A stretch of 32,350 nucleotides of DNA, taken from IMG/VR virus record IMGVR_UViG_3300010354_000329, positions 1-32,350 of that record. One strand, given 5' to 3'. The notes under the pieces were generated by a model that saw only the letters and a program-made list of their open reading frames with translations, did no database searches and was not told the DNA's origin. Made by a program: the position numbers and the translations under genes. The DNA is from a virus. Of this stretch, positions 1 to 32,350 are shown in pieces; within the stretch, counting starts at the first letter, position 1; each line of letters begins with the position of its first letter.

Positions 1-122
1 AAGGCAAGGCACACCTCGGCAATCGTCGGGGAGTAGCCGTGGTCGGCGATGTACCGAGACAGCCATCGCAGGATGTCCTGCTGGCGTTCGGTGAGCGGTT
101 GGCGTTCGGTGGTGGTGGTCAT
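1..122 (-). CDS. LexA-type winged-helix DNA-binding protein, N-terminus (cut by window edge)
   Basis: Forty codons are visible from an ATG at 122 running off the left edge. The peptide contains LTERQQDILRWL followed by HGYSPTIAEV, which is the pattern of the LexA N-terminal winged helix (LTxRQxxIL ... GYxPTxxEI). The family binds DNA as an SOS or prophage repressor. Whether the C-terminal self-cleaving peptidase domain is present cannot be seen. The ATG overlaps the stop of the replication-initiator-like gene as ATGA, so the two are translationally coupled. A LexA-like gene at the end of a phage early operon could be a full repressor or an HTH-only regulator. Family call is fairly sure, role is inference. 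Confidence 0.75.
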   Translation of the reverse strand, partial: MTTTTERQPLTERQQDILRWLSRYIADHGYSPTIAEVCLA

Positions 123-961
123 GTCGTGGCTTCCTCCTTGAGCCGTTTCGCTTCCGCCAGTTTCCTCGTCAGTGCAAACGCTTCGGCGTCCCTCCCGGTC
201 CACGCCCGTGGCGGCGGCTTGTCCTCGGGCCTGCGGCCCGGCTCCCGAACCGACCCGCCCTTGTCCTGGCACCTCGCCAGCCACCGGACCAGGAACGCCC
301 GCCAGTTGCGGCGTCCCGCCCGTGTCGGGTTCGCCTTCAGCCAGGACGTCGCCTTGGCGAGCTCCTGGTCGAGCACGGCACCGGGGTAGGCCGTAGCCCA
401 TTCCTGCCGGTCGGCCGCCGTAATGCCCTCCCAGCCCGTTTCCGAAGTCCACGAGACGGCGGACTTCGCCCGCGAGCGGGACGGCTTTGCCGGAACGCTC
501 GTGGGAACCGGCGCAGCCGGTTGTATTTCTTCTGTTATGTCCTGTCCTGTTATGTCCTGTGGTAGACGCACCTGTAGACGCACCTGCGCCTCTTGCGCGT
601 CTACAGCAGCGCCTCCGGTGCGCCTCCACTTGTCCTGACGCCTGTTTTTCAGGGCTCGCCGCTTTGCGGCACCGCCGAAACGCTCCTCCCATTTGGGAAT
701 CTGGGCAGTTTCGCCGTCGAAGACGATCCAGCCGACAGCGGCAACTGCCTCCCAGAATGGGGACTCGCCACCGCAGATCCGGCCCAAGCGTGACGGCGTC
801 GAGCGGAACCGGCCGTCGGCGGTGTTCAGTTGGACCCAGCCCCAGAGCTTGAGCAGCCGGAACACGATCACCTCCACCGGCTCGCCGGTCAGGTCAACGA
901 GCTCCTGGACCTCAGGCTTGGTGTCGAGCGATACGTCTACGGGGAACCATTCAGCGGCCAT
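119..961 (-). CDS. Phage replication initiator-like protein (helix-turn-helix N-terminus)
   Basis: A 280-residue protein starting at ATG 961, preceded by AAGGACGC eight bases upstream; the reading frame is open further upstream but that part has no coding character. The N-terminal ~100 residues begin MAAEWFPVDVSLDTKPEV and include RLLKLWGWVQ, FWEAVAAVGW and GGAAKRRALKNRR, the layout of winged-helix phage replisome-organiser and primosome proteins. Residues ~115-200 are a low-complexity linker with short internal repeats (VRLQVRL, QDITGQDIT) produced by DNA repeats. The C-terminal ~80 residues (WATAYPG ... WLKANPTRAGRRNWRAFLVRW) resemble the DnaT/replication-protein tail. Together with RecT and a LexA-like gene this is a typical phage replication module. 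The exact subfamily is not identified. Confidence 0.65.
   Translation of the reverse strand: MAAEWFPVDVSLDTKPEVQELVDLTGEPVEVIVFRLLKLWGWVQLNTADGRFRSTPSRLGRICGGESPFWEAVAAVGWIVFDGETAQIPKWEERFGGAAKRRALKNRRQDKWRRTGGAAVDAQEAQVRLQVRLPQDITGQDITEEIQPAAPVPTSVPAKPSRSRAKSAVSWTSETGWEGITAADRQEWATAYPGAVLDQELAKATSWLKANPTRAGRRNWRAFLVRWLARCQDKGGSVREPGRRPEDKPPPRAWTGRDAEAFALTRKLAEAKRLKEEATT
532..604. repeat. Iteron-like direct repeats, candidate replication origin
   Basis: Two tandem repeat pairs lie back to back inside the linker of the replication-initiator-like gene. CTGTTATGTCCTGT occurs at 532-545 and 547-560 (15-base period). GTAGACGCACCT occurs at 562-573 and immediately again at 574-585. An inverted copy of its core, GCGTCTAC, is at 597-604. 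Iterons inside the initiator gene are the arrangement of lambda O and its origin. The repeats are seen directly; the origin role is inferred. Confidence 0.5.
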
Positions 962-1044
962 CTGTGGCGTCCTTCTATTCGTAGATTTTCCATTCCTTGC
1001 GACGCCGCAGTTTTTCGTCCACAAACTGCCCGCTTCCTCGCCAA

Positions 1045-1728
1045 TCAAACGTTTTCCTGGCCGCCGCAACAGCCATTGCCGACTTTGTTGCGAGTCGGCC
1101 TGCATTTGGAGATGTAATGCAACTCAGCAAAATGAATTTCAGATTCCGGCATTTTGATGACGGCCAACTTGCAGTCGGCAAGTTCTCGGCGGCTTTTGGA
1201 AACTCGCCGCGTAACGTCCATTGACTTTCCGACGTATCGCACGGCACCGGTCGACTCGCAAACGGCTATGTAGATTCCCGCGAACGACTCCATTGCCCTG
1301 ACTTCATCAATGGAAAAAACCGCTGGAGGGACTGGTGGGTACGCGGAGTCATCTGCGCAAAAAGTGGCGATGCAGCGTTCGGCGTTTTGTGCAGCCTGTG
1401 CGCGGCGGGCTTCCATGCGCACGCGATTCCACCTCTTGAAAGACACGTCTGGACTCCATTTCATGCGGCGCGGCCTCTTCGCGTCGGCATGAAGTGAAGT
1501 AACGCTCAGGCACGCACGTGTCTTGCCTGTCCTTTTGTGTTTTCCGATCCACGCCTCCGTTTGAATGTGGAAGCCAACCGGCAGACGGAAAACCTTCGCG
1601 TCCACAGGATCTGCCTCGGAATCCAGGTCGTCATAAAGCCAAGCTTCGTATGTTTCGTCTTCACATCCGCTGGGATAACTGAGGACCGAAATGGTTGAGT
1701 CAGGCCAGAACGCAATAAAAGCGGTCAT
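1045..1728 (-). CDS. GIY-YIG domain protein, putative endonuclease
   Basis: A 227-residue protein. The start chosen is ATG 1728, which overlaps the stop of the upstream wHTH gene as ATGA; a start five codons earlier is possible. Residues ~148-216 carry a GIY-YIG nuclease domain: GIYIAV at 151, VRYVGKS at 163-169, an Arg at ~174-175, a Glu at 202 and an Asn at 214 after KCRPTRNKV, in the right order for the family's catalytic Tyr/Arg/Glu. The N-terminal ~145 residues are unlike anything I recognise and include a basic stretch (ADAKRPRRMKW). Base composition looks lower in G+C than its neighbours (32 of 60 in 1141-1200). It could be a homing-type or a resolving/repair nuclease of the phage. Domain call is good, role is open. 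Confidence 0.75.
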   Translation of the reverse strand: MTAFIAFWPDSTISVLSYPSGCEDETYEAWLYDDLDSEADPVDAKVFRLPVGFHIQTEAWIGKHKRTGKTRACLSVTSLHADAKRPRRMKWSPDVSFKRWNRVRMEARRAQAAQNAERCIATFCADDSAYPPVPPAVFSIDEVRAMESFAGIYIAVCESTGAVRYVGKSMDVTRRVSKSRRELADCKLAVIKMPESEIHFAELHYISKCRPTRNKVGNGCCGGQENV

Positions 1729-2030
1729 GCCGTTGCCCTCCACACCCGCTCCGGCCGCCCGCTCGCGCTCGGCCTGGTCGCCCCTGTCGTCTCGACTCTC
1801 CCGGCGCGTGCGAGCCCGTGCATCCTTCGGGCCACCTGTTGCTCGGACAACCCGCAGCGGCCGGCGATCTCGTCCTTGGTGCCCGGCCCCGCCGCCAGCG
1901 CCTCGAGGATCCGCCGCTCGTGCTCGCCCTTGAACTCGCGGGCCGCCTGGCCTGCGACCTTGCTGGTGACCGGGTCGGTGCGGCGAAAGAGCGGGAGGTG
2001 GTCGACGCTCGTGCTGTAGTAGTCGCTCAT
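1725..2030 (-). CDS. Winged-helix DNA-binding protein
   Basis: A 101-residue protein from ATG 2030. The core reads FRRTDPVTSKVAGQAA, then RRILEALAAGPGTKDEI, then CGLSEQQVARRMHGLARAG and a wing ending ASGRPERVW. This is the pattern of a small phage winged-helix protein (helix-turn-helix with a QVxRRxxxL recognition helix). Such genes often lie in phage early regions beside recombination and replication genes; the precise function is not known. Its stop overlaps the GIY-YIG start (ATGA). It may be a transcriptional regulator or a replication accessory factor. Confidence 0.7.
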   Translation of the reverse strand: MSDYYSTSVDHLPLFRRTDPVTSKVAGQAAREFKGEHERRILEALAAGPGTKDEIAGRCGLSEQQVARRMHGLARAGRVETTGATRPSASGRPERVWRATA

Positions 2031-2064
2031 CCTTTGAGCCCTCGTCGTCCGTGTATTTGCCGGG

Positions 2065-2220
2065 TTACGCCCGGCGCGACCGCTTCGCCCGCGGAGGCCG
2101 GGCTGCGGCTGCGGTGGATTTCGCCGTCGCCCGCTTCGGCACCGCTCCCGTCTTCCGGGTTTCCCCCTGCGGCTGGGGTGGTTTCTTTCTCATCTGCTCC
2201 CAGGAGTCGTGCCATGCCAT
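2065..2220 (-). CDS. Small basic protein, unknown function
   Basis: A 51-residue open frame whose ATG (2220) overlaps the stop of the upstream gene as TGATG, the coupling used throughout this region. It starts MAWHDSWEQMRKKPP and continues as an Arg/Lys/Ala/Pro-rich basic tail. The Trp-rich head looks like a real protein, while the tail could bind nucleic acid. A second frame through the same DNA (from ATG 2215 to 2027) also overlaps the next gene at its stop, so which frame is used is uncertain; I prefer this one because of the coupled start and the non-random N-terminus. Confidence 0.5.
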   Translation of the reverse strand: MAWHDSWEQMRKKPPQPQGETRKTGAVPKRATAKSTAAAARPPRAKRSRRA

Positions 2221-2462
2221 CAGTCGCTCGCCTCCGGTGGTGGTGTCGGGTCGAGTTGCTGCAGGCGCACCCGGGGCTCGTACTTGTTTTGCAGGGCCAC
2301 AAGCTGCTCGATCAGCCGTGACTCCCGCTGGTTGGCCCTCTGGCTCGCGCCGCCCAGGTCGGCGACCCAGGCAGCCATCCGAGGCCGATGTAGCCGCTCG
2401 AGCTCACGGACGATGTCGGCCGTGCTGTTGAACGTGTCGTCGATGGTCTCGGGCTGGATCAC
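2220..2462 (-). CDS. Small helical protein, unknown function
   Basis: An 80-residue protein starting at GTG 2462, overlapping the RecT stop (GTGA). It is predicted helical from the sequence, with heptad-like stretches (ADIVRELERLHRPRM, ESRLIEQLVALQNKYEPR), and ends in a Pro-rich tail. I do not recognise the family. Its tight coupling to RecT suggests an accessory role in recombination or replication, but nothing in the sequence shows this directly. Confidence 0.6.
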   Translation of the reverse strand: MIQPETIDDTFNSTADIVRELERLHRPRMAAWVADLGGASQRANQRESRLIEQLVALQNKYEPRVRLQQLDPTPPPEASD

Positions 2463-3322
2463 GTGGTGGCCTCCGTGCCGGCGGCCTCGTGCTCAAACTC
2501 CTGCCCCTTGTCCTCTGGCTCGGCCAGCAGGATCTCCGCCTTGTGGTGAATGAGGTCCACCAACTCGCTCTTCTGCTCCTGGCTGAACACGCCCTCGTTC
2601 GTTCGCTTGTCCACGAGCGTCCGCAGGGCGTCGAGCATGTCGAGATTCGTCGCCCTGCTCACGGCGAGACGGGCCCTGCCCATCGGGTCGTCGATGGGCG
2701 ACTGCGGCGCGACGAACGAGGCCGGGTGCGAGACGTTGATGCCGGCTGTGGCTTGCGTCTGCACGGGCGGCGGTGCCGGCTCGGCCGTCGGGTAGTCCTG
2801 GGCCTCTTCGGCCGTGATAAGGCCACGCAGTGCGTCTGCGAAGGCGTTACGAAGGGCGAAGCCCCTGGCCCGCAGTGCCAGCATCCTGGCAGGATATTGC
2901 GTCCACGGCCCCGCCTTGCCGGCCAGGCCCGCCCGCTTGGCGTCAGCCATCGAGAACCTGCTGACCGTCGGGGCCGGGTAGCCCCGCCGCTTGGCCTCGC
3001 AGACCGCCACCAGGGCGTCACCTTCGCCCTCGGTGTATTCGCGGACGTACTCGCAGACGGGGCTCGACTGCACCAGTGCCAGGGCCGCGTCACCCCAGAT
3101 CGTCGGCCTGCCGTTGATGACGGCAATGCTCTGGAGCGATTGCATCGGCGACAGGCCGACTTCGCTCCCGTGCTGGATCGCCAGCAGGCACGACTCGGGC
3201 TTGTTCCTGAAATCCTTCGGGGCGAACTCGCTAGCCGCCACCATCTTCGAGAACCGGAAGGCGTCATCGAACGTCTGAAGCGCCAGCCCGCCGGCCCGTT
3301 GTGTGCTGATTTCCGTGCTCAT
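2459..3322 (-). CDS. recT: RecT-family single-strand annealing protein
   Basis: A 287-residue protein, close to the usual length of the family (~270-300). Diagnostic RecT segments are visible: KPESCLLAIQHGSEVGLSPM (~residues 42-61), SLQSIAVINGRPTIWGDAAL (~63-82) and PWTQYPARMLALRARGFALR followed by NAFADALRGL. The ~100 C-terminal residues are a Pro-rich linker and an acidic helical tail. RecT proteins anneal complementary single strands in phage recombination and normally pair with an exonuclease; no exonuclease gene is visible here, so it may lie left of the window or be absent. ATG 3322 is preceded by AGAAAGGACGC, a strong ribosome binding site seven bases away. Confidence 0.85.
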   Translation of the reverse strand: MSTEISTQRAGGLALQTFDDAFRFSKMVAASEFAPKDFRNKPESCLLAIQHGSEVGLSPMQSLQSIAVINGRPTIWGDAALALVQSSPVCEYVREYTEGEGDALVAVCEAKRRGYPAPTVSRFSMADAKRAGLAGKAGPWTQYPARMLALRARGFALRNAFADALRGLITAEEAQDYPTAEPAPPPVQTQATAGINVSHPASFVAPQSPIDDPMGRARLAVSRATNLDMLDALRTLVDKRTNEGVFSQEQKSELVDLIHHKAEILLAEPEDKGQEFEHEAAGTEATT

Positions 3323-3347
3323 CGTCGCGTCCTTTCTGCGTGTTGGT

Positions 3348-3815
3348 TCAGGAGTGGAATCCGTTGCCGTTGATCGTCTGCATCAGCTCTTGAGGCGGCG
3401 TCGGCGGATTCGTGGCGATGTTCTCAACGGCACTGGTGAGCCGCTCGAGCACGCGGTAGATCTCGTCCAGAGTCGTGTCGATTGACGCCAGCGATTTGCA
3501 GACGGCATCAATGCGGTCATCGCCAACCGCGAAGCTTTGGTCAGACATTGAGTCAGTGGATTTTTCGGCCTCGCGGTCGTCCCACTGCTGCTCCAACAGC
3601 CTCATGTCCTCGGGGTGAATGAAGTACTTGCCGCCAGCGCACGTCTTCGTCGCGCCGCCATAGCAAACGCATCGCACTTTGCCGGCGTCCACCGCACGCA
3701 CGACATAGTTGCTGAATGCACGCCCGCGGGCGTTGTCCTTGACGTTCTGCACCCAGCCAGCCGGAACAGCAGCCTCCTCGTACACCCTGCTCAGTTTGTA
3801 TTTCTTGCTTTGCAT
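3348..3815 (-). CDS. Unknown early protein with C-terminal coiled-coil-like region
   Basis: A 155-residue protein starting at ATG 3815, with AAAGGACGC nine bases upstream. Residues 1-75 are compact and rich in Val, Tyr and Cys (RCVCYGG ... KTCAGGKYFIHPEDM), with a WVQNVKDNARGRAFSNYVV segment that could be a small nucleic-acid-binding or phage-antirepressor-type fold. Residues ~100-140 (DDRIDAVCKSLASIDTTLDEI ... VLERLTSAVENI, read in two parts) look like an amphipathic helix that could oligomerise. I do not recognise the family. It lies between the RecT gene and small early genes and carries its own ribosome binding site. Confidence 0.65.
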   Translation of the reverse strand: MQSKKYKLSRVYEEAAVPAGWVQNVKDNARGRAFSNYVVRAVDAGKVRCVCYGGATKTCAGGKYFIHPEDMRLLEQQWDDREAEKSTDSMSDQSFAVGDDRIDAVCKSLASIDTTLDEIYRVLERLTSAVENIATNPPTPPQELMQTINGNGFHS

Positions 3816-3922
3816 TAACCCGCGTCCTTTCGTGATTCGCGAATTTCGAATGTCCTTTGGAAAATCCCGCTCTGCGTCCTGCTCGGCGGGTGGTTCGTGC
3901 GTCCCTGCTGCCCCGGTTCCAC
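3815..3922 (-). CDS. Possible 35-residue peptide gene
   Basis: A short frame opening with GTG 3922, four to five bases after AAGGAG, and closing with TAA that overlaps the next ATG as TAATG. The peptide begins MEPGQQGRTNHPPS and ends FEIRESRKDAG. The ribosome binding site and the coupled stop argue for translation; the peptide itself shows no domain and could simply be a leader that couples translation into the downstream gene. Low confidence. Confidence 0.3.
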   Translation of the reverse strand: MEPGQQGRTNHPPSRTQSGIFQRTFEIRESRKDAG

Positions 3923-3969
3923 CGGGCTCCTTCCGCCGTCTAGCTCCGCTGGCCGGCGGTCCTTTGCCG

Positions 3970-4191
3970 TCAGTGCGTGATGTCCTTCGGGTCCACGACG
4001 AGCCAGGCACCGCTGACCTCGACGACCATGCGTCCGGGCTCGATCTGCTGCACGTAGCCAGACCAGTGGCGGCCACCGGAGTAGCCCGAGACGAAGTCGC
4101 CGACGGCCGGCAGGGCCCTCAGGCTGATGGTCTGCTCGTGCAGTCCGGCGATCGCGGCCAGGTATTCGCAATGGTGGGGTTCGGTAGTCAT
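3970..4191 (-). CDS. Small SH3-like beta protein, unknown function
   Basis: A 73-residue protein from ATG 4191, preceded by GAGGAAAGGACGCC nine bases upstream. After a short helical N-terminus (HHCEYLAAIAGLHEQ) it has the alternating pattern of a small SH3/KOW-like barrel: VGDFVSGYSGGRHWSGYVQQ, then GRMVVEVSGAWLVVDPKDI. Such mini-barrels in phages bind nucleic acid or protein partners. It is the first gene after promoter 4360-4387 with its ~160-base leader, so it is likely among the operator-controlled early genes. Function is not known. Confidence 0.65.
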   Translation of the reverse strand: MTTEPHHCEYLAAIAGLHEQTISLRALPAVGDFVSGYSGGRHWSGYVQQIEPGRMVVEVSGAWLVVDPKDITH

Positions 4192-4330
4192 GTCTCGGCG
4201 TCCTTTCCTCTGAGGTGGGGCGTGAATGTATCCGGCGTTTTCTAGTGGTCAAGCGTTCACGTTCGGGAATTTTTATCTGCATGAATCACGGGCAAAACAG
4301 ACGTTCTGGAGCTGGAAAGTTTGTTCATGT

Positions 4331-4343
4331 GTTCCGCAATCGG
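4331..4343 (+). promoter_or_regulatory. Fourth copy of the operator-like element, in the leader
   Basis: GTTCCGCAATCGG on the plus strand differs by two bases from GTTCCGATATCGG found in the 4887-4914 promoter. It lies about 10-22 bases downstream of the transcription start expected from the 4360-4387 promoter, in opposite orientation to the other copies. A second operator in the leader is a common way to strengthen repression. No gene on the plus strand follows it. Confidence 0.4.
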
Positions 4344-4359
4344 CACCATTGCGACAAGC

Positions 4360-4387
4360 GTTGTACCCAAATCGGAACCAGTGTCAA
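4360..4387 (-). promoter_or_regulatory. Sigma70-like promoter with embedded operator (third of the set)
   Basis: On the minus strand a consensus TTGACA (4387-4382) is followed after exactly 16 bases by TACAAC (4365-4360). The spacer CTGGTTCCGATTTGGG carries the same element seen in the other two early promoters. It would drive the 3970-4191 gene and the genes after it. The interval 4192-4359 holds the ~160-base leader, in which I see no convincing gene. Confidence 0.6.
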
Positions 4388-4527
4388 CCGAAAAGCCTCC
4401 AGGGCAGGGCAGCGAGCAGCTCGAGCAGGTCGTGGATTGCCCGAGCCGCTGGGGAATCGGTGCCCAGTTCCTGGCCGATACGGACCAAAACCAAGGCGGG
4501 CAGCAGGTTGTCGAGATGGCGTTTCAT
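4384..4527 (-). CDS. 47-residue protein, unknown function
   Basis: A short gene from ATG 4527 with a strong GGAGG five bases upstream. The product (begins MKRHLDNLLPALVLVRIGQE, ends ALPWRLFG) looks like two amphipathic helices. Its stop TGA lies inside the -35 box of the next promoter (4382-4387), so gene end and promoter overlap by a few bases. I do not recognise the family; small helical proteins at this place in phages are often regulators or host-interaction factors, but nothing here proves it. Confidence 0.6.
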   Translation of the reverse strand: MKRHLDNLLPALVLVRIGQELGTDSPAARAIHDLLELLAALPWRLFG

Positions 4528-4583
4528 TTGGCCCTCCGTGGCCGTTGCCCGCCGGCGCGATTGCCGGCGGGCGTAGTGATTGG

Positions 4584-4835
4584 TCAGGCCCCGACGTAGT
4601 GGTAGTAGCCGCGGCTGCTGACAACGTACCGCGTCTCGCCGGCCTCGTTCGTGTGCTGGCTCATCTCGTGGCCGCCGTAATAGAAATCCATGGCTGCAGC
4701 GACTTCGATCGCCAGCGACTCGTCGAGGAACCACTGGGCGGGCACCGGATACTTCCAGCCGCGGCTATCTTCGATGGTCTTGAGAAAAGCCTTGATGATC
4801 TCGCGGGGCTCGGTGATGGGGAAGCTGGCGTTCAT
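4584..4835 (-). CDS. Small early protein, unknown function
   Basis: An 83-residue protein. ATG 4835 is chosen because AAGGAG lies nine bases upstream; an in-frame ATG at 4880, exactly where the 4887-4914 promoter would begin transcription, would add 15 residues and would be leaderless. The sequence PREIIKAFLKTIEDSRGWKY, then PAQWFLDESLAIEVAAAMDF and a Tyr-rich C-terminus (SSRGYYHYVGA) suggest a small alpha/beta protein. No family recognised. It is the first gene under the second operator-bearing promoter, so probably early and repressed in the lysogen. Confidence 0.6.
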   Translation of the reverse strand: MNASFPITEPREIIKAFLKTIEDSRGWKYPVPAQWFLDESLAIEVAAAMDFYYGGHEMSQHTNEAGETRYVVSSRGYYHYVGA

Positions 4836-4886
4836 GGTTTTGTCTCCTTGCTGGCGTCCGCGAGTCTCATTCGCTCGCATGCCCCA

Positions 4887-4914
4887 ATGATACCGATATC
4901 GGAACCATTGGCAA
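4887..4914 (-). promoter_or_regulatory. Sigma70-like promoter with embedded palindromic operator (second of the set)
   Basis: Minus-strand TTGCCA (4914-4909), 16-base spacer ATGGTTCCGATATCGG, then TATCAT (4892-4887). The spacer contains the perfect palindrome CCGATATCGG. Six bases after the -10 comes ATG 4880, so the transcript would start at or next to that ATG. It serves the 4584-4835 gene. Confidence 0.65.
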
Positions 4915-4969
4915 GGGGTATCCAGAAAAAATCTTTTTGGCCGTTTTCGGCCGGGAAATGGGGGGTGGG

Positions 4970-5209
4970 TCAGCCGGCGGCGAACTTCCCGCCCTTGGGC
5001 TTGTGGCGGCCTGTGCCCCTAGAGACGGCCGACTTCAGCCGACGAACCTCGTCGGCCGGGATCACGTAGGAGCCGCCCACGACTTCGCTGGCGACCTTTC
5101 CTTCTTGGGCCAGGCGGCGCATGTACCGCATCGAGCAGCCGTAGAGCTTGGCTGCGTCATGGCAGGACAGCATCTTCCGGCCGAAGTCGTCTTTCATCAG
5201 CGCGATCAT
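4970..5209 (-). CDS. Excisionase-like helix-turn-helix protein (MerR/HTH_17 type)
   Basis: A 79-residue protein, typical length for phage excisionases and HTH_17 proteins. The core SCHDAAKLYGCSMRYMRRL, then GKVASEVVGGSYVIPADEV is the winged helix-turn-helix pattern (xxEAAxxxGxSxxxVxRLxxxGxL ... R-x-wxIPxxxL). A basic tail follows (GTGRHKPKGGKF). ATG 5209 begins seven bases after the -10 box of the promoter at 5217-5244, so the mRNA is probably leaderless; ATG 5197 is an alternative, with no ribosome binding site. It is divergent from the integrase, the classical place for xis or a small regulator. It could direct excision or repress the operators next to it. Confidence 0.7.
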   Translation of the reverse strand: MIALMKDDFGRKMLSCHDAAKLYGCSMRYMRRLAQEGKVASEVVGGSYVIPADEVRRLKSAVSRGTGRHKPKGGKFAAG

Positions 5210-5216
5210 GCCCCCA

Positions 5217-5244
5217 ATAGTACCGATTGGGGAACGGCGGTCAA
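5217..5244 (-). promoter_or_regulatory. Sigma70-like promoter with embedded operator (first of the set)
   Basis: Minus-strand TTGACC (5244-5239), 16-base spacer GCCGTTCCCCAATCGG, TACTAT (5222-5217). A 7-base inverted repeat CCCCAAT/ATTGGGG (5212-5218 and 5226-5232) straddles the -10. It reads into the HTH gene starting at 5209 and lies in the 112-base gap to the divergent integrase, so a bound protein could affect both. Confidence 0.65.
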
Positions 5245-5321
5245 ACCCGCAGAAAGCCGGGTAGTTTGCCGGCCACCGGCCGCCGCCCGTACCATACTGA
5301 ACAGAACATCCAGCGGAGGGC

Positions 5322-6338
5322 ATGGTGACGAAACATTTGTTCACCATGCTAGACTTCGCCGAAAACGCGGAGGGCAGAGCCATGACGGTGAGGGAATTTC
5401 TGGTCGAGCGGTATTCGGTGCTGCACAACCTCAAGCCGAAGACGGTAGTCCTCTTCGGTCACTCTATCGACCGGCTCCGGGACTTTCTCGGGCGCGAGCC
5501 GGAACTGACGGATTTTGACGATTTGACGGTGTCCAAGTACCTCCGGTGGCGGGCGGTCACGCCGCACAAGGGGCGGATCTGCTCGCCGGCCAGTGTCGCC
5601 AAAGACAAGGCCCACCTCGTCTCGTTGTGGAACGCCGCCGCCAAACGCCGCCTGGTCGAGCAGTTCCCGGATCTGCCCCGCAACCTGGTCCGGGTGCCGC
5701 ACCACGCCCCCGAGGCCTACACCGTCGATGAGATCAGCCGCATGGTGGTCGTGGCCCGCCGCCGGTCGGGGCGAGTCGGGCCCGTGGCTGCCGCGTGGCT
5801 TTGGCCGACGCTCTTGATGAGCGCCTGGTACAGCGGCGAGCGTATCGGCAGCCTGCTCCAACTCCGCTGGTCGCAGGTCGACACCCAGCGGCGGACGCTG
5901 ACGTTCCTGTCCGAGCACCGCAAGGGCCTCGGACGCACGATTACACGCCACATCACGCCCCAGCTGGCCGAATGGCTGGAGAAAGGCCGCAGGGCCCCTG
6001 ACGAGCTCGTATGGCCCTGGATCGACCACAGGAACGAGGGCTCGATCTATCCCCGCCTGCGGTACATCTGCAGGTCGGCGGGCGTCACGCCCAAGGGGTT
6101 CCATTCGATCCGCAAGGCGGCCGGCAGCTACATGAAGGCGGCCGGCGGGGACGCGACCGACTTCCTGACGCATCGGGACTCCAAGACGACCAGGGACCAC
6201 TACCTGGACCCCAAGATCGTCGGCGAGGCCTCGGCCTTGGACTTCCTCCCGCCCCTCGACCTCGACGGGCCGGCGACAAATCCTCGGCAGTTGCCGGCAA
6301 GTACCGAGGATTCGCCAGGAGACCGGCCGGCGGCTTGA
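5322..6338 (+). CDS. int: Tyrosine recombinase, phage integrase
   Basis: A 338-residue site-specific recombinase that would integrate the phage at an attachment site. After an N-terminal SAM-like DNA-binding part (MTVREFLVERYS ... LKPKTVVLFGHSIDRLRDFL) the catalytic domain shows Arg174 in SGERIGSLLQLRW, Lys201 in SEHRKG, His261-x-x-Arg264 in GFHSIRKAAGSY, His284 in LTHRD and the nucleophile Tyr294 in TTRDHYLDP, so all active-site residues are present. Two starts have good ribosome binding sites: ATG 5322 (GGAGGG immediately before, rather close) and ATG 5382 (GGAGGG eight bases before); the shorter form is 318 residues and is quite possible. It is one of only two genes I accept on the plus strand, divergent from the excisionase-like gene. 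Confidence 0.9.
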   Translation: MVTKHLFTMLDFAENAEGRAMTVREFLVERYSVLHNLKPKTVVLFGHSIDRLRDFLGREPELTDFDDLTVSKYLRWRAVTPHKGRICSPASVAKDKAHLVSLWNAAAKRRLVEQFPDLPRNLVRVPHHAPEAYTVDEISRMVVVARRRSGRVGPVAAAWLWPTLLMSAWYSGERIGSLLQLRWSQVDTQRRTLTFLSEHRKGLGRTITRHITPQLAEWLEKGRRAPDELVWPWIDHRNEGSIYPRLRYICRSAGVTPKGFHSIRKAAGSYMKAAGGDATDFLTHRDSKTTRDHYLDPKIVGEASALDFLPPLDLDGPATNPRQLPASTEDSPGDRPAA

Positions 6339-6401
6339 CGTATGTCAATTGCCCCGGGCACCAGCCGGGAGTAGCGTTGTGTCCACCGAAGGGAGGGCAT
6401 C

Positions 6402-6857
6402 ATGGGCCTACTCTCGTTTTTCAGCCCGCGATCATGGGCTCGATCCAGAGCCGAACAAGTCACGTGGGATGGCGGCTGGCCGCAAAATTCCCCGCGGCGA
6501 ACGCTCAGGCAATTCTGGATCAACGATCCAATCGCCATTAAGCCGACCAAGCTACCGCTTGGGACGCTGGCGAAACGCGTCACGCCGTGCGTCGACGTCG
6601 ACTTCCATTTCGATCACGGCCAAATCGTCGTTGACAGGGCTCGCGTGTGTACGTCGGTGTCGCCGAATTGTGCGGCCATTCAGGGCGAAGCGTTTGACGC
6701 GGTCGCCAGTTTCTTTGGCCGCGGTGTTCTGGAGTCTGTCCTCCAGCTGCAGGCAGACACAAAGAAGTCGGATTTGCGCAGCTGCGTTTTCAGGGTGATG
6801 GCCCAGGAACGTGAGGCCGCAGGCCTTGACGTCCCGGGACGGGGGCGGCGCGGGTAA
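6402..6857 (+). CDS. Unknown protein downstream of the integrase
   Basis: A 151-residue protein with GGAGG five bases before ATG 6402 and 63 bases after the integrase stop, in the same direction. It begins MGLLSFFSPRSW, has a Trp/Pro-rich region (TWDGGWPQNSPRR), a middle with CVDVDFHFDHGQIVVD and a helical C-terminus (GRGVLESVLQLQADTKK). I do not recognise it. The G+C looks lower than the late genes. Genes placed between integrase and late operon end are often lysogenic-conversion (moron) genes, which is a possibility only. Its last codons run into the stem-loop at 6844-6880. Confidence 0.65.
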   Translation: MGLLSFFSPRSWARSRAEQVTWDGGWPQNSPRRTLRQFWINDPIAIKPTKLPLGTLAKRVTPCVDVDFHFDHGQIVVDRARVCTSVSPNCAAIQGEAFDAVASFFGRGVLESVLQLQADTKKSDLRSCVFRVMAQEREAAGLDVPGRGRRG

Positions 6858-6880
6858 AGGAAGCGAAACCCCGCGCCGCC
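6844..6880. terminator. Stem-loop between convergent genes, probable bidirectional terminator
   Basis: A perfect 11-base inverted repeat GGCGGCGCGGG (6844-6854) and CCCGCGCCGCC (6870-6880) encloses a 15-base loop. It sits between the plus-strand gene ending at 6857 and the end of the late operon at 6894, where a terminator acting in both directions is expected. There is no T tract, so it may not be a classical intrinsic terminator. Confidence 0.5.
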
Positions 6881-6893
6881 ACGCCCGCCCGGA

Positions 6894-7268
6894 TCAGTGT
6901 TTCTTGTCGGCGTCGATGAAGATGGAGAACCCCAGCCGCGCGCGGGCTTCCATCACGTCGACCTTCTCACGGCTGCCCGGCAATGCCGCCGTCGGCTTCG
7001 GTGAATCCATCACGGCCTGCACCTCGCGGACGACCTGGTCGAACTCGTCGCGGGCCAAGAGCAGGGCGTCGTGCAAGATCGTCCGGTCGTAGTTCGCCGC
7101 TCGCTGGTTGTAGGCATGGTTTCCTATCAGCGAGTCACCACCGACTTCGCGGCGGGCGCTGTAGATGAGCAACGTCGACCGCAGGTGAGCCTGGACGCGT
7201 TGGACCCTGGTGAGCCACTTCCGCAGCTTTGGGTCTAGGTCGTCAGGCCACCTAACTCGCTGTGCCAA
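6894..7268 (-). CDS. Unknown phage protein, last gene of the late operon
   Basis: A 124-residue protein starting with TTG 7268, with GGAG about seven bases upstream and no ATG or GTG start nearby. It is helical and charged: WPDDLDPKLRKWLTRVQRV, QAHLRSTLLIYSARREVGG, a central ANYDRTILHDALLLARDEFD segment and a C-terminal EARARLGFSIFIDADKKH. No known motif. It follows the small membrane protein genes by a 48-base gap and ends 14 bases before the stem-loop. The rare TTG start and position suggest low expression. Confidence 0.55.
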   Translation of the reverse strand: MAQRVRWPDDLDPKLRKWLTRVQRVQAHLRSTLLIYSARREVGGDSLIGNHAYNQRAANYDRTILHDALLLARDEFDQVVREVQAVMDSPKPTAALPGSREKVDVMEARARLGFSIFIDADKKH

Positions 7269-7316
7269 GCGACCGCTCCGGGCCGCTTCCTTGTGAGTGC
7301 CACCCTACCGAAAGCG

Positions 7317-7697
7317 TCAAGCGCCAGAGCGATACCGGACCTCCCACATGCAGCGACGGAGGTCGATCCGCTGCTCGGTGGAGCCAAACCAGATGTTTGC
7401 CACCTCGACGACGACCGGCATCAGCAGGTGGTCGATCGCTGCCAGCGTGTTGGCCGCGGTGCCCCACCGCATCTCAAGGTCTTCGCGGACCTTGGCGGCA
7501 ATGACGCGGACGGCGTTGAGCACGAGGTAGTCCTCGCAGTCCTTGGACGCATAACGTGCCATCGTGCGTTCGGGCCACCAAAGGAGAACCGTGTCGACCA
7601 CCTCGGCGGTCGCGTCGTGCATGACCGGCGCAATGTGCAGCCGCCGAGTGATGATGGCGTGTAGGTCATTCAGCAGCATGCCGAGCGCGTCGCCCAC
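7317..7697 (-). CDS. Unknown phage protein
   Basis: A 126-residue protein. The ribosome binding site GGAGG lies five bases before GTG 7697, which decides the start; the upstream in-frame GTG at 7703 overlaps that site. It is mostly helical, with GMLLNDLHAIITRRLHI, VVDTVLLWWPERTMARYAS, YLVLNAVRVIAAKVREDLEM and LLMPVVVEVANIWFG. Hydrophobic faces suggest a bundle or a membrane-associated protein rather than true membrane spans. I do not recognise the family. It lies just after the lysis-like cluster. Confidence 0.6.
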   Translation of the reverse strand: MGDALGMLLNDLHAIITRRLHIAPVMHDATAEVVDTVLLWWPERTMARYASKDCEDYLVLNAVRVIAAKVREDLEMRWGTAANTLAAIDHLLMPVVVEVANIWFGSTEQRIDLRRCMWEVRYRSGA

Positions 7698-7712
7698 GGG
7701 CACCTCCCGCCA

Positions 7713-8033
7713 CTAAGGCCTGGCCGGTGATCCTGACGAGGGCGACGCGCCCGACACGCGGCATTTCGCGTCCGGGCAGCCAGCTGCACCACACGGGCAC
7801 TTGGTGCGATGCCCGTCCCCGTGCGTGATCCAGCCTGTGCCATTGCAGTCCTGGCACCGCTCGGGCTTGGGCTTGGGGCCGGGGGCCGGGGGCACAGGCG
7901 TCGGGGCCTCGACGACCATCGACGCCCTCGCCGCACTGACGGCAGCGGCGGCCCTAGCCGCCTCGCGGTCAAACGCGACCGGGTCGGCCGAGAGCCACGT
8001 GAGAATCCAGAGGATCCAATTCCAGAGCGTCAT
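7713..8033 (-). CDS. Membrane-anchored protein with a CxxCxGxG/CPCG zinc-ribbon-like motif
   Basis: A 106-residue protein with a short N-terminal hydrophobic anchor (LWNWILWILTWLSA), an Ala-rich helix, a Pro-rich linker (VEAPTPVPPAPGPKPKP) and a Cys cluster ERCQDCNGTGWITHGDGHRT followed by KCPCGAAGCPDAKC. The CxxCxGxG half resembles a DnaJ-type zinc knuckle. The start ATG 8033 directly follows the upstream stop. Position in a cluster of small membrane proteins next to the peptidase suggests a role at the cell envelope late in infection. Family not recognised. Confidence 0.65.
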   Translation of the reverse strand: MTLWNWILWILTWLSADPVAFDREAARAAAAVSAARASMVVEAPTPVPPAPGPKPKPERCQDCNGTGWITHGDGHRTKCPCGAAGCPDAKCRVSGASPSSGSPARP

Positions 8034-8297
8034 CTACCAGCCCTTCCCGTGATCTATGACAGCGTAGCCGTCGTCGCCAATGGCAGGGGCTTTGACGATG
8101 TGCCTCGCGTCGGGCTCTGGTGGTGCGGGCTCGACGAACACGGCGACCCAGAGGAGCGTCTTCGCCGTCTTCACGATCCAGCGGATGACGGGCCGGTCCT
8201 CGAGCGGCTGCGGCTTGCGGTCAGGCGACGAGGCCAACCAGTAGCCAAGGGCGGCGCAGGCGATGAGGATGAGCAGTGTGTTGCGGTCGAGTTTCAT
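8034..8297 (-). CDS. Small membrane protein, holin or spanin candidate
   Basis: An 87-residue protein from ATG 8297 with AGGTGA just upstream, nine bases after the peptidase stop. It has an N-terminal membrane segment (NTLLILIACAALGYWLAS) and a second hydrophobic stretch (VIRWIVKTAKTLLWVAVFV), then a soluble C-terminus. Two-span proteins of this size directly next to a lytic enzyme are often holins. No conserved holin motif is seen, so this is by size, topology and place only. Confidence 0.6.
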   Translation of the reverse strand: MKLDRNTLLILIACAALGYWLASSPDRKPQPLEDRPVIRWIVKTAKTLLWVAVFVEPAPPEPDARHIVKAPAIGDDGYAVIDHGKGW

Positions 8298-8305
8298 GGT
8301 CACCT

Positions 8306-9427
8306 CTAATACGCAAGCGTCAGGCTCGGAGCCTGGGCCGGCTTGCTCAACGAAAGGGTTTCGACGGGCACGGGCATCAGCCAGTTGCCGTTGTGGAGGT
8401 CGCGCCAGCCGAAGCCTTGGACGGACCCGACGGCGAACGAGTCTTGACCGGCGAGCATGCGGTCGACGGTGGACCGGCTCACCCAAAACGAGCCCTCGGG
8501 CATGTCGGCGGGCCACTTCGGGCCCGAGATCCACGCCGTGCCCCAGCTGTTGAGGCACAACAGGGCGTCCGACGGGCTGCCGTTGGCCTTGTAGCGGACG
8601 GCCACGAAACACATGCAATGGGCCCACGACCCGGACGGGGCTGCGTAGCCCTGGGCGTCTCGCGTGGACGCGAAGCCCTGCATGGAGCAGACGGGGATGG
8701 CAAACCCCGCCTCAATGGCGGCAGCGGCCTCGTCGAACGTCTTGACTAGGGCGACGTGTTTGGCGGGATGCTTCTTCGCCAGCGTGTCGAGCTTCCCGGC
8801 ATCGCCCTGCCCGCCGTTGCCGTAGTTGCCCCAGGCCTTGGCCTTGTCCTTGCTGTAGACACGGAGGTCGTGGCCGCCGATTTGCTCGCGGTAGACGATG
8901 CCCCAGTCGCGGACCCAGCGGGCCGCGGCCCCGCCGTAGGATCCGTCACTCCAGCCGCCCCCGCCTTCGGGCTTGTTGCGAGCCTCGACCCGGGAGCCGC
9001 CGTAGATGCTTTCGGTCGCCGGCATGGGGGGCGGGTTGGCAAGCCGGCCGGTCTCCCAGTCGACGCACTGCGAGACGTAGACCCCGTGAGCCCAGCCCCA
9101 CGAGACGCAGTCGCCAATCCCCTGCCGGCCAACGCTGAAGGGCTTCCCGTAGAGTGCGGCGTGGGCCTTGTAGGCCGAGCGGTAAAGGAACGTATCGACG
9201 TTCTTCGCCTCGCGGATCGTCTCGGCCCCCGCCTGCCGGAACAGCGGCTGTTCGAGCTCGGCGAGGAACTCGGCCACGCCCTCGGGGTTGGGCGTGTACC
9301 CGTAGTTGTCGTCGGCCACCCGAGGCGGGCGACCGTCACGCCACGACTCCAGGGCGATGGTGATGCCGAGCCCCAGGAGCAGGGCGGCCGTCAGGAGTTG
9401 CCAACGAGCCTTCGTCGATGAGCTCAT
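8306..9427 (-). CDS. Membrane-anchored papain-like (C1-type) cysteine peptidase
   Basis: A 373-residue protein. A signal-anchor segment (residues ~9-25, WQLLTAALLLGLGITIAL) is followed by a papain-fold peptidase with its catalytic set in order: Gln102 and Cys107 in GRQGIGDCVSWGWAHG, His270 in GSWAHCMCFVAVRY and Asn293 in LLCLNSWGTAW. The last motif (NSWGxxW) is a papain-family signature. The domain would face the outside of the membrane. It sits among small membrane proteins with ATGA coupling to the gene before it, where other phages carry an endolysin, and no lysozyme, amidase or transglycosylase is seen in the window. It is therefore a candidate lysis enzyme, but could also process virion or envelope proteins. 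Confidence 0.85.
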   Translation of the reverse strand: MSSSTKARWQLLTAALLLGLGITIALESWRDGRPPRVADDNYGYTPNPEGVAEFLAELEQPLFRQAGAETIREAKNVDTFLYRSAYKAHAALYGKPFSVGRQGIGDCVSWGWAHGVYVSQCVDWETGRLANPPPMPATESIYGGSRVEARNKPEGGGGWSDGSYGGAAARWVRDWGIVYREQIGGHDLRVYSKDKAKAWGNYGNGGQGDAGKLDTLAKKHPAKHVALVKTFDEAAAAIEAGFAIPVCSMQGFASTRDAQGYAAPSGSWAHCMCFVAVRYKANGSPSDALLCLNSWGTAWISGPKWPADMPEGSFWVSRSTVDRMLAGQDSFAVGSVQGFGWRDLHNGNWLMPVPVETLSLSKPAQAPSLTLAY

Positions 9428-9963
9428 CTGGCAGCCGCCTCCGCAGCCCGCCCGACCTCACGGTAGGCGGCGACCCAAGCAGCCTTCGCCTCGGGCGTCA
9501 GCGGCCCGCCAGACGTGCCGGCAGCGGCGTTGAGGTAGGCCTCAATGGCCGCCCGGGCCCGGGGATGCTTGTCGCCCAGCGACTGCCCACGGACCAGGAG
9601 CAGCCGGGTGCGGGTCCGCAGTTCGTCAAAAGCCACCCCGGACTTGATGAGCGGGTCGGCCTGCATCGCGTCCCACTCCACCTCGGCGGCGAGCTCGTGG
9701 CACAGGGCCGCCGTCGTGGCGGCGTCCGCTGCGGCGTCGGGTCCGACGAACGTGCCCCGGAGGTCGAGCTTCGTCACGTCGGGGGCCGGCGTCGGCTCCG
9801 GGCCGGCAGGCGAGCGGCTCGCGTAGGAAAACAGGGCCGCAGCTCCCAGGGCGATGGCGGCGTAGTGCCGGCGGTCCAGCCGCTCGAGCATGTGGGCGTG
9901 GTCTTTGATCCACGGCCAAGCCAGCAGGGCGGCAGCGGCGAGGAGCAGCATGGCGGTGATCAC
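9424..9963 (-). CDS. Membrane protein of the lysis-like cluster
   Basis: A 179-residue protein with two N-terminal hydrophobic segments (MITAMLLLAAAALLAW and YAAIALGAAALFSYA), a Pro-rich linker and a ~115-residue helical soluble domain (DAATTAALCHELAAEVEWDA ... AKAAWVAAYREVG). Start and stop overlap both neighbours as ATGA. Topology with a periplasmic helical domain resembles accessory lysis or spanin-like proteins, but no family is recognised. It is tightly coupled to the cysteine peptidase gene and may be its partner. Confidence 0.6.
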   Translation of the reverse strand: MITAMLLLAAAALLAWPWIKDHAHMLERLDRRHYAAIALGAAALFSYASRSPAGPEPTPAPDVTKLDLRGTFVGPDAAADAATTAALCHELAAEVEWDAMQADPLIKSGVAFDELRTRTRLLLVRGQSLGDKHPRARAAIEAYLNAAAGTSGGPLTPEAKAAWVAAYREVGRAAEAAAR

Positions 9964-10334
9964 GGGGCGGCCTTTCGGACCAGGGGCAGTAGGGATTCAA
10001 TGGCACCCGCGGCGGCGAGCAGCACGAGTTGGCGGATGGTGGGGCGGGCGATGAGCCACACCGGATACGCCCACATCGGGACGGCCTTGTCGGCGACGGC
10101 GTCGAACAGCAGGCCGACGGCCTCCAGGCACCACGCCTTCTTGGCGGCACCGTCTTGGGGCAGGGAGTCGAGGGCCGCCATCACGGTCTTCAGCAGGGCG
10201 ACCGTGAGCTCGCCAAACTCGGCCACGGTGATGCCGCCAGAGGACGCGGCCACTGCGGCCTCAATGAACGCACGGACCTTGGCGGCGACGCCGGAGACGT
10301 CGCTGGCGATGGCAATCGGTGCAGACGAGATCAT
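9960..10334 (-). CDS. Small protein with C-terminal hydrophobic region, possible holin
   Basis: A 124-residue protein starting at ATG 10334, which overlaps the upstream stop as ATGA; the longer open frame upstream is a shadow of the structural gene. The N-terminal ~80 residues are helical (SGVAAKVRAFIEAAVAAS, EFGELTVALLKTVMAAL). Residues ~85-118 are hydrophobic (MWAYPVWLIARP ... QLVLLAAAGAIESLLPLV) and could span the membrane once or twice. As the first gene of the membrane-protein cluster it is a holin candidate. Weak evidence for function. Confidence 0.55.
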   Translation of the reverse strand: MISSAPIAIASDVSGVAAKVRAFIEAAVAASSGGITVAEFGELTVALLKTVMAALDSLPQDGAAKKAWCLEAVGLLFDAVADKAVPMWAYPVWLIARPTIRQLVLLAAAGAIESLLPLVRKAAP

Positions 10335-10828
10335 GTCTTGACTCCGACGATGTAGAGTTCCACGTCCGCTGCCGATCCGCCGTTGTTCGTGATGGCGATC
10401 ACCTTGTCGCTCGCACTCGTGGCGTAGCCGCCCTTGGGGTGCGAGACGTAGAGCACGCCGTCGGGCCCGATGGTCGTCGCGCCGGCCGCGAGGGCCGTCC
10501 AGCGATTGGACGTCGTGCCGCCGACCGCCAGGCTTGCGGTGGTTGAGCGGTTCTTCACGAGCAACGCCTTGACCTTGGCGAGCGAGACGGTGCCGGTGCC
10601 GCCCATCACATTGAGCGGCAACGACCGCAGGTCGACCGTCGCCGTGACGCTGGCGGCGATCGTGATGACGTCCTTGTAGTAGCCGTTGGCCTGGTCGTCG
10701 CCGGTGCCATCGGCCAGGGCGAACGTCAGGTTCACCGTCGCCGTGTCGGTGACGGTGGTGGTGTTCAGGTCGTCGACCCACCGTGGGACGATCCGCAGGC
10801 TGCCTGTCAGCGAGAAACTAGCTGCCAC
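10331..10828 (-). CDS. Beta-rich phage structural protein, paralog of the next gene upstream
   Basis: A 165-residue protein, Thr/Val/Ala rich with short beta strands (TTTVTDTATVNLTFAL, GTGTVSLAKVKALLVKN, DKVIAITNNGGSAADVELYI). It matches the neighbouring 10818-11351 product in layout and C-terminal form (...VIAITNNGGSAADVELYIVG versus ...VIRIANPNASAVTYELYLFG), so the pair arose by duplication. The composition is that of virion decoration or fibre-associated proteins. Its start overlaps the paralog's stop by 11 bases. Exact role not known. Confidence 0.65.
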   Translation of the reverse strand: MAASFSLTGSLRIVPRWVDDLNTTTVTDTATVNLTFALADGTGDDQANGYYKDVITIAASVTATVDLRSLPLNVMGGTGTVSLAKVKALLVKNRSTTASLAVGGTTSNRWTALAAGATTIGPDGVLYVSHPKGGYATSASDKVIAITNNGGSAADVELYIVGVKT

Positions 10829-11351
10829 TGCCGCTGCCTCCCGCTGCCGTCGAGGTGCCGAACAGGTAGAGCTCGTAGGTGACCGCCGATGCGTTCGGGT
10901 TGGCGATGCGGATCACGCTGTTGGCCTCGGTGACCTCCCACGAGTCGGTCTGGTTGATGCTGAACCACTCCGAGCCGGGACCGACCTCGGCCGCATAGAC
11001 CACCGTGGGGCGGCCGGGGTCCACGCCGACAAGCAGGCGACGCCCAGAGGTGGTGGTCGTGTTGACGACCCGGATGGCCCGAAGCTGGCGGAACGCGAAT
11101 GGCACCGTGACGCCGAGCGTCTGCTGCGTCAGGTTCAGCAGATCGAACGATTCAATCGTGTTGGCCGGGATCGTGCGCGAGTCGGCAAAGACCAAGTCCG
11201 CCTCGCCGGGGCCGTCGCCGTCGGTGATGTTGTAGGTGGCGTTCGCCGTCTTGCGGTTCGTGATCGACCCGACCTCTTGCGTGTCGAGCCGGGTCCACGA
11301 AATCGCCGTGCGGACCTGGCCGGTCAGGGAATCGGTGAGCGTGTCAGCCAT
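10818..11351 (-). CDS. Beta-rich phage structural protein
   Basis: A 177-residue protein with beta-rich repeats: RTAISWTRLDTQEVGS, TANATYNITDGDGPGEADLV, a middle SFDLLNLTQQTLGVTVPFAF, then LRAIRVVNTTTTSGRRLLVG and NSVIRIANPNASAVTYELYL. It ends with a Gly/Ser tail. It overlaps the stop of the small gene upstream by eight bases. Similar domains are common in phage virion accessory proteins. Paralogous to 10331-10828. Function inferred from composition and place only. Confidence 0.65.
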   Translation of the reverse strand: MADTLTDSLTGQVRTAISWTRLDTQEVGSITNRKTANATYNITDGDGPGEADLVFADSRTIPANTIESFDLLNLTQQTLGVTVPFAFRQLRAIRVVNTTTTSGRRLLVGVDPGRPTVVYAAEVGPGSEWFSINQTDSWEVTEANSVIRIANPNASAVTYELYLFGTSTAAGGSGSGS

Positions 11352-11595
11352 GACGCAGCACCCCGGATGCGAGGGCTTGGAGCAGGGCCGCCGGCTTCAC
11401 GCCAAGCCGAAAGGCTGTCAGCTCGATGTCGGCCCGTGACATCTTGGCGGGCCGCGTGCTGGTGAATTTGCCCCAATACTGCTGCTGCGGCGTATAGTTC
11501 GCCGCCAGGGACGTGATGTCACCCGGGGCCGCGATCGGCTCGCGTCCGTCGGCACCGCCACGGCGGAAATGGGCGTGGGCAATCACGTCCCCCAT
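11344..11595 (-). CDS. Small unknown protein
   Basis: An 83-residue protein from ATG 11595. It has a loop-rich first half (AHFRRGGADGREPIAAP) and a helical second half with YTPQQQYWGKFTSTRPAKMS and DIELTAFRLGVKPAALLQAL, the latter resembling a helix-turn-helix-like hairpin. It lies 31 bases after the Nmad1-like gene and overlaps the structural gene downstream. No family recognised. Confidence 0.55.
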   Translation of the reverse strand: MGDVIAHAHFRRGGADGREPIAAPGDITSLAANYTPQQQYWGKFTSTRPAKMSRADIELTAFRLGVKPAALLQALASGVLRHG

Positions 11596-11626
11596 CTCAC
11601 CCGCCGGGGGGCGAAATCCGCAGGGG

Positions 11627-12370
11627 CTATGGCCGGTCGGTTTCCCGGTGCAAGACCAGTGCTATGGCCGCGTAACAGGCGATGTCTTTGAGCGTGTCTT
11701 CGATGCCGTCGAACTCGCACTTGCCGCGGCGGAAATACGCTTTGAGCCGGTGCATCTTGTCGGAGATCCGCAGGATGCAGCCCGCCCACGCTGGCATGTT
11801 GACGACGTCCGCCGACGAGCGAATGTTCGACAGGGCATCCTCGTCGACACCGTAGTCGAGTGTCTTGCGAAGGTGCAGGTTTCGCAGTTCGTCGAGGACG
11901 TCCAGAAACTCCCGGGAGCCGGGGCGAATGTCGTTGTGGCTGCCGGCGTTCATCACGCCATCGCCTCTCAGCCGCTGCGCGTCGAACTCCTTCTGGCCCT
12001 GCAAGATCCAATCCACCGGGATCACTGGCGTATCCGAGTCGGCGATCTCGGTCGGCGTGGGATCGGTGGTCGTGTCGAAACAGCGGGCCGCCGCCTCTTG
12101 GGCAGGCTTGCACCCGGCGAGCGACGCCGCCATGGGCGAGTAGCCGTGCTTTTTTGGGTCGTCTTCTGGCGTGGCATCCATGCGGGCGGCGACTGCGTCA
12201 CGGAGCGCCCTGTTGTCTGCCTCGAGCTGGTCGAACGCTGCGGTCATCGCTTCCCTTTCCTGAATGAGTCGAAGAACGTCGGCGGCGAGCGTGCCGGCCG
12301 TGCCGGTGTAGGCACCGGAGAACCGACGGGCGCGGTGCTCTGCTGCCGTTATGTAGTCGGCGTCAAGCAC
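11627..12370 (-). CDS. DUF1599/Nmad1-like protein with N-terminal helical region
   Basis: A 247-residue protein. GTG 12370 is preferred because AGGTG lies six bases upstream; GTG 12379 is also possible. The C-terminal ~115 residues match the nucleotide-modification-associated domain 1 (DUF1599) pattern: EFLDVLDELRNLHLRKTLDY, GVDEDALSNIRSSADVV, MPAWAGCILRISDKMHRLKA and FDGIEDTLKDIACYAAIALV. The fold is MazG-like. The middle contains a short linker (VIPVDWILQGQKEFDAQRLR) and the N-terminus a helical segment (LAADVLRLIQEREAMTAAFD). The domain has been linked to modified nucleotides in phages; the reaction is not established. It overlaps the metallophosphoesterase gene, suggesting a joint task. 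Confidence 0.65.
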   Translation of the reverse strand: MLDADYITAAEHRARRFSGAYTGTAGTLAADVLRLIQEREAMTAAFDQLEADNRALRDAVAARMDATPEDDPKKHGYSPMAASLAGCKPAQEAAARCFDTTTDPTPTEIADSDTPVIPVDWILQGQKEFDAQRLRGDGVMNAGSHNDIRPGSREFLDVLDELRNLHLRKTLDYGVDEDALSNIRSSADVVNMPAWAGCILRISDKMHRLKAYFRRGKCEFDGIEDTLKDIACYAAIALVLHRETDRP

Positions 12371-13562
12371 GAGCAGCACCTGCGACGAGCATCCCGGCAA
12401 GGCCTCCGCCGGGAGCGTAGAACCACGTCTCCATGGCCTGCCGTGCCCCGAGGTAGCCTTCCTGCGAATGCCAGTCATCGGGCGGGCACAGAGCCGGTGC
12501 GATTCGCACGACCACGCCGTCAACCGTGTCGATGCCGTCGGTGTCGATCACTCGCCGCATGCGGGCCGCTTGCTTGTGCAGGTGGCCCGTGTGGAACTCG
12601 CGGTAGCGGCATCGGCTCCAGGCGTCGGGCACCTCGAGGGCCATCAGCGACGGCAGCTTGCCGCGAGCCTTGTCGCCGTGGGCGAAGCCGATGAGGTTGC
12701 CGGCATGCTCAAGGTACTGGCGGTGCGTGTAGGCCTGGTGAATCGTCACCCGCTTGTCGGGTTCAAAGTGCGTCGCCAACAGCAGGCGGAACCACGCGGT
12801 CATCGTCTCGTCGTGGTTGCCCGGGACGCAGACAACATCGGTCGTGCAGGTCTCGGCCGACCGTTCGACAAGGTAGGTGGCCGCGGCCGTACCGGTCTCA
12901 ATCATCTTCTCCAACCGGCCGTCGCGCTCCAGCTGCGTGCCGCGCGTCGTCTTGGCGTCGGGCGTGTCGTAGTGGTACACGTCGCCGAGAAAGGCAATCG
13001 TTCGCCGGGCGGGCTCTTGCCGGTCGCCAGCGTCGATGAGCCGCAGCCCGGCGTCACGGACCAAACGGTCGGCGTGGTCCAGGTCGTAGTCGTCACCGCC
13101 GGTCGTGCGGCCCCATGCGTATTTGCCAAAGTGCGGGTCGGCCACCACGATCACCTGCCAGACGCCGTCACGCTTGGCCTTCGTCGCCTTCGCCTTGGGC
13201 TTGCCGATGCGGCCCGAGGCGGCGGCCCCGGCGATCATCGCCTCGACGGCCTCGCGGATGCCCGGCCCGGCCTTGGGCTTGAGCCGCACGTGCACGCGGT
13301 GTAACTCAGTGACCACCGGCTCGCCGGTGTTCTTGTCGGCCGTCAGGCCTTCCCACTTCGTCGCCTCGCTGGTGGCGACCTCAAATCGCTCCATGTCGGC
13401 GTCGATGTGCCGCAGCAGGTCCTCTACCGTGCGGATGCGGGCCGAGACGCTGCGGACCTCGAGGCCGTCGGCCGTGTCTTTTTTGGTGACCTCCTCAATG
13501 GTCAATCCGTGGTCGCCGCTCATCTTGGCGGCGATCTCGCTCACGACACTCTTTCGAGCCAT
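12363..13562 (-). CDS. Calcineurin-like metallophosphoesterase
   Basis: A 399-residue protein. All metal-binding blocks of the family are seen: Asp142-x-His144 in VVADPHFGKYAW, Gly-Asp193-194 in FLGDVYHYD, Gly-Asn-His-Asp 248-251 in CVPGNHDETM, His-Gly-Asp around 295-297 in GFAHGDKARG and His-x-Gly-His-x-His 324-329 in EFHTGHLHKQ. The first ~130 residues are a separate basic, helical region (GKPKAKATKAKRDGVW just before the catalytic part) that may bind DNA. Phage homologs act as nucleases or phosphatases; substrate unknown. It overlaps the small gene upstream by 22 bases and the Nmad1-like gene downstream by 8, forming a nucleic-acid-related mini-cluster in the late operon. Confidence 0.85.
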   Translation of the reverse strand: MARKSVVSEIAAKMSGDHGLTIEEVTKKDTADGLEVRSVSARIRTVEDLLRHIDADMERFEVATSEATKWEGLTADKNTGEPVVTELHRVHVRLKPKAGPGIREAVEAMIAGAAASGRIGKPKAKATKAKRDGVWQVIVVADPHFGKYAWGRTTGGDDYDLDHADRLVRDAGLRLIDAGDRQEPARRTIAFLGDVYHYDTPDAKTTRGTQLERDGRLEKMIETGTAAATYLVERSAETCTTDVVCVPGNHDETMTAWFRLLLATHFEPDKRVTIHQAYTHRQYLEHAGNLIGFAHGDKARGKLPSLMALEVPDAWSRCRYREFHTGHLHKQAARMRRVIDTDGIDTVDGVVVRIAPALCPPDDWHSQEGYLGARQAMETWFYAPGGGLAGMLVAGAARA

Positions 13563-13795
13563 GCGAGCACTCCCTGGTATTGAACGTTCGCAATGCCACG
13601 GTCATTGAGCGTTCGCGCAATCGCCTCGGCCGCCGGCTTTTTCTTCGCGCCAAACCGGCCAGCTTGATAGGCCTCTTTGATCTGGCGAAGGGTGTCAGCG
13701 TGTTCCGCCGACACTCGGTGATGCCACGACTGGGGCTGACGGTCCCGAAGGTTGCTCATGACATCGTCGATCACGCTGCCGCTTGGCTGTGCCAT
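13541..13795 (-). CDS. Small putative DNA-binding protein
   Basis: An 84-residue protein from ATG 13795 with a helical core HADTLRQIKEAYQAGRFGAK, KKPAAEAIARTLNDRGIAN and YQGVLAWLERVS. The spacing resembles a small helix-turn-helix domain (AEAIARTLNDRGI ... VLAWL). It lies four bases after the HExxH gene and overlaps the metallophosphoesterase by 22 bases, so it may be a partner of that enzyme. No named family. Confidence 0.55.
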   Translation of the reverse strand: MAQPSGSVIDDVMSNLRDRQPQSWHHRVSAEHADTLRQIKEAYQAGRFGAKKKPAAEAIARTLNDRGIANVQYQGVLAWLERVS

Positions 13796-13798
13796 GCG

Positions 13799-14086
13799 TC
13801 ACTCCTCGTGGTCGTCTGGCTGCCGGAATCCCTCGGCATCAAGCAACCCGCTGACCGTCTCGGAGAACTCGCAGACGGCGTCCTCGCTCAAGTCAGGCCA
13901 GCGGGCGTGAATCAGTTCGTGGAGAATCGTGTCAAGCAGGTCGGCACCGTGGAGCCCTTCACGGAGAAAGATCGTGCGCGTCGTGTAGTCGCACTTCCCA
14001 TCGCAATCACGAAGCCGGGCATTGCGCTGAATCTTCCAGCGTTGCTCGCCGACGTAGACCGTGCGCCGCTTCCTGATCGGGGCCAT
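13799..14086 (-). CDS. Small HExxH zinc metallopeptidase-like protein (SprT/WLM-like)
   Basis: A 95-residue protein with the zinc motif HELIHARWPDLSED (HExxH, then Asp/Glu downstream that may supply the third ligand) following DLLDTILHELIHARW. The N-terminus has a short beta part with two Cys (RDCDGKCDYTTRTIFLREG). Many phages carry such mini-metallopeptidases related to SprT; substrate unknown. It follows the glycosyltransferase gene by four bases. The motif is clear; peptidase activity is inferred. Confidence 0.75.
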   Translation of the reverse strand: MAPIRKRRTVYVGEQRWKIQRNARLRDCDGKCDYTTRTIFLREGLHGADLLDTILHELIHARWPDLSEDAVCEFSETVSGLLDAEGFRQPDDHEE

Positions 14087-14090
14087 ACCC

Positions 14091-15077
14091 CTACGCTACC
14101 GACGCTGTCCAGCCGGCGAGCCGGCGGTCGTACTCGGCCTTGGCGTCCGGTGCGAACCGCCGGTTGATCAGCGACTTGATGATCTCCCCTGACGCGAGCT
14201 CGGCCTTGGCCTGGCAGGCGTGCTGAAACACCAGCCGCCCCTCGCTGTCGTGCTGGCAGATCGCCGGGTGTCGCCAGTCGGGATTCTTGGGCGGCATGTG
14301 ATACCGCTGCCCGCAGAGGTGCCACGCCAGCAGGAACGTGTCCTTGTCCCCGTAGACGAACTTGTAGACCTCGTCGCTGTGGTCGTTGAGGCAGAGGGCC
14401 ACGTCGAGTGCCTTGGCGTGCCGCCGGCGGTCCACCAAGATCTGCCCAGACTCAAAGGGCCGGGCCTGTGGCACGGGCTCAAGCCCCACGGCCCGCCAGG
14501 CGGCCTCTGGCACCCACTGGGCACGCTCCCGGCTGGGGGGCAGATCGGGCCAAAACATGGCCCCAGACCGCTGGTAGGCCGTGTCGTGGAAAAGGTAGCT
14601 CGGGTCGACAGCCGGCACGTTGTCTGCGTCCAGGAGCAGCACCTCGGCAAAGCCGCAATGCGACAAGGCGAACGACTTGAGCCACCAGCCGGCGTGCTGG
14701 GGCGACCGGGCCACGGACCGGGTGAAGATGCCACGCTCCCGGCAGAACTGGCCGACGTCGACCAAGCGGACGCCGGGCTCGCCCTCAAAGACGCCCCGGA
14801 TCGGGCCCGGCATCTCGTGCGAGAAGTGCCAGACCTCGACGGGCAGGCGGCAGCCGAGGCCACGCAGGGCGGCGATGAGGTGGAAGGCAAGCCTGGCGTA
14901 GAGGTCGCCGCCGGCGACAATCACGATCCCGGTGTATTCCCGGCTCGTGGGCATCAAGACCGGCGGGTCGTCAAGCACGTCGGCCAGAGCGGCCCGGAAC
15001 TGGTCGGACAAAGGGCACCTCTGCCCGTATGGTAGGGAGGTGGTGGGGGCGGGCCGCAGGGGGTGGTGATTTTGCAT
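14091..15077 (-). CDS. Glycosyltransferase, GT71/MNN1-like (alpha-mannosyltransferase-type)
   Basis: A 328-residue protein with a GT-A nucleotide-sugar pattern: SREYTGIVIVAGGDLYARLA, a DxD motif in EVLLLDADNVPAVDPSYLF, AMFWPDLP, ESGQILVDRRRHAKAL and GDKDTFLLAWHLCGQRYHM. This order is that of the MNN1/ALG-type mannosyltransferase family (Mannosyl_trans3). The enzyme would transfer a sugar from a nucleotide donor in the cytoplasm. ATG 15077 overlaps the small CGC gene by 107 bases; ATG 14954 would avoid this overlap but lose 41 residues that look coding-like. It lies among late genes, pointing to a role in modifying virion or host glycans. Confidence 0.8.
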   Translation of the reverse strand: MQNHHPLRPAPTTSLPYGQRCPLSDQFRAALADVLDDPPVLMPTSREYTGIVIVAGGDLYARLAFHLIAALRGLGCRLPVEVWHFSHEMPGPIRGVFEGEPGVRLVDVGQFCRERGIFTRSVARSPQHAGWWLKSFALSHCGFAEVLLLDADNVPAVDPSYLFHDTAYQRSGAMFWPDLPPSRERAQWVPEAAWRAVGLEPVPQARPFESGQILVDRRRHAKALDVALCLNDHSDEVYKFVYGDKDTFLLAWHLCGQRYHMPPKNPDWRHPAICQHDSEGRLVFQHACQAKAELASGEIIKSLINRRFAPDAKAEYDRRLAGWTASVA

Positions 15078-15240
15078 GAACAGCGACTCTGCCGATGCGA
15101 TTTAGCCATTCCTGCCGTTTCTCGCAGCCGCAATCATCAATCCCGACAACACGAGCCACGCGGGAGAAGCGGCTTTTCGTGATGCCGACCGTTGCAAAAG
15201 CGTAGGCCACGAGGTCGCCTAGCCCTTTTTGATTTTCCAT
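14971..15240 (-). CDS. Small CGC-motif protein following the large tail gene
   Basis: An 89-residue protein whose ATG 15240 lies inside the end of the 1125-residue tail gene, 22 bases before its stop, in another frame. The first ~55 residues follow a pattern I have seen in phage tail regions: GLGDLVAYAFATVGITKSRF then GIDDCGCEKRQEWLNRIG (GLGD ... CGCxxRxxxLN). The remainder is basic and Pro-rich and overlaps the glycosyltransferase gene by 107 bases, so the natural C-terminus may be unusual here. Function unknown; the paired Cys could bind a metal or form a disulfide. Confidence 0.65.
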   Translation of the reverse strand: MENQKGLGDLVAYAFATVGITKSRFSRVARVVGIDDCGCEKRQEWLNRIGRVAVHAKSPPPAARPHHLPTIRAEVPFVRPVPGRSGRRA

Positions 15241-18200
15241 AGATAGTTCGGGACCGTGTTGGCAGGGACCGTGATTTCCTCGCCCTCCGCAAGCGCCTGC
15301 TCTTTGTCTTGCGACAACACCAGTGCGTCGGTGATGCCAGCGATTTGTCGCTTGACTACGTCTTGTTCGCCAACGCTGGTCATCTCGCCCCAGGTGACAT
15401 TGGTTGGTCCGCGCCCGACTACAAGGTATTTCTTGAAGTTCGCTGGCTCAGGACCAGGTCCGGTCCAAAAACGAACCTGCGCCGCTTGCGCGGGTACGGT
15501 CGTCGGCCATTCTCTTTCGCGGTCCTCGTAGTGGAGATTTGCTTCCAGGACGAACGTGACGTTGAGAGACAGCACTAGCTCGCCAAGCGTAGCCGTGCCT
15601 ACCTGCGTGAACACTTTTGCGGCACGGGATGCACTCAACCGGGCCAGCGCCTTAGTGGCAGATACCGTGCCTTGCAACATCCTGACACGCCGCTTGTCGT
15701 CATTTGCCGGGCCGGTATAGGTGGCCTGCGGGATGCGATCAAAAAATGCGTTTTGCCAGTGTGGGGGCTCAACTTCTAGATCAACGGCCGGGGCACCGAC
15801 AATCAGCCCTTTTTCGTCAATTTGTGCCTGCGTCCATAGTTCGTCGTGCGTGTAGGCGTTTTGCCACACGTTGAGCATAGAATTGAACTCATAGTCATCC
15901 AGGTCTGGAGGAACTTTTGCGACTGGCGACTCGTTCGGCAATCCAGACAGCCAGTAGAGTCCCTCTCCTTCCCGCACAAACTGCTCGCCACCTTCCTCCA
16001 TGTTCTTGACGTAGGCCCACGTCGGCACGGGATACACGATCATCCTGGCTTGTTCGCCGTCGATGCTGTCGCCGCAATACCAGTTGTTCTGCGCGAGAAT
16101 GTGCCCTTCGAGTTCAGCAGTGAAGTGCAATGGCGACGAATTGAGCGCAAGAATTCCCGGCAATGAGAAATAAATAGCCCGTCGCCATTGCTCCGGCCCT
16201 GTGTCGTGTCCCGAGATTGGAAAGTTAATTTCCGGCTCGGCACCTCCACGGAAATAAGGCCCCCAATACACTGCGTCTTGCGCAATCTCATTGCCATCCC
16301 CATCACAAGGCACGAGCCGCACCTCAAACGTCGTGATGTCTCCGTCGCAACGGATTGCCGATGCGTGCTTCTGCGGCGCAGACGGGTAGCCGCATCCGCT
16401 GACGAACCCTGGCGGGCATGGGTCAATGGTCGTGCCCAGTTCCCAAAAGGAACTGCGGTCAGCCGGGCTGGTCAGCGCCGGAACTTCCGGCACAAATCCC
16501 GCATCACCGATAGGTCGGTATCTTCCGAGCCCAGTCACTTGCTCGTCGGCGTCCTCGAGCTCAACCACTTCTGGACCTTGATTGCTTTGCAGAAACACAC
16601 CGCCAGACACTTCCAGAGACACGCGCCCAGGCAACGCCGTGGCAGATCGCATTTCCGTCACGCTCGCAACGCCGCCGATCGATCGCACAGACGAAGCAAC
16701 GTCGATCAGCGTCGCCGACGGAACATCGTCGGCCATTAGCCATGAGGCCCGCGCGGCCAACTGGCAAGGGTCTGCGGTGTCGTCGTCTGCGACCAAACTT
16801 CCATCGGGTGCGAACGTCAACAAGAAAAACGCTCGAGGCGGCTGGTCGGCTTCCCACGCCACAGAATATTTCAGGTTAGGCGTGACTTCGGTCACCGTGA
16901 ACGTGGCACCTACGGAGTCGCCGTTTTGCGTTAGCGACATTGCCGCTGCGATGGTGGCCTCAATCGTATCGTCTCCAGCCGGAACGACCGTGCGATTGAA
17001 CACGATCATGGCAGCTGCCATAGGACTGCTTGCTGGAGCTAGCAATTGTGCATTCTTCCGGACAAAAACAGACGCCAATTGTTGACTCTGCGATTCGCCT
17101 GGGAGCAGCAATGTTGCTATTGGACCGACGCGATTGCCAGGCTGTAGCCGCGGCCACACTTTGTGAGTATGGGTCGTTGTCGGTTCGTGTGGCCTGTTGC
17201 CGGCGCGATCGAACACTGCACTGTGGTCGTACACCGTGACTGTGTGCGTGCCTTGCGTCACCGGCACCTGGAGAGCAGCGGCCAGAACAATAGCGTTGCC
17301 GCGGATAGGTTCCGTTCCGTACAACGTTACGCTGTTCCTGGTAGTAGCGACACCATAAAAGCCGCTGTATATGTCATCCCATGCGGCAAACCCAACGCTC
17401 GGATTTCGGGCGTCTACTACAAACGCAGCGAAATCCTTTGTGAATTTTGCGGATCGCCAGCGTGCGTCGTAAAACCAGCCTTGCGGCCAATTTCCGACGC
17501 CACTGCCTTCGCCCGTCACGCCGTGATACAGATTGCGAGTCTCGTCGCTGTCTTCGTCCACGACGGACACCACGAAATAGCTGCCGTCCTCTTGCGTTGC
17601 GGCGTCGGATGCTGTCTCGGTGGGGCGAACTGTCGTGCTCATCGCAACGTCACCGTCCCGGTACAGCGTCACCCGCTGGCCGAGGATTTTCTTGACGGGC
17701 TTGTCCGTGTAGCCCGGCAGCGCGTCGCTTGAGCGTGTCGGCTTGAATTCGACGCCGGCGTGCGAACCAGCGGACATTTGCGGCGAATCGCCGATGGACG
17801 CCGTGACGCATAAGGTGCCCATTTCCGTCGGCTGCTCGGTCACGATCATGCGGTGCGAGTAGCCGCCGTAATGAATTCGCTCGTCACTGCCTACAGCAAT
17901 AATCGCGGTCGAGTAGTAGGCGACTTCTGGCAGCGGCCTGCCTTCCCACCACTCGTCCGTGTACCCCAAGTCTCGGTATATTGGATCGTCCAGCGGAGGC
18001 TCTGCGACCCACTGGCTGACACCAGGAGGTCTAGTAACCATCTCGCCCCACTCTTCTATGCCGTCTCGTGGCAATGAATCCAGTTCCGATAGCGAAGCGT
18101 AAGGGTTGAAAAAAGGAGTGATTTCGGAAAGGCTGATCGCGTATCGGTTATCGTCGCTGTCGCCGTTGACTGGACGAACATTAAGTAGTGAATACATGTC

Positions 18201-18596
18201 TTCTGGCAGATTGACCGTGCCAACCGTGACGCTCGATTCAGCCACGGCCCCCGACGGCATGGTGACGCTAACACTGCCATCGTCGTGGGCCAAATCCTGA
18301 CCGACTAGGATTCCGCCTGTTTCTGGGGCTACGTCTCCATTGACTGCCAGCGTCGCCGGAAAGAAATCGGCATACAGCTGAAACGCAGTCGGCCCGAACG
18401 CTACGAGTTCTACGCCGCCGTCCGTGGCAACGTAGGCAGTGCCGCCAAGTGGAGACGACACCACAAGCGGATCGCAATTGAGTGACTGAGGATCCCACTC
18501 CGGGTGGACGTAGCCAGTGTCAATCGCCTCGAGCGGTGCGCGAACGATCTCGATCCATTGGCAGCAGCAGCGGCAAGAGTTGTTGCGTCGCGGCAT
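15219..18596 (-). CDS. Large tail protein, probable tip, baseplate or receptor-binding component
   Basis: A 1125-residue protein. The start is ATG 18596, overlapping the upstream stop as TGATG; the ~51 residues of open frame before it are Arg-rich shadow. The N-terminus carries a Cys cluster, NSCRCCCQWIEIV. The rest is beta-rich and multi-domain, with Ig-like pieces (VILAAALQVPVTQGTHTV-like strands near residue 440 ending FDRAGNRP, and AAAMIVFNRTVVPAGDDT near 500) and further Cys in the last third (TIDPCPPGFVSGCGYPS). No enzymatic motif found. It lies right after the tape measure and two structural genes, the usual place for tail-tip and host-recognition proteins. Base composition is clearly lower in G+C than neighbours (28 of 60 in 17041-17100), hinting at separate acquisition. 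Confidence 0.7.
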   Translation of the reverse strand: MPRRNNSCRCCCQWIEIVRAPLEAIDTGYVHPEWDPQSLNCDPLVVSSPLGGTAYVATDGGVELVAFGPTAFQLYADFFPATLAVNGDVAPETGGILVGQDLAHDDGSVSVTMPSGAVAESSVTVGTVNLPEDMYSLLNVRPVNGDSDDNRYAISLSEITPFFNPYASLSELDSLPRDGIEEWGEMVTRPPGVSQWVAEPPLDDPIYRDLGYTDEWWEGRPLPEVAYYSTAIIAVGSDERIHYGGYSHRMIVTEQPTEMGTLCVTASIGDSPQMSAGSHAGVEFKPTRSSDALPGYTDKPVKKILGQRVTLYRDGDVAMSTTVRPTETASDAATQEDGSYFVVSVVDEDSDETRNLYHGVTGEGSGVGNWPQGWFYDARWRSAKFTKDFAAFVVDARNPSVGFAAWDDIYSGFYGVATTRNSVTLYGTEPIRGNAIVLAAALQVPVTQGTHTVTVYDHSAVFDRAGNRPHEPTTTHTHKVWPRLQPGNRVGPIATLLLPGESQSQQLASVFVRKNAQLLAPASSPMAAAMIVFNRTVVPAGDDTIEATIAAAMSLTQNGDSVGATFTVTEVTPNLKYSVAWEADQPPRAFFLLTFAPDGSLVADDDTADPCQLAARASWLMADDVPSATLIDVASSVRSIGGVASVTEMRSATALPGRVSLEVSGGVFLQSNQGPEVVELEDADEQVTGLGRYRPIGDAGFVPEVPALTSPADRSSFWELGTTIDPCPPGFVSGCGYPSAPQKHASAIRCDGDITTFEVRLVPCDGDGNEIAQDAVYWGPYFRGGAEPEINFPISGHDTGPEQWRRAIYFSLPGILALNSSPLHFTAELEGHILAQNNWYCGDSIDGEQARMIVYPVPTWAYVKNMEEGGEQFVREGEGLYWLSGLPNESPVAKVPPDLDDYEFNSMLNVWQNAYTHDELWTQAQIDEKGLIVGAPAVDLEVEPPHWQNAFFDRIPQATYTGPANDDKRRVRMLQGTVSATKALARLSASRAAKVFTQVGTATLGELVLSLNVTFVLEANLHYEDREREWPTTVPAQAAQVRFWTGPGPEPANFKKYLVVGRGPTNVTWGEMTSVGEQDVVKRQIAGITDALVLSQDKEQALAEGEEITVPANTVPNYLWKIKKG

Positions 18597-19168
18597 CAGA
18601 GCGCCCCGACGGCAAACTTGTGCTCTCCGGTCCCGGACTCTTTCCAGAGCAATTGCACAGGCCCGCAGCTTGCCGATTGCAGCTGCGTCCGGTCCGAGTC
18701 CTTGACGACGGCGTATCCGTGGTCGTCGCTCAGGACGTGAACGACACACGCAAAAGCACCGCCAATCGCCGCCGCACCCATTTTGCCATCGGCGATTGGC
18801 TCCATTGCGACAACAAACGTGTTGCGGTGCGATTGCGTCGTCGGAGTGGTGCCTTGCAGGATTGGTCCTGACGCAAACGACCTAGCACGCACAGACGCTG
18901 GATCAGTGCCGTCTAATGTGCCGCCAGATGGGTTGATGGCAATTCCCGAAATTCCCAAGACGCCAAGCCACGGCACGTCAAAACCGCTTGTGTTTCTCAC
19001 AAGCACTGAATTGTAAGAATTGCTTGTTGGTGCAAGGCTGCCGGCGATCTGGCCGTACCGCCCCCCCAGCACGACGTCCGCCGCTTCCTGCGCCCGGTTC
19101 CACGCCCGCGCTGAAATAGCCTTCGACAGCTTTTGTCCAGGCTCGATGCGTCCGTCTTGCCGCGGCAT
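18596..19168 (-). CDS. Phage tail-associated structural protein
   Basis: A 190-residue protein starting MPRQDGRIEPGQKLSKAISA, followed by AWNRAQEAADVVLGGRYG and a beta-rich part (VLVRNTSGFDVPWLGVLGIS, HRNTFVVAMEPIADGKMGAA, GGAFACVVHVLSDDHGYAVV). The pattern, an N-terminal helix that may dock to the tail and a beta domain, suits a small tail or fibre adaptor. It is coupled to the large tail gene by TGATG. Role inferred from position. Confidence 0.65.
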   Translation of the reverse strand: MPRQDGRIEPGQKLSKAISARAWNRAQEAADVVLGGRYGQIAGSLAPTSNSYNSVLVRNTSGFDVPWLGVLGISGIAINPSGGTLDGTDPASVRARSFASGPILQGTTPTTQSHRNTFVVAMEPIADGKMGAAAIGGAFACVVHVLSDDHGYAVVKDSDRTQLQSASCGPVQLLWKESGTGEHKFAVGAL

Positions 19169-19172
19169 GGCC

Positions 19173-20015
19173 TTACCCGATCCCGAGGCTTGAGAAGTTT
19201 TCCTCGCGGTAGACGCGATTGACGTACACGTGCTTGGGCCGCTTGATCAGCGTGGTGCCGTCGACGGCGTCCTCGTAACGCACCCAGAGGTACTCGTGGC
19301 CCTTCTTGGTCGTCACCGTGATTGAGCCGACGGCTAGGTTGCTCGCATTGGGTGACGCCGTGAACTTGTAGCTCAGGCTCCAAGGGCCATCGCCACGCTC
19401 TGAATCCCATTCTTGCGAGCCAGAGCAGCCCACGAACAAGACCTCGCCGGCGGCGAACCCTCGGAAGGCGCTTTGGTTCACGGTCCCTGTCAGGTTGGCC
19501 AGCGTGTTGATGTAGCCCTGCGTCACGTACTGCGACGGCACGTCGTAGGTCTCGGTCCACTGGAGGGCTGGGATCACCACGTCGACGCCGGCGACGCTGT
19601 TGTCGTCGACGCCGATGGCACCCTGCATGTTGGGTGCCCCGGTTCCATACCGAGACTCCGAGAGCGCCTGCGTGATGTGCGTCGTGCCGCCGCCAGTGTC
19701 AAACGACCGGGCCCGCTTGAGTGGATTCTGCTGGCTGGGGTCGTCGGCCCCTTCCTTGACGTAGTTGACCGTGACCTGCCACGCGTCATCGCCGAGATAC
19801 TCGACGCTGTAGCTGTCGGGCAGGAAGATGGCGTCCGTGCCGGGGTACTGCCAGAAGCTGCCGCTGATCGTGGCGTTGATGTCGTTGTGAAGGACGACGT
19901 CGTTCGTGGTGCCAAACACCTTGTAGGACCTGGTGTAGGACGCGGACGCCTTCTTGCCCAGACGGACAATCGTCGCAGACCGGCTCTGGCTGTCTTCGAC
20001 CCAGGTCAGTGGCAT
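19173..20015 (-). CDS. Minor tail protein (distal tail region)
   Basis: A 280-residue beta-rich protein two bases after the tape measure stop. It starts MPLTWVEDSQSRSATIVRLG and contains DAIFLPDSYSVEYLGDDAWQ with VTVNYVKEG, VVIPALQWTETYDVPSQYVT, FAAGEVLFVGCSGSQEWD and a C-terminal KKGHEYLWVRYEDAVDGTTL. Genes in this slot of siphoviruses encode distal tail or tail-tip proteins. I do not recognise a specific family, and no hydrolase motif is seen. Confidence 0.65.
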   Translation of the reverse strand: MPLTWVEDSQSRSATIVRLGKKASASYTRSYKVFGTTNDVVLHNDINATISGSFWQYPGTDAIFLPDSYSVEYLGDDAWQVTVNYVKEGADDPSQQNPLKRARSFDTGGGTTHITQALSESRYGTGAPNMQGAIGVDDNSVAGVDVVIPALQWTETYDVPSQYVTQGYINTLANLTGTVNQSAFRGFAAGEVLFVGCSGSQEWDSERGDGPWSLSYKFTASPNASNLAVGSITVTTKKGHEYLWVRYEDAVDGTTLIKRPKHVYVNRVYREENFSSLGIG

Positions 20016-20017
20016 GG

Positions 20018-22420
20018 CTATGCGGCTACGAGGCCTTCCTCCGAAACTCGCGTGTTCTGCTCGATCTGCTTCATAACGTCGAGTTGCTTCTGGGCTAGGG
20101 ACGCCCCAAAGCCCATGCCACCCACGGCCATCGCCGAGAAGGTCCCGGCGACCTCGGACTGGCTCTGCGTGGCACCGGCGGCTGCGCTGGTCACGGCAGC
20201 GGGATCCACCCTATTGGCGGAGGTGCCCATGGAACTGTTGGCCACGCCGATCCGCTCGGCGGCATCATCCAAGGCCTGCTCAAGGTTGGCCTGCTGCGTC
20301 GACGTCAACCGGCCATTCTGCGCCAGGGCCTCGAGCTCTCCGTAGTAGTCCCGCAGCTGGTCCGTCGTCGTGGCCCCCTCGATGTCCTTGAGCAGAGCGG
20401 CGTATTGATCGCCCATGACGCGGCTTGTGCTGGCGGCCCGCGACGCGGACGACGCGTTTTGCTCTGCATCCTGCGTTTGAGCACGACGAGCGTCCGCCCT
20501 CCGTGCGTTCTCTTCCTCGCGGCCTGCCATCGTCTGGTTCGCTTGTTGCCGCATCGAGTCTTCGCGACGCATCAGATCCCGCGTGGCCTCGGCGTTCTTA
20601 CGCTCGGCCTCCTTCTGGCGCGCGCCAATGCCAGGACGAGCCGCCTCGCGCTCTCGTCGCCTGGCTGCCATCTCACTGTCGACCTTCTGGTTTTCCTTGG
20701 CGAGATCGTAGCCCTTGACGATGAACGACTGCACCCAGTTCCATGACTTTTTGACGGCGGCCACCATCGCATCAAACGCCGCTATCACGCCATTCACCAT
20801 GTTGTCGACGACGCCCATGATGACGGCTGCAATGTTGTTCCAGACGATGACGCCGCCGTTGTAGATGTTCTCCCAGATGATCGCGATTTCCGTCCCCATC
20901 GCGGTGAACGTGTTCTGGAACATCGACACCCACGGATCGACGGCCCCCATGATGGCCTCGACGCCGCGGAGCCAGCCGGCGTACAGCCCGGCCCAAAGGA
21001 CGTCCATCGCGCCGGCTAGGTCGCCGCTGGCAATCGAGTCGTAGATGCCGTTGAACGTGGTGGTAGCGATCCCGGCCATGTCGCCAAGGGCACCGCTGAA
21101 GGCCAGCGTCGAGCCAGCCATCGCACCGATCCCGACGGCGATAATGCCGATAGGGTTTGCGAGGGACAACAGGATCCCCATCGCGCCGCTGGCGACAGAA
21201 AGAGCTTTCCCAAACACAAGCAAACCTGCGCCGGCAGCCGTGAAGATGGCGATTCCTTGGGCGATTGATGCCATCAGCTCTTTGTTGGACGCAATGAATC
21301 GAGTGAAACCGTCAATGACCGGGCCGACGGCCTGCGCCATCGCCATGAACGCCGGTCCGATGGCGTCGGTGATCGCAATTGCCATCCGCTCGAGCGACGC
21401 CCGCAGTGTGGCCAGCGCACCAGACAGCCCGCTGTTCATGGCGGCGTATTTGTCGCCCACCGTCATCGCACCCGCCATGCCTTCCCGCATGGCATTGAAT
21501 CCGTCGACCCCGGCCGCCGTCATCACGGCAGCCGCACGGATGGCGTCCTGCCCGAAGATGCGGCGGAAGATGTCGTCCTTCGCCGCCTGGTCCATGCCCT
21601 CGAGGGCCGTCGACAGCGTGCCGATGATTTCAACCATGGGTTTCATGGTGCCATCAGCATTGCGGAACGACTGCACCGACAGGCCGACCTGGGCCATGGC
21701 CTCGGCGGCATCGTCGGCCGGAGCCATCAGCCTCATGAGCATCGTCTTCAGCGACGTGCCTGCGTCCGATCCCTTGATGCCAGCGTTTGCCAGCACCGCA
21801 AGCGCGGCAGCCGTATCCTGAATCGACTGGTTCGCCAGGCCTGCAACCGCCGAGACTTGCGAGAACGCCTGGGCGATGCCTTCAATGCTGGTCGAACTGG
21901 CATCGGCCGCAGCCGACAGCGTGTTGGCAGCGACGTCGCCCGAGACCTTGAAGACATTCATGGCGTCGGCCATGACGACCGCGGCATCGGCGACCGCCAT
22001 CTGGCCAACCTTGGCAAACGCAATGGCAGCCTTCCCGGCACCGCCGAGCACCTGCTCGACCGACATGCCGGCCTTCAAGAGCTCAAGGAAACCCGACGCC
22101 GCCTCGGTCGGGCCAACGCCGAGCGACTGCGACATTGCCATTGCCGCCTTACGGACGGCGTCGAGCTCGGCCGCAGTCGCGCCGGTGGAGGCCTGGACGT
22201 TCAACAGGACGTCTTGAAACCGCGACCCGGCGACGCCGGCCGCCACGAGCGGGGCGGCCATGCCTGCCCCGGCGGCCATCATGCGGCTGCCCACGCCGGC
22301 CATCGCGCTGCCCAGCTTGCCGACCTGGGCGTTGACCTTGTTCAGCGTGGCGAAGAACTTGCGCGCGTCCGCGCCGATCTCAACAAATACCCCGCCTTGC
22401 CTGACGCGTCCCGCACTCAT
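20018..22420 (-). CDS. Tail tape measure protein (TP901 type)
   Basis: An 800-residue protein. Residues ~60-330 match the TP901 core: FQDVLLNVQASTGATAAELD, MSQSLGVGPTEAASGFLELL, VKTFDE-like helices replaced by AADASSTSIEGIAQAFSQVS, LANAGIKGSDAGTSLKTMLM and IFRRIFGQDAIRAAAVMTAA. A hydrophobic stretch at ~390-450 (GIAIFTAAGAGLLVFGKALS, then LLSLANPIGIIAVGIGAMAG) is typical and may enter the host membrane during ejection. Residues ~590-670 are Glu/Arg/Gln-rich coiled coil. Tape measures set tail length at roughly 0.15 nm per residue, so a tail of about 120 nm is expected. ATG 22420 overlaps the frameshift frame's stop as ATGA. Confidence 0.93.
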   Translation of the reverse strand: MSAGRVRQGGVFVEIGADARKFFATLNKVNAQVGKLGSAMAGVGSRMMAAGAGMAAPLVAAGVAGSRFQDVLLNVQASTGATAAELDAVRKAAMAMSQSLGVGPTEAASGFLELLKAGMSVEQVLGGAGKAAIAFAKVGQMAVADAAVVMADAMNVFKVSGDVAANTLSAAADASSTSIEGIAQAFSQVSAVAGLANQSIQDTAAALAVLANAGIKGSDAGTSLKTMLMRLMAPADDAAEAMAQVGLSVQSFRNADGTMKPMVEIIGTLSTALEGMDQAAKDDIFRRIFGQDAIRAAAVMTAAGVDGFNAMREGMAGAMTVGDKYAAMNSGLSGALATLRASLERMAIAITDAIGPAFMAMAQAVGPVIDGFTRFIASNKELMASIAQGIAIFTAAGAGLLVFGKALSVASGAMGILLSLANPIGIIAVGIGAMAGSTLAFSGALGDMAGIATTTFNGIYDSIASGDLAGAMDVLWAGLYAGWLRGVEAIMGAVDPWVSMFQNTFTAMGTEIAIIWENIYNGGVIVWNNIAAVIMGVVDNMVNGVIAAFDAMVAAVKKSWNWVQSFIVKGYDLAKENQKVDSEMAARRREREAARPGIGARQKEAERKNAEATRDLMRREDSMRQQANQTMAGREEENARRADARRAQTQDAEQNASSASRAASTSRVMGDQYAALLKDIEGATTTDQLRDYYGELEALAQNGRLTSTQQANLEQALDDAAERIGVANSSMGTSANRVDPAAVTSAAAGATQSQSEVAGTFSAMAVGGMGFGASLAQKQLDVMKQIEQNTRVSEEGLVAA

Positions 22421-22704
22421 GTGTCAACCGTGTGCCAGTCAGGCCCCAGGAGTTTTTTGATTTCTTCGGGTGTCGCCTGACGCACCGACTTTTTCTTGGC
22501 GAACGGATGAAACTTGGACGCGTCTTGTGCCGGCTTGTGTTTGTCTCGGTGAATGTTGGCGAGCGTGGCGATGAGGTTGGCGGTATGCCACCAGTCGTGC
22601 TCTAGGCGGCTTTGGCGAGCGGCGACGAGTTGTCGGAGGGTCCACCTGCCGGGGTGGACTCCGAGGATGCCTGCGGCTTCCCAGATGGCATCCCAGACAG
22701 ATCC
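22417..22704 (-). CDS. Tail assembly chaperone, C-terminal part reached by a -1 frameshift
   Basis: In the -1 frame relative to the chaperone, a protein-like segment runs from about 22704 to a TGA at 22417. It reads GSVWDAIWEAAGILGVHPGR, WTLRQLVAARQSRLEHDWW, HTANLIATLANIHRDKHKP and ends LLGPDWHTVDT. This is the layout of phage tail chaperone extensions (xxLRELxxxAxxRxxxxWxxTAxLxAxxANxxRD). No ATG, GTG or TTG exists in this frame upstream of the conserved part back to beyond 22812, so it can only be made by frameshifting from the gene upstream, as in the lambda G/GT system. A T TTT TTC heptamer lies in frame at 22818-22812. An assembly error is the alternative. Confidence 0.7.
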   Translation of the reverse strand, partial: GSVWDAIWEAAGILGVHPGRWTLRQLVAARQSRLEHDWWHTANLIATLANIHRDKHKPAQDASKFHPFAKKKSVRQATPEEIKKLLGPDWHTVDT

Positions 22705-23165
22705 GCCAGCTTGATGTCGTGCAGCCCTTCTTCGGCCCGCCCCATGAGCTCGGTCGTGACTTCCTCCATCTTGGCGGCGAGAAGGCCGACCATCCTTCTC
22801 AACCGCTGGGGGAAAAAATCGGCGAGCTCCTGCTCGAGGGCCTTGGCCCCGGCGTCCAAGGCGTCGCCCCGGAGGCCCTCCAGAAACTGCTCGCGGGTGA
22901 GGTTCTTTTCCTCGACCTGCTTCACCAGAATGGCGTAGAGCACCTCGCCGATCGTGGCGAACTGGCTCCGCAGCACCTGGAACGTCTGGGCGATGGAGCC
23001 CACGTCCACGAGGTCAAACGGCACGGCACGCTTGGTGCCGGTCGGGTTGCCGTCGTTGTCGAGCTCGTCGACCTGGACGGTGACCATGTCGCGGACCCGC
23101 AGGGCCGCCGCCACGGTCAGCGCCAGACGCCACGGTCGGCCTTCGTCGTCCTTGAACTCTTTCAC
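22602..23165 (-). CDS. Tail assembly chaperone (unshifted form)
   Basis: A 187-residue protein from GTG 23165. It starts MKEFKDDEGRPWRLALTVAA and includes FDLVDVGSIAQTFQVLRSQF, IGEVLYAILVKQVEEKNLTR and EQFLEGLRGDALDAGAKALE followed by LADFFPQRLRRMVG, the pattern of a tail chaperone found between tail tube and tape measure genes. Chaperones here coat the tape measure during tail assembly and usually occur as a short and a frameshifted long form. The last ~30 residues are Ser/Pro/Gly-rich and look like the end of the short form. Gene order supports the call. A read-through product would extend to 22417. Confidence 0.75.
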   Translation of the reverse strand: MKEFKDDEGRPWRLALTVAAALRVRDMVTVQVDELDNDGNPTGTKRAVPFDLVDVGSIAQTFQVLRSQFATIGEVLYAILVKQVEEKNLTREQFLEGLRGDALDAGAKALEQELADFFPQRLRRMVGLLAAKMEEVTTELMGRAEEGLHDIKLADLSGMPSGKPQASSESTPAGGPSDNSSPLAKAA

Positions 23166-23172
23166 GCTACCC

Positions 23173-23532
23173 TCACTGCTTGAGACCCTGACGCGTCACC
23201 CGCGCCTCAACCGTGAACGTAGCCACGCCGTCAACCGGATCGCTCTCGGTGATGCCGGTCACGACGGCCGGAAACGACCACGTCCCGGCACCACCAGACA
23301 CCGTGATGCCCGTCCCGGCTAGGAACGCGGTATTCAACGCCGCTGCGTCGGAGACGTCGTTGAACTCAATGGACACGGACACGTCGTGGCCGGTCGAGTA
23401 GACCGACGCGTAGCGGCTGCCATATTCCTCGATGTCGATCGTGCGGGCCGTCTGCGTGAAGGTCACGTTGCGGGCGCTGGCGATCGTGCCGCCGGCCGAG
23501 ACGGTGCAGTCCTTGCCGAGGGTAATCGCCAC
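23173..23532 (-). CDS. Tail-tube-like protein, third tandem copy
   Basis: A 119-residue protein beginning MAITLGKDCTVSAGG at GTG 23532 with GGAGGG nine bases upstream. The body is beta-rich (NVTFTQTARTIDIEEYGSRY, VSVSIEFNDVSDAAALNTAF) and ends VTGITESDPVDGVATFTVEA. It shares the N-terminal MAxxLGKD and the C-terminal (E/K)xDPVDGxxTFTVxA form with the two genes upstream. Size, beta content and place just before the chaperone suit a siphovirus tail tube subunit. Which of the three forms the tube is open. Confidence 0.7.
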   Translation of the reverse strand: MAITLGKDCTVSAGGTIASARNVTFTQTARTIDIEEYGSRYASVYSTGHDVSVSIEFNDVSDAAALNTAFLAGTGITVSGGAGTWSFPAVVTGITESDPVDGVATFTVEARVTRQGLKQ

Positions 23533-23536
23533 GGGA

Positions 23537-23857
23537 TCAGCCCTCCCGTGCGGTCACGGTGAAGGTCACCGCCCCGTCGATGCTGATGTTTTCCGTGACG
23601 CCCATGACCAGGAAATTGCTGGTTGGGCTATTGCTCGTCAGTTGAGTAATGACGCCCGTGGCGTCGTGGCACTCAATCTCCCACATCTTCGTGGTAAACC
23701 CGGCCTTGTAGGCCCGGTAGCCAGCGGCACCCGTCGCACCACCCTCGTTGTTGCGGTTGGTGACGTCGATGACCTCGCACTCCTCGGTGTAGGTCGCCGA
23801 GATGATGTCGACGCCGAACGGAGGGGCGGAACCGTCCTTGCCGAGAACGATGGACAT
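23537..23857 (-). CDS. Tail-tube-like protein, second tandem copy
   Basis: A 106-residue protein beginning MSIVLGKDGSAPPFGVD. It has ISATYTEECEVIDVTNRNNE, a Gly/Ala turn, GFTTKMWEIECHDATGVI and ends MGVTENISIDGAVTFTVTAR. It is clearly related to the copies on either side but the most divergent of the three, with a longer loop and three Cys. It may be a tube subunit, a tube decoration or a terminator variant. Confidence 0.65.
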   Translation of the reverse strand: MSIVLGKDGSAPPFGVDIISATYTEECEVIDVTNRNNEGGATGAAGYRAYKAGFTTKMWEIECHDATGVITQLTSNSPTSNFLVMGVTENISIDGAVTFTVTAREG

Positions 23858-23872
23858 GCTGGGGCTCCTGGG

Positions 23873-24187
23873 TTAGGCGGCGTGACGGCTGGCGGACACG
23901 GTCCAGGTCTGAATGCCGTCGATGGGGTCGGCCTTCGCCACGCTGGTCACGACATAGGCGACGTTTCCGGTGGCGGTGCCGCCGAGCGTGAACGTGTCGC
24001 CGGCCTCGACGCCGGGATCGTCGACGCACTCGACCTCGACGGTCTGCTCGACGAGAGCCTTACGGAACTTCCGCGAGGTGTCGCCGAACTTGGTGACGTC
24101 GATTTCGCTGGCCGAGTTGTTGACGGTGACGCTGCGGGCGTTGGTGATGCCCGTGATCGTCACGTCCTTGCCGAGGGTCACAGCCAT
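23873..24187 (-). CDS. Tail-tube-like protein, first tandem copy
   Basis: A 104-residue protein beginning MAVTLGKDVTITGITNARSV with GGAG nine bases before ATG 24187. It continues TVNNSASEIDVTKFGDTSRK, FRKALVEQTVEVECVDDPGV and ends ADPIDGIQTWTVSASRHAA. Shares its start and end motifs with the next two genes. The 73-base gap upstream (24188-24260) holds the perfect 12-base palindrome GGCAGGCCTGCC (24236-24247) and no recognised promoter. Confidence 0.7.
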   Translation of the reverse strand: MAVTLGKDVTITGITNARSVTVNNSASEIDVTKFGDTSRKFRKALVEQTVEVECVDDPGVEAGDTFTLGGTATGNVAYVVTSVAKADPIDGIQTWTVSASRHAA

Positions 24188-24260
24188 GGGGGCCTGCTCC
24201 GTGTGCGGGGTGTGCCGCTCACGATAGGCCGGGCTGGCAGGCCTGCCGCAGGGGGTATGG

Positions 24261-25013
24261 CTAGGCTGCCTTCAGCGTGTCGCGGAACCGCTCCCGCACC
24301 CGGGCGACGATTTTTTGGACGCCTGCGGCACCTTGCATGTACGGCCGTGCCGGGTAGCGGGCCGTCTTCGTGATGGTGGTCCGCTCCCAGTTGCGGGAGC
24401 CGCGGAATCCCTTGTGCGACCAGAGGATCGCGCCGTATTCGTACTTTCTGCCGTCGGCTTTCTTTCGGGCCAAGAACCGACCCTGCGAGTCTCGGCCGCC
24501 GTTGCGGCCTCGGCTTTTCTTATCCAGCCACGCAGCCCTGGCCGCCCCGACGCCGATCCGATACGCCGTCAATTTCAGCGACCCGCCGAACTCGTGCAGC
24601 CGGCCAAGCCAGTCGGCCTTCAGCGCCCCGATGACGACGCTTCTGCGAGAGCCGTCCCAGAAGAACATCACGTCCCGGTACGCAAACCGCTTGGGCCCCC
24701 ACGACTTGATCGGCTTTCCAGGCGGGCGTGGCTTGCCGCTGCCGAGCATCGTCAGGTCTTGGTACAAGCCGCCGACAAACTCGACGACCTGCCCGGCCTT
24801 CACGGCCCGGCGTCCCGCCTTAGTTTTAGACGGCGTCGCCTGGCCGATGCCACGCTTTGAAGCCTCCTGCACGTCTCGCCCGGCCTTGCGCAAGGCCTCG
24901 TAGTTGGCCTTCTCCAGGGCCCGACGCACCTTGGCCCGGTCGAAGAACTGCCCTTTGATCTTCGCCTGGAGGACGAGCTTCGCCTGCGTCTCGGCCGAAC
25001 GTGGTCGAGCCAT
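24261..25013 (-). CDS. Phage minor head-tail/tail protein, HK97 gp10-like
   Basis: A 250-residue, very basic protein coupled to the gene upstream by TGATG. N-terminal helices (QAKIKGQFFDRAKVRRALEK, YEALRKAGRDVQEASKRGIG) lead to a middle with PSKTKAGRRAVKAGQVVEFV, RSVVIGALKADWLGRLHEFG and a C-terminal ARYPARPYMQGAAGVQKIVA. The LHEFGG ... RPYM pattern is that of HK97 gp10-type and virion morphogenesis proteins, which join tail to head. It is longer than the usual ~140-residue family because of an inserted basic region. Position before the tail tube genes fits. Confidence 0.7.
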   Translation of the reverse strand: MARPRSAETQAKLVLQAKIKGQFFDRAKVRRALEKANYEALRKAGRDVQEASKRGIGQATPSKTKAGRRAVKAGQVVEFVGGLYQDLTMLGSGKPRPPGKPIKSWGPKRFAYRDVMFFWDGSRRSVVIGALKADWLGRLHEFGGSLKLTAYRIGVGAARAAWLDKKSRGRNGGRDSQGRFLARKKADGRKYEYGAILWSHKGFRGSRNWERTTITKTARYPARPYMQGAAGVQKIVARVRERFRDTLKAA

Positions 25014-25447
25014 CAGCGGAATGTCCTATACGTGACCGAGATCACGGCCCGCCAGGCATTGCGGTCCTGGAGGGCGTCGTCCGGGTTGATCTCAATGGCG
25101 ATGCCCTGCGGGCTCGTCGCCGGGAATTCCTCCTCGCCCCACGAGTGGGCCAGGATCACGTCGACCACTTCCTCGGCGAGCTCGAGCATCTCGTCGGCGT
25201 CCTCCGTGGCCGGCGTGTGCCGCCCGACGAAGACGTTCAGCGTGTAGTCGTGCTGGTGCTTGTCGCGGCTGACCCGCTCAATGGTGTCGCTGCCCGGCGT
25301 GACGATGATCACCGGGTCGCTCATGTCCTCGATGTCGAGGCTGGGCCAATTCTGCCGCGACACCGCCGGCTGTTCGCTGACTGACTCCCACTCCTGGGCA
25401 GCCAGGCCAGCAGCCAGGGCATCCGCCAAATCCTTGAGCAGGCTCAC
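25013..25447 (-). CDS. Tail completion/terminator-type protein
   Basis: A 144-residue protein. GTG 25447 is chosen because it overlaps the glycosyltransferase stop as GTGA; the frame before it is shadow. It has helix LLKDLADALAAGLAAQEWES, then strands DPVIIVTPGSDTIERVSRDK and HQHDYTLNVFVGRHTPATED, a second helix ADEMLELAEEVVDVILAHSW and a final strand NAWRAVISVTYRTFR. This alpha-beta layout matches siphovirus tail completion proteins (gpU/gp17-like fold), and the gene order (before gp10-like and tube genes) supports it. Family by fold pattern, not by a strict motif. Confidence 0.6.
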   Translation of the reverse strand: MSLLKDLADALAAGLAAQEWESVSEQPAVSRQNWPSLDIEDMSDPVIIVTPGSDTIERVSRDKHQHDYTLNVFVGRHTPATEDADEMLELAEEVVDVILAHSWGEEEFPATSPQGIAIEINPDDALQDRNAWRAVISVTYRTFR

Positions 25448-26496
25448 GCTGCAGCCTCCAGAATGCGTTCCATGGCCTCGACGTTGCCAGTTAGCCGCCG
25501 GTCCGCCGGGCATCGTGCCACAGCCTCACGGGCGAACCGCAGGGCCTCAGGCCGCTGTCCGAGGTTCCACGCCGCCACAGCGGCCAGGTCGTAGGCTTTC
25601 GTCTGGGCATCGGGATCCGTGGCATGGGTGCTCTCGCCATCGGCATTGAGTGCCTGCACCGCGAAGGCATGGCACTCCCGCCATTCCTGACGCTGGTAGT
25701 GCCGGAACGCCAGCTGCTGCCATGCGTCGGGCTCCTGCGGGGCTTCCTTGGCGGCACAGTGCAGATGCCGTTCGTCGCCCGTCAGCCGGAAGAGGGCCCG
25801 GTAGGCGTAGGACCGCTCGGTCCCGGTGCCGCCCGGCATCGTCAGGTAGTGGGCGAACGTGGCTGCCGCTGCGGCGTCGCCGGCCCATTCCATCTCCCGG
25901 GCGAGATACCACCAGGACCGGGCATCGTGCGGGGCCTCCCGCACGGCCACGCGGAGCAACGAGAGGTCCGTCTTGTGTTTCTTGCCGGCGTCACGGTGAT
26001 GGTGAATCTCCAGGCCCTCGACGAACTTCTGCCGCTTTTCGCCGGTCCAGCAGAGCAAGCCCTCGTGCGTCGGAGACGACCAGCGAAAGCCCTGGCGGGC
26101 GTGGATCCGGTCGGCGTAGAAGACCAGCCCCGGCGACCCGTCGGGCTTCCAGGACCACACGTAGCGATACCGGAGGCAGTTGGCCTCCCCGTCCCACGCC
26201 TGCTCGAGGGCGGCCCGCCAGCCGGGCTGGAGCCGCTCGTCAAGGTCGAGCCGGATGCAGACGTCGACGTCCGCCGGCAGGTGGTAGAGCGAGAGGTTGT
26301 GGGCGTCGTCCCAGCGCCACGGCACCACCGCGCCGGTGCAGACCGTGACGCCCTGCTCGGCGAGGGCCTCGACGGTGCCGTCGGTCGAACCGGTGTCGGT
26401 GACGACCCGCACGTCGGCGTCCGCACACGAGGCGGCCCAATCGGCCACGTGCTTGCGTTCGTTCTTCGCCAGGGCGTAGACGCCGATCTTAAGCAT
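25444..26496 (-). CDS. GT2 glycosyltransferase with C-terminal TPR-like helices
   Basis: A 350-residue protein. Residues 1-190 are a GT-A domain: IGVYALAKNERKHVADWAAS, VVTDTGSTDGTVEALAEQGV, WRWDDAHNLSLYHLPADVD with the DxD-type motif in CIRLDLDERLQPG, and HHHRDAGKKHKTDLSLLRVA. Residues ~195-345 are helical pairs (ARSWWYLAREMEWAGDAAAA, DAWQQLAFRHYQRQEWRECH, AYDLAAVAAWNLGQRPEALR) that look like TPR repeats. TPR-fused GT2 enzymes glycosylate proteins or surface polymers. Its start overlaps the next GT2 gene by eight bases. Confidence 0.85.
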   Translation of the reverse strand: MLKIGVYALAKNERKHVADWAASCADADVRVVTDTGSTDGTVEALAEQGVTVCTGAVVPWRWDDAHNLSLYHLPADVDVCIRLDLDERLQPGWRAALEQAWDGEANCLRYRYVWSWKPDGSPGLVFYADRIHARQGFRWSSPTHEGLLCWTGEKRQKFVEGLEIHHHRDAGKKHKTDLSLLRVAVREAPHDARSWWYLAREMEWAGDAAAAATFAHYLTMPGGTGTERSYAYRALFRLTGDERHLHCAAKEAPQEPDAWQQLAFRHYQRQEWRECHAFAVQALNADGESTHATDPDAQTKAYDLAAVAAWNLGQRPEALRFAREAVARCPADRRLTGNVEAMERILEAAA

Positions 26497-27244
26497 GGCA
26501 CTCGTGCCCCTCGTGCTTGACGTTGTTCACCTCATAGAACACCAGCGGTTCGTCGACTCTGAGCAACCGGGTGACCGTGCTGGCTCTGCGGTACAGATCC
26601 CAGTCGCTGGCCGACAGCGACCGCATGTGCCGCCCGACGTCATCCGGCACCCAGCGTTGCCACCCGCCCACGGTGGCAATGAGGTGCCGCGAGACCAGCA
26701 AGGCCGACACGGCCATCGGGTTGAACCGTGGCACGCACTCGGTGACGTCGGTCACGCCAGCGGTGGCCGGGACGCCATGCGTCCCGTAGTAGTCGTGGTG
26801 GACGCCCAGGCATTCGCCGCCCTCGGTGCGGTTGATCACGCTGGCATTCATGAGCAGACAGCCGGGGTTCGCCCGCAAGGCCTCAATCTGCCGTGCTATG
26901 CGGTGCGGCATCCACTCGTCGTCGTCGTGGCAGTAGGCGAACCAGTCGCCACGGGCGAGGCACTGGGCCACGTTCATCGTGTCCCGCGACGCCGTGGAAA
27001 TCTCGCGGCCGGCATCATCGCGGAATGGCTTTTGGGTGTGCGTCCCCCGCGACAGCCGCACGACGTTGACCGGCACGGCAGCACCGGCGTATCGGTCATG
27101 TAGGCCAGCGTACTCGGGCTCGGGTGACGCATTGTCGACGACGATCACCTCGTCCACCGGATGGGTCTGCCGCAGGATGGCGTCAATCGCCCGGCAGCAT
27201 TTGTCGAACCGGCGATAGGTCGTCACGAGTGCGGAAATCTTCAT
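26489..27244 (-). CDS. GT2-family glycosyltransferase
   Basis: A 251-residue protein with the GT2 N-terminus MKISALVTTYRRFDKCCRAI, then VIVVDNASPEPEY, a nucleotide-sugar DDD motif in GDWFAYCHDDDEWMPHRIAR, and ALLVSRHLIATVGGWQRW and SASDWDLYRRASTVTRLL near the end, where the acceptor-side Asp usually lies. Cytoplasmic transferase using a nucleotide sugar. Coupled to the YibB-like gene by ATGA, so part of the same cassette. Donor and acceptor are unknown. Confidence 0.85.
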   Translation of the reverse strand: MKISALVTTYRRFDKCCRAIDAILRQTHPVDEVIVVDNASPEPEYAGLHDRYAGAAVPVNVVRLSRGTHTQKPFRDDAGREISTASRDTMNVAQCLARGDWFAYCHDDDEWMPHRIARQIEALRANPGCLLMNASVINRTEGGECLGVHHDYYGTHGVPATAGVTDVTECVPRFNPMAVSALLVSRHLIATVGGWQRWVPDDVGRHMRSLSASDWDLYRRASTVTRLLRVDEPLVFYEVNNVKHEGHECHA

Positions 27245-27939
27245 GCGTGAAAGCCCGTAAAGAGCGTGGCGTCATGGTCGGCCTGGTAGACGTCGAACTT
27301 GTCGGGATGGTCCCGGTACACGGCTGACCACGTGTTGACTTCCCACGTGGCCATGCGGCTCTGCTCCAGCTGGAGCGTTGCGTACTTCACGGTCGTCTCA
27401 TGGAACCAGTCCGCCAGGTCAGGCGGCACGACCACGACGCCGCCGGCGACATACCAGGCCGGACTCGACCAATTGATGAGCGGACGTCCGTGCATCGGCC
27501 AGATGCCAGGCAGCGTGATTCGGTCAGGCTGGGCGGCTTCCACTGCGTCAAAGAAACGCCGTACCATGCGGTCGGTGATGGCGGCCTTGAGGTGGAAGAT
27601 CCCAAAGTCGACCCACACGACGGTGTCGCCGGTGAGCGCCGCAGCCTCGGCGAGCCAGGCACTTTTCTGGTGCTGGACGATGCAATAGCTGACCGTGTCT
27701 TTGTCGGGACGGCCGCCCGGGGGGCCTGCGGTGAACCCCTGCTCAAAGAGCCAGCACGACTGCAGCGACGCCGCCATCGTGAGCGTGGACGACATTGGCA
27801 TGAGCTCGTGGGCAGCGCCGTCGTAGAACGCCACCGTCGGCAGGCCCAGCCCGATGAGTCGCCGCCCCAGCTCGAGGTAGCGATCGTGGCTGCGGTGCTT
27901 GCTGTTCAGACGGACATAGCCGGTGACAAGAGTCGCCAT
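27241..27939 (-). CDS. HtrL/YibB-like putative glycosyltransferase
   Basis: A 232-residue protein. ATG 27939 is chosen because GGAGG lies four bases upstream; it overlaps the preceding gene by 34 bases. The pattern MATLVTGYVRLNSKHRSHDR, then YLELGRRLIGLGLPTVAFYD, SAWLAEAAALTGDTVVWVDF with GIFHL, and DWFHETTVKYATLQLEQSRM resembles the HtrL/YibB family (W-[IV]-D-[FS]-G at the predicted nucleotide-sugar site), whose members occur in lipopolysaccharide and surface glycan loci. Enzymatic action is inferred. Confidence 0.65.
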   Translation of the reverse strand: MATLVTGYVRLNSKHRSHDRYLELGRRLIGLGLPTVAFYDGAAHELMPMSSTLTMAASLQSCWLFEQGFTAGPPGGRPDKDTVSYCIVQHQKSAWLAEAAALTGDTVVWVDFGIFHLKAAITDRMVRRFFDAVEAAQPDRITLPGIWPMHGRPLINWSSPAWYVAGGVVVVPPDLADWFHETTVKYATLQLEQSRMATWEVNTWSAVYRDHPDKFDVYQADHDATLFTGFHA

Positions 27940-28976
27940 GCGTCCTCCGTGTCGATCTCTACCAGCCATGCCTCGGCGTCCCGCACGCCATAGCTGGCCA
28001 CGAGCCGCGAGCCGTTCCACGCCAAGCCGGCCGCAAACTCAATCGTTTGCTTTTCGCGGAACGCGAACGCCGGCGAAACCCGCCGCAGTTCGAGGTCAGC
28101 GTCGAGCCAGACGAACCGGTGCTCGTAGACGCGGCGGCCGTCGAGGCCTGCCACCTCGTGGACCAGGCCGAGCCAGCCGTCGTGGAACGCCAGCAGCTGC
28201 GAGCCGCCGCGGAACCGCTTGGCGATCGCCGGCGAGGGGCGACGCTGGGAGACCTGCCACGCCCCCGGGATCGACCCGCTGGGGTCCACAGTAACAACGT
28301 GGCCGTTATGGTTGGACGCGTAGAGCCAGCCCTCGCGGCCGACGAACGGCATCCAGTTCTTCTCGTGCTCCTGGACGTTGATGCCGTCGAGGACCCGCAG
28401 GCCCGAGAAGGTGGCGGCCTGGACGTCTAGGTCCGCCGTCGCGATTCGGCAGCGGCCGTTGAACGGCCCCACGTCACGGACGGTGGCGGACACGCCTAGA
28501 CCCGTTTGGGTATAGCGCAGCCGGCAGTCCTCCAGGCCGGTGACCGGGAAGCCGGTGTGCGGGTAGTCTGGCCCGCTAATGACGCGGGCGGACGCCACGG
28601 TCAGGTCTGGACGCACGACGACAAGGACGTTTTCGGTGCGGATGCAGCTGCCGTCGGCGGCTGGCATCTCGTAGCGGCCGTCCACGATCTTGTAGTTTGA
28701 CGACCGGACGAGGCACACCAAGTCGTCGCCGTGGCGGGCGATCGTGGGATTGAACAGCGACCAGCCCTCATGGGCCGGCTCGACGTCAATCCGTTGGTGG
28801 CGAACGGTGGCGAGCTCGTCGAGCGTGGGCGTGTACCACGTGCGGTTGGCCCTCACCATGTGCTCGATCTCGTCGGTGAGGTCGGGCCGGGCAAGAAGAC
28901 GCTCGCACGCCCGGCGGCCGGCGGCATGCTCGCCGACGTAGTAACTGTGGACGCAGAGGGCGAGGTCGTGCTCCAT
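27906..28976 (-). CDS. GH130-like five-bladed beta-propeller protein
   Basis: A 356-residue protein. After ~60 helical residues it shows propeller blades with GH130-type landmarks: WSLFNPTIARHGDDLVCLVR, GLEDCRLRYTQTG (compare EDPR), QEHEKNWMPFVGREGWLYAS, RGGSQLLAFHDGWLGLVHEV and TIEFAAGLAWNGSRLVASYG followed by VRDAE. GH130 enzymes are mannoside phosphorylases and hydrolases. Here it heads a glycosyltransferase cassette, so it may trim, transfer or bind mannose-type glycans. The family link is by pattern; the general-acid residue was not confirmed. 21 bases after the 62-residue gene, with no clear ribosome binding site. Confidence 0.65.
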   Translation of the reverse strand: MEHDLALCVHSYYVGEHAAGRRACERLLARPDLTDEIEHMVRANRTWYTPTLDELATVRHQRIDVEPAHEGWSLFNPTIARHGDDLVCLVRSSNYKIVDGRYEMPAADGSCIRTENVLVVVRPDLTVASARVISGPDYPHTGFPVTGLEDCRLRYTQTGLGVSATVRDVGPFNGRCRIATADLDVQAATFSGLRVLDGINVQEHEKNWMPFVGREGWLYASNHNGHVVTVDPSGSIPGAWQVSQRRPSPAIAKRFRGGSQLLAFHDGWLGLVHEVAGLDGRRVYEHRFVWLDADLELRRVSPAFAFREKQTIEFAAGLAWNGSRLVASYGVRDAEAWLVEIDTEDAWRLLSPAMSV

Positions 28977-28997
28977 GCACGCAGCGTAGGCGGCGGG

Positions 28998-29186
28998 TCA
29001 AGTCACGATGGCTGGCAGGTAGGCATCTCGCCGCGGGTCATCCGGTGCCGTCAGGCGTCGCAGTTCGTCCCGCAGACGCTCAACCTCATCGGCTGCAGCC
29101 CGCAAGTACCGGGCGTCGTCCGGGCTTGCAACGAGGGCGCGGGCCCGCAGAGCCAGCACGATGTCGCGTTGGGTTTGTGGTGTCAT
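28998..29186 (-). CDS. 62-residue helical protein
   Basis: A short gene whose ATG 29186 overlaps the upstream stop (TAATG). The product, MTPQTQRDIVLALRARALVA, then YLRAAADEVERLRDELRRL and a short tail, looks like one helical hairpin or coiled coil. A longer open frame upstream is Arg-rich shadow. No family. Small coiled-coil proteins in fibre modules can be trimerisation or assembly factors, which is only a possibility. Confidence 0.55.
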   Translation of the reverse strand: MTPQTQRDIVLALRARALVASPDDARYLRAAADEVERLRDELRRLTAPDDPRRDAYLPAIVT

Positions 29187-29524
29187 TACAGTCCCGTCGC
29201 TTCGTTCGTGTCTGTTGCCGGGTCGGGCGGCAGCAGGGCGGCGGCGTCGTCCCACGGGATCACCTCGACGGCGTTCATAAGCACGCTCTTGTCGGCCGCC
29301 TCCCACATGGCGTGCAGCAGCCCGCCGGGCTCGATCTCGGTGAGGATGTCGGCGCAGAGCATCAGGCGACCATCGGTGAGCGTGCGGGGGACCGGGACGC
29401 AGTTGGGCGAGCCGTGCAGGGCGTGCAGTTCCGCGAGCCGATGCGCCAGGGCGGGCGTGAATACAAGCGCAAATACCTTGCCCTCTTCGTAACTGATCGG
29501 CAGTGCCAATTCGCCCAGTTTCAT
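29186..29524 (-). CDS. Unknown protein of the fibre module
   Basis: A 112-residue protein from ATG 29524 (ATGA overlap with the lectin-like gene). It begins MKLGELALPISYEEGKVFAL, with VFTPALAHRLAELHALHGS, TDGRLMLCADILTEIEPGGL and NAVEVIPWDDAAALLPP. It is an alpha/beta protein without recognised motif. Tight coupling on both sides (ATGA, TAATG) shows it belongs to the late operon. Confidence 0.6.
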   Translation of the reverse strand: MKLGELALPISYEEGKVFALVFTPALAHRLAELHALHGSPNCVPVPRTLTDGRLMLCADILTEIEPGGLLHAMWEAADKSVLMNAVEVIPWDDAAALLPPDPATDTNEATGL

Positions 29525-30435
29525 GTGCGTTGCAAGGCCAATTGAAATCTTACGATAGCCCTATCGAAAAGCCGCACCTCGTCCTGCCCCATTCCCAAGC
29601 CGATTGAGTACCATCCCATGCGCGCGTTTGTAGGGCTCCCGATGGATGACGCATATTGCTCGACGAACACCGAATATGCAGTCGCAGACCCAAATGCCCG
29701 CGACGCGGTGGCTATCGCACCTGACGGAGAGCCATTTCGGTACATCGCAGGCCACGCGGCGATAATTCTGCCAGCAGCCAGCGGCCCAGCACCGGCCACA
29801 AATGGACTCACAGAATCACCGAAAACCTCTGCCGACGCTGAATACGATCCCATCGTTACGCAACGACGGTCGCCATTTCTGGCGTCAATCAAATACGCCG
29901 TCGCGTTGGCGATATGCACAGCACCGATCAATGTCTTATAGCTGCCCGCTGAACTTTCGGTTTGCAGCAGCCCGACGCCCAGATGAGCGTCTGGCGCTCG
30001 AATGCTGTTGCCAGCCAGCCCCGTGCTGAGATATTTCGTGGACCCGTTTCCAGTCAGGCCAGAGCTACTGCCGGTTTCGTTGTAATCGCCAGCTACAAAG
30101 TTGTTGTTGGTGTCCGTGCCGCTGCCTCGCGGCACGCCGATCCGCTCGCCAACGTAGAGTGGCACCAGAGCTGCGGCCAATCCTGTTCCGCAGAACAGGT
30201 TCAGCCGATAGAACCGGCCACGCAGCCCGGCAGCGGCGATGTCACGACAGAACTGGTCAACGGCTGCCATTGTCTGCTGGCTCACGCTGCCGCCGTTGTC
30301 CAACACTCGCCGCCGCCATATTTCCGCCTCTGCGTGCCAGCATCGGTCAGGCAACGGAATTACGGCAGGGCTTCCCAGCAGCCCATACGGCATCGGCGGC
30401 GGCGCGTAGCCGCTGGTCAGGATGCCTGGATTCAC
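29521..30435 (-). CDS. Lectin-like phage fibre or adhesin protein
   Basis: A 304-residue protein. GTG 30435 is chosen because it overlaps the previous stop as GTGA. It starts with a Gly/Pro-rich stretch (GILTSGYAPPPMPYGLLGSP), then RCWHAEAEIWRRRVLDNGGS, QQTMAAVDQFCRDIAAAGLR, FYRLNLFCGTGLAAALVPLY and a beta-rich part (NNNFVAGDYNETGSSSGLTG, GSTKYLSTGLAGNSIRAPDA) ending with a concanavalin-like end (MGWYSIGLGMGQDEVRLFDR). I have seen this layout in phage structural proteins; binding of surface sugars is likely but not shown. G+C looks lower than in the flanking glycan genes (32 of 60 in 29821-29880). Confidence 0.6.
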   Translation of the reverse strand: MNPGILTSGYAPPPMPYGLLGSPAVIPLPDRCWHAEAEIWRRRVLDNGGSVSQQTMAAVDQFCRDIAAAGLRGRFYRLNLFCGTGLAAALVPLYVGERIGVPRGSGTDTNNNFVAGDYNETGSSSGLTGNGSTKYLSTGLAGNSIRAPDAHLGVGLLQTESSAGSYKTLIGAVHIANATAYLIDARNGDRRCVTMGSYSASAEVFGDSVSPFVAGAGPLAAGRIIAAWPAMYRNGSPSGAIATASRAFGSATAYSVFVEQYASSIGSPTNARMGWYSIGLGMGQDEVRLFDRAIVRFQLALQRT

Positions 30436-30815
30436 AGGTCCGCCCCGAGGGCCGTTACGTCGATGCTCTCCGCGTTGTGCGTGCTGACACGCACGCTCCA
30501 CGACGCATTGGGCAAGACGAGGTTGTTGTAGGTCGTGCTGACGCGCGTGCCCTTGACGCTCGCGGAGACGGTGGCGGCGGCGATCGACACTTCGTCGAAG
30601 AAGTAGAAGGTCGAACCGTCATAGAGGAAGATTCGTACCATGCCGGCCGTGGTGGTGACCCTGGCTTGGCAAACGATCTCCGCGATGCGAGTCCCGGTTG
30701 ACGCCCCGGTGATAAGCGTTGCGACAGTTCCAGTGCCATCGCGGTTGGTGTTGGCGGTGGCGATGTTGACGGACGCGACGCGTGGCGTGACTGCGAAGGC
30801 TGGATCGGCGGCCAT
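30432..30815 (-). CDS. Beta-rich virion accessory protein
   Basis: A 127-residue protein: MAADPAFAVTPRVASVNIAT, NRDGTGTVATLITGASTGTR, AEIVCQARVTTTAGMVRIFL, YDGSTFYFFDEVSIAAATVS and NNLVLPNASWSVRVSTHNAE. It has the simple strand pattern of a small jelly-roll or Ig-like domain, common among phage decoration and fibre-linked proteins. Coupled by GTGA to the lectin-like gene. Function by composition and place only. Confidence 0.6.
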   Translation of the reverse strand: MAADPAFAVTPRVASVNIATANTNRDGTGTVATLITGASTGTRIAEIVCQARVTTTAGMVRIFLYDGSTFYFFDEVSIAAATVSASVKGTRVSTTYNNLVLPNASWSVRVSTHNAESIDVTALGADL

Positions 30816-30823
30816 GATGACTC

Positions 30824-31330
30824 CTATCGAAAAGACGACCAGTTGAAGACGTTGACTGCGGCACGGGCACGAGCGGCCAGGCGGGCGTTGTTGAGCGTGC
30901 CCGCGGTCAGCGCTGAGGCGTCCGTAGTGGCTGCCGCCGCCGAGCCCGTCGGTCCCGTGCTCCCCGTTGGCCCGGTCACCGTGGATGCAGCCCCGACGGC
31001 TCCGGTAGGCCCAGTGGGGCCTGGAGTAGTGGACACGGCCCCCATTGCGCCCGTTGGGCCCGTCACGGTCGATGCTGCCCCGGTACTGCCCGTCGCCCCC
31101 GTCGGCCCCGTGATCGACAGGCCTGGCTCACCGGCACTGCCCGTTGGTCCCGTCACCGTTGAGGCGGCCCCTGTGGGCCCCGTCACGTTTGAGGATGCAC
31201 CAGTGGGGCCCGTCGGCCCGGCGACCACGCTGCCAACCAAGTCCCACGCCTGGCCGTTCCACGAATAGGTACGACCGCCGGTCGTCGTCTGCTGGCCGGG
31301 TGTCGGGTTGGAAGGGAATGTCAGCGGCAT
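30824..31330 (-). CDS. Collagen-like fibre protein
   Basis: A 168-residue protein from ATG 31330 (TGAGG nine bases upstream). It has an N-terminal cap ([38 protein letters not shown]), a ~90-residue Gly-x-x tract made of [14 protein letters not shown] units interrupted by short SSTV-type breaks, and a C-terminal part ([32 protein letters not shown]) of the type seen in phage fibre ends. Collagen-like triple helices in phages form rigid shafts that display receptor-binding or decoration domains. The Thr-rich repeats are possible glycosylation sites, notable beside the glycan cassette. Confidence 0.85.
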
Positions 31331-31338
31331 CGCGGGCC

Positions 31339-32040
31339 TCAAGAGTCAGGGAAGGCGGCGGTAGGCGGCGTGAACGATGTGCCCGAATACCTTGCGACGG
31401 TGCTGATCCGCAGGTCGTCCATGTAATAGAGCTCGTCAAAGGATGCCGTCGAGTTGCCGCCTATCTGAATGCCGCCAGAGTAGTTGACCGGATTAAAGGC
31501 GACGTCCTGCCCAATCCGCTCGCCGTCCAAATAGACGCTGAACGTGTTGGCCGTCACGTCGTTCACAAAAGCAACATGCGCCCACGTCGACAGCGTGTAG
31601 TCGCCTGAGTATTCGAGCAATGGATCATTCGATGTACCTAGTGTCCGCAGCCCGATTGCCCCTTCGGCAACGCCGATATCGAGCGCCCAGCGATTCGGGA
31701 AGTTGTGATATCCGCCGCCAACGACGTTGTAGTAGTCGCCGGCTTGGTCTTGATCAGCAAAGAACCACGTCTCGACCGTGTACGAGCCGCTTGACAGATT
31801 GACCGACGCACCGAGGTAATTGGATGAGCCTCCTCCAAACAGCCCGCTGGACCCACCAAACTTTGATTGGTCGGTGCTGATCTCAACGCTGCCATCAACC
31901 GTGACCGTGAGATTGCTCGACGAGCTGTCATCAAACGACGTGCTCTGGTCTGCACCGTCAAAGTGCAACAGCAGGGCGACGTTTGAGAAAAAAGGGTCAC
32001 TGGCAATCCGTCGAGAAAAGAGCCCCGCTTTGCCCCTCAT
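31339..32040 (-). CDS. LamG/concanavalin-like lectin domain protein
   Basis: A 233-residue protein. ATG 32040 overlaps the preceding stop as ATGA, so it is preferred to the upstream in-frame start at 32064. After a short basic head it shows a LamG-type jelly roll: [79 protein letters not shown] with VYLDGERIG, and [20 protein letters not shown]. Such domains bind carbohydrates and are found in phage adhesins. No catalytic residues of glycanases are evident. Composition is lower in G+C than the tail core genes. Confidence 0.85.
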
Positions 32041-32350
32041 GACAGGTCTCCCACGACAATCCACGTGTCGCCTGCGTAGAGGATGGCCGTGCCAGCCGAA
32101 TACTTGGCGCGAAGGCTGGCCCCCGGGGTAGCGTTGACCGTCACGCCCGTCGCTCCGGTGACAGAGACGGCGGCGTCGCCGATCCGCGCCACGTCAACAT
32201 GCGTCCCAGTGGCGAAGGCCACCGATGCCGCCGCCGGGATGACGACGTTGATGGTGCCCGTCGATGCGTTGAACGTCAGCAGCTTGCCGGCATCGCCAAG
32301 GACGAGCGTGTAGCCCGTGGTCTGGGCATTGAGGGCTTGGGCGTCAGAGA
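32037..32350 (-). CDS. Phage fibre/structural protein, C-terminal part (cut by window edge)
   Basis: An open frame enters at the right edge and ends at 32037. The visible ~103 residues read SDAQALNAQTTGYTLVLGDA, GKLLTFNASTGTINVVIPAA, VAFATGTHVDVARIGDAAVS, VTGATGVTVNATPGASLRAK and YSAGTAILYAGDTWIVVGDL. This is a well-known beta-rich C-terminal module of phage tail fibres and other virion surface proteins. The real start lies outside the window; a GTG at 32222 is internal. Coupled to the LamG gene by ATGA. Confidence 0.8.
   Translation of the reverse strand, partial: SDAQALNAQTTGYTLVLGDAGKLLTFNASTGTINVVIPAAASVAFATGTHVDVARIGDAAVSVTGATGVTVNATPGASLRAKYSAGTAILYAGDTWIVVGDLS

Follow-up and report, generated by a model that had tools for sequence, protein, structure and literature searches.

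Co-varying palindromic operators and a small HTH_17 protein form a putative exchangeable immunity cassette in a group of temperate phages

Results

Gene content of the early region

The DNA analysed here, referred to as the window, is the entire 32,350-base IMG/VR record IMGVR_UViG_3300010354_000329. A tyrosine integrase, a RecT-like protein, a tape measure protein and a phage exonuclease were recognised among its genes. The source of the record is a temperate tailed phage, the integrase being the mark of a temperate life cycle; no lysogen in a cultured host was seen in the collections searched. The integrase gene (5322–6338, plus strand, with a conserved start that is probably at 5382) diverges from a minus-strand gene (4970–5209) for a 79-aa HTH_17 or excisionase-like protein, which is the predicted repressor. 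Beyond this gene, all on the minus strand, are a small gene behind promoter B (4584–4835; 83 aa when counted from an ATG preceded by the Shine-Dalgarno sequence AAGGAG, or 98 aa if read in frame from a 5'-terminal ATG at 4880) and a 47-aa gene, p4384 (4384–4527), which is the final gene ahead of promoter C and is found in most relatives, independent of operator class. The early operon includes a gene for a RecT-like single-strand annealing protein (2459–3322) and, at 1–121, an incomplete LexA-like winged-helix gene that runs off the record, both on the minus strand. A further early-operon gene (1045–1743, minus strand) has a weak GIY-YIG match (E 0.057) and is a possible homing endonuclease, matched in only two of the fetched relatives, L043 and L044 (28%). 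Far from this region, at 25444–27244 on the minus strand, are two neighbouring glycosyltransferase-like genes, the first of which strongly matches a family of phage beta-1,4-glycosyltransferases. An Rfam scan of positions 1–7000 gave zero family matches.

Palindromic operators overlap the predicted early promoters

All promoters described here are predictions from sequence. Promoter A (TTGACC-16-TACTAT, 5217–5244) lies upstream of the HTH gene, and promoters B (TTGCCA-16-TATCAT, 4887–4914) and C (TTGACA-16-TACAAC, 4360–4387) follow it on the same minus strand; these three hexamer pairs, each with a 16-base spacer, were found exactly where the original prediction had placed them. The pattern GTTCCNNNNTSGG occurs in four exact copies in the whole window, all within 4331–5235, as against 0.83 expected, and none of 100 shuffles gave four. 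The assertion that the window holds no further full copy was thus borne out. When one mismatch was allowed there was no enrichment in the window (21 found, 20.5 expected), so that the evidence consists of the exact copies together with the relatives described below, the window by itself being only suggestive. With the shuffles and the conservation in relatives taken together, a chance origin of the copies was rejected.

Each copy belongs to a 16-bp palindrome with the symmetric consensus GTTCCGATATCGGAAC, derived from a profile of the relatives. The core had been described as a near palindrome, and it is indeed palindromic, although over 16 bp and not 13. It had also been placed wholly within the spacer; in fact the right arm also takes in the initial three bases of the -10 hexamer. 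On the minus strand, operator A (GTTCCCCAATCGGTAC, 5220–5235) scores 20.6 bits against the profile, operator B (GTTCCGATATCGGTAT, 4890–4905) 23.2 bits and operator C1 (GTTCCGATTTGGGTAC, 4363–4378) 23.6 bits. The fourth copy, which the original prediction saw as reversed, is present as operator C2 (GTGCCGATTGCGGAAC, 4331–4346, minus strand; 18.1 bits), 32 bp downstream of C1. It is a conserved tandem operator, but the notion of a reverse orientation has no meaning for a palindromic site. A scan of the window with the profile gave these four sites at 18.1–23.6 bits; a weak fifth operator-like site (ATTCCCGAACGTGAAC, 4255–4270, minus strand) reached 12.5 bits and the next-best in the whole record 9.1. 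The weak site stands beside the -35 hexamer of promoter D (TTGACC-16-TACATT, 4225–4252, minus strand), whose spacer has no operator and which lies upstream of the gene at 3970–4191. The idea that the operator is the cause of the 16-bp spacing was rejected, since promoter D has the same spacing without one.

Promoters of the D type (TTGAC-16-TACATT with an operator-free spacer) are present upstream of the 3970–4191 gene in many relatives. In L028/L052 and in L025/L035 an operator abuts the -35 hexamer of promoter D, and in L028/L052 a perfect operator occupies the position equivalent to the weak site at 4255–4270.

The HTH protein

Family TIGR01764 was assigned to 24 of 32 members of the HTH family and HTH_17 to 25 of 32, and the nearest annotated families are excisionases; an excisionase-type HTH domain is therefore what the family carries, with the protein of the window scoring just below the curated cut-offs of both HTH_17 and the excisionase-domain family TIGR01764. 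The 79-aa protein is modelled as a winged helix (mean pLDDT 78). This predicted fold is weakly like those of BldC, RacA, GlnR and Xis, with zero matches at E<=0.001 in the structure comparison. INPHARED contained no relative of the protein. The domains of the lambda regulators (HTH_3, and in CI also S24) were not found in it.

The ATG of the HTH gene is 7 nt past the -10 hexamer of promoter A, at the predicted transcription start, so its mRNA should be leaderless. Because operator A lies in this promoter, the gene is predicted to be autoregulated. Several features count against reading the protein as the prophage repressor: it is without an obvious dimerisation or inducer domain, its annotation and weak fold matches point to excisionases and their like, and its gene runs in the early direction, as cro does, and not opposite, as cI does.

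Relatives share the layout of the sites

Close relatives of the HTH protein are encoded by six contigs, and relatives of the RecT-like protein by at least 80. In every relative that has the region, an HTH_17-like gene lies behind the divergent integrase. The HTH genes were sorted by best seed match into eight classes, with the borders of c2, c3 and c6 being rough; some of the relatives may share sampling sites, and the records may be fragments. In class c1, to which the window belongs, the sites lie at equivalent places in the relatives.

Outside class c3 the A promoter has the near-consensus form TTGAC-16-TAnnAT. Its spacer is 16 bp in 30 of 38 distinct relatives, 17 bp in seven and 18 bp in one. 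With class c3 left out, 32 of the 38 distinct A promoters have the start codon 6–7 nt beyond the -10 hexamer and five more have it 8 or 9 nt beyond, partly because a GTG three bases further on was taken as the start. These numbers bear on the possibility that the HTH protein is a MerR-type activator, which would sit on the spacer and bring a poor promoter into alignment; regulators of the MerR family include GlnR, TnrA and, by fold, BldC. The fold places HTH_17 in the MerR-like winged-helix group, and the sites of MerR proteins likewise lie between the -35 and -10 hexamers. MerR promoters have spacers of 19–20 bp, whereas the hexamers here are good and the spacers of the A promoters are 16–18 bp, with 16 bp also in the operator-free promoter D. 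Further, C2 is downstream of the transcription start, the protein has no effector or coiled-coil domain, and repression would be expected from the placement of its sites. We regard activation of this kind as very improbable.

Classes c1, c4, c5 and c8 share a four-site plan of A, B, C1 and C2, with C2 missing in a few members; the spacer palindromes are CTAACGCCGGCGTTAG in c4, GTAACGCTAGCGTTAC in c5 and TTACCGGTACCGGTAA in c8. Operator A is located 24–27 bp before the HTH start, measured from the start used, operator B about +290 to +319 from that start, and C1 further on. The distance from C1 to C2 is 28–38 bp in 16 distinct loci, with a mode of 30. The same plan is visible by eye in classes c2, c6 and c7. 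Clear B and C copies such as AACTACCGATAGACTACAGT were read by eye in the mixed class c2, and class c3 has B sites of a different type, CGCAGATAACTGCG; in c2, c3 and c6 the operators have weaker symmetry and were inspected by eye only. As inverted repeats, the operator arms matched at 4.7–5.9 of 8 positions, as against 2.0 in shuffles. In 19 of 19 distinct loci operator A scored below operator B.

Comparison of the half-sites (GTTCCG, TTACCG, GTAACG, CTAACG, CTACCG and GTTGCG) reveals that position 2 is always T and positions 5–6 always CG, with the class set mainly by positions 1, 3 and 4. At least seven interchangeable specificity classes are present in this phage group. In one locus, L033 (5039–5095), a class-c1 HTH protein of only 48% identity is accompanied by standard c1 operators at A and B, but the sequence at each of the two C sites is GTTCCG...CGCAAC; the specificity may be drifting here.

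The operators vary with the HTH protein

The original prediction offered two candidates for the regulator, the HTH protein and the LexA-type protein at the left edge of the record. Mantel tests were carried out over 37 loci from which near-duplicates had been removed. Similarity in operator A followed HTH identity with r = 0.45 (none of 1,000 permutations), and the values for the other genes were 0.08 for integrase, 0.02 for RecT, 0.12 for p3970 and -0.12 for the LexA-like protein. Because operator A adjoins the HTH gene, the test was repeated with the B and C operators, located by their promoter hexamers only. Here r was 0.55 for B (0/1000) and 0.41 for C (1/1000), with -0.25 to 0.11 for integrase, p4384, p3970, RecT and the LexA-like protein. 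These operators are 300–1200 bp from the HTH gene, and close linkage alone is therefore no explanation.

The presence of the sites tells the same tale. The c1 operator pattern was found in all seven class-c1 records and in none of 11 others, every copy being beside an HTH gene. An exact B-type promoter occurs in 15 contigs of the collection, with a class-c1 HTH gene upstream in all of them. In a blind scan of 2.9 million IMG/VR viral contigs with B-type operators of four classes, 82 loci were recovered; an HTH gene of the same class was upstream in 72, one of another class in 0, and none in 10. Among these 10, the surroundings of L178, L195, L204 and L214 were read and contain neither a promoter nor an HTH gene, so that these four are apparently chance matches to unrelated phages. 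L160, L168 and L170 have fewer than 300 bases upstream, and the other three are L205, L210 and L216. Regulator specificity and operators thus vary together among related phages, and this co-variation identifies the protein encoded at 4970–5209, the first of the two candidates, as the putative reader of the operator.

The other candidate fared differently. If the LexA-like protein, or LexA of the host, read the sites, the early genes would be under SOS control. The protein does have a LexA DNA-binding domain, and some LexA boxes contain GTTC. In the relatives, though, it consists of a lone winged helix, about 75–87 aa long, without a peptidase domain, and so lacks the self-cleaving S24 domain of LexA. 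Its Mantel correlation with the operators, already negative at A, is -0.16 at B and 0.02 at C. Moreover, the protein is 100% identical in L028 (c1) and L025 (c4) and 97% identical in L051 (c5) and L050 (c2), pairs with different operators, and a host regulator cannot account for different operators in sibling phages. The LexA-like protein was ruled out as the reader, and we give SOS control in either form almost no credence. The LexA-like gene is late in the early operon and is common to phages of several operator classes.

The HTH gene and its operators are exchanged together

Several phages that are otherwise similar differ in this segment. L035 (c4) and L052 (c1) are about 93% identical in DNA over 1,275 bp and match nearly base for base to RecT. 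The match starts on the final base of the last operator in L052; ahead of this junction the two differ in operators and HTH genes. In L011, L012 and L014 the integrases are 100% and the RecT proteins 98% alike, with three HTH/operator classes among them. The window and L007 have 90% DNA identity in integrase and 88% in RecT but do not share the HTH/operator segment. Regulator and operators are replaced together in these phages, and the HTH gene and its operators are exchanged as a cassette among related phages. Such exchanges match the behaviour of immunity cassettes.

Discussion

A proposed one-protein switch

We consider it highly probable that the sites serve together as the operators of an immunity module of the phage, in which an HTH_17 repressor and its operators are swapped as a cassette. 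Co-variation strongly supports the proposal, made originally, that one regulator directly controls the three early promoters; that the control is repression is suggested by the position of the sites. The HTH protein would bind the 16-bp palindrome, probably as a dimer, as the symmetry of the site suggests. Since the operator extends over the spacer and into the upstream edge of the -10 hexamer, protein bound at A, B or C1 would cover both, and occlusion is suggested, with RNA polymerase being kept off the promoter. At C, the second operator, three helical turns downstream, may allow cooperative binding; the spacing of C1 and C2 noted above suggests that this would take place on one face of the DNA. 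Through operator A the protein would restrain its own production, with B, which serves the small early genes, and C, which serves the recombination and replication operon, remaining shut. The lower scores of operator A are what would be expected if the protein keeps its own gene partly expressed while B and C are shut. One protein could in this way silence the prophage and confer immunity to like phages, and replacement of the HTH gene with all its operators would give rise to heteroimmune phages.

The likeness to lambdoid immunity, including the imm434 exchange of lambda, is that the repressor gene and operators travel together and, as predicted here, set the immunity type. Both have tandem operators, and the putative repressor gene is expected to regulate itself and to lack a leader, as cI does when it starts from PRM. 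The differences are considerable. Here there is one small HTH_17 protein in place of CI plus Cro, its gene is co-directional with the early operon, and the operators are scattered over about 1 kb, one in the spacer of each promoter with two at C. In addition, HTH_3 was absent from 19 of 20 records, with one marginal match, and Peptidase_S24 from all 20, HTH_17 being present in 19; these records may be fragments, and an undescribed repressor family could be missed in them. In the Cluster A mycobacteriophages (L5 and Bxb1) many related phages have diverging repressor/operator pairs and are heteroimmune (PMC6550527), as the present phages are predicted to be. Those phages have as many as 30 stoperators, mostly off promoters and in one orientation (PMC6550527), whereas three or four palindromes are found here, at early promoters only.

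A different assignment of roles deserves to be weighed. The HTH protein may be a lytic repressor of the Cro/Apl type that is also the excisionase; it would then dampen the early promoters in lytic growth and aid excision, with an unrecognised repressor keeping lysogeny. Like 186 Apl, P2 Cox and Xis (PMC7498355), it is a small winged-helix protein, annotated as TIGR01764 and HTH_17, encoded beside an integrase and expected to bind early promoters, and Apl of phage 186 does both jobs (PMC7498355). The families that it matches best are those of excisionases or directionality factors, and its gene adjoins the integrase, runs in the early direction and is predicted to be autoregulated. Apl and Xis sites are arrays of direct repeats 10–11 bp apart (PMC7498355), about one helical turn; no such repeats were found here, the sites being single 16-bp inverted repeats. 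Nor did the 20 records, the one marginal HTH_3 match aside, contain a CI-type or S24 repressor, and it is immunity regions that typically exchange a repressor and its operators as one cassette. We consider this assignment unlikely, and return to the HTH protein as the proposed immunity repressor.

On balance we favour a broader reading, namely that lysogeny in this group may be governed by a one-protein switch, the protein being an excisionase-type HTH protein of about 80–115 aa, and that the group's at least seven mutually exclusive protein/operator pairs constitute a naturally occurring code for the specificity of a minimal winged-helix repressor. In the literature covered (open-licence papers only), no phage repressor of such a type is described. 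Regulator, site and target promoters were assigned here from sequence alone, for phages of which the collections searched contain no cultured member. The results point to exchange of immunity cassettes among uncultured phages, in which an excisionase-type protein takes the place that one would expect a CI-like repressor to fill. Because the natural protein/operator pairs sit in a constant promoter frame, their specificity is directly testable, and they supply small repressor/promoter pairs that are predicted not to cross-react.

The 5' end of the B transcript and the host

The 5' end of the predicted B transcript can form a stem-loop (UGCGAG-cgaaugaga-CUCGCG, 4859–4879, minus strand). A hairpin is present at this place in many relatives of any operator class, with a stem of 5–8 bp and a 9-nt loop that ends in UGAGA (CRNNUGAGA). 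The stems, such as GCGAG/CUCGC, GUCAGG/CCUGAC and GGUGAG/CUCACC, show compensatory changes. Among 15 distinct sequences, in hairpins that were picked by pairing, two-sided changes occur at five of six pairs and all cells pair. In many relatives the hairpin is followed by GGGAGACGAAACG-AUG. No Rfam family matched the stem-loop, which may act in the control of translation.

The predicted B mRNA begins with AUG, at 4880 on the minus strand, and in this it resembles the E. coli 5'-uAUG mRNAs described in PMC4965119. In the window, L018 and L088 this AUG is in frame with a Shine-Dalgarno-led gene about 15 codons on; elsewhere it opens a short reading frame or is absent.

As pointers to the host, RecT relatives with more than 60% identity were found in only three short contigs of MAGs, assigned to Burkholderiaceae (L087), Phycisphaerales (L088) and Planctomycetia (L089). 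The Phycisphaerales contig also carries the integrase, a c6-like HTH gene and the same four-site layout, which makes a planctomycete host likely.
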